Assembly (NCBI RefSeq): GCF_000211835.1
Contig: NZ_AEGR01000040.1
Coordinates: forward strand, 1 to 43,900
Length of the DNA stretch: 43,900 nt
Source: Hylemonella gracilis ATCC 19624
GTDB taxonomy: Bacteria > Pseudomonadota > Gammaproteobacteria > Burkholderiales > Burkholderiaceae_C
Direction of reading: 5' to 3'
Position numbers and translations under genes: made by a program. The notes under the pieces were generated by a model. That model was not told the origin of the DNA and did no database searches. It saw only the letters and a program-made list of their open reading frames with translations. Each line of letters starts with the position of its first letter. The first letter of the stretch is position 1. Shown here in pieces: positions 1 through 43,900 of this stretch.

Positions 1-53
1 GCGAAGGCGGCAAGACCGTCGGCGCCGGCGTCGTGGCGAAGATCATCGCGTAA
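1..53 (+). CDS. tuf: Elongation factor Tu, C-terminal fragment
   Basis: The window opens inside a gene whose last 16 codons read EGGKTVGAGVVAKIIA before TAA at 51-53. This matches the conserved C-terminus of EF-Tu (the GxTVGAGVV segment of domain 3). EF-Tu delivers aminoacyl-tRNA to the ribosome as a GTP complex. The gene lies 67 bases upstream of rpsJ on the same strand, the usual end of a str operon running into the S10 operon. Only the tail is present, so the rest of the gene and its copy number cannot be judged. A GC-rich inverted repeat (65-71 with 90-96) occupies the gap to rpsJ, without a T-run, so read-through is likely. Confidence 0.9.
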   Translation, partial: EGGKTVGAGVVAKIIA

Positions 54-120
54 TTTGGGCCTGGCCGGGCGGACTCCGCACAGGGGGCTCGCCCGGACTC
101 GATCCTGACCAGGAGCAAAC

Positions 121-435
121 ATGGCTACCAAGCAAAAAATCCGCATCCGCCTCAAGGCGTTCGACTACAAGCTGATTGACCAGTCGGCCGCCGAGATCGT
201 GGACACCGCCAAGCGCACCGGCGCCATCGTCAAGGGCCCGGTCCCGCTGCCCACGCGCATGAAGCGTTTCGACATTCTGCGTTCGCCGCACGTTAACAAG
301 ACCAGCCGCGACCAGTTCGAGATTCGCACGCACCAGCGCCTGATGGACATCGTGGACCCGACCGACAAGACGGTGGACGCGCTGATGAAGCTGGACCTCG
401 CCGCTGGCGTGGACGTCGAAATCAAGCTGCAGTAA
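121..435 (+). CDS. rpsJ: 30S ribosomal protein S10
   Basis: The 104-residue product starts [20 protein letters not shown] and has the usual S10 length. S10 sits in the head of the 30S subunit and, as NusE, also joins the transcription antitermination complex with NusB. The KGPVPLPTR and SPHVNK segments are the conserved S10 core. The start is supported by AGGAG eight bases upstream. It follows tuf on the same strand. Unlike the tight spacing further along the operon, 210 bases separate it from rplC, and that gap carries promoter-like and terminator-like signals. Confidence 0.98.
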
Positions 436-485
436 GCGGCTGGTGCCGGGCTTGCCCGGCTGAAGAATGGCGATCTGGCCCGGAT

Positions 486-514
486 TTGCGGTTTTCCGCG
501 AATCCGGCTAGAAT
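486..514 (+). promoter_or_regulatory. Candidate sigma70 promoter in the rpsJ-rplC gap
   Basis: TTGCGG (486-491) and TAGAAT (509-514) are separated by 17 bases, a good sigma70 arrangement. The -35 box lies inside a strong inverted repeat (480-491 with 496-507, loop TTTT, one wobble). Initiation would fall near 521, just at a second hairpin. This would give rplC-rpsQ transcription independent of tuf-rpsJ. It is seen in sequence only; activity is inferred. Confidence 0.45.
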
Positions 515-520
515 GCCGGG

Positions 521-545
521 CTCGACCTCTTTCGGGTCGAGTTTT
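521..545 (+). terminator. Terminator or attenuator hairpin before rplC
   Basis: CTCGACC (521-527) pairs with GGTCGAG (535-541) and is followed directly by TTTTAT, the form of an intrinsic terminator. It lies about 100 bases before the rplC start. A third hairpin (579-584 with 594-599) follows it. It could end the tuf-rpsJ transcript or act as a regulated attenuator. In E. coli, L4 controls the S10 operon through a leader located before rpsJ; a comparable role here is only a hypothesis. Confidence 0.5.
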
Positions 546-645
546 ATCAACCCTCTTTCACGCTTGCTCGCAGACCATGTTTGCGAACCCCAAGCAAACG
601 TCGAAGCCAATTGAAGCGGCGACGGTGAGAGTAAAGGAGTCAAAA

Positions 646-1320
646 ATGAGTTCGAGCAATCGATTGGGGTTGCTGGGGCGCAAGGTGGGCATGATGCGTC
701 TGTTCACCGATGACGGCGATGCAGTGCCCGTCACGGTGGTCGATGTGTCCGACAACCGCGTGACCCAGGTCAAGACCCAGGACAATGATGGCTACGTCGC
801 CCTGCAGGTGACCTTCGGTTCGCGCCGTGCTTCGCGCGTGACCAAGCCGCAAGCCGGCCACCTCGCCAAGGCGGGTGTCGAAGCTGGTGAAATCATCCAG
901 GAATTCCGCGTCGCTGCTGACACCGCCGCCAAGTACCAGGCCGGTGCCAAGCTGCCCGTGACCGAGATCTTCGCCGTGGGCCAGAAGGTGGACGTGCAAG
1001 GCACTTCCATCGGCAAGGGCTTCGCCGGCACGATCAAGCGTCACAACTTCAGCTCGCAGCGTGCCTCGCACGGTAACAGCCGTTCGCACAATGTTCCGGG
1101 CTCCATCTCGATGGCCCAGGATCCGGGTCGCGTGTTCCCGGGCAAGCGCATGACGGGGCACATGGGCGACGAAACAGTCACCACCCAGAACCTCGACGTG
1201 ATCCGCATCGACGAAGCCCGTCAGCTGCTGCTGATCAAGGGCGCTGTTCCCGGCTCCGCCGGCGGTTTCGTGACCGTCCGCCCCGCTGTGAAAGTCCAAG
1301 CCAAGAAGGGAGCGAACTGA
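646..1320 (+). CDS. rplC: 50S ribosomal protein L3
   Basis: The 224-residue L3 binds 23S rRNA early in large-subunit assembly near the peptidyl transferase centre. The N-terminus [18 protein letters not shown] and the central [14 protein letters not shown] and FPGKRM segments are L3 hallmarks. The reading frame stays open upstream to 577, but the true start is taken at 646 because AAAGGAGT precedes it by five bases and the family N-terminus begins there. The stop overlaps the rplD ATG by one base, indicating translational coupling. Confidence 0.97.
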
Positions 1321-1940
1321 TGCAGCTCGAACTCCTGAACGAACAAGGCCAGGCCTCTTCCAAGCTGGAAGCGCCGGACACTGTGTTCGGTCGTGAATAC
1401 AACGAAGCCCTGGTTCACCAGATCGTCGTCGCCTTCCAGGCCAATGCCCGTCAAGGCACGCGCGCCCAGAAGGACCGCGCCACGGTCAAGCACTCGACCA
1501 AGAAGCCGTTCAAGCAAAAGGGCACGGGTAACGCCCGCGCCGGTATGACTTCCTCGCCCCTGTGGCGTGGGGGCGGTCGCATCTTCCCGAATTCGCCTGA
1601 AGAAAACTTCAGCCAGAAGGTCAACAAGAAGATGTACCGCGCTGGCATGGCGTCCATCTTCTCGCAGCTGGCTCGCGAAGGCCGTCTGGCCGTGGTCGAG
1701 TCGCTGAAGGTGGATTCGCCCAAGACCAAGGCGCTGGCCGCCAAGTTCAAGGCCATGAAGCTGGACTCCGTGCTCGTCATTGCCGATGAGGTCGACGAGA
1801 ACCTGTACCTGGCCTCGCGCAACCTGGCCAACGTGCTGGTGGTCGAGCCGCGCTACGCCGATCCGCTGTCGCTGGTCCACTACCGCAAGGTGCTGGTGAC
1901 CAAGGCCGCCGTGGACCAACTCAAGGAGATGTACGCATGA
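1320..1940 (+). CDS. rplD: 50S ribosomal protein L4
   Basis: L4 (206 residues) lines the peptide exit tunnel. In E. coli it also represses its own operon at the S10 leader; whether it does so here is unknown. The conserved extended loop around [12 protein letters not shown] (about residues 61-72) followed by SPLWRGGG is clear. The gene starts within the rplC stop and ends with an ATGA overlap into rplW, so the three genes are translationally coupled. The length is normal for the family. Confidence 0.97.
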
Positions 1941-2254
1941 GCGCCGCCATCCAATTCGATGAAGGTCGCCTGATGCAAGTGCTGATCGCGCCGATCGTGT
2001 CCGAGAAGGCCACGATGGTTGCCGAGAAGAGCAATGCGGTGACGTTCAAGGTCCTGCAAAACGCCACCAAGCCCGAGATCAAGGCCGCCGTCGAGCTGCT
2101 GTTCAAGGTCGAGGTCAAGGGCGTTTCCGTGGTCAACACCAAAGGCAAGACCAAGCGCTACGGCAAGTCCGTGGGCCGCCGCGACAACGTGCGCAAGGCT
2201 TACGTCATGCTGAAGCCCGGTCAAGAGCTGAACCTGTCCGGGGAGGCCGCGTAA
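1937..2254 (+). CDS. rplW: 50S ribosomal protein L23
   Basis: L23 (105 residues) sits at the exit of the peptide tunnel and is the docking site for trigger factor and SRP. The sequence has the family start [15 protein letters not shown] and the conserved [17 protein letters not shown]-terminal segment. Its ATG overlaps the rplD stop as ATGA. It is followed two bases later by rplB. Confidence 0.97.
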
Positions 2255-2256
2255 TC

Positions 2257-3081
2257 ATGGCTGTCATCAAGATGAAACCGACCTCCCCCGGCCAGCGTGC
2301 CGTGGTGAAGGTCTCGCGTGATCACCTGTACAAGGGTGAAGGCTACGCGCCGCTGCTGGAGCCCCAGTTCCAGAAGTCGGGCCGCAACAACAACGGCCAC
2401 ATCACCACCCGTCACAAGGGCGGGGGTCACAAGCACCACTACCGCGTGGTCGATTTCAAGCGTGACAAGGACGGCATCCCCGCCAAGGTCGAGCGCATTG
2501 AGTACGACCCTAACCGCTCGGCTCACCTGGCGCTGCTGTGCTATGCCGACGGCGAGCGTCGCTACATCATCGCGCCGCGCGGCCTGGAAGTGGGTTCGAC
2601 CATCCTGAACGGTGCCGAAGCGCCGATCCGTGTGGGCAACACCCTGCCGATCCGCAACATTCCCGTGGGCTCCATCATCCACTGCATCGAACTGCAGGCG
2701 GGCAAGGGCGCTCAGGTCGTGCGTTCCGCGGGAGCCTCGGCCACGCTGCTGGCGCGTGAAGGAACTTACGCTCAGGTGCGCATGCGCTCGGGCGAAGTCC
2801 GCAAGATTCACATCGAATGCCGCGCCACGATTGGTCAAGTCGCGAACGAAGAGCACAGCCTGCGCCAGTTCGGCAAGGCGGGTGTCAAGCGCTGGATGGG
2901 CATTCGCCCGACCGTGCGCGGCGTCGTGATGAACCCGGTCGACCACCCGCACGGTGGTGGCGAGGGCAAGACTGGCGAAGGCCGTCATCCGGTGGACCCG
3001 TGGGGTAACCTCACGAAGGGCTACCGTACCCGCAACAACAAGCGCACGCAGACCTTCATCGTGTCGCGTCGCAAGAAGTAA
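2257..3081 (+). CDS. rplB: 50S ribosomal protein L2
   Basis: L2 (274 residues) is required for subunit association and the integrity of the peptidyl transferase centre. The start [18 protein letters not shown] and the C-terminal [18 protein letters not shown] block, holding the functionally important conserved histidine, are diagnostic. It starts two bases after the rplW stop. GGGGAGG at 2239-2245, inside the end of rplW, is the probable ribosome-binding site. Confidence 0.98.
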
Positions 3082-3091
3082 GAGGTAGCAA

Positions 3092-3370
3092 ATGACTCGC
3101 TCTCTCAAAAAGGGTCCGTTTGTTGACCATCACCTGCTGGCGAAGGTTGAAAAAGCCGTCGCCGTCAAGGACAAGAAGCCGATCAAGACCTGGTCGCGCC
3201 GCTCCATGGTTCTGCCCGATTTCATTGGGCTGACCATTGCCGTGCACAACGGCAAGCAGCACGTGCCGGTCTACATCACCGACCAAATGGTGGGCCACAA
3301 GCTGGGTGAGTTCGCGTTGACTCGCACCTTCAAGGGCCACCCCGCGGACAAAAAAGTCCAGAAGAAATAA
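3092..3370 (+). CDS. rpsS: 30S ribosomal protein S19
   Basis: The 92-residue S19 forms a complex with S13 in the 30S head and contacts the A-site tRNA side. Diagnostic segments are [32 protein letters not shown] and [23 protein letters not shown] precedes the ATG. It lies between rplB and rplV in the canonical order, with short gaps of 10 and 12 bases. Confidence 0.98.
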
Positions 3371-3382
3371 GGAGCAGCCAAC

Positions 3383-3712
3383 ATGGAAACCCGTGCAAGC
3401 CTCCGTGGCGTCCGCCTCTCCGTGGACAAGGGCCGTCTGGTCGCTGATCTGATTCGCGGCAAGAAGGTCGACCAGGCCCTCAACATTCTGCAATTCACGC
3501 AGAAGAAGGCGGCGCTGATCATCCGCAAGGTGCTGGAGTCCGCCATCGCCAACGCCGAGCACAACGACGGCGCCGACATCGACGAACTGAAGGTCAAGAC
3601 CATCTACGTCGAGCAAGGCACCACGCTCAAGCGTTTCACCGCCCGAGCCAAGGGCCGCGGCAACCGCATCAGCAAACCGACGTGCCATGTGTACGTGACG
3701 GTCGGCAACTAA
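3383..3712 (+). CDS. rplV: 50S ribosomal protein L22
   Basis: L22 (109 residues) contacts all 23S rRNA domains and its beta-hairpin lines the exit tunnel. The start [20 protein letters not shown] and the hairpin region [20 protein letters not shown] are typical. The beta-hairpin is where macrolide-resistance changes map in other bacteria; nothing unusual is apparent here. AAGGAGCAG lies just upstream of the ATG. Confidence 0.97.
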
Positions 3713-3727
3713 TCGAGGTCTGAGGAT

Positions 3728-4618
3728 ATGGGACAGAAAATCAACCCGACCGGTTTCCGCCTTGCGGTGAGCCGCAACTGGGCCTCGCGCTGGTACGCCA
3801 GCAACCGTGATTTCGCCGGCATGCTTGCCGAAGACATCAAGGTGCGCGAGTACCTCAAGACCAAGCTGAAGAACGCCTCCGTTTCGCGCGTGCTCATCGA
3901 GCGCCCCGCCAAGAACGCCCGCATCACGATCTTCTCGGCACGTCCGGGTGTCGTGATCGGCAAGAAGGGCGAGGACATCGAGAACCTGAAGCGCGACCTG
4001 GGCAAGCAGCTGGGCGTGCCGGTGGCCGTCAACATCGAGGAAGTGCGCAAGCCCGAAATCGATGCCAAGCTGATCGCCGACAGCATCACCCAGCAGCTCG
4101 AGAAGCGCATCATGTTCCGCCGTGCGATGAAGCGCGCCATGCAGAACGCGATGCGCCTGGGCGCTCAGGGTATCAAGATCATGTCGTCGGGTCGTCTGAA
4201 CGGCATCGAAATTGCCCGTACCGAGTGGTACCGTGAAGGCCGTGTGCCGCTGCACACCCTGCGCGCGGACATCGACTACGGCACGTCCGAAGCCAAGACC
4301 ACCTACGGCGTGATCGGCGTCAAGGTGTGGGTGTACAAGGGCGACAACCTGGGCCGCAACGAGCAGCCCGCCACCACCGAGCCGCGCGCCGAGGAAGAGC
4401 GTCGCCCGCGTGGCCCGCGCCGTGATGGCGCTGGCCGTCCGGGTGCTGATCGTCCGGCCCGTGGCGGCGCACGTCGTCCCGCTGGCAGCAATGCCGCGCC
4501 CGCCGATGGAAGTGACAAACCCGCGGAGGCCGCTGACGCCGCCGCCCCGAAAACCGCCGTTAAGCGCGTCCGCAAAGCCGCGCCAGCCGCATCTGCTGAC
4601 GGTGCTCAAGGAGAATAA
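3728..4618 (+). CDS. rpsC: 30S ribosomal protein S3 with long C-terminal tail
   Basis: S3 is at the mRNA entry channel of the 30S subunit and has helicase activity together with S4 and S5. The product begins [18 protein letters not shown], and the KH domain shows [13 protein letters not shown]. At 296 residues it is about 60 residues longer than the E. coli protein (233). The excess is a C-terminal tail from about residue 218, rich in Ala, Pro, Arg, Asp and Glu, ending in [18 protein letters not shown]. The tail is low-complexity and probably disordered. The gene ends two bases before rplP. Confidence 0.97.
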
Positions 4619-4620
4619 AG

Positions 4621-5037
4621 ATGCTGCAACCTGCTCGCAGAAAATACCGCAAGGAGCAAAAGGGCCGCAACACGGGTCTTGCCACCCGTGGCAGCTCCGT
4701 GGCCTTTGGCGACTTCGGCCTCAAGTGCGTTGAGCGCGGTCGTCTGACCGCGCGTCAGATCGAGGCGGCGCGTCGTGCCATCTCCCGCCACGTCAAGCGT
4801 GGTGGCCGGATCTGGATCCGCGTGTTCCCCGACAAACCCATCTCCCAGAAGCCTGCTGAAGTGCGCATGGGTAACGGCAAGGGCAACCCGGAGTACTACG
4901 TGGCCGAAATCCAGCCGGGCAAGATCGTGTTCGAGATCGTCGGCGTGCCCGAGGAACTCGCGCGTGAAGCCTTCCAGCTGGCCGCCGCCAAGCTGCCGTT
5001 GCGCACCACCTTTGTGGCCCGCATGATCGGCCAGTAA
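4621..5037 (+). CDS. rplP: 50S ribosomal protein L16
   Basis: L16 (138 residues) is a late-assembly protein near the A-site that helps organise helices around the peptidyl transferase centre. The start [19 protein letters not shown] and the segment [20 protein letters not shown], with its [10 protein letters not shown] continuation, are conserved. AAGGAGAATAAAG, overlapping the rpsC end, supplies the ribosome-binding site. The length is normal. Confidence 0.98.
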
Positions 5038-5051
5038 TCAGGAGCATCGAT

Positions 5052-5249
5052 ATGACGAAAACTGCTGATCTGCGCCAAAAGGACGTGGCCGCCCTGCAAG
5101 CCGAAGTGAAGGACCTGCAAAAGGCTCACTTCAACATGCGCATGCAAAAAGCCACGCAACAGCTCAATAACACGGCGCAAATGCGTCTGACGCGCCGTGC
5201 CGTTGCGCGCGCCAAGACGATTCTTGCCGAAAAGCAAGCGGCCAACTAA
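5052..5249 (+). CDS. rpmC: 50S ribosomal protein L29
   Basis: This 65-residue, mostly helical protein sits at the tunnel exit next to L23, where it forms part of the nascent-chain factor docking site. The family pattern is a leucine/lysine-rich helical pair with KDLQKAHFNMRMQKATQQL followed by a conserved arginine run (RLTRRAVARAKTIL). It lies 14 bases after rplP and nine before rpsQ, in the standard order. Confidence 0.96.
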   Translation: MTKTADLRQKDVAALQAEVKDLQKAHFNMRMQKATQQLNNTAQMRLTRRAVARAKTILAEKQAAN

Positions 5250-5258
5250 GGAGTGACC

Positions 5259-5528
5259 ATGACGGAAGCCAAAAAATCCCTCAAGCGCACCCTCGTTGGC
5301 AAGGTCGTCAGCGACAAGCGCGCCAAGACCGTGACCGTGCTGATCGAGCGTCGGGTGAAGCACCCGATCTACGACAAGATCGTGATCCGTTCCAGCAAGT
5401 ACCACGCCCATGACGAAAATGGCGAATACAAGCTGGGTGACGTGATCGAGATCACCGAGAGCCGTCCGCTGTCCAAGACCAAGAACTGGGTTGCGACCCG
5501 TCTGGTCGAAAAGGCTGTGGTGGTTTAA
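5259..5528 (+). CDS. rpsQ: 30S ribosomal protein S17
   Basis: S17 (89 residues) is a primary 16S rRNA binder with an OB fold. The conserved [20 protein letters not shown] and [19 protein letters not shown] segments identify it. An in-frame GTG at 5253 is possible, but ATG 5259 is preferred because AAGGAG (5248-5253) is correctly spaced for it. It is the last gene of the run: a strong intrinsic terminator follows 26 bases after the stop, so the spc operon is not continuous with it. Confidence 0.97.
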
Positions 5529-5553
5529 GCCTCGACCGTGACCCGGTCTTGCG

Positions 5554-5580
5554 AAACGGCTCACAATGGTGGGCCGTTTT
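5554..5580 (+). terminator. Intrinsic terminator ending the S10 block
   Basis: AAACGGCTCAC (5554-5564) pairs with GTGGGCCGTTT (5569-5579) around the loop AATG, with one G-U pair, and runs into TTTT. It starts 26 bases after the rpsQ stop. Confidence 0.85.
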
Positions 5581-5674
5581 CGCTTCTGCGTGACAAGCGC
5601 CTCGCGCATGCTCAGCAAATTTCAATCTGCTGATTCACCTTCCCTGCCATTCATCCTCATCAAGGAGCACCCCC

Positions 5675-6181
5675 ATGATCAAAGTTGGAGATTCCCTGCC
5701 AGACGTGACCCTGTCGGAGTACTCCGAAGTCGAAGGCAACGGTTGCAGCATCGGACCCAATCCGGTGCCTGTCGCAAAGTCCTTGGCGGGGAAGACCATT
5801 GCTCTGTTCGCCGTGCCTGGCGCTTTCACACCCACCTGCTCGGCCAAGCATGTGCCTGGGTATGTCGAACACCACGCGGCATTCAAGGCCGCTGGCGTGG
5901 ACGAAATCTGGTGCTTGGCGGTGAATGACCCCTTCGTCATGGGTGCCTGGGCGCGTGACCAGAAGACCAATGGCAAGGTGCGCATGCTGGCCGATGGCAG
6001 TGCCGAATTCGCCAAGGCCACGGGCTTGACCTTGGACCTCACGGCGCGCGGCTTGGGCCTGCGCAGCAATCGCTATTCCATGCTGATCAAGGATGGCAAG
6101 GTGCAGACCCTCAACATCGAAGCGCCCGGCAAGTTCGAAGTCAGCGACGCGGCGACCCTGCTGGCCCAGGTCAAGGGCTGA
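5675..6181 (+). CDS. Peroxiredoxin, Prx5/redoxin family
   Basis: This 168-residue cytosolic thiol peroxidase would reduce hydrogen peroxide and organic peroxides using thioredoxin, glutaredoxin or glutathione. The peroxidatic cysteine is Cys55 in VPGAFTPTCSAKHVPGY, the Prx5 (PMP20-like) signature. The DPFVMGAWARDQ and GLRSNRYSMLIKDG segments are also typical. Other cysteines at about residues 24 and 80 could resolve the sulfenate, but that is not certain. AAGGAGCACCCCC precedes the ATG. It stands alone between two terminators and is not part of the ribosomal operon. Confidence 0.93.
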   Translation: MIKVGDSLPDVTLSEYSEVEGNGCSIGPNPVPVAKSLAGKTIALFAVPGAFTPTCSAKHVPGYVEHHAAFKAAGVDEIWCLAVNDPFVMGAWARDQKTNGKVRMLADGSAEFAKATGLTLDLTARGLGLRSNRYSMLIKDGKVQTLNIEAPGKFEVSDAATLLAQVKG

Positions 6182-6215
6182 AGCGCGAACGAGTGCAAGG
6201 CGCGTCAGCCCACAG

Positions 6216-6245
6216 AAAAAGCCATCGCCCCGCGATGGCTTTTTT
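6216..6245 (+). terminator. Intrinsic terminator after peroxiredoxin gene
   Basis: AAAAAGCCATCGC (6216-6228) and GCGATGGCTTTTT (6232-6244) form a perfect 13-bp stem with a 3-base loop and flanking A and T runs. It may work in both directions, which would also end the converging GntR gene. Confidence 0.9.
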
Positions 6246-6281
6246 CATGGCTGCTCAAGGTTCATGGTGGGAGCCTTGGTG

Positions 6282-7016
6282 TTACTTGCCGGGATGCACG
6301 CCGACCAATTTCAGCCCGGGCATCAGGTTGGCGGCCAGTTCCGGTCGTTCCGACGCGTAGTCCAGGTTCATGCGGGCAATCTCCACATGTTCCTCGCCCA
6401 GGGCCTGGGCGCGTGCGCCCTGGCCGCGTTCGATGGCCTGGACCAGGGCGTGGTGCTGGCGATGGGCCTGCTGCATCCACTGGTGGCCTTCTTCCATCGA
6501 TGACTGCATGGGCAGCATGGCGCTGGGAGCGGCGAACGGCTGCCCCATCAGGGATTCCATGCTCCGCTTCAGTGCCGCGTTGCCGCAGCCGTCCATGATG
6601 AGTCGGTGGAAGGTGTCGTTCATTTCGACATAGGCGGCATAGTCATCCAGGTCCATGCGCGCCTTGTAGACCGCTTTGTCGCCCGCGCTCAAGCAGTCGT
6701 GCAGGGCCCTGAGCAGCGGCCGGGTCGCGCCTTCCTCTGCCAGCAGGCGTGCGGCGAAGCCTTCAACCAGGCCCCGCACGCGGATCGCATCGGAGATCTC
6801 GCGCAGGGTGAAACGACGCATCTGATAGCCCCCGCCGGGCGACGGTTCGATCAGCCCTTCGTGCTCCAGGCTGCCCAGCGCGAGGCGGACCGGCGTGCGT
6901 GAGGCGCCTAGCCGCTCGGCCAGCGGGATCTCGGCCAGGCGTTCGCCCGGGACAAATTCCCCCTTGAGGATCATGTCCCGTAGCTGAACCAATACGCGCG
7001 ATTGTTGAGAGTCCAT
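6282..7016 (-). CDS. GntR-family transcriptional regulator, FCD (FadR) subfamily
   Basis: A 244-residue DNA-binding repressor or activator. Residues 1-70 form the winged helix of GntR proteins, with LRDMILKGEFVPGERLAEIPLAERLGASRTPVRLAL covering the recognition helix. The remainder is an all-helical FCD ligand domain with a plausible metal/ligand pattern (MNDTFHRLIMDGCGN and HRQHHALVQAIERG, giving spaced histidines). The frame is open 30 codons further upstream; MDSQQSRVLV is preferred because it fits the family N-terminus. It is divergent from the Rieske oxygenase gene and is the obvious candidate to control that cluster in response to the substrate. The ligand is unknown. Confidence 0.9.
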   Translation of the reverse strand: MDSQQSRVLVQLRDMILKGEFVPGERLAEIPLAERLGASRTPVRLALGSLEHEGLIEPSPGGGYQMRRFTLREISDAIRVRGLVEGFAARLLAEEGATRPLLRALHDCLSAGDKAVYKARMDLDDYAAYVEMNDTFHRLIMDGCGNAALKRSMESLMGQPFAAPSAMLPMQSSMEEGHQWMQQAHRQHHALVQAIERGQGARAQALGEEHVEIARMNLDYASERPELAANLMPGLKLVGVHPGK

Positions 7017-7096
7017 GTGGTGGCTTGTATGCACGCAGTGCGGGAATCTTAACAGCAGCCAATTTGGCATACCGAGTTGTAAATCTGGCCTAAATA

Positions 7097-7106
7097 ATGC
7101 ATGCAT
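7097..7106. promoter_or_regulatory. Palindrome ATGCATGCAT, candidate GntR site
   Basis: A perfect 10-base palindrome in the AT-rich divergent control region, 80 bases upstream of the regulator start. It shares the core TGCATGCA with the second palindrome at 7252-7265, consistent with two sites for one dimeric regulator. Binding is inferred. Confidence 0.4.
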
Positions 7107-7215
7107 AAAAACGGAGTGGTGAAATTCTGAGAGATGAATCTACCTAAATGCCCAATTAAATGGCAATAAATATCAGTGTTAACCACTAATTTTGAGGAAA
7201 ACAAGGCAACCATCC

Positions 7216-7245
7216 TTGATGAATGCCGGCTTTGGCAGAAATAAT
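7216..7245 (+). promoter_or_regulatory. Candidate promoter of the Rieske cluster
   Basis: TTGATG (7216-7221) and AATAAT (7240-7245) are 18 bases apart. The predicted transcription start coincides with the palindrome at 7252-7265, a layout expected for repression by steric block. The surrounding 7040-7250 stretch is conspicuously AT-rich compared with the coding DNA on either side. Confidence 0.4.
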
Positions 7246-7251
7246 GAATTC

Positions 7252-7265
7252 GATTGCATGCAATC
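7252..7265. promoter_or_regulatory. Palindromic operator GATTGCATGCAATC
   Basis: A perfect 14-base palindrome located 35 bases before the Rieske oxygenase start. Its ATTGCATGCAAT core resembles the ATTGTATACAAT type of sequence bound by several FadR/VanR-type GntR regulators. A half-site-like CAATC repeat (TGCAATCG) follows at 7270-7277. It is the best operator candidate in the window. Confidence 0.55.
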
Positions 7266-7300
7266 AAGTGCAATCGTCAGTCCGATTGGAGCCTTTCTTT

Positions 7301-8623
7301 ATGATCAGTGCCGAACAAAATGATTTCATGACCCAGGTTGGTGCCGGAACGCCAGCCGGAACCCTGCTGCGCCGCTATTGGCAACCCGTGGCTCTGTCGG
7401 AAGAACTGAAGGGGCCCCGGCCACTCAAACCCGTGCAGCTCATGGGTCAGCACTTCGTGCTGTTCCGCGACGAGAGCGGCCGCCTAGGCTTGCTGGACAG
7501 AGATTGCCCCCATCGTGGCGCGGACCTGGCGTACGGTCGGCTCGAGGATGGCGGGCTGCGCTGCGCTTTCCACGGCTGGTTGTTTGACGCGACCGGTCAA
7601 TGTCGCGAGACGCCAGCCGAGCCCGTGGGCAGCAAGCTGTGCACGCGCATCAGGCAGGGCGCCTACCCGGTCGTCGAAAAAAGCGGCGTGATCTTCGCCT
7701 ACCTGGGCGAAGGCGAACCGCCGGCCTTCCCGGAGTTCGATTGCTTCGTCGCGCCCGACAGCCACACCTTCGCGTTCAAGGGTCTGTGGGAATGCAATTG
7801 GCTGCAGGCGCTGGAAGTCGGCATGGACCCAGCCCATGCGTCCTTCCTGCACCGCTTTTACGAGGACGAAGACACCGCCGAAAGCTACGGCAAGCAGTTC
7901 CGCGGCGCGTCGGCCGACTCGGACCTGGCCATCACCAAGGTGCTGCGCGAATACGATCGTCCGGACATCCACGTGCAAGCCGCGCCGTTCGGCATGCGCC
8001 TGACCACCTTGCGCAAGCTGACCGAGGCGCAGACCCATGTGCGCGTCACCAACGTGGTGTTCCCGCAGGCCTTCGTGATTCCGATGAGCACCGAGATGAC
8101 GATCTCGCAGTGGCACGTGCCCGTGGACGACCACCGCTGCTACTGGTATGCCATCTTCACCAGCTTCACCAAGCCGGTGGACAAGCAGCAGATGCGCGCA
8201 CAACGCCTGGAAACCATCGAGCTGCCCGACTACATCTCGCGCAAGAACAAGCGCAACGAATACGGCTACAGCGCGGAAGAGCAGGCCACCAAGACGTACA
8301 CCGGCATGGGCATGGACATCAATGTGCATGACCAATGGGCCTGCGAATCCATGGGCTCGATCCAGGACCGCACGCGCGAGCACCTGGGCACGACCGACAA
8401 GGGCATCGTGGCTTACCGCCGCCTGCTGGTGCAGGCCATCGAGGCCGCGCAGGCGGGTGCACCGGTGCCGGTGCGTCCTGACGCGGCCCAGGCCAGCGCC
8501 TTGACCGGGCCGCCGTCCATCGATGGCGTGGCCAGCGTCGACGCTGTCGACGGCTATTGCGAACAGGCCGACCGGGCGCGGCGCCTGAACTGCGACTGGG
8601 CCAGCGCGCGCCTGAAGGACTGA
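7301..8623 (+). CDS. Rieske non-heme iron oxygenase, large subunit
   Basis: This 440-residue protein is the terminal oxygenase of a multicomponent system that uses O2 and electrons to hydroxylate, dihydroxylate or demethylate its substrate. The Rieske [2Fe-2S] ligands are Cys69-x-His71 and Cys88-x2-His91. The mononuclear iron motif is Asp176-x2-His179-x4-His184 in the DPAHASFLH stretch, with Asp176 as the likely bridging residue. The C-terminal DRTREHLGTTDKGI segment is typical of phthalate-4,5-dioxygenase/LigXa-type single-subunit oxygenases. ATG 7301 is chosen (GGAG at 7288-7291); an upstream in-frame ATG would run over the operator. No beta subunit is present. Electrons are probably supplied by the ferredoxin and reductase genes downstream. 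The substrate is not deducible. Confidence 0.93.
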   Translation: MISAEQNDFMTQVGAGTPAGTLLRRYWQPVALSEELKGPRPLKPVQLMGQHFVLFRDESGRLGLLDRDCPHRGADLAYGRLEDGGLRCAFHGWLFDATGQCRETPAEPVGSKLCTRIRQGAYPVVEKSGVIFAYLGEGEPPAFPEFDCFVAPDSHTFAFKGLWECNWLQALEVGMDPAHASFLHRFYEDEDTAESYGKQFRGASADSDLAITKVLREYDRPDIHVQAAPFGMRLTTLRKLTEAQTHVRVTNVVFPQAFVIPMSTEMTISQWHVPVDDHRCYWYAIFTSFTKPVDKQQMRAQRLETIELPDYISRKNKRNEYGYSAEEQATKTYTGMGMDINVHDQWACESMGSIQDRTREHLGTTDKGIVAYRRLLVQAIEAAQAGAPVPVRPDAAQASALTGPPSIDGVASVDAVDGYCEQADRARRLNCDWASARLKD

Positions 8624-8635
8624 GGTTCAACGCCC

Positions 8636-10075
8636 ATGAGCGATTTCATTGAGCGTTTCGGTCTCTGGTCTGCCGACCAGCAGGTCCAGGCCCGGGAACT
8701 GCTGGCCCGGCTCGACAGCGGCGAGGTGGACGTGGTCCGTTTCGCCTGGGCCGACCAGCACGGCATCCTGCGTGGCAAGACCCTGGTGACCGAGGCCGCG
8801 CGGGGTGCTTTCAAGCGCGGCGTGAATCTGACCACCACCTTGCTGGCCAAGGACACCTCGCATCGCACGGTGTTCCCGGTCTTCACCAGCGGCGGGGGCT
8901 TCGACCTTCCCGGCCTGCAGGGCGGCGCCGACTTCGTCATCGTGCCTGACCCGGGCACGTTCCGCATGTTGCCCTGGGCGCCGCGCACCGCCTGGGTGCA
9001 GTGCGACGCCTACATGAAGGATGGGCAGCGTTGCCCCTTCGACACTCGCCGCATCCTCCAGCGCGCGGTGGAACAGGTCCACGCGCAAGGCTTGAGCTTC
9101 GTCGCGGGCCTGGAAGTGGAGTTCCATGTCTTCAAGCTCGACGAGCCCGCCATGCGCTTGGCCGACTCCGGCCAACCGGGCGAGCCCCCGAAGGTGTCCC
9201 TGCTGACGCATGGCCACCAGTACCTGACCGAGCTGCGTTATGACAGCGTCGACCCGCTGATGGAACTGCTGCGCGACCAGCTGATGGCCCTGGGTTTGCC
9301 CCTGCAATCGCTGGAGATCGAATTCGGCCCCAGCCAGTTCGAGCTGGTCTTCGGCCCGACGCGGGACATGATGCCGGCCGACACCATGGTGCTGCTGCGC
9401 AGCGCGATCAAGCAGATCTGCCGCCGACATGGCTACCATGCCACCTTCATGTGCCGCCCGCGCATTCCGAACGTGATGTCCAGCGGCTGGCATCTGCACC
9501 AGTCCCTCTGCCACCAGGCCGATGGCCGCAACGCCTTCGTGCCCGAGCAGGACGGCGCCAGCCTGAGCCCCCTGGGCCTGCACTACCTGGCCGGCCTCAA
9601 GGTCCATGCCTGCGGCAGCGCCGCCCTGGCCAGTCCCACGCTCAATGGCTACCGCCGTTACCGGCCTTTCTCGCTGGCACCAGACCGGGCGATCTGGGCC
9701 CACGACAACCGCGGCGCGATGCTGCGCGTGCTGGGCGCGGTCGGTGACAGCGCCTCCCGCATCGAAAACCGCATCGGCGAGCCCACGGCCAATCCTTATC
9801 TCTACCTGGCCTCGCAGCTGTACTCCGGCCTGCACGGCATGGCGGAGCGTCTGGACCCCGGCCCTTCGGCCGATGCACCCTACGAAACGCCGGCCGAACA
9901 ACTGCCCCGCACACTGGGGGATGCGCTCAACGCTCTCAAGGCGGACCGTTGGCTGTGCGCGCAGTTCGGCCAGGGTTTCGTCGACTACTACTGCCACATC
10001 AAACAGGCCGAGATCGCACGCTTCAACCTCGAGGTGAGCGAATGGGAACAGCGCGAATACTTCGACATGTTCTGA
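8636..10075 (+). CDS. Glutamine-synthetase-like ATP-dependent ligase
   Basis: A 479-residue member of the glutamine synthetase fold. Recognisable blocks are the metal-binding GLEVEFHVF (Glu160, Glu162), SLEIEFGPSQFEL (Glu227, Glu229), the SSGWHLHQSL ATP/metal block (His286, His288), NGYRRYRP, and RIENRIGEPTANPYLYLA. In catabolic settings such proteins (for example the aniline-pathway TdnQ/AtdA1, IpuC, or GMAS) join glutamate to an amine through a gamma-glutamyl bond. That role is inferred here from its position 12 bases after a Rieske oxygenase gene; true nitrogen-assimilating GlnA is less likely in this context. It could instead amidate an acid. RBS evidence is weak, but the start is fixed by the gap. 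Confidence 0.88.
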   Translation: MSDFIERFGLWSADQQVQARELLARLDSGEVDVVRFAWADQHGILRGKTLVTEAARGAFKRGVNLTTTLLAKDTSHRTVFPVFTSGGGFDLPGLQGGADFVIVPDPGTFRMLPWAPRTAWVQCDAYMKDGQRCPFDTRRILQRAVEQVHAQGLSFVAGLEVEFHVFKLDEPAMRLADSGQPGEPPKVSLLTHGHQYLTELRYDSVDPLMELLRDQLMALGLPLQSLEIEFGPSQFELVFGPTRDMMPADTMVLLRSAIKQICRRHGYHATFMCRPRIPNVMSSGWHLHQSLCHQADGRNAFVPEQDGASLSPLGLHYLAGLKVHACGSAALASPTLNGYRRYRPFSLAPDRAIWAHDNRGAMLRVLGAVGDSASRIENRIGEPTANPYLYLASQLYSGLHGMAERLDPGPSADAPYETPAEQLPRTLGDALNALKADRWLCAQFGQGFVDYYCHIKQAEIARFNLEVSEWEQREYFDMF

Positions 10076-10097
10076 GCCTGCCCGGACACCGAATGCC

Positions 10098-10421
10098 ATG
10101 CCCACCATCCACTACATCCTGAAGGACGGCAGCACGCGCAGCGTCGAGGCCAAGCCCGGCGCCAGCGTGATGGAGACCGCCATCCGCCACAACATCCGCG
10201 GCATCGACGCCGAGTGCGGCGGCAGCTGCTCCTGCGCCACCTGCCATGTCTACGTCCTTGAGTCCGACCTGCCCAGGCTGACGCCGCCCGACGAGATGGA
10301 AGACGAGTTGCTCGATGGCACCGCCAGCGCGCGCGCGCCCAACAGCCGCCTGAGCTGCCAGATCACCGTGACGGCCGGGCTCGACGGCCTGACCGTGCGC
10401 GTGCCGGAGACCCAGGTCTGA
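10098..10421 (+). CDS. [2Fe-2S] ferredoxin, adrenodoxin/putidaredoxin type
   Basis: A 107-residue soluble electron carrier. The cluster ligands are Cys40, Cys46, Cys49 and Cys87, spaced as in putidaredoxin (C-x5-C-x2-C and a distant Cys), within DAECGGSCSCATCHVYV and RLSCQITV. An extra Cys44 lies inside the loop. It probably passes single electrons from the adjacent FAD reductase to the Rieske oxygenase. The stop overlaps the reductase ATG by one base (TGATGG), so the pair is translationally coupled. Confidence 0.94.
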   Translation: MPTIHYILKDGSTRSVEAKPGASVMETAIRHNIRGIDAECGGSCSCATCHVYVLESDLPRLTPPDEMEDELLDGTASARAPNSRLSCQITVTAGLDGLTVRVPETQV

Positions 10422-11674
10422 TGGCCCGGTCCGAGCCCCTGCTCATCGTCGGTGCCTCGCACGCCGGCACCCAGCTTGCCGCCGCCGCGCGTGAGCAAGG
10501 CTTTGACGCGCCCATCGTGCTGCTGGGCGACGAGCCGCACACGCCTTACCAGCGCCCGCCGCTGTCCAAGGGTGTGCTGACTGGTAAGACTGAGGTGGAC
10601 CAGCTCGCGCTGCGCGGCCCCGACTTCTACCGCGAGCAGGGGATCGACCTGCGCCTGGGCGTCCGCGTCACGGGCCTGGACCTGAGCACGCGGCGCCTGC
10701 GCCTGGCGGATGGTGGACAACTGGACTTCGGCTGGCTGGCCCTGGCCACGGGCGCGCGCTGCCGGCCACTGCCGGTGCCCGGCGCCGACCTGCAGGGCGT
10801 GCACATCTTGCGCACCCTGGACGACGCACAAGCCGTGGTGGCCGCGCTCGGTGCCAGCCAACGCGCCTGCGTGATCGGCGGCGGCTTCATCGGTCTCGAG
10901 GTGGCCGCGGCCCTGAGCAGCGTGGGTGCCAGCGTCACCGTGGTCGAAAGCCAGCCGCGCCTGCTGGCCCGCACCTTTCCCGCCGCCATGTCGGACTACG
11001 TGGCCGACGCGCATCGACGGCGCGGTGTCGCGCTGGCGCTGGGCTGTGGCGTGCGTGCCCTGCACGGGCACCAGGGCCGGGTGGTGGCGGTGGAACTCGT
11101 CGATGGACGGCGCATCGATTGCGACCTGGTGGTGCTCGGCATCGGGGTGCAACCCAACAGCGAACTCGCCGAGCAGGCCGGCATCGCTTGCGACAACGGC
11201 ATCCTGGTCGATGCCCTGGGCCGCAGCAGCGCGCCGAATGTGCTGGCCATCGGCGATGTCGCCAACATGGCGCTTGCGGCCGTGCCCGGTGGTCCCCAAC
11301 GCGCGCGCCTGGAATCGATCCAGGCCGCGAACGACGGCGCCCGTGCTGCCGCCACGTTGCTGGTCGGTCGGCCCCAGCCTCTGGATGCCGTGCCCTGGTT
11401 CTGGAGCGAGCAGCACGAGCTGAAGTTCCAGATGGCTGGCCTGCCCGCGCCGGGGGACCAGACCGTGCTGCGGGGCGAGCTGGCCAGCGACAAGTTCACG
11501 CTGTTCTACCTGCGCGAGGGCGCCGTGCGCGCCGCGCACACGGTGAACCGCCCGGCCGAGCACATGCTGGCGCGCAAGCTGATCGCACAGGGCGCGCGCA
11601 TCGCGCCCGAGCTGTTGGCCGATCCGTCGGTCGATCTGAAGTCCTTTTTCACCCCCCCTCGGCCTGCGGGCTGA
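10421..11674 (+). CDS. FAD-dependent ferredoxin reductase
   Basis: A 417-residue NAD(P)H:ferredoxin reductase of the putidaredoxin/rubredoxin reductase type. The FAD dinucleotide motif is LLIVGASHAGTQLA near the N-terminus, the NAD(P)H motif is CVIGGGFIGLEVAAAL near residue 150, and the second FAD motif is APNVLAIGDVA near residue 275. A C-terminal reductase domain follows (WFWSEQHELKFQMAG). It should take electrons from NADH and reduce the ferredoxin encoded immediately upstream, completing a three-component oxygenase. It overlaps the ferredoxin stop. Confidence 0.94.
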   Translation: MARSEPLLIVGASHAGTQLAAAAREQGFDAPIVLLGDEPHTPYQRPPLSKGVLTGKTEVDQLALRGPDFYREQGIDLRLGVRVTGLDLSTRRLRLADGGQLDFGWLALATGARCRPLPVPGADLQGVHILRTLDDAQAVVAALGASQRACVIGGGFIGLEVAAALSSVGASVTVVESQPRLLARTFPAAMSDYVADAHRRRGVALALGCGVRALHGHQGRVVAVELVDGRRIDCDLVVLGIGVQPNSELAEQAGIACDNGILVDALGRSSAPNVLAIGDVANMALAAVPGGPQRARLESIQAANDGARAAATLLVGRPQPLDAVPWFWSEQHELKFQMAGLPAPGDQTVLRGELASDKFTLFYLREGAVRAAHTVNRPAEHMLARKLIAQGARIAPELLADPSVDLKSFFTPPRPAG

Positions 11675-11695
11675 TCTTTTCCACGGAGCACCACG

Positions 11696-12874
11696 ATGAA
11701 CCTCTCCAAACGCACCTTGCTGGCAGGCCTCGCGCTGGCCACTCTGGGCGCCGTCGCTCAGGCGCAGGACGCCCTCAAGATCGGCCTGATCGGCACCTAC
11801 TCTGGTCCGTACGCCGACTACGGTCGCCAGTTCGACGCCGGTGTCGCGCTCTACCTGAAAGAGAACGGCGGCAAGATCGCCGGCCGCACGGTGGAGATCG
11901 TCAAGAAGGACACCGGGGGCGCCAACCCCGACGCTTCCAAGCGCATCGCCCAGGAACTGATCGTGCGCGACAAGGTGCAGATCCTCACGGGTCTGGACTT
12001 CAGTCCCAACGCCTACGCCGTTGCCGCCGTCGCCACCCAGGCCAAGGTGCCGGTGGTTGTCATGAACGCCTCGTCCTCGGCGATCACGAGCAGCTCGCCC
12101 TACGTGGCGCGTCTGTCCTTCACGGTGCAGCAGGTCTCCGATCCGATGGCGCGCTGGATGCTCAAGCAAGGCATCAAGGAATCTTATGTGGTGGTGGCGG
12201 ACTATGCCCCGGGCGTTGATGCGCTGACCGCGTTCAAGAAAGCCTTCGAGCAGGGCGGTGGCAAGGTCGTGGGCGAGCTGCGCACGCCCATGAGCAACCC
12301 GGACTTCTCGGCCTATGTGCAGCGCATCAAGGATGCCAAGCCGCAATCCGTCTTCTTCTTCTTCCCCTCGGGCGTGATGCCGCCGGCCTTCCTCAAGGTC
12401 TGGAAAGAGCGGGGCATGGACGCCGCTGGCATCAAGCTCTTCGCCACGGGCGAGGCCACCGACGACAGCTACCTGGACGCGACCGGCGACGTGGCCCTGG
12501 GCCTGATCACCAGCCACCACTATTCGTATGCCCATCCCTCGGCCAAGAACCAGAAGTTCGTCAAGGACTTCGAGGCCCAGTTCGGCACCAGCCTGCGCCC
12601 GAGCTACTTCGCCGTGACCGCCTATGACGCCATGACCGCGATTGACCAGGCGCTCAAGAAGACGGGCGGCGACCTGAATGGCGACAAGGTCATGGAAGCG
12701 CTGAAGGGTTTGAAGTTCGAGAGCCCGCGTGGCCCCGTCGAGATCGACCCGGTCACCCGCGACATCGTGCAGACGGTGTACATCCGCAAGACCGAGAAGG
12801 TGGGCGGCAAGCTGGTGAACGTGGAGTTCGACAAGTTTGACCGCGTGAAGGACCCGGCCAAGGAAGCGCCCTGA
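11696..12874 (+). CDS. ABC importer substrate-binding protein, LivJ/HAAT type
   Basis: A 392-residue periplasmic protein with a signal peptide (KRTLLAGLALATLGAVAQA, cleavage after about residue 23). The mature start DALKIGLIGTYSGPYADYG and a leucine-binding-protein-like two-lobed architecture place it in the branched-chain amino acid type family (Peripla_BP_6). Members also bind aromatic acids, amides and other catabolic substrates, so the ligand is open. CGGAGCACCACG precedes the ATG. It lies 21 bases after the reductase gene in the same operon and should capture the substrate of the oxygenase. Confidence 0.93.
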   Translation: MNLSKRTLLAGLALATLGAVAQAQDALKIGLIGTYSGPYADYGRQFDAGVALYLKENGGKIAGRTVEIVKKDTGGANPDASKRIAQELIVRDKVQILTGLDFSPNAYAVAAVATQAKVPVVVMNASSSAITSSSPYVARLSFTVQQVSDPMARWMLKQGIKESYVVVADYAPGVDALTAFKKAFEQGGGKVVGELRTPMSNPDFSAYVQRIKDAKPQSVFFFFPSGVMPPAFLKVWKERGMDAAGIKLFATGEATDDSYLDATGDVALGLITSHHYSYAHPSAKNQKFVKDFEAQFGTSLRPSYFAVTAYDAMTAIDQALKKTGGDLNGDKVMEALKGLKFESPRGPVEIDPVTRDIVQTVYIRKTEKVGGKLVNVEFDKFDRVKDPAKEAP

Positions 12875-12900
12875 GTCCGGCGGCATCTGGCCGCAGTATC

Positions 12901-12943
12901 CTGCGCGGGCCGAACGCCATCCGGCGGGCCGGCCCGCGCGCAG
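12901..12943 (+). other. GC-rich hairpin between binding-protein and permease genes
   Basis: CTGCGCGGGCCG (12901-12912) pairs with CGGCCCGCG...CGCAG (12930-12943) apart from a small bulge. No T-run follows. Such stem-loops after periplasmic binding protein genes often protect the upstream mRNA from 3' exonucleases and raise expression of the binding protein over the permeases. That role is inferred. Confidence 0.5.
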
Positions 12944-12956
12944 CAATGGAAATTCG

Positions 12957-13814
12957 ATGGCTATCGTGATCTTTGACGGAGTGGCCTACGGCATGCTCCT
13001 CTTCCTCATGGCGGTGGGCTTGTCCATCACCATGGGCCTGATGAACTTCGTCAACCTGGCGCATGGCAGTTTCGCCGTGGTCGGCGGCTACGCCGCCGCC
13101 GTGGTGATGAACCAGCTGGGCCTGGGATATGCCACGGCCCTGGCCTGCGCCTTCGTGGTCGCTGCCCTGGTGGGTGCGGTGCTCGAATTTCTGCTCTACC
13201 GCCGGCTGTACCGCGCCCATCCCCTGGACCAGGTGCTGCTGTCCATCGGTTTGGTCTTCGTGTCCATTGCCTCGCTGACTTACTTCTTCGGTCCCTCCAT
13301 GTTGCCCTTCCATCTGCCCGAGGCGCTGCAAGGCCAGGTCACGATCGGGGGTGTCGGCGTGGGGCGTTACCGCCTCTTCCTGATCGGTGCGGGACTGCTG
13401 ATCCTCGTGCTGCTGCTCGGCATGCTGCGCACGCGGTACGGCGCCATGGTGCGCGCCGCGGTGGACAACCAACGCGTGGCTGCGGGCACGGGCATCCACG
13501 TGCAGCGGCTCTTCCTCCTGACCTTCGCCCTGGGCTGCGGTCTGGCCGGACTGGGCGGCGCCCTGAGCCTGGGCATGCTGGGCCTGGAGCCGTACTTTCC
13601 GCTCAAGTACATGGTGTACTTCCTGATCGTGGTCTGCGTGGGCGGCGCCGGCACCATCGTTGGCCCCTTCGTGGCGGCCCTGCTGGTCGGCATCGTGGAC
13701 GTGGCGGGCAAGTACTACTTGCCCGAGGCCGGCGCCTTCCTGATCTATGTATTCATGATCGGCATGTTGCTGCTGCGCCCTAACGGCATCATTCCGCGCA
13801 AGGGCCTCGCATGA
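12957..13814 (+). CDS. Branched-chain-type ABC importer permease, LivH type
   Basis: A 285-residue inner membrane protein with about eight hydrophobic segments. The N-terminal GLMNFVNLAHGSFAVVGGYAA and the C-terminal VVCVGGAGTIVGPFVAALLVG are the LivH signatures. It pairs with the LivM-type permease to form the translocation channel. The ribosome-binding site is weak (ATGGAAATTCG before the ATG). The gene end overlaps the next start as ATGA. Confidence 0.92.
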   Translation: MAIVIFDGVAYGMLLFLMAVGLSITMGLMNFVNLAHGSFAVVGGYAAAVVMNQLGLGYATALACAFVVAALVGAVLEFLLYRRLYRAHPLDQVLLSIGLVFVSIASLTYFFGPSMLPFHLPEALQGQVTIGGVGVGRYRLFLIGAGLLILVLLLGMLRTRYGAMVRAAVDNQRVAAGTGIHVQRLFLLTFALGCGLAGLGGALSLGMLGLEPYFPLKYMVYFLIVVCVGGAGTIVGPFVAALLVGIVDVAGKYYLPEAGAFLIYVFMIGMLLLRPNGIIPRKGLA

Positions 13815-14776
13815 AACGACTCGCACTTTCCTCGGCGCAACTTCGTGCCGCAGAGTTGGCCTTCTGGCTGCTGCTGGGCAGCAGCTTCTTCCTCGCGCCC
13901 GACCACCTGACGCTGCTGAGCCAGATCCTGATCTTCGGCCTGTTCGCGGTCTCGCTGGACATGGCCTTGGGTTACGCCGGCATCCTGACGGTGGGTCATG
14001 CCGCCTTCTTCGGCGCCGGGGCCTATGCCGCCGGCCTGCTGGCCCGTCATGGCTGGGGTGAGCCCTTCACCGGCCTGCTGACCGCGCTGGCCGTGGCGGG
14101 CACGCTGGGTTACGTGCTGAGCTACATGGTCGTGCGCGGCGCGGACCTGACGCGACTGATGATCACCATCGGCGTGTGCGTGCTGCTGTACGAACTGGTC
14201 AACCGCCTGTCCGGCATCACCGGCGGCACGGATGGGCTGCAGGGCATGACGGTGTGGCCCGTGGCCGGTCTGTTCGAGTTCGACTTGTTCGGCAAGACGG
14301 CCTTCGTCTATGCCTATGCCATGGTGCTGCTGATGTTCCTGCTGGTGCGCCGGGTGCTGCGCTCGCCGTTTGGCCTGGCATTGCGCGGCATCCACGACAA
14401 CCGCCGGCGCATGCTGGCCATCGGCTCGCCGGTCGAATCGCGGCTGCGCATGGCCTATGCCTTCTCGGCCGCCATCGCCGGCGTGGCCGGCGCCTTGCTG
14501 GCGCAGACCACGCAGTTCGTGGGCATCGAATCGATCAGCTTCAACCGTTCCGCTGAGATCCTGATCATCCTGGTGCTGGGGGGTACAGGTCGCCTGTACG
14601 GCGGCTTGATCGGCGCCATCGTCTACATGCTGGTGCACGACGGGTTCGCCGACCTCAATCCTGAGTATTGGATGTTCTGGCTGGGCTTGTTCCTGATCAC
14701 CGTCGTGATGGTTGGCCGCGGCGGCATCATGGGCCTCCTGTCTCGACTGGTGCGCATCAAGGAGCCAACACGATGA
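13811..14776 (+). CDS. Branched-chain-type ABC importer permease, LivM type
   Basis: A 321-residue multi-spanning inner membrane protein. The segment VSLDMALGYAGILTVGHAAFFGAGAY and the distal LIILVLGGTGRLYGGLIGA are typical of LivM proteins. It forms the second half of the transmembrane channel with the LivH-type protein. It overlaps both neighbours by four bases (ATGA), showing tight translational coupling through the transporter genes. Confidence 0.92.
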   Translation: MKRLALSSAQLRAAELAFWLLLGSSFFLAPDHLTLLSQILIFGLFAVSLDMALGYAGILTVGHAAFFGAGAYAAGLLARHGWGEPFTGLLTALAVAGTLGYVLSYMVVRGADLTRLMITIGVCVLLYELVNRLSGITGGTDGLQGMTVWPVAGLFEFDLFGKTAFVYAYAMVLLMFLLVRRVLRSPFGLALRGIHDNRRRMLAIGSPVESRLRMAYAFSAAIAGVAGALLAQTTQFVGIESISFNRSAEILIILVLGGTGRLYGGLIGAIVYMLVHDGFADLNPEYWMFWLGLFLITVVMVGRGGIMGLLSRLVRIKEPTR

Positions 14777-15552
14777 GCACTCTCGCACTCGAAACCCAGG
14801 GGCTGGGCATCCGCTTCGGCGCCTTCCAGGCCGTGGCCGAGGTCAACTTGCAACTGCAGGTGGGCGCGCGCCAGGCGCTGATCGGCCCCAACGGCGCCGG
14901 CAAGACCACCCTGATCAACCTGCTCACCGGGGTCTACAAGCCGACGGCGGGCAGCATCCGCATGAACGGACAGGACATCACGGTGCACGCGGCCGATCGC
15001 CGCGCGCGCAATGGCCTGGCCCGCACCTTCCAGATCAACCAGCTGTTCCCGAGCCTGACGCCCTTGCTGTCGGTGGTGCTGGCCATCCACGAACGCGAAG
15101 GCCAGGGCGCGACCTGGTGGCGCCCCTACCAGCGCAGCACGGCCTGCTTCGACGAAGCCCATGCGCTGCTCAAGCGTCTGCGCCTGGACGCGCTGGCCCA
15201 GGTGCCCGTGGCCGAGCTGGCCTATGGCAAGCAGCGCCTGCTGGAGATCGCGCTGGCGCTGGCCGCGCGGCCGCGCATCCTGCTGCTGGACGAACCCGCG
15301 GCCGGCGTGCCCGAGGATGAGAGCGGCGAGCTGTTCGACGTGATCGGCGAACTGCCTTCGGACATCAGCGTGCTCTTCATCGAGCACGACATGAAGCTGG
15401 TGTTCCGCTTCGCCCAGCGCATCTCGGTGCTGGTGGCTGGGCGCATCCTGACCGAGGGCGCACCACGCGACATCGCCCACGATCCCCGCGTGCGCGAGGT
15501 TTACCTCGGCAGCACCCACGTGGGCATCCACCCGGAGACTGCCCATGGCTGA
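14773..15552 (+). CDS. ABC importer ATPase, LivG type
   Basis: A 259-residue cytoplasmic ATPase powering the importer. Walker A is GPNGAGKTT (about residues 38-46) and Walker B is ILLLDEP. The signature is a variant, LAYGKQRLLEIA, in place of LSGGQ, which is common among LivG proteins. The switch histidine is in LFIEHDMKLV. The frame extends upstream, but MSTLALETQG overlapping the livM stop is the natural start. It overlaps the LivF-type gene by eight bases. Confidence 0.94.
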   Translation: MSTLALETQGLGIRFGAFQAVAEVNLQLQVGARQALIGPNGAGKTTLINLLTGVYKPTAGSIRMNGQDITVHAADRRARNGLARTFQINQLFPSLTPLLSVVLAIHEREGQGATWWRPYQRSTACFDEAHALLKRLRLDALAQVPVAELAYGKQRLLEIALALAARPRILLLDEPAAGVPEDESGELFDVIGELPSDISVLFIEHDMKLVFRFAQRISVLVAGRILTEGAPRDIAHDPRVREVYLGSTHVGIHPETAHG

Positions 15553-16258
15553 GCTTCTCGCCTTTGATCGAGTCACGGCCGGCTACGGCAACGCCGTGGT
15601 GCTGGACAAGCTGAGCCTGACCTTGGCGCAGGGCCAGAGTCTGGCCATCCTGGGGCGCAATGGCGTGGGCAAGACCACCCTGCTCGAAACCCTGATGGGC
15701 AACACCCGCGTGACGGGCGGCGCCATCCGCTGGCGCGGACAGGACATCACGCACCTGCCCGCCCATCTGCGCGTGCGCGCGGGCCTGGGCTGGGTGCCGC
15801 AGGAGCGCGAGGTCTTTCCCTCGCTGATGGTGGAGGAGAACCTGAGCGTGGTCGCGCGCCCGGGCGCCTGGACGCTGGACCGCGTCTACGGCTTCTTTCC
15901 GCGCCTGCGCGAGCGGCGGGCCAATTACGGCAACCAGCTCTCGGGCGGTGAGCAGCAAATGCTGGCCATCGGCCGCGCGCTGATGACCAACCCGGTGCTG
16001 CTGCTGCTCGACGAACCCATGGAAGGCCTGGCGCCCATCATCGTCGAGGAGCTGGCGGCTTCCATCCGCCGACTCTGCGAGGACGAGGGCCTGGCCTCCA
16101 TCGTGGTCGAGCAGCACCCGGTGCTGGCGCTGGACATGACGCACCAGGCCATCGTGCTGGAACGCGGCACCGTGGTCCACGCTGGTCCGAGCGCGGCGCT
16201 GGCGGCCGATCAAGCGCTGCTGGATCGCCTGCTGGGCGTGGGCATCGAGGCCACCTGA
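15545..16258 (+). CDS. ABC importer ATPase, LivF type
   Basis: A 237-residue ATPase forming the nucleotide-binding pair with the LivG-type protein. It has Walker A GRNGVGKTT, the signature LSGGEQQMLAIGRAL, Walker B LLLLDEPMEGLAP and the switch histidine in VVEQHP. These are the standard LivF features. It starts inside the end of livG and completes a five-gene importer set (binding protein, two permeases, two ATPases). Confidence 0.94.
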   Translation: MAELLAFDRVTAGYGNAVVLDKLSLTLAQGQSLAILGRNGVGKTTLLETLMGNTRVTGGAIRWRGQDITHLPAHLRVRAGLGWVPQEREVFPSLMVEENLSVVARPGAWTLDRVYGFFPRLRERRANYGNQLSGGEQQMLAIGRALMTNPVLLLLDEPMEGLAPIIVEELAASIRRLCEDEGLASIVVEQHPVLALDMTHQAIVLERGTVVHAGPSAALAADQALLDRLLGVGIEAT

Positions 16259-16291
16259 GTCCAGGACTTTCAAACCAAGCCGTTCCCGTTC

Positions 16292-16657
16292 ATGCCCCAC
16301 ATCGTTGTCGAATACACCCCCAACCTGGGGCATCTTCCGTTCCAGGACATGCTGGCGGCCGTGACGCGCCGGCTGGCCGCCAGCCCCGAGATCGGGGACG
16401 AAGCCGATCTGAAGGCGCGTGTCCTGCGCGCCGAGGCTTTTCGCGTGGGGCTCGCGGACGAGGGGCGTGGTTTCATCCACGTCACCCTGCGCATCCTGGC
16501 TGGGCGCAGTCCGCAGGCGAAGAAAGACCTGAGTCAGCGCGTCCTTGCCGGCATGCGCGAGCACATGCCCTCGCTGCCTGCCGCGCTCACGGCCTACTTG
16601 AGCGTCGAGGTGGTGGACATGGACCGCGAAAGCTATGGCAAGGTCCGCCTGGGCTGA
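16292..16657 (+). CDS. Tautomerase, 5-carboxymethyl-2-hydroxymuconate isomerase-like
   Basis: A 121-residue protein starting MPHIVVEYTPNL, so that Pro1 becomes the catalytic N-terminal proline after Met removal. The length and the later FIHVTLRILAGRS segment fit the CHMI (HpaF) branch of the tautomerase superfamily rather than the 60-residue 4-oxalocrotonate type. CHMI-type enzymes isomerise unsaturated ring-cleavage products in aromatic degradation. It lies 33 bases after livF on the same strand, so it is probably the last gene of the Rieske cluster, hinting at an aromatic substrate. Confidence 0.85.
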   Translation: MPHIVVEYTPNLGHLPFQDMLAAVTRRLAASPEIGDEADLKARVLRAEAFRVGLADEGRGFIHVTLRILAGRSPQAKKDLSQRVLAGMREHMPSLPAALTAYLSVEVVDMDRESYGKVRLG

Positions 16658-16703
16658 AGTCCCGCCGCCACACGGCGAGGCCTCGGTGGGGTTCGTCTGG
16701 CGC

Positions 16704-17222
16704 CTACTTTCGCGGGCTGGAGAGCGTCGCCAGCAGGTAGTGCGCACCTGCAATGGGGTTGTGATAGTAGGGCGGGATGTCCACGAAGCCCAGGTCTTCG
16801 TAGAGCGCGCGGGCGGCTTCCATGTCGTCCAGCGTGTCGAGCAGCACGTGGTCGTAGCCCTGCACCCGTGCGGCGTCGAGCGTCGCCTCGCTCAGGCGGC
16901 GGCCCAGGCCCAGCTTGCGAAAAGGCGGACGCACGTACAGGCGTTTCATCTCGCAGGCATTGGCGTAATCGGCGGTGTCCAGGGGGCGCAATGCGCTACA
17001 TCCCGCTGCCTGCCCGTCGACCCAGGCCAACAGCAGGAGGCCGCGCGGAGCGGCGTAGTCACCCGGCAGATCGCGCAGTTCTTGCTCAAAGTTCTGAAAC
17101 CCCAGGTCGACGCCAAGGCTGCGGGCGTATTCGAGAAAGAGTCCTCGCAGGATCTCCACATCGCGGGCGTCACGCGGCGTGGACACGGAGATGGAGGGCA
17201 GGGGCGAAGGGCGCGCGATCAT
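16704..17222 (-). CDS. GNAT-family N-acetyltransferase
   Basis: A 172-residue protein with the GNAT acetyl-CoA site: MKRLYVRPPFRKLGLGRRLSEATLDAAR (motif A, R-x2-G-x-G) and ALYEDLGFVDIPPY (motif B). The acceptor is unknown; the family modifies amino acids, antibiotics, polyamines or protein N-termini. It converges on the tautomerase gene with 46 bases between them, and lies 45 bases from the end... start side of the cytochrome b561 gene (the b561 stop is at 17268), so the two could share a minus-strand transcript with b561 first. Confidence 0.9.
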   Translation of the reverse strand: MIARPSPLPSISVSTPRDARDVEILRGLFLEYARSLGVDLGFQNFEQELRDLPGDYAAPRGLLLLAWVDGQAAGCSALRPLDTADYANACEMKRLYVRPPFRKLGLGRRLSEATLDAARVQGYDHVLLDTLDDMEAARALYEDLGFVDIPPYYHNPIAGAHYLLATLSSPRK

Positions 17223-17267
17223 GGAGAGGATGAGGACGTGACGGGACGTCGTTCAGCAGGTCATGGG

Positions 17268-17978
17268 TCAAGCGGCGAATCCGGTCAGCCACCAAGTCAG
17301 CACCGCGCAGGCCAGCAGCAAGACCAAGGCCAACACGCGGCTCAGGAGATCGTCACGCGATGGCGGGCAGGGTGACGAGGTCAAGGTTGGCAACTTGTCG
17401 CCATGCACCATGGGGCTGATGAGATTGTCCCCGCGCACGAGCAGGTAGAAAAGAATCGCGCCAACGTGCACCAGCACCAGCCCGAGCAGCAGCCACTGAC
17501 CGATGTCCGCATGGTAGTCCGACATCCAAGCGGTAAAGGTCTCGGGGAAGTGCCGCGCCCAAGGGCCCGCATAGGCAATGTCATCGTCGCTCATCAGTCC
17601 GCTGATCACCTGGGCCAACAGCACCAGCAGCATGGCCCAAACCGACAAGGCCCCCAGCAGGGTGTGGCCCAAACCGGCTTCCGTGTCGCGGGCCTGCCCA
17701 CGCAGCGCGCGCCAGATGCGACGGGGCGATGGGGCGAAGTTGGCGAAGCGCGACCAGTGCCCGCCCACCAGGCCCCAGACCAGGCGAAAGAGCAGCAGCA
17801 CGAGCACGGCGCAGCCCAGACGCATGTGCCAATCCAGGGCGCCGAGGTAGGCGGTGGCGAACATGCCGATGATGGCCGCCGCCAGCAGCCAATGGAACAG
17901 GCGCGTCGGCAAATCCCAGACCCGTACCCTGTGCTTCAACTCCGACGTCTTTTGATGCAAGAATGCCCCCGCGCTCAT
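17268..17978 (-). CDS. Cytochrome b561-type membrane protein
   Basis: A 236-residue integral membrane b-type cytochrome. The N-terminal VRVWDLPTRLFHWLLAAA contains the conserved heme-ligand histidine of the bacterial b561/NiFe-hydrogenase b-subunit type family. Further histidines occur in HTLLGALS, HADIGQW and LVLVHVGAILFY. Four or five hydrophobic segments are visible, the last near the C-terminus. It is divergent from a cytochrome c' gene 43 bases away, a pairing that suggests electron transfer between quinol and the periplasmic cytochrome. The physiological partner is not shown by the sequence. Confidence 0.92.
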   Translation of the reverse strand: MSAGAFLHQKTSELKHRVRVWDLPTRLFHWLLAAAIIGMFATAYLGALDWHMRLGCAVLVLLLFRLVWGLVGGHWSRFANFAPSPRRIWRALRGQARDTEAGLGHTLLGALSVWAMLLVLLAQVISGLMSDDDIAYAGPWARHFPETFTAWMSDYHADIGQWLLLGLVLVHVGAILFYLLVRGDNLISPMVHGDKLPTLTSSPCPPSRDDLLSRVLALVLLLACAVLTWWLTGFAA

Positions 17979-18021
17979 CTTGTTTTCAATCCTTATTCAT
18001 TGACCCTGAGGAGTCGTGACC

Positions 18022-18489
18022 ATGACCGCGAAGATCCACCCGCGCAGCGCAGCCCTTTGGGCGGCCTGCGCCCTGATGTGCACCCTGTTTGCCGAGCCTG
18101 CCATGGCGCAGTTTGCCAAAGCCGAGGACGCCATTCAATACCGTCAAGAGAAGCTCAAGGCCATGGGCGACGAATCGGATCGGCTGGGCGCCATGGTGCG
18201 CGGCCGAGTACCTTTCGACGCCAAGGTGGCCCAGCAAAGCGCGGAGGCCTTGCTGGCTCTGAGCAAGCTACCCTGGCCGGCTTTCGCGCCGGGTTACGAG
18301 GGCGGCAAAGCCAAGCCCGAGGTCTGGAAGGAGATGGACAACTTCAAGGCGGCCGCGCAGCGCCTGCAGGGCGACACCGCCAAGCTGGCCGAGGCCGCCA
18401 AGACCGGCGATATCGAGCGCATCAAGGCTGCGTTCGGCGACACCGCCGATTCCTGCCGCGCCTGCCATCGCGAGTTCCGCAACCGCTGA
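18022..18489 (+). CDS. Cytochrome c' (class II)
   Basis: A 155-residue periplasmic heme protein. A signal peptide ends at about residue 29 (EPAMA then QFAKAEDAIQYR). The heme-binding Cys145-x2-Cys148-His149 is placed at the extreme C-terminus (CRACHREFRNR), as in cytochromes c'. The family is a four-helix bundle that binds NO and CO and can protect against nitrosative stress. ATG 18022 is preferred over GTG 18016 because GAGGAGT (18008-18014) is suitably spaced. It is transcribed away from cytochrome b561. Confidence 0.94.
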   Translation: MTAKIHPRSAALWAACALMCTLFAEPAMAQFAKAEDAIQYRQEKLKAMGDESDRLGAMVRGRVPFDAKVAQQSAEALLALSKLPWPAFAPGYEGGKAKPEVWKEMDNFKAAAQRLQGDTAKLAEAAKTGDIERIKAAFGDTADSCRACHREFRNR

Positions 18490-18501
18490 GCCTGAGCGCA
18501 G

Positions 18502-18526
18502 GGCGCAGGCGATTCAGGCCTGCGCC
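18502..18526. terminator. Hairpin between convergent genes
   Basis: GGCGCAGG (18502-18509) pairs with CCTGCGCC (18519-18526). It lies just after the cytochrome c' gene and overlaps the last codons of the converging thioredoxin-like gene. No T-run is present, so termination efficiency is doubtful. Confidence 0.4.
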
Positions 18527-19068
18527 AGCAGTTCCTCGATCAGCCGGTGCAGTTCGGCGAAGTCCGGTTCACCGACATAGCGTTTAACGATCTCACCCTG
18601 CTTGTTCAAGAGGTAGGTCGTGGGTGTCAGGCGCACATCGCCCCAAGCCAGCGCGGCCTCACCCGTGTTGTCGAAGGCCACCTTAAAGGGCATCTTGCGC
18701 GTCTGCGCGAAATTCACGACGTAGCTCGGCGGGTCGTAGCTCATGGCCACGGCAACCGTTTCGTAGCCCCGCGCGTGGTACTTGTCGTAGGTGGAGATGA
18801 TCTTGGGCATCTCGGCCACGCAGGTGGTGCAGCTGGTGGCCCAGAAATTCACCAGCACGACCTTGCCACGCCAAGCGGAAGTGTTCTCGGTCGAGCCATC
18901 GAGCAGCACGAACGAGGTCTGCGGCGCGGCACCGAAACCTGAACTGCGCAGCAGCCACCAGCCGGCGGCGGCCAGGAGTGCCGCGAGGGTGACAACCAGT
19001 GCGCGATTGCGCCAGGCGCGTGCAGTGGAGGCGGGGGAGGACGGGGAGGTCACAGTGTCGGTATCCAT
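18514..19068 (-). CDS. TlpA/ResA-like membrane-anchored thioredoxin
   Basis: A 184-residue protein with an N-terminal membrane anchor (about residues 23-40) and a periplasmic thioredoxin fold. The redox motif is Cys80-Thr-Thr-Cys83 in VNFWATSCTTCVAEMPK. The cis-proline region is in VRLTPTTYLLNKQG. Relatives keep apocytochrome cysteines reduced for heme attachment or reduce periplasmic disulfides, which would suit the neighbouring c-type cytochrome genes. The frame is open 25 codons further upstream; MDTDTV is chosen because the upstream part is uncharacteristic, but no strong RBS decides it. Confidence 0.9.
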   Translation of the reverse strand: MDTDTVTSPSSPASTARAWRNRALVVTLAALLAAAGWWLLRSSGFGAAPQTSFVLLDGSTENTSAWRGKVVLVNFWATSCTTCVAEMPKIISTYDKYHARGYETVAVAMSYDPPSYVVNFAQTRKMPFKVAFDNTGEAALAWGDVRLTPTTYLLNKQGEIVKRYVGEPDFAELHRLIEELLAQA

Positions 19069-19141
19069 GGCAAGGAGCAAGTGTATCGCCCTGGGGGTGA
19101 TCTGGGTGGTCAGGGGCATGGCGGGCAGGGATAATTCCCCC

Positions 19142-19738
19142 ATGCTTCAACGCCTTTTGCTCCCGCTGTGTGCCGGTCTTGTCCTCATGGGGTGCAGCCC
19201 CAGCCTGAACTGGCGCCAGGTCCGCCTGAAGCCGGAGACCGTGAAGACGTCGGAAACCCAGGCCGAGGAAGCGGCCCTGCAGGCCCTGCTGCCTTGCAAA
19301 CCGGACCAGGCCACCCGTCCCCAGCGCATGGCGGGATACGAGGTGATGGTGACCATGATGGGTTGCGAGGCGGATGGCGGGCTGTTCGCGATCGCCGTCG
19401 CGGTGCCCAGCTCGCACCAGGCCTTGATGGCCGTGCTGGCCCAATGGCAGACGCATGTTCTGGCCAGCGTGCATGCGCAGGGCGGCAGCCGCAAGCCCTT
19501 CGCGCTCAAGGGCGCGGATGCCCAGCCCGAGGGCACGCAATTGCTGGCCCGGGGTCGCTCGGGCGCGGGCGTTTCCGGGGCCTCGTCCTCCGAGGCTCAA
19601 GAACCTTCGGGTCGAGCCTTGAATGTGCAGGCGGTCTGGTTCGCGCGCGGCGGGCGGCTCTACCACGCCGCCGTCTACGCCGAGCGGCTCAGCCAGGCCA
19701 TGACGGAACCGTTCTTCGGCAGCCTGGCTTTTGAGTGA
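19142..19738 (+). CDS. Predicted lipoprotein of unknown function
   Basis: A 198-residue protein with a signal peptide II: LLLPLCAGLVLMGC, lipidated at Cys18. The mature part starts SPSLNWRQVRL, has a cysteine pair (LLPCKPDQ and MMGCEADG), a low-complexity Ser/Gly/Ala stretch (about 138-155) and a C-terminal WFARGGRLYHAAVYAE motif. I do not recognise a characterised family. The start is ATG 19142, not earlier in the frame, because the signal peptide begins there. It is divergent from the thioredoxin-like gene and ends near the MFS start, so it may be cotranscribed with the transporter. Confidence 0.8.
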   Translation: MLQRLLLPLCAGLVLMGCSPSLNWRQVRLKPETVKTSETQAEEAALQALLPCKPDQATRPQRMAGYEVMVTMMGCEADGGLFAIAVAVPSSHQALMAVLAQWQTHVLASVHAQGGSRKPFALKGADAQPEGTQLLARGRSGAGVSGASSSEAQEPSGRALNVQAVWFARGGRLYHAAVYAERLSQAMTEPFFGSLAFE

Positions 19739-19763
19739 ATCCCGGACTGAGAATCCGTCACCC

Positions 19764-21005
19764 ATGCTGGTCACGAGTCGCCGCCAGGCCATCTGGATCT
19801 TCCTGGCCTTTGCTTTCGCCTATTTCTTCTCGGCCCTGATTCGCGCCGTCACCGCCACCCTGTCCTCCACCCTGACGCAGGAGTTCCAGCTCGGTGCGCG
19901 GGACCTGGGCCTGCTGGCCGGCGGCTACTTCCTGGGCTTCGCGGCCATGCAACTGCCCCTGGGGCGCTGGCTGGACCGCCACGGTCCGCGCACCGTCATC
20001 CTTGCCTTCACGGCCATCGCGGTCGGCGGTTGCGCCATGTTCGCGCTCAGCACGGGCTTCGCGGCGCTGCTGCTGGCTCGGGTGCTGTGCGGCGTCGGTT
20101 TGGCCGCGGGTCTGATGGCGCCCATGACCGGGTTTCGCCGCTGGTTCACGCCAGCGACCCAGATGCGCGCCAATTCCTGGATGCTCATGACCGGCTCCAT
20201 GGGCATGGTGGCCTCCACCTTGCCCGTCCAATGGCTGTTGCCGGCGTACGGCTGGAGACCCTTGTTCTGGGGGCTGGCGGTCCTGCTGCTCCTGGCGATG
20301 GCCATGATCGCCTGGAAGACACCCGTTTGGCCCGCCACCGCGGCGTCGGCCGCGCCCGGCACGAGCCAATCCGGACGTTACGCCGAGGTACTGCGTCACC
20401 CCTATTTCCTGAGGCTCACGCCGCTGGCTTTCTTCAACTACGGGTCTCTGCTGGCGGTGCAGACGCTTTGGGCCGTGCCTTGGATGATGCAAGTGGGGGG
20501 CTACAGCGCGGGGCAGGCGGCCACGGGTCTTTTTGCGATCAACCTGTGCATGCTCACCGCTTTCTGGCTCTGGGGCCTGATGCTGCCGCGCTTGACGCGG
20601 CGCGGCGTGAACGTCGAACGCCTGATGGCTTGGGGTGTGCCCGCGAGCCTGCTCGTGCTCGCCGTGCTGGTGGTCGCGGGGCCGACCCTCGGTGCCCATG
20701 CCGCTGGGTTGCTGGCGTTGTTCTGTCTGTGCTCCAGCGTGTTGTCCCTGGCCCAGCCCGCGGTGGGGCTCGCGTTCGCCTCCGAGCTGGCGGGACGCGC
20801 GCTCTCAGCCTACAACCTGGTGATCTTCGGCGGCGTGTTTGTCGTCCAATGGGGCATTGGTTTGATGATCGACGCCTTGCGCGGCCTGGATTGGGGCGTT
20901 GCCCAGGCTTATCAGGGCGCGCTGGGCGTGGTCCTGGCTTGCAATCTCTTGTCCTACGTCTGGTTCCTGAAGCGCGGGGCCGCCAAGCCCGCCAAATTTT
21001 CTTGA
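19764..21005 (+). CDS. Major facilitator superfamily transporter
   Basis: A 413-residue inner membrane carrier with 12 predicted hydrophobic segments. The loop between helices 2 and 3 (LPLGRWLDRHGPRTVI) carries the MFS G-x3-D-x2-G-x-R/K type motif. The N-terminal half shows the ALIRAVTATLSSTLTQEF pattern seen in nitrate/organic-anion type MFS members. The substrate is unknown. A TTG at 19731 overlapping the lipoprotein gene is an alternative start; ATG 19764 is chosen without strong RBS support. Confidence 0.88.
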   Translation: MLVTSRRQAIWIFLAFAFAYFFSALIRAVTATLSSTLTQEFQLGARDLGLLAGGYFLGFAAMQLPLGRWLDRHGPRTVILAFTAIAVGGCAMFALSTGFAALLLARVLCGVGLAAGLMAPMTGFRRWFTPATQMRANSWMLMTGSMGMVASTLPVQWLLPAYGWRPLFWGLAVLLLLAMAMIAWKTPVWPATAASAAPGTSQSGRYAEVLRHPYFLRLTPLAFFNYGSLLAVQTLWAVPWMMQVGGYSAGQAATGLFAINLCMLTAFWLWGLMLPRLTRRGVNVERLMAWGVPASLLVLAVLVVAGPTLGAHAAGLLALFCLCSSVLSLAQPAVGLAFASELAGRALSAYNLVIFGGVFVVQWGIGLMIDALRGLDWGVAQAYQGALGVVLACNLLSYVWFLKRGAAKPAKFS

Positions 21006-21085
21006 GCTGTCACAAGATTTGACGCATGCAGACGGCGCATCACCGGTGCGATCGCGAGTCAGACGCCATAATCGACCGTGAATCT

Positions 21086-21484
21086 ATGAATGGCATCGTC
21101 ATCATTGCCCATGCACCCCTGGCCACTGCCTTGAAAACCTGCGCGGCCCACGTGTTTCCCGAGCGCGCGCAGGGCCTGCTGGCGCTGGATGTGCAGGCCG
21201 ATGCTCCCGCGGAGCGCACCTTGGATCTGGCCCGTGAAGCGGTGGCGCGCCTGAGCGACACGCCCTTGCTGCTGCTGAGCGACGTGATGGGCGCCACGCC
21301 TTGCAACGTGGCCACCCAATTGCTCCGCGCCTTGCGCGCGCAGGGGCAGGGACAAGCCCGATTGCTGGCGGGCGTCAACCTGCCCATGCTGTGGCGGGCC
21401 GTGAGTTACCAGCATGAGCCCTTGGATGCCCTGGTCGCCCGGGCCTTGCAAGGCGGTAGCCAGGGCGTGCGAGAGCTGGAGTGA
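21086..21484 (+). CDS. PTS EIIA component, mannose (EIIA-Man) family
   Basis: A 132-residue phosphocarrier. His9 in MNGIVIIAHAPLA corresponds to the phosphorylated histidine near position 10 of E. coli EIIA-Man. The DVMGATPCNVA segment and the LLAGVNLPMLWRA segment are conserved in the family. It precedes ptsH and ptsI in the same orientation, but no EIIB or EIIC is present, so a regulatory rather than transport role is likely. An in-frame ATG at 21026 is rejected because the family N-terminus starts at 21086. Confidence 0.92.
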   Translation: MNGIVIIAHAPLATALKTCAAHVFPERAQGLLALDVQADAPAERTLDLAREAVARLSDTPLLLLSDVMGATPCNVATQLLRALRAQGQGQARLLAGVNLPMLWRAVSYQHEPLDALVARALQGGSQGVRELE

Positions 21485-21550
21485 GCGATGCCGGTCTTGC
21501 CGCACCGACACCGGGAAAAGGAGTAAGGAATAAGCCTATGGAGGAAAAGC

Positions 21551-21820
21551 ATGGTTAAGGCACCCGCAACCATCAGTAACAAGCTGGGCTTGCATGCCCG
21601 TGCCTCGGCCAAGCTGACCAAGCTGGCGGGTGGTTTTCCCTGCGATGTCTGGCTGGCACGCGGCGATCGACGCGTGAATGCCAAGAGCATCATGGGCGTC
21701 ATGATGCTGGCGGCTGGCCTGGGCTCGACCATCGAGATCGAGGCGGAAGGGGATCGCGCGCAGGAAGCCGTGGACGCCTTGTTGGCCTTGATCGACGACA
21801 AGTTCGGCGAGGGCGAATGA
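21551..21820 (+). CDS. ptsH: Phosphocarrier protein HPr
   Basis: An 89-residue HPr. The active-site His15 is in NKLGLHARASAKL and the regulatory-type Ser46 in RRVNAKSIMGVMML. Phosphate passes from PEP through enzyme I to His15 and then to EIIA proteins. Ser46 is the HPr-kinase target in bacteria that have HprK; that kinase is not in this window. GGAGGAAAAGC precedes the ATG. It lies between the EIIA-Man-type gene and ptsI. Confidence 0.96.
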   Translation: MVKAPATISNKLGLHARASAKLTKLAGGFPCDVWLARGDRRVNAKSIMGVMMLAAGLGSTIEIEAEGDRAQEAVDALLALIDDKFGEGE

Positions 21821-21858
21821 ATATGACCCCCACGGTTGCCCACTGCGTGTGGCTCCCT

Positions 21859-21906
21859 GCCCCCCGAGGGGGCTTGTTTCACCTTGGGACGGCCCGGCGG
21901 TGAAAC
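21859..21906. repeat. Double inverted-repeat element before ptsI
   Basis: Two nested hairpins fill most of the 87-base ptsH-ptsI gap. The first is a C-run/G-run stem (21859-21873, loop GA). The second is GTTTCACC (21876-21883) with GGTGAAAC (21899-21906). The second stem ends one base before the ptsI ATG and covers its expected ribosome-binding site. The sequence style resembles GC-rich intergenic palindromes common in Comamonadaceae genomes (from memory, not searched). A partly similar C-run/G-run with a nearby CCTTGG occurs near 24667. Confidence 0.65.
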
Positions 21907-21907
21907 C

Positions 21908-23680
21908 ATGACTTTTTCCATCCACGGGCTGGCGGTCACGCGCGGCATCGCCATCGGGCGCGCCGTGCTGGTCGCTTCCAGCCGCGTGGATGTGGCGCAC
22001 TACTTCATCGAGCCGGACCAGGTCGATGGCGAGATCAACCGCGTGCGCCGCGGGCGCAACGCCGTCATCAAGGAAATCCAGCGCCTGCAGCAGAGCGTCG
22101 AGGCACTCGGCCCGAAGGAGGCACCGCCCGAGCTGAAGGCGCTGCTGGACGTGCACCTGATGCTGTTGCAGGACGAGGAGATCATCGGCGGCGTCAAGCA
22201 CTGGGTGCGTGAACGCCTCTACAACGCCGAATGGGCGCTGACGTCTCAACTCGAAGTCATGGCCCGCCAGTTCGACGAGATGGAGGACGAGTACCTGCGC
22301 GAACGCAAGGCCGACCTGGAGCAGATCACCGAGAAAGTCCTGCGCGCCATGCAGGAGGAAATGCAGGGCGGCAGCGCCTCGCTCTACATGCCCGCTGCCC
22401 TGCACGCCGCGGGCCCCACGGACGCCGACGCCGCCGACAAGACGGCCCTGGTGCTGGTAGCGCATGAGCTCTCACCCTCGGACATGCTGCAGTTCAAGCA
22501 GGGCGTGTTCACGGGGTTCATCACCGACGTGGGCGGCAAAACCTCGCACACCGCCATCGTCGCGCGCAGCATGGACATTCCCGCCGTGGTGGGCGCGCGC
22601 TCGGCCAGCCAGCTGGTGCGGCAGGACGACTGGATCATCATCGATGGCAACGCGGGCGTGGTCATCGTCGACCCGTCGCCCATCATCCTGGCCGAGTACC
22701 AGTACAAGCAGCGGGAGCACGAACTGGCGCGCAGTCGCCTGGTGCGCCTGCGCGACACGCCGGCCATCACGCTGGATGGCGAACCGGTGGACCTGCTGGC
22801 CAACATTGAGATGCCCGAGGACGCCGCCGCCGCCGTGCGCGCGGGCGCGGCGGGCGTGGGCCTGTTTCGCAGCGAGTTCCTTTTCATGGGCCGCCAAGGC
22901 CACCTGCCCGACGAGGAAGAGCAGTACCAAGCCTACCGCCGCGCGGTGGAAGGCATGAACGGGTTGCCCGTGACCATCCGCACGGTGGACATTGGCGCCG
23001 ACAAGCCCATGGACAGCAGTGCCCAAGAGGGCAAGCACCTGAACCCGGCTTTGGGCCTGCGCGCCATCCGCTGGAGCCTGGCCGATCCCGCCATGTTCCT
23101 CACCCAGCTGCGCGCCATCCTGCGTGCTGCCGCGCACGGTCCGGTCAAGATGCTGGTGCCCATGCTGGCGCACCTCAGCGAGATCCGCCAGACCCTGTCT
23201 TTGCTGGAGCAGGCGCGTGTCGAGCTGCACCGCGAAGGGCGGCCCCAAGGCGCGGTGCAGGTGGGCGCGATGATCGAAATCCCCGCCGCCGCGCTGATGC
23301 TCAAGACGTTCTTGCGCTACTTCGATTACCTGTCCATCGGCACCAATGACCTGATCCAGTACACGCTGGCCATCGATCGCGCCGATGAATCCGTGGCCCA
23401 CCTCTATGACCCGCTGCACCCCGCCGTGTTGCGCCTGGTCGCGGACACCATCGCCGAAGGCCGCGCCCAGGGCAAGGAGGTCAGCGTCTGTGGCGAGATG
23501 GCCGGTGACGTGGGCATGACGCGGCTGCTGTTGGGGCTGGGCCTGCGCAGTTTTTCCATGCACCCGGCGCAGATCCTCGCGGTCAAGCAGGAGGTGCTGC
23601 GGGCCGACGCGGCCAAGATCGCGCCGTGGGCGCGTCAGGTGCTGGAGTCCGAGACGCCGTCCGCCTTGATGGGCAGCTGA
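21908..23680 (+). CDS. ptsI: PTS enzyme I (phosphoenolpyruvate-protein phosphotransferase)
   Basis: A 590-residue cytosolic enzyme that autophosphorylates from PEP and transfers phosphate to HPr. The active histidine is His214 in GGKTSHTAIVARSM. The PEP-binding barrel shows GVGLFRSEFLFM, MIEIPAAALM and the C-terminal CGEMAGD with the catalytic cysteine. ATG 21908 is chosen because the family N-terminus (SIHGLAVTRGIAIGRA) starts there; the frame is open to 21836. No clear Shine-Dalgarno sequence is visible, since the region is occupied by the hairpin element. Confidence 0.96.
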   Translation: MTFSIHGLAVTRGIAIGRAVLVASSRVDVAHYFIEPDQVDGEINRVRRGRNAVIKEIQRLQQSVEALGPKEAPPELKALLDVHLMLLQDEEIIGGVKHWVRERLYNAEWALTSQLEVMARQFDEMEDEYLRERKADLEQITEKVLRAMQEEMQGGSASLYMPAALHAAGPTDADAADKTALVLVAHELSPSDMLQFKQGVFTGFITDVGGKTSHTAIVARSMDIPAVVGARSASQLVRQDDWIIIDGNAGVVIVDPSPIILAEYQYKQREHELARSRLVRLRDTPAITLDGEPVDLLANIEMPEDAAAAVRAGAAGVGLFRSEFLFMGRQGHLPDEEEQYQAYRRAVEGMNGLPVTIRTVDIGADKPMDSSAQEGKHLNPALGLRAIRWSLADPAMFLTQLRAILRAAAHGPVKMLVPMLAHLSEIRQTLSLLEQARVELHREGRPQGAVQVGAMIEIPAAALMLKTFLRYFDYLSIGTNDLIQYTLAIDRADESVAHLYDPLHPAVLRLVADTIAEGRAQGKEVSVCGEMAGDVGMTRLLLGLGLRSFSMHPAQILAVKQEVLRADAAKIAPWARQVLESETPSALMGS

Positions 23681-23715
23681 AACCCGCGGGCGTTGTTGGG
23701 AGCTCGGGGCGTGGC

Positions 23716-24570
23716 TCAGCGCGCGCGCGTGCTGAGCAGCGCCGCGCCGATGATCAGCACTGCCGCCGCCGCGATGCTCCAGCGCCAGGGCTGGCCGCTG
23801 ACCCACACCAGCAACGTCGTCGAACCCAGGGGCGTGAGGTAACTCAGCACCCCGATCTGGCGCGCATCGCCGCGCTTGAGTGCGTGGTCCCAGAGAAAGA
23901 AGGCCGCGCCCAGCGGGCCCAGGCCCAGCAACGCCAGCAGCAGCCAGTCGCGCTGCGACAAGGCCGAGAACGAGGGCGCGCTGGACTCCAGCACCGCGTG
24001 GCAAAGCAGGGACAGCAGACCCGAGACCATGCCGAACAGGCCGACGGCCGTGGTCGGAAAGGCCGTCACCCGGCGCGTGAGCAGGGAATAGCTCGCCCAT
24101 ACGAAGGCCGAGGCCAGTGCCAGCAGATAGCCCCAGTGCCAGGCTCCGCTGTCGGTGGACCGGTCCGAACCTCCCAAGATGGCGATGGCCGCGCCCGCGA
24201 AACCCAGCACGGCGGCCACCCAGTGCAGCGGCTTGAGCGCGAGGTCACGCAGGAACAGCGGCGCCATCACCACGATCAGCAAGGGCCACAGGTAGTTGAT
24301 GAGATTGGCCTGCACCGGCGGCGCGAGCCGCAGCGAAAGGAACAGCAGGAAATGGAAACCAAACAGGCCGTAGATGCCCAGTGCCAGCGTGGACAGCGGC
24401 AGTTGACCTCGCCGCAGCAGCCCGGGCAGCGCCGGCCACGCCGGCATGCTGCCGATCAGCAAGGCCAGGCCGGTCAAAAGAAACGGGGGCACGTGCTGGA
24501 GCGTGACGCCCAGCGCGGCCAGGGAAGCCCAGAGGGCGATCGCGCCCAAGGCGTGAAGGTTGGCGTGCAT
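23716..24570 (-). CDS. DMT/EamA-family exporter, YddG-like
   Basis: A 284-residue inner membrane protein with ten predicted hydrophobic segments in two EamA halves. The segment PPVQANLINYLWPLLIVV and the later SYLTPLGSTTLLVW resemble YddG, an exporter of aromatic amino acids and related compounds; the specificity here is inferred only. The frame extends about 97 codons upstream, but MHANLHALGAIALWAS is the natural start. It lies 155 bases downstream of an AraC regulator on the same strand, and converges with ptsI. Confidence 0.87.
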   Translation of the reverse strand: MHANLHALGAIALWASLAALGVTLQHVPPFLLTGLALLIGSMPAWPALPGLLRRGQLPLSTLALGIYGLFGFHFLLFLSLRLAPPVQANLINYLWPLLIVVMAPLFLRDLALKPLHWVAAVLGFAGAAIAILGGSDRSTDSGAWHWGYLLALASAFVWASYSLLTRRVTAFPTTAVGLFGMVSGLLSLLCHAVLESSAPSFSALSQRDWLLLALLGLGPLGAAFFLWDHALKRGDARQIGVLSYLTPLGSTTLLVWVSGQPWRWSIAAAAVLIIGAALLSTRAR

Positions 24571-24648
24571 GGGCGCCAGTGTAAAAAAACAGCTCGTCGC
24601 CGAACGAGGGTGAATCGTCGCGAAGTCACTGTCGAGGTATCCCAGGGT

Positions 24649-24668
24649 CTGTGAGGGCCTGTGAGGGC
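24649..24668. repeat. Tandem 2 x 10-base repeat CTGTGAGGGC
   Basis: Two perfect adjacent copies (24649-24658, 24659-24668) lie in the 155-base gap between the exporter and the AraC gene, followed immediately by a C-run/G-run palindrome (about 24667-24679). Together they form a GC-rich intergenic element. No function is evident; it may be a regulator site or a degenerate copy of an intergenic repeat. Confidence 0.55.
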
Positions 24669-24725
24669 CCCCGGGGGGCGACAGCGGCGCCTTGGCGAGG
24701 CGTGACCGAGTCCAGGCTGCGATGG

Positions 24726-25406
24726 TTATAGACCCGCGCGGCGCAAGGCGGCGGTGAGGGCCGAGGGCGAACGGTAGCCCGTGCGCAGGGCGGTCTCCCG
24801 CACGGACCAGCCCGCGTCGCGCAAGGAGCGGGCCTGGGTCAGGCGCTGTCCCCGCAGCCACGCCAGCGGTCCCATGCCGTGGGCTTCTAAACAGCGCGCG
24901 GCGAATTGCGACGGGCTCAGGTGCACGTGCTGCGCGAGGTCAGCGATGCTCAGCGGCTGGCTCAGCCGTGCCTGCACCCAGGCGCTGAGTGACAGCCAGT
25001 CGATGGCGCGTCGCGGGCGCTGAGCCGCTTTCGGCGCGCGCCACGCTTCCAGCAGCAGTGCCGGGGCGTGGCTCAGGGCCAGGGGCTGTGGCCAAGCCTG
25101 AGCGAGGTAGTTCGCCAGCGCGGCGACTTGACGGGGGCGGTATGGCTGGGGCTCACAGAGTCCCCAGGCCGCATGGTCGCTGTCCAGCACCAGACAGCGA
25201 CTGCCCTGGGGGGATTCGAAATCGTGCCGATCGCCGGGGGCGATCAGCAGGGCATCGCCCGCGGCCAGCCGCTGGCCCCGGCCCTCGACCTCGAGTTCAA
25301 GCAGACCGTCCAAGCCCACCAGCAGTTGGTGGTGCGCGTGGGCATGGCTGCCGTGCGAGGGGCCGTAGTCACGCAAGGACAGGGGCAAGTCGGCGGGCGA
25401 GGACAT
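24726..25406 (-). CDS. AraC-family transcriptional regulator
   Basis: A 226-residue regulator. The N-terminal half is a cupin-like ligand/dimer domain (HAHAHHQLLVGLDGLLELE, GDALLIAPGDRHDFES). The C-terminal half holds the two AraC helix-turn-helix motifs, with LSIADLAQHVHLSPSQFAAR as the first and VRETALRTGYRSPSALTAAL as the second. It sits upstream of the YddG-like exporter on the same strand and is a candidate to control it. The frame continues 29 codons upstream; MSSPADLPLSL is chosen because the preceding sequence overlaps the next gene. Confidence 0.9.
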   Translation of the reverse strand: MSSPADLPLSLRDYGPSHGSHAHAHHQLLVGLDGLLELEVEGRGQRLAAGDALLIAPGDRHDFESPQGSRCLVLDSDHAAWGLCEPQPYRPRQVAALANYLAQAWPQPLALSHAPALLLEAWRAPKAAQRPRRAIDWLSLSAWVQARLSQPLSIADLAQHVHLSPSQFAARCLEAHGMGPLAWLRGQRLTQARSLRDAGWSVRETALRTGYRSPSALTAALRRAGL

Positions 25407-25416
25407 GCTCGGCGCT

Positions 25417-25716
25417 TCAGTCGAAGTCGAAGATGTCGGACAAGAAACCCTCGCGCTTTTTCTTGCGGTAATACCCGCCTTGTTGAGGCGCATAGGGCTG
25501 GGGCTGCGGCGGTTGATGCGCGTAGGGCTGCTGCGCCGGTGCCTGCGCGCGAGGCTGGGCAGCCGAAGAGGGTGTCGCGCCTTGCGACCGGTCGATGATC
25601 TTATCGAGCTCGCCGCGGTCCAGCCACACGCCTCGGCATTGCGGGCAGTAGTCGATTTCGATGCCCTGGCGTTCGGACATCACCAAGCGCGCATTCGCGC
25701 AGACGGGACATTGCAT
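25417..25716 (-). CDS. Small zinc-ribbon protein (zf-TFIIB type)
   Basis: A 99-residue protein with an N-terminal zinc ribbon: Cys3, Cys6, Cys24 and Cys27 in MQCPVCANARL and DYCPQCRGVWLDRGEL. This CPxC-x17-CPxCxGxWLDxGEL pattern defines the TFIIB-like zinc-finger family of unknown function. A Pro/Gln/Ala/Tyr-rich linker follows, then a basic YRKKKR and a short acidic end (DIFDFD). AAGGAAT precedes the ATG in the coding direction. It sits between lipA and the AraC gene. Confidence 0.85.
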   Translation of the reverse strand: MQCPVCANARLVMSERQGIEIDYCPQCRGVWLDRGELDKIIDRSQGATPSSAAQPRAQAPAQQPYAHQPPQPQPYAPQQGGYYRKKKREGFLSDIFDFD

Positions 25717-25799
25717 TCGGATTCCTTTCCAAGGTGGGGCACAGGTCTGAGTGAAAGCTGGCCTGTTGTGGTTTGGAATCCAGCGGCGGGAAATGGAAC

Positions 25800-25819
25800 G
25801 GCCGGCTTGGTGCCCGGCC
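25800..25819 (-). terminator. Hairpin downstream of lipA
   Basis: GGCCGG (25800-25805) pairs with CCGGCC (25814-25819) just after the lipA stop. In the lipA direction it is followed by GTTCCATTTCC, a weak T-run. It may partly separate lipA from the zinc-ribbon gene. Confidence 0.4.
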
Positions 25820-25824
25820 CGGTT

Positions 25825-26811
25825 TCAGGCGACCACGCCTGCGGCGTGGGCCTGTTGATCTGCGTGGTAGGAGCTGCGCACCATCGCCCCCACGGCGGCG
25901 TGGGAGAAGCCCATCTTGTAGGCCTCGTCCTCGAACATCTTGAAGGTGTCCGGGTGCACATAGCGCTTGACGGGCAGATGGCTGTTGCTGGGCGCCAGGT
26001 ACTGGCCGATGGTCAGCATGTCGATGTCGTGCGCGCGCATGTCGCGCATGACCTCCAGGATTTCCTCGTCCGTCTCGCCCAGGCCGACCATGATGCCGCT
26101 CTTGGTGGGCACCTTCGGGTGCAGGGCCTTGAATTTCTTGAGCAGGTTCAGGCTGAATTGGTAATCGCTGCCCGGGCGCGCCTGCTTGTAGAGGCGCGGC
26201 ACGGTTTCCAGGTTGTGATTCATCACGTCGGGCGGCGCGGCTTTCAAAATCTCCAGCGCGCGATCGTCGCGGCCACGGAAGTCCGGCACCAGCACCTCGA
26301 TCTGTGTCAGCGGAGAAAGCTCGCGCGTCTTGCGGATGCACTCCCCGAAGTGCCCGGCGCCGCCATCGCGCAGGTCATCGCGGTCCACACTGGTGATCAC
26401 CACGTACTTGAGCTTGAGCGCGGCGATGGTCTTGGCCAGGTTGAGCGGTTCGTCCACGTCCAGCGGATCGGGCCGGCCGTGGCCCACGTCGCAGAAGGGG
26501 CAGCGGCGCGTGCACTTGTCGCCCATGATCATGAAGGTGGCCGTGCCCTTGCCGAAGCATTCGCCGATGTTGGGGCAGGAGGCTTCCTCGCAGACGGTGT
26601 GCAGCTTGTGCTCGCGCAGGATGTCCTTGATCTCGTAGAAGCGCGTGGTCGGGGAGCCGGCCTTGACGCGGATCCACTCCGGTTTCTTGAGCACCTCACC
26701 CGCCTCCACCTTCACGGGGATGCGCGACAGCTTGGCGGCGGCCTTTTGCTTGGCGGAAGCGTCGTAGTTGGCGACACTTTGCGCTTCGCGGACGGTGGCG
26801 GATTCGTTCAT
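25825..26811 (-). CDS. lipA: Lipoyl synthase
   Basis: A 328-residue radical-SAM enzyme that inserts two sulfurs into protein-bound octanoyl chains to make the lipoyl cofactor of 2-oxoacid dehydrogenases and the glycine cleavage system. The auxiliary cluster cysteines are Cys74, Cys79 and Cys85 ([13 protein letters not shown]) and the radical-SAM cluster is Cys100-x3-Cys104-x2-Cys107 (CTRRCPFC). The C-terminal serine block (RSSYHADQ) is present. The start [10 protein letters not shown] is chosen; the frame extends 40 codons into lipB. It begins five bases after the lipB stop, the usual lipB-lipA pair. Confidence 0.97.
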
Positions 26812-26816
26812 GGTGT

Positions 26817-27506
26817 TCAGGGGGAGAGGTGGGCGCGGAGCTTGTCGCCCAGCACCTGGGCCACGTCGGCCCAATCGACGGCGGTGCCCATTGTAGAAAG
26901 ATCGACCGTGGGCAGCCCCGCGTACCCGCAAGGGTTGATACGGTTGTAGGGTTCCAGGTCCATGGCCACGTTGAGCGCCAGGCCGTGGTAGGTGCAGTGG
27001 CGGCTCACTTTCACGCCCAAGGCGGCGATCTTGCCCAGGCCCGTGAAGTCGGGTGCTTTGCTGCTGGGGCTGCCTTTTTGCGGGCGCTGCGCAAGAGCGG
27101 CATGGCCGCGAGGGTCATCCAACCGCACGTAAATCCCGGGAGCGCCCGCCACGCGGTGGCCCGTCACACCGTAATGCGCAAGGGTGCGGATGACGGCCTC
27201 TTCCAGCCGATAGACGTATTCCTTGACGAAATAGCCGGTGCGACGCAGGTCCAGCAGCGGGTAGGCCATGACCTGGCCTGGCCCGTGGTAGGTCACCTGA
27301 CCGCCCCGATCTGTCTGCACGACGGGGATGTCGCCCGGCATCAGCAGGTGACCGGCCTGGCCCGCCAGCCCTTGCGTGAACACGGGCGGGTGCTCGCACA
27401 GCCACAGCGCGTCCGGCGTGCCGGCGCCGCGCTGGGCGGTGTAGTCCTGCATGGCCTGGTAGGTGGGCAGGTAGTCCACCCGGCCCAGCTCGCGCACCTC
27501 GATCAC
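26817..27506 (-). CDS. lipB: Octanoyl-ACP:protein octanoyltransferase
   Basis: A 229-residue enzyme that moves octanoate from acyl carrier protein to lipoyl domains. Conserved blocks are [12 protein letters not shown] (67-78), the lysine in [12 protein letters not shown] (near Lys159) and the catalytic Cys193 in RINPCGYAG. Compared with the E. coli protein, an insertion of about 20-25 residues (around 133-156, Gln/Lys/Ser/Pro-rich) separates GAPGIYVR from GKIAALG. It lies 10 bases after the ybeD-like gene and directly before lipA. Confidence 0.96.
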
Positions 27507-27516
27507 GGTCAGGCTT

Positions 27517-27804
27517 TCAGAGCACGACCTTGACCATGGGGTGCGAGGTCAGCGCGCGATAGAGGTTGTCGAGCTGTTCCCGGCTGGTGGCCGTGACCGT
27601 GATGGTCACGCCCAGGTAGTTGCCGCCCTTGCTCTCGCGCAGTTCCACGGTCGAGGCATCGAAGCTCGGGTCGAATTCCCGGGCCAGGTGCGTGATGGCA
27701 TGGACGAAGCCGTCCGCTCGCGCGCCCATCACCTTGATCGGGAAGAGGCTGGGATATTCAATCAGGCTGTCGGCGCGGGAGGCCGGGGTGTCGGGCTGGC
27801 TCAT
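27517..27804 (-). CDS. ybeD: YbeD/DUF493-family protein
   Basis: A protein of about 95 residues. The core [21 protein letters not shown] and the later [20 protein letters not shown], ending in VKVVL, match the YbeD family, small proteins with an ACT-like fold that are genetically linked to lipB. Their role is unclear, possibly in lipoate metabolism. The start is uncertain: MSQPDT (27804) is used, but MTSSAT at 27831 is also possible, and neither has a convincing RBS. Confidence 0.85.
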
Positions 27805-27874
27805 GGGGGGCAGTGTCGCAGAAGATGTCATTCTGAGGAGCAAATGGGGGCGCGTTAGCGCAAACCAATGGCGG

Positions 27875-27918
27875 CGGCAGGGCGTCGGCAGGGCGTCGGC
27901 AGGGCGGCGGCAGGGCGG
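27875..27918. repeat. Tandem 4 x 11-base repeat
   Basis: Four adjacent copies of CGGCAGGGCG(T/G): two end in T, two in G. They lie in the 200-base region between the ybeD-like gene and atpI, upstream of both. No gene covers them. Confidence 0.85.
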
Positions 27919-27990
27919 CTTCTGGACTCCCAGGCCTCGAAGCCCCGGTGGGTCGCTTGGGATTACCCGGGGCGGCCGAAATTTTGAACC

Positions 27991-27996
27991 TATAAT
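27991..27996 (+). promoter_or_regulatory. Candidate -10 box of the atp operon
   Basis: A consensus TATAAT stands alone in GC-rich DNA upstream of atpI; no good -35 box is visible at 16-18 bases. Initiation would fall near 28003-28005, practically at the TTG start of atpI, which would give a leaderless or nearly leaderless transcript. Confidence 0.5.
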
Positions 27997-28004
27997 GCGG
28001 GGCT

Positions 28005-28571
28005 TTGCAAAAGTTGACAAACCACGCCAAAAACGAGGGTGAACGTCGGGAAAGTCAGGGTTCCTGGGACGACGCCAAAGAGGTCGAGTACCAGCCCTTG
28101 AGTGCCGAGGAGGCGCGCCAATGGCGCCAACGGCACCCGTTGGCCTCCCCTTGGCGCATCGTGGCTTGGCAAGCCGTGGCGGGATTGCTTGCTGCGGTGT
28201 TGACGGGATGGATCGGGCTGGTGAGCGGCTGGATCGGTTCCATGGGCGAGGCGCTGTCCGTCGCGGGGTCCGTGATGTATGGCGCCGGGGCGGTGGTTCT
28301 GCCTGCAGCTCTGCTGGCGCGCGTGATGTCGCGACCGGTGGCCCGGCATGCCGGGGCGGCGGGCGTCGCTTTGATGAGGTTTTTCATTTGGGAGCTGACC
28401 AAGCTCGCGCTGGCCGTGGCCATGATGGCCGCAGCGCCCTGGCTGCTCCCCGGTTTGAGCTGGCTGGCCCTGGTGGGCGGGCTGGTGGTGGCGATGAAGG
28501 CGCACGGGGTGGCCGCGTGGTTTGAAATGCGGCGCATGGCCTCGAAAACGTCCGCGGCACCCAAGGTTTGA
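28005..28571 (+). CDS. atpI: ATP synthase subunit I / AtpI-like assembly protein
   Basis: A membrane protein of up to 188 residues at the head of the atp operon. A hydrophilic N-terminus (EEARQWRQRHPLASPWRIVAWQA) is followed by four hydrophobic segments, as in beta-proteobacterial AtpI, which is thought to help assemble the c-ring. The frame has no ATG at its start: a stop lies at 27993-27995 and the only candidates are TTG 28005 or TTG 28014. The first internal ATG would delete the first membrane span. It precedes atpB by 23 bases. Confidence 0.8.
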   Translation: MQKLTNHAKNEGERRESQGSWDDAKEVEYQPLSAEEARQWRQRHPLASPWRIVAWQAVAGLLAAVLTGWIGLVSGWIGSMGEALSVAGSVMYGAGAVVLPAALLARVMSRPVARHAGAAGVALMRFFIWELTKLALAVAMMAAAPWLLPGLSWLALVGGLVVAMKAHGVAAWFEMRRMASKTSAAPKV

Positions 28572-28594
28572 ATTAAAAGTTGGTGATCTGATCT

Positions 28595-29470
28595 ATGTCT
28601 GCTGAGATTGCGAGTGAAGCTCACGGCCCGACGGCCAGTGAATACATCGTCCACCACCTGCAGCACCTGCAGAAGGATTTTTCCTTCAACAGCGTGAAGC
28701 AGAGCAGCATCGTGGACTTCGGCGTCTTCAATCTGGACTCCGTGTTCTGGTCGCTCGTGCTGGGTGTGATTGGCTGCTTCGTGCTCTGGCGCGCCGCGCG
28801 CAAGGCCACGTCGGGCGTGCCTGGCCGCTTTCAGGCGGCGGTCGAGATCCTGGTCGAAATGGTCGAAAACCAGGCCAAGGGCGTGATCCACAACGCCAAG
28901 AGCCGCAAACTCATTTCTCCGCTGGCCCTGACCGTGTTCGTCTGGATCTTCCTGATGAACTTCATGGACATGCTGCCGGTCGATTTGCTGCCCCTGCTGT
29001 GGCAGACCACCACGGGCGATCACCACGCCTACATGCGTGTCGTGCCGACCGCCGATCTGTCCACCACGCTGGGCCTGTCGTGCGCGGTGCTGCTGGTCTG
29101 CTTGTTCTACAACATCAAGATCAAGGGCCTGGGCGGCTGGGCGCATGAGCTGATCGCCGCGCCCTTCGGCAACCACTGGGCCCTCTACCCGATCAACTTC
29201 CTGATGCAGATGATCGAGTACGTGGCCAAGACGGTGTCCCACGGCATGCGTCTGTTCGGCAACATGTTCGCGGGCGAACTCGTGTTCATGCTGATCGCCC
29301 TGATGGGCGGCGGCTGGGCTCTGTCGGCCACGGGCATTGGTCTGGCGATCGGCCATGTCATCGCCGGGACCGTCTGGACGCTGTTCCACATCCTCGTGAT
29401 CACGCTGCAGGCCTTCATCTTCATGATGCTGACGCTGATCTACACCGGTCAGGCGCACGAGGCGCACTGA
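28595..29470 (+). CDS. atpB: ATP synthase subunit a (Fo)
   Basis: A 291-residue integral membrane subunit that forms the proton half-channels next to the c-ring. The essential arginine is in [14 protein letters not shown] and the penultimate helix region shows [17 protein letters not shown]. The N-terminal part ([14 protein letters not shown]) is typical of beta-proteobacterial subunit a. The ribosome-binding site is weak. It is followed by a 95-base gap with a hairpin and a pyrimidine tract before atpE. Confidence 0.97.
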
Positions 29471-29475
29471 CGTGA

Positions 29476-29817
<342 letters not shown>

Positions 29818-29851
29818 TCTCGGTTCCTTTCACGCCCGAAAGGAGTAAGCC

Positions 29852-30322
29852 GTGAATATCAATGCAACCCTGATCCTGCAGGCGATCGTCTTCGCGATCC
29901 TGGTGTGGTTCACGATGAAGTTCGTGTGGCCGCCCATCGCCAAGGCGCTTGACGAGCGGGCCCAGAAGATTGCCGATGGTCTCGCCGCCGCCGACAAGGC
30001 CAAGGCCGATCTCGCCGCCGCCGACAAGCGCGTCGAGGCCGAGCTGGCTTCCTCTCGCAATGAAACGGCTGCCCGCCTCGCCGATGCCGAGCGCCGCGCG
30101 CGCGACATCATCGAGGAAGCGAAGGCCCGTGCGACCGAGGAAGGCAACAAGATCATCGCCGCCGCCAAGGCCGAAGCCGAGCAGCAGGCCATCGCCGCGC
30201 GCGAAGCCCTGCGCGAGCAGGTGGCCGCGCTGGCCGTCAAGGGTGCCGAGCAGATCCTGCGCAAGGAGGTCAATGCTGGCGTCCATGCCGATCTGTTGAA
30301 CCGCCTGAAGACCGAGCTGTGA
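29852..30322 (+). CDS. atpF: ATP synthase subunit b (Fo)
   Basis: A 156-residue peripheral-stalk subunit: one N-terminal membrane helix ([21 protein letters not shown]) and a long charged, Ala-rich coiled coil that dimerises and holds F1. The segment [19 protein letters not shown] is conserved. It starts with GTG at 29852, supported by AAAGGAG (29838-29844). The length equals the E. coli protein. Confidence 0.96.
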
Positions 30323-30332
30323 GGGTGTGACC

Positions 30333-30863
30333 ATGGCTGAACTTGCCACCATTGCCCGACCCTACGCCGAAGCGCTGTTCGCCGCGGTCAAGAGCGACCT
30401 CGACGGCGCCTCGCGCTGGGTTGAAGAGCTGGCCGCGATCGCGGCCAATCCCCAGCTGCAACAGTTCGCGGGGAATCCGCGCGCAACCGAGACGCAGGTG
30501 TTTGATCTGATCGCGGGCGTGGCGAAGACGCCGCTGTCCGACGCCGCGAAGAACTTCCTGCGCACCGTCATCGGCAATGGCCGCCTGAGCGCATTGACCG
30601 AGATCGCCGCCCAGTTCCGCGCGCTGAAGAACGCGCAGGGCGGCATGTCGGACGCCACGGTCCACAGCGCTTTCCCCATCGAGGGCGCGGCGCTTGAGGG
30701 CGTGAAGGCGGTGCTCGAAAAGCGCTTTGCCCGCAAGCTCAATGTCAAGGTGGCGCTGGACCCCGAACTGATCGGCGGTATCCGCGTGGTGGTGGGTGAC
30801 GAGGTGCTTGACACGTCCGTCAAAGCCCGTCTGGAACAAATGAAAGTGGCGCTGACGGCCTGA
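30333..30863 (+). CDS. atpH: ATP synthase subunit delta (F1)
   Basis: A 176-residue peripheral-stalk subunit linking subunit b to the top of F1. The start [16 protein letters not shown] and the C-terminal [20 protein letters not shown] are family signatures. ATG 30333 is chosen with GAGGG (30321-30325) as RBS; GTG 30327 is also in frame but too close to that site. It begins ten bases after the atpF stop. Confidence 0.95.
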
Positions 30864-30917
30864 GGCTTCGAGCCAGCCGCGCGCGCCACCTCCTCAACGA
30901 GTAAGAAGGAAAGAGTC

Positions 30918-32471
<1,554 letters not shown>

Positions 32472-32500
32472 TCCCGGCCCGACAGGATTAGGAGTCCACG

Positions 32501-33382
32501 ATGGCAGCAGGCAAGGAAATACGCGGCAAGATCAAATCGGTGGAGAACACCAAGAAGATCACCAAGGCCATGGAAATGGTGGCCGCGTCCAAGATGCGCA
32601 AGGCACAGCAGCGCATGGCTTCGGCTCGTCCCTACGCCGAGAAGGTGCGCAACATCGCCACCAACCTCGGGCGGGCCAACCCGGAGTACGTGCATCCCTT
32701 CATGCAGACGCATGAGGAGGCCAAGGCCGCCGGCATGATCGTGGTGACGACCGACAAGGGCCTCTGCGGCGGTCTCAACACCAACGTGCTGCGCGCCGTG
32801 ACCAACAAGCTGCGCGAGCTGCAGGCTGCGGGCGTGGAAACGCGCGCCGTGGCCATCGGCAACAAGGGCCTGGGCTTCCTGAACCGCGTCGGCGCCAAGG
32901 TAGTGTCGCAGTCCGTCCAGCTCGGCGACACGCCGCACCTGGACAAGCTGATCGGCCCGGTCAAGGTGCTGCTCGACGCTTACACGCGTGGTGAACTGAG
33001 CGCGGTGTACCTGTGCTACACCAAGTTCATCAACACCATGCGGCAGGAACCGGTGGTGCAGCAGCTGCTGCCCCTGTCCGTGCAGCAGATGCGCGACGAG
33101 ACGCAAGCCAGCGGCCCGCAGCACGACTGGGACTACCTCTACGAACCGGACGCGCAGACCGTCATCGACGAGCTGCTGGTGCGTTACGTCGAGGCGCTGG
33201 TTTACCAGGCCGTGGCCGAGAACATGGCGTCCGAGCAGTCCGCCCGCATGGTGGCCATGAAGGCCGCGACCGACAACGCCGGCAACGTGATCAGCGAGCT
33301 CAAGCTGGTCTACAACAAGACCCGCCAGGCCGGCATCACGAAGGAACTGTCGGAAATCGTGGCTGGCGCCGCGGCCGTCTGA
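32501..33382 (+). CDS. atpG: ATP synthase subunit gamma (F1)
   Basis: A 293-residue central-stalk subunit that rotates within the alpha3beta3 hexamer. The N-terminal coiled-coil start [20 protein letters not shown], the GLCGGLNTN segment and the C-terminal [20 protein letters not shown] helix are diagnostic. TTAGGAGTCC precedes the ATG. It lies 29 bases after atpA and 39 before atpD. Confidence 0.97.
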
Positions 33383-34837
<1,455 letters not shown>

Positions 34838-34949
34838 GTAAGCGACGCATGCGGCGTGCTGGCGTCGCTGCCGAGCTCGCCGGGTTCTCCCGGCTGTGCG
34901 CGGCGCCTAGCCAGCCCACCGTCTGCTTGCTGCCTGATTAGGAGCCACC

Positions 34950-35369
34950 ATGACAGCAACCATCCACGTCGATGTGGTCAGTGCCGAAGAGTCCATCTTC
35001 TCGGGCGAGGCGCGATTCGTCGCGCTGCCCGGCGAAGCCGGTGAACTCGGCATCTACCCGCGTCACACCCCGCTGATCACGCGCGTCAAGCCCGGTTCGG
35101 TGCGCATCGAGCTGGCCGACGGCAAGGAAGAATTCGTCTTCGTCGCGGGCGGCATCCTCGAAGTGCAGCCCGACTGCGTGACCGTGCTGTCCGACACCGC
35201 CGTGCGCGGCAAGGACCTGGACGAGGAAAAGGCCAGCGCCGCGCGCCAGGCCGCCGAGGAAGCGATCAAGAACGCCAAGAGCGAGCTGGACCTGGCCAAG
35301 GCCCAGTCCGAGTTGGCCATCGCCGCCGCCGAAATCGCTGCCCTGCGCAAGTACCTGCGCAAGAAGTAA
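34950..35369 (+). CDS. atpC: ATP synthase subunit epsilon (F1)
   Basis: A 139-residue subunit of the central stalk that also restrains ATP hydrolysis. The N-terminal beta-sandwich begins [20 protein letters not shown] and contains [19 protein letters not shown]. The C-terminal helical hairpin is Ala/Glu/Lys-rich. TTAGGAGCCACC precedes the ATG. It is the last gene of the operon and is followed by a strong terminator. Confidence 0.96.
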
Positions 35370-35405
35370 TTCCGGTCCGCGAACTCCGGTTCGTCCGGTC
35401 TTGTG

Positions 35406-35440
35406 AACAGCCCCGGCAGCGATGCGCGGGGCTGTTTGCT
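35406..35440 (+). terminator. Intrinsic terminator of the atp operon
   Basis: AACAGCCCC (35406-35414) pairs with GGGGCTGTT (35428-35436), followed by TGCTTTG. It begins 36 bases after the atpC stop. Confidence 0.8.
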
Positions 35441-35557
35441 TTGCGCGCTGCCTTAAGCGGGCCTGTGCAAGCAGGTGCTTGATGACGCATTCACAGCGCT
35501 TCGGGTGTCGTGTGCGCCGAGCGTGCGCAGCGCTGCCTGCGCATGACGGTCTGATGA

Positions 35558-36595
35558 ATGCCGAGCGACAATCCGCAGTCCATGCAGAATTACCGAGCCC
35601 CCCTTTGGCTGCCTGGCGGCCATTTGCAAACCATCTGGCCGGCCCTCTACGGCCAGCGCGTGGAAGGTCCCTTGCCCCGCTTTGACCGTGAGCGCTGGGA
35701 CACGCCCGATGGCGACTTCATCGATGTCGATGGGCTGCGGGGCGCGGGCGATGCGCCCGCCGGCCTGCTGGTGCTTTTTCATGGCCTGGAGGGCTCCACC
35801 CAAAGCCAGTACGCACAAGCCTACGCGGGCTGGGCGCGCGAGCGAGGCCTGGCCTATGCGGTGCCGCACTTTCGCGGTTGCAGTGGTGAGCTCAATCGTG
35901 CCCCCCGGGCCTACCACTCCGGCGACTGGCAAGAAATCGACTGGATCCTGCGGCGGCTGCGCGCGCGCTTCAACGCGCCCGGGCAACGCCTCATCGCCGT
36001 GGGTATTTCGCTGGGGGGCAACGCCTTGCTGCGTTGGGCGGGGGAACTGGGCGACGCCGCCGCACAGGTGGCGGATGCGGTGGCGGCGGTCTGCTCGCCT
36101 TTGGACCTGGCCGCTGGCGGGCATGCGATCGGCCGCGGTTTCAATCGTCAGGTCTACACGCGCATGTTCCTCTCGACCATGAAACCCAAAGCCTTGGCCA
36201 AATGGGACCAGCACCCCGGTCTGTTTGACCGTGAGCGCTTGCGTCTAGCGCGCACCTTGTACGAGTTCGATGACGTGTTCACCGCGCCGCTGCATGGCTT
36301 TCGCAATACCGACGACTACTGGTCCCGGGCCTCGGCCAAACCGCATCTGCCCGCCATCCGCATACCCGCCCTGGCGCTCAACGCCCGCAATGACCCCTTC
36401 GTGCCCGCGCGCAGCCTGCCAACGAAACAGGACGCGGGTAGCCACGTGACGCTGTGGCAGCCAGCGCAGGGTGGCCATGTGGGCTTCCCCTGCGGGCGCT
36501 GGCCAGCTGGTCATGTGATGGGCATGCCGCGCGCCGTTGGCGAGTGGTTGCTGAACGCCGCGGGTTTGGAAAGCAAGGTGGCGGCGCATGGATGA
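35558..36595 (+). CDS. YheT-family alpha/beta hydrolase
   Basis: A 345-residue alpha/beta hydrolase of the YheT (UPF0017/ABHD) group. The N-terminal WLPGGHLQTIWPAL and the oxyanion-side LVLFHGLEGSTQSQYAQ are family signatures, and the nucleophile serine is in VGISLGGNALLRW. The acid is probably in NARNDPFVP and the histidine in QGGHVGFP. Family members are carboxylesterases of ill-defined substrate. ATG 35558 is used; ATG 35582 (MQNYRAPLW) is an alternative nearer the conserved part. The stop overlaps the next gene by eight bases. Confidence 0.9.
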   Translation: MPSDNPQSMQNYRAPLWLPGGHLQTIWPALYGQRVEGPLPRFDRERWDTPDGDFIDVDGLRGAGDAPAGLLVLFHGLEGSTQSQYAQAYAGWARERGLAYAVPHFRGCSGELNRAPRAYHSGDWQEIDWILRRLRARFNAPGQRLIAVGISLGGNALLRWAGELGDAAAQVADAVAAVCSPLDLAAGGHAIGRGFNRQVYTRMFLSTMKPKALAKWDQHPGLFDRERLRLARTLYEFDDVFTAPLHGFRNTDDYWSRASAKPHLPAIRIPALALNARNDPFVPARSLPTKQDAGSHVTLWQPAQGGHVGFPCGRWPAGHVMGMPRAVGEWLLNAAGLESKVAAHG

Positions 36596-37205
36596 CCTCG
36601 TCCGCCAAGCCATGGCCAAGTGGCCCAACGTCCCGGACTGCTACGGCTGGCTCGGACTGGACGCGCGTGGCAACTGGTGGATGCGGGACGACCGCGCTCA
36701 GGCGGCAGGCGCCTTCGACAGTGGTCTGCCCGGGGCCCGGGGCTCGCTGCTGAAACACGAAAAGCTGATCGACTTCATCCAGCGCAACTACGCGAGTGAC
36801 GCACGGGGTTGTTGGTACTTTCAAAATGGCCCGCAACGGGTATTCGTGGAGCTGGAAGCCACGCCCTGGATCTGGCGCCTGCAGGCGCCGGCGCCGGCTC
36901 AGGCTCAGGCGCCGGCTCAGGCTCAGGCTCAGGCTCAGGACGCACCGTCCGCGGGCCCGTTGCCGCAGGTCAGCGTGCACGCGCACACCGGCACCCCGGC
37001 CGAATGGCGGTCTTGCCTGCTGGACGAAACGGGCCGGCTGTACCTGCACACGACGCTGGGCCTGGGCCTGGTGCACACGCAGGACATGACCGTGGCCGCG
37101 GATTGGGTGGAAGCGGGGCGATGGCAGCCTGAAGCCGTCCTGGCGGCGGAATTGCCAGCGCGTTACGGTTTTGTTCGCAGTCCCGCGGACTTCGCCCGGA
37201 CCTAG
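36588..37205 (+). CDS. Uncharacterised protein with Gln-Ala repeat
   Basis: A 205-residue soluble protein translationally coupled to the YheT-family gene (8-base overlap). The N-terminal half (MAKWPNVPDCYGWLGLDARG, CWYFQNGPQRVFVELE) and the C-terminal half (LYLHTTLGLGLVHTQDM, YGFVRSPADFA) look like a conserved beta-proteobacterial family of unknown function that I cannot name with certainty. The two halves are joined by a low-complexity linker of alternating Ala, Pro and Gln at about residues 99-118, encoded by hexanucleotide repeats. No signal peptide or membrane segment is seen. Confidence 0.8.
   Translation: MDDLVRQAMAKWPNVPDCYGWLGLDARGNWWMRDDRAQAAGAFDSGLPGARGSLLKHEKLIDFIQRNYASDARGCWYFQNGPQRVFVELEATPWIWRLQAPAPAQAQAPAQAQAQAQDAPSAGPLPQVSVHAHTGTPAEWRSCLLDETGRLYLHTTLGLGLVHTQDMTVAADWVEAGRWQPEAVLAAELPARYGFVRSPADFART
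36884..36937 (+). repeat. In-frame hexanucleotide tandem repeat (9 units)
   Basis: Nine adjacent 6-base units: GGCGCC twice, GGCTCA twice, GGCGCC once, GGCTCA four times. They encode the Ala-Pro/Ala-Gln linker of the surrounding gene. Because the unit is a multiple of three, slippage changes linker length without shifting the frame. Confidence 0.9.
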
Positions 37206-37355
37206 GCCCAGACCTAGAACCAGACCACCGATCGCGGGCACCCTGCCTTATGCGCCGCAGGCCGGTCAGTGCAGACTAGCCTCCAAACGGTGAAAAGTCC
37301 GCGCTGGTGCAAACCTCGACAAGCGCCACGCGGCCCAGGCGGCACAATCGGCACC

Positions 37356-37380
37356 GCAAGCCACCAAGAGGGTGGCTTGC
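37356..37380 (+). promoter_or_regulatory. Perfect leader hairpin before the glutamate dehydrogenase gene
   Basis: GCAAGCCACC (37356-37365) pairs with GGTGGCTTGC (37371-37380) around the loop AAGAG. It ends 20 bases before the ATG and ten bases before AGGAG (37391-37395). No T-run follows, so it is not a terminator. It may modulate mRNA stability or translation. Confidence 0.6.
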
Positions 37381-37400
37381 CCCTATCCACAGGAGCTCTC

Positions 37401-38699
37401 ATGAGTCTGTCTCTGTCCAATCATCCCAATCTGCCCTCCTACCTGAACCCCGCCGACCTGGGGCCCTGGGCCACCTTCCTTGAACAGGTCGACCGCGTGC
37501 TGCCCCACCTGGGCAAGCTCAGCGTCTGGGCCGATACCTTGCGCCGTCCCAAGCGTTCCCTGATCGTCGACGTACCCATCCACATGGACGACGGCACGGT
37601 GCGGCACTTCGAGGGCTACCGCGTGCAGCACAACGTCTCGCGCGGGCCGGGCAAGGGCGGGGTGCGTTACCACCCCGGCGTGACCTTGTCCGAGGTCATG
37701 GCCCTGGCGGGCTGGATGACTGTGAAGAACGCGGCCGTCAACCTGCCCTACGGCGGCGCCAAGGGTGGCATCCGTGTCGATCCCAAGCAGCTCTCGATGA
37801 GCGAGCTGGAACGCTTGACACGCCGCTACACCAGCGAGATCGGCCTCATCATCGGCCCCGAGCGCGACATCCCCGCGCCCGATGTGAACACCAACGAACG
37901 CATCATGGCCTGGATGATGGACACCTACTCCATGAACGTCGGCGCCACCAGCACCGGCGTGGTCACGGGCAAGCCCATCACCCTGGGCGGCAGCCTGGGC
38001 CGGCGTGACGCCACGGGCCGCGGCTGCTTCGTCGTCGCGCGCGAAGCCATGCAGCGCCTGGGCATGGAGATGAAGGGCGCGCGCGTCGCCGTGCAAGGCT
38101 TCGGCAACGTGGGCAACGCGGCGGCGCGCGTGTTCCAAGAAAACGGTGCGAGCATCGTGGCCATTCAGGACGTGGCGGGCAGCATCTACAAGGCCGACGG
38201 CATAGACCCGCACGCGCTCACCGCCTTCCTCGCGCGGCGCGAGGGCACGCTGCTGGACTTCCCGGGCGTGGAGCGCATCAGCAACGACAAGTTCTGGGAC
38301 GTTGATTGCGAGGTCATGCTGCCCGCCGCGCTGGAAAACCAGATCACGGCGGACAACGCGGGGCGCATCCGCGCCAAGCTCGTGGTCGAGGGGGCCAACG
38401 GACCGACGACCCCGCAGGCCGAAGACATTCTGCTGGCGCGTGGCGCCATCGTGTTGCCTGACGTGCTGGCCAATGCGGGGGGCGTGACGGTGAGCTACTT
38501 CGAGTGGGTGCAGAACGCCTCGTCCTTCTTCTGGACCGAGGCCGACATCAACGCCCGCCTGGACCGCGCACTCAGCGACGCCTTCCGAGCGATTTGGGAC
38601 CTGTCACAGGAACGCAAGCTGGCGCTGCGCACGGCGGCCTTCGTGATCGCCTGCACCCGGGTGCTGGAAGCGCGCGAGCTGCGCGGCCTGTACCCCTGA
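37401..38699 (+). CDS. gdhA: Glutamate dehydrogenase
   Basis: A 432-residue hexameric-type enzyme interconverting glutamate with 2-oxoglutarate and ammonia. The substrate site holds [14 protein letters not shown] and [15 protein letters not shown] with the catalytic lysine. The coenzyme-binding fold has [17 protein letters not shown], and the C-terminal [18 protein letters not shown] is conserved. The overall form resembles the GdhA/RocG catabolic NAD-type group; cofactor specificity cannot be settled by eye. ATG 37401 is fixed by AGGAG at 37391-37395; the frame is open to 37269. Confidence 0.95.
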
Positions 38700-38718
38700 T
38701 CGGCGGGTGGCGTGGCCG

Positions 38719-38764
38719 GACGCAGACTGGCGTGGCGCGCGCCCGCGCGGCTCGCGTCTGCGTC
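38719..38764. terminator. Long inverted repeat between convergent genes
   Basis: GACGCAGAC (38719-38727) is a perfect inverted match of GTCTGCGTC (38756-38764), with a very GC-rich loop that can pair further. It fills the gap between gdhA and the converging phosphatase gene and reaches its stop codon. A bidirectional terminator is plausible, although there is no T-run. Confidence 0.45.
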
Positions 38765-39254
38765 AGCGCAACTGCTCGCGCACGTGCGCGAGCAGGCCCG
38801 CGCAGCCGTCCTCGACCAGGTCCAGCACGTGCTCAAAACCCCGCGCGTCACCGTAGTAGGGGTCTGGCACCTCGTTCGTTGAATGCCGCTGGCACCAGCG
38901 CGTGAAGGCGTGCAGTTTGTGGCGCAGCTCGGGCGGGCACCGCTGGGTGAGCAGCGCCAAATGACCTTGATCCATGGCCAGGATCAGGTCATGGCGTGCG
39001 AAGTCATCCTCCTCAACGCGACGGGCTCGCAGCTCAGACAAGTCATAACCACGCCGTGCCGCGTGGTGCTGGCTGCGCGCGTCGGGCGGATCGCCCACGT
39101 GGTAGCCGTGGGTGCCGGCCGAATCCACCCGCACGCGACGCTGCAAGCCGGCCTCGTGCACCTGCTTGAGGAAAACGCCGTGCGCGGTGGGGCTGCGGCA
39201 GATATTGCCGGTGCAGACGAAGAGCACGGCGTAGTCAGGGCGATCCATGGTCAT
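38763..39254 (-). CDS. Low-molecular-weight protein-tyrosine phosphatase
   Basis: A protein of about 163 residues with the LMW-PTP P-loop VLFVCTGNICRSPTAHGVF (C-x5-R-S) near the N-terminus and the general-acid aspartate in VPDPYYGDARGFEHVLDLV. The family dephosphorylates tyrosine kinases and other proteins, often in exopolysaccharide control; no such cluster is nearby. The start is MTMDRPDY at 39254 or two codons later; no clear RBS decides. The frame continues far upstream without family sequence. Confidence 0.92.
   Translation of the reverse strand: MTMDRPDYAVLFVCTGNICRSPTAHGVFLKQVHEAGLQRRVRVDSAGTHGYHVGDPPDARSQHHAARRGYDLSELRARRVEEDDFARHDLILAMDQGHLALLTQRCPPELRHKLHAFTRWCQRHSTNEVPDPYYGDARGFEHVLDLVEDGCAGLLAHVREQLR
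38772..38795. repeat. 24-base perfect palindrome inside the phosphatase gene
   Basis: CTGCTCGCGCAC (38772-38783) is followed directly by its exact reverse complement (38784-38795). It encodes part of the C-terminal LLAHVREQL helix, so it may simply be a coding coincidence in GC-rich DNA, though 24 bases without mismatch is unusual. Confidence 0.8.
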
Positions 39255-39352
39255 CACTGCTTCGGGTGCGTTGGGCTGGCTGACAAAAGAATCAGGGGAC
39301 GACGCGGTTGGCGGGGGTGGAGGCTGTGGGGCATGTCGCTCGGCACAAAAGA

Positions 39353-39377
39353 CAAAGCCGGTCCAGGACCGGCTTTG
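39353..39377 (-). terminator. Terminator of the membrane cytochrome c gene
   Basis: CAAAGCCGGTCC (39353-39364) and GGACCGGCTTTG (39366-39377) are perfect inverted repeats. In the minus direction they are followed by TCTTTTGTG. The position, 34 bases after the cytochrome gene stop, fits an intrinsic terminator. Confidence 0.8.
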
Positions 39378-39411
39378 TTGTGGCTTGGGCCGTGAGGCCC
39401 ACAGCACTCGA

Positions 39412-39921
39412 TTACTTCGCGGCGGCCGGAGCGGCGGGCTCAGCGAACTTGGCACCCGCGGCATTGGCCATGAAGGCCACGGCGCGTGCGACCTCGGTGT
39501 CGTTGTGTTCGCCACCGCCTTGGGCCGACATGGCCCCCTTGCCCTTCAGGGCGGAATTCACCAGGCTGTCAAAACTGTTCTTGATGCGAGCCGCCCAGGC
39601 GCCGCGATCACCAAACTTGGGCGCACCCGCCAGGCCCGCGCCATGGCAAGCGATGCACTGAGCCTGGTAAACGGCTTCGCCGCTCTTGAGCGGGCGGTTG
39701 GCATCACGGATTTCCACCGTGCCGACCTTCTGGATGCGCTCAGCCACGGACTTTTCCATGTTCGTCGTTCCGGCGGCGGGCTTCTTGTCGGAGACGACGA
39801 AGAACACCAGCCCGATGATGATGAAAACCGGAAGCACGAAGGCGGCCATCGACACCCACATCGCTTGCGAGGGTGTCTTGATCGGACCCGTATGGGCTTC
39901 TTCGTGTTGTTGTGCGCTCAT
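39412..39921 (-). CDS. Membrane-anchored class I cytochrome c (c5-like)
   Basis: A 169-residue protein with an N-terminal membrane anchor (about residues 21-44, AAFVLPVFIIIGLVFFVVS) and a periplasmic cytochrome c domain. The heme site is Cys89-x2-Cys92-His93 (CIACHGAGLAGAP), and the axial methionine is probably in GKGAMSAQGGG. It ends with an Ala-rich tail. Relatives carry electrons between the bc1 complex and terminal oxidases. AAGGA lies eight bases before the ATG, and a TATAAT lies upstream on the minus strand. Confidence 0.93.
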   Translation of the reverse strand: MSAQQHEEAHTGPIKTPSQAMWVSMAAFVLPVFIIIGLVFFVVSDKKPAAGTTNMEKSVAERIQKVGTVEIRDANRPLKSGEAVYQAQCIACHGAGLAGAPKFGDRGAWAARIKNSFDSLVNSALKGKGAMSAQGGGEHNDTEVARAVAFMANAAGAKFAEPAAPAAAK

Positions 39922-39970
39922 GTCTAAATCCTTGGAATTCCTGGGAATGGATGACTTGCAATCGGGCGGG

Positions 39971-39976
39971 ATTATA
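39971..39976 (-). promoter_or_regulatory. Candidate -10 box of the cytochrome c gene
   Basis: ATTATA on the plus strand reads TATAAT on the minus strand, about 50 bases upstream of the cytochrome c start. No good -35 box is seen, so this is a partial promoter call. Confidence 0.45.
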
Positions 39977-40046
39977 GCTTTGGCGTTCCGTCGGGGCCCG
40001 CCTGGCGGTGGCGAAACCGCCTACAATCGCGCCTCACGCGCACGAC

Positions 40047-40122
40047 GCGGCTGTAGCTCAGTGGATAGAGTATTGGCCTCCGAAGCCAAGGGTCGTGGGT
40101 TCGATCCCCGCCAGCCGCACCA
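40047..40122 (+). tRNA. tRNA-Arg (anticodon CCG)
   Basis: A 76-base cloverleaf with encoded CCA. The acceptor stem pairs GCGGCTG (40047-40053) with CAGCCGC (40112-40118), followed by ACCA. The D arm contains AGCTCAGTGGATAGAG. The anticodon stem-loop is TTGGC-CTCCGAA-GCCAA, giving anticodon CCG, which reads the arginine codon CGG. The T arm has GGTTCGATCC. A TACAAT box lies 20 bases upstream (40022-40027), and a terminator follows. It stands alone, with no tRNA neighbours. Confidence 0.96.
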
Positions 40123-40159
40123 TCGAACGAGAGGGTCTCTCGCGCATCGCGCTCAGACA

Positions 40160-40188
40160 CGCCACCCGCACCGGGTGGCGTTGTGTTT
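40160..40188 (+). terminator. Intrinsic terminator after tRNA-Arg
   Basis: CGCCACCCG (40160-40168) pairs with CGGGTGGCG (40172-40180), loop CAC, and is followed by TTGTGTTTTG. It begins 38 bases after the tRNA end. Confidence 0.8.
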
Positions 40189-40327
40189 TGGGAGGCCGGC
40201 GACAGTGAGCCAGCTCTGACCCAAGCACAGGGACGGTCGCTACAATGCGCGCCGGGTGCGATGCCGGTCGGCATGGCAGGTACAGCGCAGGTCGGGCCGC
40301 CGCGCGGCTTCTTCATGTCCTGCTTTC

Positions 40328-41587
40328 ATGACGCCCACGCCCATCGAGGTCATTGCCGCCTCTCTTTTCGCCCTGGCTCTGCTGCACACCTTTCTCGCCC
40401 AGCAGTTCGAGCGCCTGTCTCACCGTTTTCCCCGCCACGCCGGTCTCTTCCACTTGTTGGGCGAGGTGGAGGTGGTGTTCGGCTTCTGGGCCATCGTCCT
40501 CGTGGTGACGATGGCGCTGGTGGTGGATGCGGGGGCGGCGCTGAGCTACGCCAACAGCCGCAATTTCACCGAGCCCTTGTTCGTGGTCGCTGTCATGGTG
40601 GTGGCGGCGTCCAAGCCCATCACCCAGACCGTGTCCGCCGCCATCCAGTGGCTCTCCAGGCGCGCGCCCATGCCGGCCCCGGTGGCTGCGGTGTGGCTGG
40701 GTTTCGCCGCCGTGCCCTTGCTGGGTTCGTTGATCACCGAACCCGCGGCCATGACGATCGCCGCGCTCATGCTCGCGCCCCAGGTGTTCCGGCTGGCCGT
40801 TCCGGCGGTGCCCAAGTACTTCGCGCTGGGCGTCTTGTTCGTGAACATTTCGATTGGCGGCACCTTGACGTCCTACGCGGCGCCGCCGGTGCTCATGGTG
40901 GCCCAAGCCTGGGGCTGGGACAGCGCTTTCATGTTCACCCAATTCGGCTGGAAGGCCGCGCTGGCCGTGTGTGTCAACGCCACGGCCGCCACGTGGGTGC
41001 TGCGGCACCATCTGGTCGCGTTGGGCTCGGCGGCCCAGAGTTTGCAAGAGCGACGCGTGCCCTGGACGGTCGTGCTGGTGCATGCGGGCTTGCTGGCGGG
41101 CATCGTCGCACTCGCGCACCATCCCGTCATGTTCCTGGCCCTGTTCCTGATGTTCCTGGGCTTCACGCAAGCCTATGCCCGCCATCAGAGCCCGCTGGTG
41201 CTGCGCGAAGCCTTGCTGGTGGGATTCTTCCTGGCGGGGCTGGTCGTGCTCGGTGGCATGCAAGCTTGGTGGCTGCAACCCCTGGTCAGCAGCCTCGCGC
41301 CTCTGGAGCTGTACTGGGGCGCCATGGCGCTGACGGCCATCACCGACAACGCGGCTTTGACTTACCTCGGATCCCTGATCACTGGCATTTCGGACGAGGC
41401 CAAGTACATGCTCGTGGCCGGTGCGGTCGCGGGCGGAGGGCTGACCGTCATCGCGAACGCGCCGAACCCCGCGGGCGCGGCCCTGCTGAAAAAAGGCTTC
41501 ACGCACGGGACCCTCAGCATCGGGGGGCTGCTGCTCGGTGCCTTGCCGCCCACGGCCGTGGCGGCCGCGGCGTTCCTTCTGCTCTGA
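40328..41587 (+). CDS. Putative Na+/H+ antiporter
   Basis: A 419-residue inner membrane protein with 10-12 hydrophobic segments. Segments such as FHLLGEVEVVFGFWAIVL, GSLITEPAAMTIAALML, NISIGGTLTSYAAPPVLMV and AITDNAALTYLGSLI match the putative Na+/H+ antiporter family that is distantly related to the ArsB/NhaD (IT) superfamily; acidic residues within membrane spans fit cation exchange. The substrate has not been shown by sequence. ATG 40328 is chosen because the conserved part begins at once (MTPTPIEVIAASLF); the frame is open to 40256. A TACAAT box at 40241 could be its promoter. Confidence 0.85.
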   Translation: MTPTPIEVIAASLFALALLHTFLAQQFERLSHRFPRHAGLFHLLGEVEVVFGFWAIVLVVTMALVVDAGAALSYANSRNFTEPLFVVAVMVVAASKPITQTVSAAIQWLSRRAPMPAPVAAVWLGFAAVPLLGSLITEPAAMTIAALMLAPQVFRLAVPAVPKYFALGVLFVNISIGGTLTSYAAPPVLMVAQAWGWDSAFMFTQFGWKAALAVCVNATAATWVLRHHLVALGSAAQSLQERRVPWTVVLVHAGLLAGIVALAHHPVMFLALFLMFLGFTQAYARHQSPLVLREALLVGFFLAGLVVLGGMQAWWLQPLVSSLAPLELYWGAMALTAITDNAALTYLGSLITGISDEAKYMLVAGAVAGGGLTVIANAPNPAGAALLKKGFTHGTLSIGGLLLGALPPTAVAAAAFLLL

Positions 41588-41771
41588 ACGTCTCTGCGTT
41601 GCGCGAACGCGCGCCCACAGACAGACCATGCTCGCCGCTCGCCACGCATGAGCGAACGTGCGCAAATGGCCAAGGGGACGTGGCAGGGTTGTCGCGCCTT
41701 GCTACACACACTTGCGAGCTTGCTAGTGTTCAAGCGTGCAAGCGCCTCTGCAAGCGTCTATGCACGCACGC

Positions 41772-42674
41772 TCAGCGGGGCGCGCCCCGCAGCATGGCCC
41801 GGTGATCCAGCTCCAGCAGCAGGGCGCGAGTTTCCTTCAGCAGCCGGGTGTTGGGGCCTGCGCGCGGGGTGGCGAGCACCAGCTTGTTGCGCACCCCGGG
41901 TGGGCCGATGGGCGCATGCGGCAGCCGCACCCCCGAGCCCAGATGCAAGGCGCTTTCGGGCAGCAGGGTGCTGCCCACGCCGCGTTCCACCAAGGCCAGC
42001 ACGGTCTGAACCGCGCCGACCTCGGCCAGCACCTGCAGCGTGATGCCGCGCGGCAGGAGCAAGGCTTCAACCAGGCTGCGGATGGAGTTCGGCGCGCTGG
42101 GCAGCACGACGGGATAACTGGGCAAGGCCGACAAGGCGACGCGCGCCGGCAGCGCGGTGCCGGGAGGCGCGACCAGCAGCAGCGGCTCTTGCAGCAGGGT
42201 GTGATAGCTCAGTTGGGGGGAGGGCGCGGGGTCGAAGAGCAGCGCGAGGTCCAAACGCCCGGCCACCAGCCATTCACGCAAATGCAAGCTCAGGCCCTCT
42301 GAGATTGAGAGCACGGCGCGTGGCAGCCGTTCGCGAAAACGGGCGACCAGTTCGGCGCTCAGCTGCAAGGCCACGCGGGGCGGCAGGCCGATCACCACGC
42401 GCCCCGAGGGGCTGGCATTGAGTTCGCGCAGTTCCTCGCGCGCGCGGTTCGTGATCTCCAGGATCTGGCGTGCATGCGCGAGCAGGGCCTGGCCGGCTTC
42501 CGTGGGCATCACGCCGCGGCCGGTGCGTGTGAGCAGCCGCTGCCGCACATCGGCCTCGAGGAGCGCGACCTGGCGACTGAGCGAGGGTTGCGTCATGTGC
42601 AGCGCAGCGGCGGCGGCGCTGAAGCTGCCCGATTCAACGACCCGCACGAAGTACTGAAGCTGACGCATGTCCAT
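41772..42674 (-). CDS. LysR-family transcriptional regulator
   Basis: A 300-residue regulator. The N-terminal helix-turn-helix is RQLQYFVRVVESGSFSAAAAALHMTQPSLSRQVALLE (about residues 4-40), followed by the linker helix and a two-lobed effector domain with LALLFDPAPSP and LVERGVGSTLLPESAL. It resembles the CynR/Nac-type branch. It is divergent from a LigI-like lactonase gene, 111 bases away, and should control that operon in response to a pathway intermediate. The start MDMRQLQYF has MRQLQ as an alternative two codons in. Confidence 0.93.
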   Translation of the reverse strand: MDMRQLQYFVRVVESGSFSAAAAALHMTQPSLSRQVALLEADVRQRLLTRTGRGVMPTEAGQALLAHARQILEITNRAREELRELNASPSGRVVIGLPPRVALQLSAELVARFRERLPRAVLSISEGLSLHLREWLVAGRLDLALLFDPAPSPQLSYHTLLQEPLLLVAPPGTALPARVALSALPSYPVVLPSAPNSIRSLVEALLLPRGITLQVLAEVGAVQTVLALVERGVGSTLLPESALHLGSGVRLPHAPIGPPGVRNKLVLATPRAGPNTRLLKETRALLLELDHRAMLRGAPR

Positions 42675-42685
42675 AGGCGTTGAGC

Positions 42686-42712
42686 ATAGCTGCTATAGAA
42701 GCCATTGGCTTC
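42686..42712. promoter_or_regulatory. Two adjacent inverted repeats, candidate LysR operator
   Basis: ATAGC-T-GCTAT (42686-42696) is followed by GAAGCC-ATT-GGCTTC (42698-42712). Both lie just upstream of the LysR gene start and about 75-100 bases before the lactonase start. Paired dyads in a divergent promoter are typical LysR binding sites; binding is inferred. Confidence 0.5.
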
Positions 42713-42785
42713 CTGAATCTCGGGCCGGTTTCAATAATGGCCACAACTCAGACCAGTAACCCGTCGTTGGGCAACGAAGAAGAAC

Positions 42786-43676
42786 ATGAGCGAGATCAGC
42801 TCCGAGCCTGTGCTCACCTACCTGCGTCAGCCCAGCCGACCAGCCTTGCGGCTGCCGGCCGGGGCCTGTGATGCCCATGTGCACGTGTTCGGACCGGCCG
42901 CCACCTACCCTTACGCGCCACAGCGCCACATGACGCCCGAGGACGCGCCGCGCGAGACGCTGTTCGCCCTGCATCGGCATCTGGGCATCGAGCGCTGCGT
43001 GATCGTGCAGTCGGTGGTGCATGGCCTGGACAACCGCGTCGTCGAGGACGCCATCGCGGCCGGCCAGGGCCGTTACCTGGGCGTGGCGCTGGTCGATGTC
43101 GGCGTGCCCGATGAGGAGCTGCGCCGCCTGGCCGCCGCGGGTTTTCGTGGCGTGCGCTTCAACTTCATGCAACGGCTCGGCGCGCCGACTCCGGTCGAGC
43201 CGGTCATCGCGCTCAGCCGCCGCTTGGCCGAGCAGGGCCTGCATCTGCAGGTGCATTTCGAGAGCGCGCTCATCCATGGGCTGGGGCCCGCGCTGGCCCA
43301 GAGCGCCGTGCCGGTGGTGATCGACCACATGGGGCGCGTCGACGCGGCCTTGGGCGCGGGGCATCCTGATTTCCAGGCCTTGCTGCGCCTGATGGAGAAC
43401 CCCTTGTTCCGCGTCAAGGTCAGCGGCATCGATCGCATCGATGCGCAGGCGCCCGCGGACCGCCGCTACGTTGCCGGAGTCGCCCTGGCCCGTCAGCTCG
43501 TGGAGCGCTTTCCCGACCGCTGCTTGTGGGGCACGGACTGGCCGCATCCCAACCACACCCATGTGCCCGACGACGGCGCCTTGGTGGACGCGCTGGCGCA
43601 GATCATGCCGGACCGGGCTCATCTGGAGCAGGTCCTGGTCCACAACCCGCTGCACTTCTACAGGTTCCCCGCATGA
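42786..43676 (+). CDS. Amidohydrolase, 2-pyrone-4,6-dicarboxylate lactonase (LigI)-like
   Basis: A 296-residue TIM-barrel hydrolase. The active-site blocks are CDAHVHVFGP (His31, His33), VVHGLDNR, GVRFNFMQRL, VVIDHMGR (His181) and LWGTDWPHPN (Asp251). These match, from memory, LigI, which hydrolyses the lactone of 2-pyrone-4,6-dicarboxylate in protocatechuate 4,5-cleavage, and related sulfomuconolactone hydrolases. The exact lactone substrate here is not settled. GAAGAAGAAC precedes the ATG. It overlaps the next gene as ATGA, so the two form an operon divergent from LysR. Confidence 0.88.
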   Translation: MSEISSEPVLTYLRQPSRPALRLPAGACDAHVHVFGPAATYPYAPQRHMTPEDAPRETLFALHRHLGIERCVIVQSVVHGLDNRVVEDAIAAGQGRYLGVALVDVGVPDEELRRLAAAGFRGVRFNFMQRLGAPTPVEPVIALSRRLAEQGLHLQVHFESALIHGLGPALAQSAVPVVIDHMGRVDAALGAGHPDFQALLRLMENPLFRVKVSGIDRIDAQAPADRRYVAGVALARQLVERFPDRCLWGTDWPHPNHTHVPDDGALVDALAQIMPDRAHLEQVLVHNPLHFYRFPA

Positions 43677-43900
43677 CGTCTGCGCACTCGATGGCCGATC
43701 CCTTTGCCACGCCCGTGGCCGGACGTCTCGCGGGCAAGGTGGCCTTGGTGACGGGCGCGGGCTCGGTCGGACCCGGCTGGGGCAATGGGCGCGCCGTGGC
43801 CGTGCGCTTCGCGCAAGAAGGCGCGATCGTCCATGGCCTGGACCTGGACAGCGCGCGTCTGCGCGAAACCGCCGAGAAGGTCGAGGCCGCCGGCGGTCGC
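43673..43900 (+). CDS. Short-chain dehydrogenase/reductase, N-terminal part
   Basis: The first 76 codons of an SDR run to the window end without a stop. The nucleotide-binding motif is extended: VALVTGAGSVGPGWGNGRAV (T-G-x3-G-x-G with an insertion), followed by an acidic residue after the second strand (HGLDLD), which favours NAD(H). The ATG overlaps the lactonase stop. It is probably a dehydrogenase of the same catabolic operon. The substrate is unknown. Confidence 0.85.
   Translation, partial: MTSAHSMADPFATPVAGRLAGKVALVTGAGSVGPGWGNGRAVAVRFAQEGAIVHGLDLDSARLRETAEKVEAAGGR

Follow-up and report, generated by a model that had tools for sequence, protein, structure and literature searches.

In aniline/chloroaniline-type systems, the aromatic amine is glutamylated and then dioxygenated (PMC4539516), the attack being carried out by a two-subunit oxygenase with a ferredoxin--NADP reductase-type partner. 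A second described system is the sad operon of Hydrogenophaga intermedia PBC, found by transposon mutagenesis, in which 4-aminobenzenesulfonate 3,4-dioxygenase is specified by sadA (dioxygenase), sadB (glutamine synthetase) and a ferredoxin gene, and whose natural substrate is left open in the relevant part of the authors' report (PMC5632844). Growth on 4-aminobenzoate has been described for Cupriavidus metallidurans CH34 (PMC8879955) and for Alcaligenes aquatilis QD168, for which the authors, in the part of their paper dealing with this growth, found no responsible genes (PMC6460240). Our search of the open literature, which is no proof of absence, found no published 4-aminobenzoate pathway employing a ligase and a Rieske enzyme.

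Here we analyze an operon within a window of 43,900 nucleotides, the whole stretch of DNA under study, from Hylemonella gracilis ATCC 19624. The order of events that we propose for it, glutamylation and then dioxygenation, is that of the aniline/chloroaniline-type systems, but its oxygenase and reductase are of other kinds. With sad it has dioxygenase, glutamine synthetase (GS)-like and ferredoxin genes in common, while a reductase, a LIV-type importer and a CHMI-like protein are extra. The pairing of oxygenase with GS-like ligase is therefore not new in kind, and the claim of the original prediction that a single-subunit oxygenase with such a ligase lacks precedent is not supported by the comparison with sad. 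We read the operon, with a probability of about 0.64, as serving to take up and activate 4-aminobenzoate, which would be glutamylated and then oxidized to protocatechuate.

Operon organization

The ten genes on the plus strand and the GntR/FCD gene that faces them were all found where the original prediction had placed them (Table 1), with the start of the first ATPase gene corrected to 14773. Four of the nine junctions are overlaps of 1-8 nt; the remaining five measure 12, 22, 21, 82 and 33 nt. The true start of the oxygenase is probably the ATG at 7301, residue 27 of an ORF open from 7223. The annotated start of a Polaromonas oxygenase gene aligns at this ATG, and one of the putative operator sites, that at 7255, falls within the supposed N-terminal extension. 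Likewise, the regulator probably starts near 6974, the gene caller placing its gene at 6282-6974.

Table 1. Features of the operon and its divergent regulator gene (window positions)
Feature	Position	Strand	Supporting match
GntR/FCD regulator	6282..7106	-	Pfam FCD 68.6, GntR 53.1 bits, above cut-off
Putative operator sites TGYATGCA/TGCATRCA	7026..7262 (copies at 7026, 7098, 7255)		
Single-subunit Rieske oxygenase, phthalate/isophthalate dioxygenase type	7301..8623	+	
GS-like ligase	8636..10075	+	Gln-synt_C 269.8 bits
2Fe-2S ferredoxin	10098..10421	+	Fer2 47 bits, above cut-off
FAD ferredoxin reductase, AndAa/HcaD-like	10421..11674	+	Pyr_redox_2 223, Reductase_C 110 bits; AndAa model 332.9 bits, below model cut-off
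LIV-type solute-binding protein, para-hydroxybenzoate class	11696..12874	+	Peripla_BP_6 249 bits
LIV-type permease 1	12957..13814	+	BPD_transp_2 111.5 bits
LIV-type permease 2	13811..14776	+	BPD_transp_2 114.1 bits
ABC ATPase 1, LivG-like	14773..15552	+	LivG model 203.8 bits, below cut-off
ABC ATPase 2, LivF/UrtE-like	15545..16258	+	UrtE 226.4, LivF 186.3 bits, below cut-offs
CHMI-like tautomerase, Pro after Met	16292..16657	+	Pfam CHMI 60.3 bits, cut-off 26.5

The oxygenase-ligase pair

The co-occurrence of oxygenase and ligase, for which the original prediction had called for a neighborhood search, is borne out in two samples. A Rieske gene lies directly upstream of the GS gene on the same strand in 90/90 close loci, a set fetched by GS similarity that holds some near-duplicates (L027 and L028 are both E41) and from which an aniline control (L010) and a locus with the two genes on opposite strands (L012) were removed before counting. 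Among 150 sampled genomes of the family, 33 have the oxygenase. The ligase adjoins it in 30, counting the genome of the window itself, the exceptions being G064, G115 and G009. Such adjacency is not chance.

The oxygenase combines Rieske and LigXa_C domains in a phthalate/isophthalate dioxygenase fold, as expected of a phthalate dioxygenase-type Rieske oxygenase. At 29-30% identity, the phthalate and isophthalate dioxygenases of Comamonas testosteroni KF1, for which we know of no ligase partner, share with it this fold and a carboxylate-binding arginine: R234 of IPDO and R244 of PDO, which hold the carboxylate, align with Arg274, the equivalent of which is kept in 100 of 100 oxygenase rows (8 short rows dropped). 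We propose that the enzyme is a gamma-glutamyl-4-aminobenzoate 3,4-dioxygenase. Queries with the alpha and beta subunits of aniline oxygenase found no match in the window or the 90 close loci; six control loci carry both subunits. A distant relative in Palleronia (51%) has lost its own Rieske ligands, and a separate Rieske protein is encoded directly upstream of it.

The nearest solved relative of the ligase is NpaA1 (chain 8wwu, 431 bits), a gamma-glutamyl aryl-amine ligase of the GoaS/NpaA1 type. In a tree in which long outgroup branches were flagged, a clade of 39 rows (support 100/100) unites the ligase with NpaA1 and with the ligases found at aniline-type loci, while PuuA and GlnA of E. 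coli and a GlnA-like gene from the window's genome all lie outside it; the grouping with GlnA or PuuA that the original prediction had named as its possible undoing is thus not what the tree returns. The glutamate, ATP and metal catalytic residues of GS are kept, and the flap glutamate, which we take to be Glu327 in GlnA numbering, is lost, as in NpaA1. The best curated models for the ligase, gamma-glutamylputrescine synthetase and GlnA, all score far below cut-off. Elsewhere the genome has three further PF00120 genes, one of them GlnA-like with the flap Glu.

Where the window ligase departs from NpaA1, apart from its partner not being a two-subunit oxygenase, is in two substitutions, Val201 to Tyr and Phe75 to Lys. 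Phe75 is an entry-tunnel residue of NpaA1, and its position is taken by Lys72 in an alignment to NpaA1, which here stands in for a structure of the window ligase. The residue is Lys in 94/94 close ligases, window included, in 12/12 rows of a second clade and in L012, L125 and L127. Six loci with two-subunit oxygenases have F, F, H, F, V and F there, Streptomyces L124 has F and PuuA has M. A lysine in place of the tunnel Phe implies an anionic amine substrate, and we propose that the ligase is a gamma-glutamyl-4-aminobenzoate synthetase. We suspect that the Sad proteins are members of the second clade (ligase about 44-53%).

Regulator and putative operator

A GntR/FCD homologue is found in 57 of the 90 close loci. 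The motif TGYATGCA/TGCATRCA occurs exactly three times in the whole 43.9 kb window, all in the short span given in Table 1; in 57 relatives with divergent GntR and Rieske genes, the interval between the two has at least one copy in 48 and none in nine. Overall, 102 sites fall in 14.6 kb of GntR-Rieske intervals as opposed to 49 in 1.12 Mb elsewhere. Because the TGCATGCA motif was derived from k-mer counts on a set overlapping the tested intervals, this enrichment is partly circular, with the count outside the interval serving as an inner control. The GntR/FCD protein may act via TGCATGCA-like sites. A TNGTNNACNA-type FCD operator was also looked for and was not found in 10 of the 11 loci inspected.

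Substrate clues

The binding protein of the importer (predicted model pLDDT 91.5) is closest by sequence and by fold to 4-hydroxybenzoate/vanillate binders: its nearest solved chain is 4ey3 (395 bits), and the best chains by VIA are the R. palustris binders of these two compounds. Ligands of the related proteins are hydroxybenzoates, not aminobenzoates, which counts against 4-aminobenzoate, as does the fact that H. intermedia requires 4-aminobenzoate as a vitamin yet carries sad (PMC5632844).

On the product side, the pair shows links to protocatechuate. In G082, GntR, Rieske, GS and ferredoxin genes adjoin a protocatechuate 4,5-cleavage operon (ligA, B and K with LigC-, I- and J-like genes), and in Palleronia, whose oxygenase is the distant relative described above, the oxygenase, transporter, GS and CHMI genes lie with pcaB, D, G, H and C within ~14 kb. 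LigA or PcaH scores above cut-off in 32/33 oxygenase-positive as opposed to 79/117 other genomes (Fisher p 1.9e-4, uncorrected for kinship or genome size); LigA, LigB and LigK all do so in the window's genome. Physical linkage is rare, LigA lying within 10 kb of the oxygenase in 1/33 genomes (G082) and ~24 kb away in G113. Near the 90 close loci no match to pcaB, G, C or ligA, B, K was found, the pca matches there being a 27% pcaH (L060) and a 30% pcaD (L071) only.

Homologues of PnbB, a 4-hydroxylaminobenzoate lyase by Pfam name (two proteins scanned), occur in 10/90 loci, nine of which also have a nitroreductase or PcaK-like gene. The base rate is 28/150 family genomes, with no genome-wide co-occurrence of PnbB and oxygenase (6/33 vs 22/117 genomes) and the two within 20 kb of each other in 0/150. 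The substrate itself is indicated by no locus examined. Novosphingobium SA1, which degrades sulfanilate, has a plasmid-borne relative (GS 57%, Rieske 62%) near a maleylacetate reductase, so that other anionic aryl amines are probably also within the reach of the family. Homarine catabolism, an initial candidate, was dropped, a literature search giving nothing useful.

The CHMI-like protein

Against the NCBIfam isomerase equivalog the CHMI-like protein reaches 27.5 bits (cut-off 215), short of membership; related solved chains are 4nwp, 3e6q, 4jcu and 1otg. Profile searches and a neighbor count confirm that the window's operon has no amidotransferase gene. Among the 90 relatives, a gene for a GATase or a C26 hydrolase is present at the locus in 26 (a GATase gene in 16) and CHMI in 10. 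Since none has both (P 0.026, ignoring kinship), CHMI and GATase/C26 can be read, weakly, as alternatives, and from the same mutual absence we would guess that the CHMI-like protein helps to clear or re-aromatize a stalled intermediate.

Proposed pathway and alternatives

From the observed gene content, conservation, family placement, conserved residues and neighbors we infer what the ligase does, the substrate and product, the leaving group and what the regulator does. In the resulting pathway, the LIV-type ABC transporter would bring in 4-aminobenzoate, and the GS-like ligase would join it to L-glutamate at the expense of ATP, giving N-gamma-glutamyl-4-aminobenzoate. Electrons would pass from NADH via the FAD reductase and ferredoxin to the Rieske oxygenase for dioxygenation at the amine-bearing ring carbon and its neighbor. 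The unstable product would lose its nitrogen, as glutamine or as glutamate plus ammonia, to yield protocatechuate, which would enter the genome's protocatechuate 4,5-cleavage enzymes. The evidence supports the order of events originally predicted, in which an aromatic amine is imported and glutamylated before a Rieske oxygenase acts on it; rather than the dealkylation envisaged there, it favors a dioxygenation in which the amino group is lost. It would further confine the substrate to anionic aromatic amines, with 4-aminobenzoate as the likeliest.

The same mechanism could act on another such amine (3-aminobenzoate, an aminosalicylate or an amino-hydroxybenzoate), leading to protocatechuate or a near relative. 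The entry-loop Lys and the benzoate-class importer would suit any aminobenzoate and the protocatechuate links 3-aminobenzoate equally well, but the para isomer is favored by the PnbB neighbors and by the para substitution of the ligands that related binding proteins take, and we consider this variant unlikely, if the best placed of the rivals. More improbable is a sulfanilate (4-aminobenzenesulfonate) system like sad, with glutamylation and dioxygenation to 4-sulfocatechol. The kinds of gene match, the SA1 plasmid carries its relative, and regulator, Rieske and GS genes are present in Pigmentiphaga kullae K24 (L057), a strain isolated on Orange I, the cleavage of which yields sulfanilic acid. 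The known 4-sulfocatechol route, however, is of the pcaH2G2 type, and a PcaH search at 1e-30 finds nothing in the genome of the window, which has one PF00775 match of 59.7 bits; moreover, the importer's binding protein belongs to the benzoate class, and the sad paper itself, where it takes up the matter, expects a natural substrate (PMC5632844).

An aniline-type system turning uncharged aryl amines into catechol would fit a ligase that shares a clade with those of aniline-type loci, but the two-subunit oxygenase, unmatched in the window and the 90 loci, the change of tunnel Phe to Lys and the benzoate-class importer leave it very improbable. Least credible of all is that a housekeeping or polyamine ligase merely happens to neighbor the oxygenase. 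Its best curated models would fit, though far below cut-off; the adjacency in 90/90 loci and 30/33 genomes, the tree and the three other PF00120 genes, including the GlnA-like one, all speak against it.

Taken jointly, a wider set of claims is doubtful: that many proteobacteria possess a dedicated 4-aminobenzoate-to-protocatechuate pathway via glutamylation and Rieske deamination, ancestral to the sulfanilate sad operons; that the tunnel Lys marks anionic-amine ligases; that the CHMI-like protein represents a new means of clearing glutamyl intermediates; and that the oxygenase of marine relatives is split, its Rieske cluster residing on a separate small protein. If the 4-aminobenzoate reading of the operon is right, it would by itself assign genes to a degradation step hitherto without them and give the pollutant-degrading sad gene pair a natural role. 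It would also tie the protocatechuate pathway to folate-precursor turnover and supply a residue rule for predicting ligase specificity.

The oxygenase-ligase pair

The operon built around a Rieske oxygenase and a glutamine-synthetase-like ligase is a real, widespread catabolic module. The original prediction had proposed searching for co-occurrence of these two genes, and the pairing is borne out: all 90 close loci, 80 of them on named genome contigs and 10 on plasmids, carry the two genes on one strand with the oxygenase immediately 5' of the ligase. An aniline control, L010, and a locus with the genes on opposite strands, L012, had been excluded before this count. Among 150 family genomes, the oxygenase is found in 33, the ligase in 33 and the two side by side in 30; G065 and G095 have the ligase but not the oxygenase, and a second ligase copy in G114 likewise stands without it. 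Ferredoxin matches are present at 49 of the 90 loci, reductase matches at 44 and all five importer genes at 47, and the operon beyond the pair therefore varies. A CHMI-like gene, which takes the last slot of the window's operon, is present at 10 close loci, a GATase at 16 and a C26 hydrolase at 10, and at none of the 90 does the first accompany either of the others. A CHMI-domain gene also lies 3' of the ligase in the sulfanilate degrader Novosphingobium SA1, Palleronia and Pseudooceanicola.

A further clade, with ligases at about 44-53% and oxygenases at about 47-62%, was examined in 12 loci of 14-15 kb, L103-L114, and is called the second clade below. None of these 12 stretches contains a match to the importer's binding protein, and in 7 an ABM-domain gene lies close to the ferredoxin gene. 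These pairs may be of the type of sad, the sulfanilate operon of Hydrogenophaga intermedia.

In Pseudooceanicola and Palleronia, the oxygenase retains its catalytic domain and has lost the Rieske cluster motif. A separate 132 aa protein with that motif adjoins the oxygenase gene in Pseudooceanicola, and an unannotated 66% relative of it lies directly 5' of the oxygenase in Palleronia. The next best plasmid matches of this small protein include Rieske domains of operon-type oxygenases (53% in Polaromonas); the marine arrangement resembles a Rieske oxygenase whose single chain has been split between two proteins.

Features located in the window, elsewhere in its genome and in related loci (L numbers: loci compared)
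Feature	Location	Context
Oxygenase relatives without Rieske motif	L132:16052-17725; L131, record 53685-55352 of NZ_CP136760	Two marine Rhodobacterales
CBASS oligonucleotide cyclase (annotated) and neighbours	L005:4517-8893	Directly 5' of catabolic operon, Polaromonas JS666 plasmid
Two-subunit aniline-type oxygenase genes, duplicated	L123:8299-13467	3' of ligase, Variovorax SRS16
Amidohydrolase in locus	L116:13034-14785 (PF07969); L006, L027, L032, L034, L039, L077	
Gallate dioxygenase over its cut-off	L120:5931-7214	In window's genome
Amidohydro_2 protein	Window, 42786-43676	Near window's end; 45% identity to genome's LigI-like protein

Genomic setting and regulation

In the window, ribosomal protein genes, which we take by content to be the S10 operon, are followed by a redoxin gene, the divergent GntR/FCD gene and ten same-direction genes (6282-16657), with overlaps at 4 of 9 junctions; position 7301 is the better choice for the start of the oxygenase. 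The operon has redoxin on one side and GNAT/cytochrome b561 genes on the other. Hylemonella gracilis Niagara R, source of the ligase gene's best named match (95%), keeps the operon at the same site, and oxygenase and ligase are absent at E 1e-100 from the other two genus members sampled (G014, G145). Because redoxin and cytochrome b561 lie ~1.5 kb apart in those two versus 11.1 kb in the window, the operon was either gained here or lost there. It is an accessory module in a 3.6 Mb genome.

The window has three copies of the putative operator TGYATGCA/TGCATRCA, each lying between regulator and oxygenase. The motif is enriched in that interval among relatives, being present in 48 of 57 and missing from six close and three second-clade loci.

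Ligase chemistry and substrate

The claim that the ligase belongs with amine-glutamylating enzymes fares well: in the tree it groups with NpaA1, an aryl-amine ligase that is also its nearest solved chain, and with ligases of aniline-type loci. The NpaA1 tunnel bottleneck is described as Phe75, Phe86 and Trp235 (PMC11335346). In our alignment, the Phe75 position is Lys in 94/94 close and 12/12 second-clade rows, and Phe (four), His (one) or Val (one) at six loci with two-subunit oxygenases; the Phe86 position is Phe or Tyr in all 94 close rows. We infer from sequence that this lysine would form a salt bridge to an acidic ring group.

Links to protocatechuate recur. In the window's genome, LigA, LigB and LigK all score over cut-off and share a single stretch with a LigI-like gene. 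In G082, regulator, oxygenase, ligase and ferredoxin genes adjoin 74-86% homologues of these four, as well as of LigC- and LigJ-like ones (we presume the names from family and place); an aldo/keto reductase gene separates the ligase group from the lig operon, within which lie TRAP transporter genes. Marine Palleronia has a distant oxygenase (51%), an ABC transporter of another kind, the ligase and a CHMI-domain gene, then pcaB, D, G, H and C. LigA or PcaH exceeds cut-off in 32 of the 33 genomes with the oxygenase, as against 79 of the 117 without it (p 1.9e-4, uncorrected for kinship or genome size). In the one oxygenase-bearing genome that lacks both, the 87% complete G131, a LigA-family match falls below cut-off.

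Sulfanilate is a rival though unlikely candidate: the SA1 plasmid locus and Pigmentiphaga kullae K24 (PMC2858024) tie relatives to this compound. The sad paper expects a naturally occurring substrate resembling 4-aminobenzenesulfonate (PMC5632844). 4-Aminobenzoate is the plain candidate. Homologues of the 4-hydroxylaminobenzoate lyase PnbB occur at 10 of 90 close loci, and nine of those loci also have a nitroreductase or PcaK-like gene; genome-wide, PnbB does not co-occur with the oxygenase in the 150-genome sample. The amidohydrolase of L116 and the other tabulated loci might free 4-aminobenzoate from an amide or ester. That an aromatic amine is glutamylated and then oxygenated by the Rieske enzyme has a probability of about 0.9, and 4-aminobenzoate is, somewhat less securely, the probable substrate of the system.
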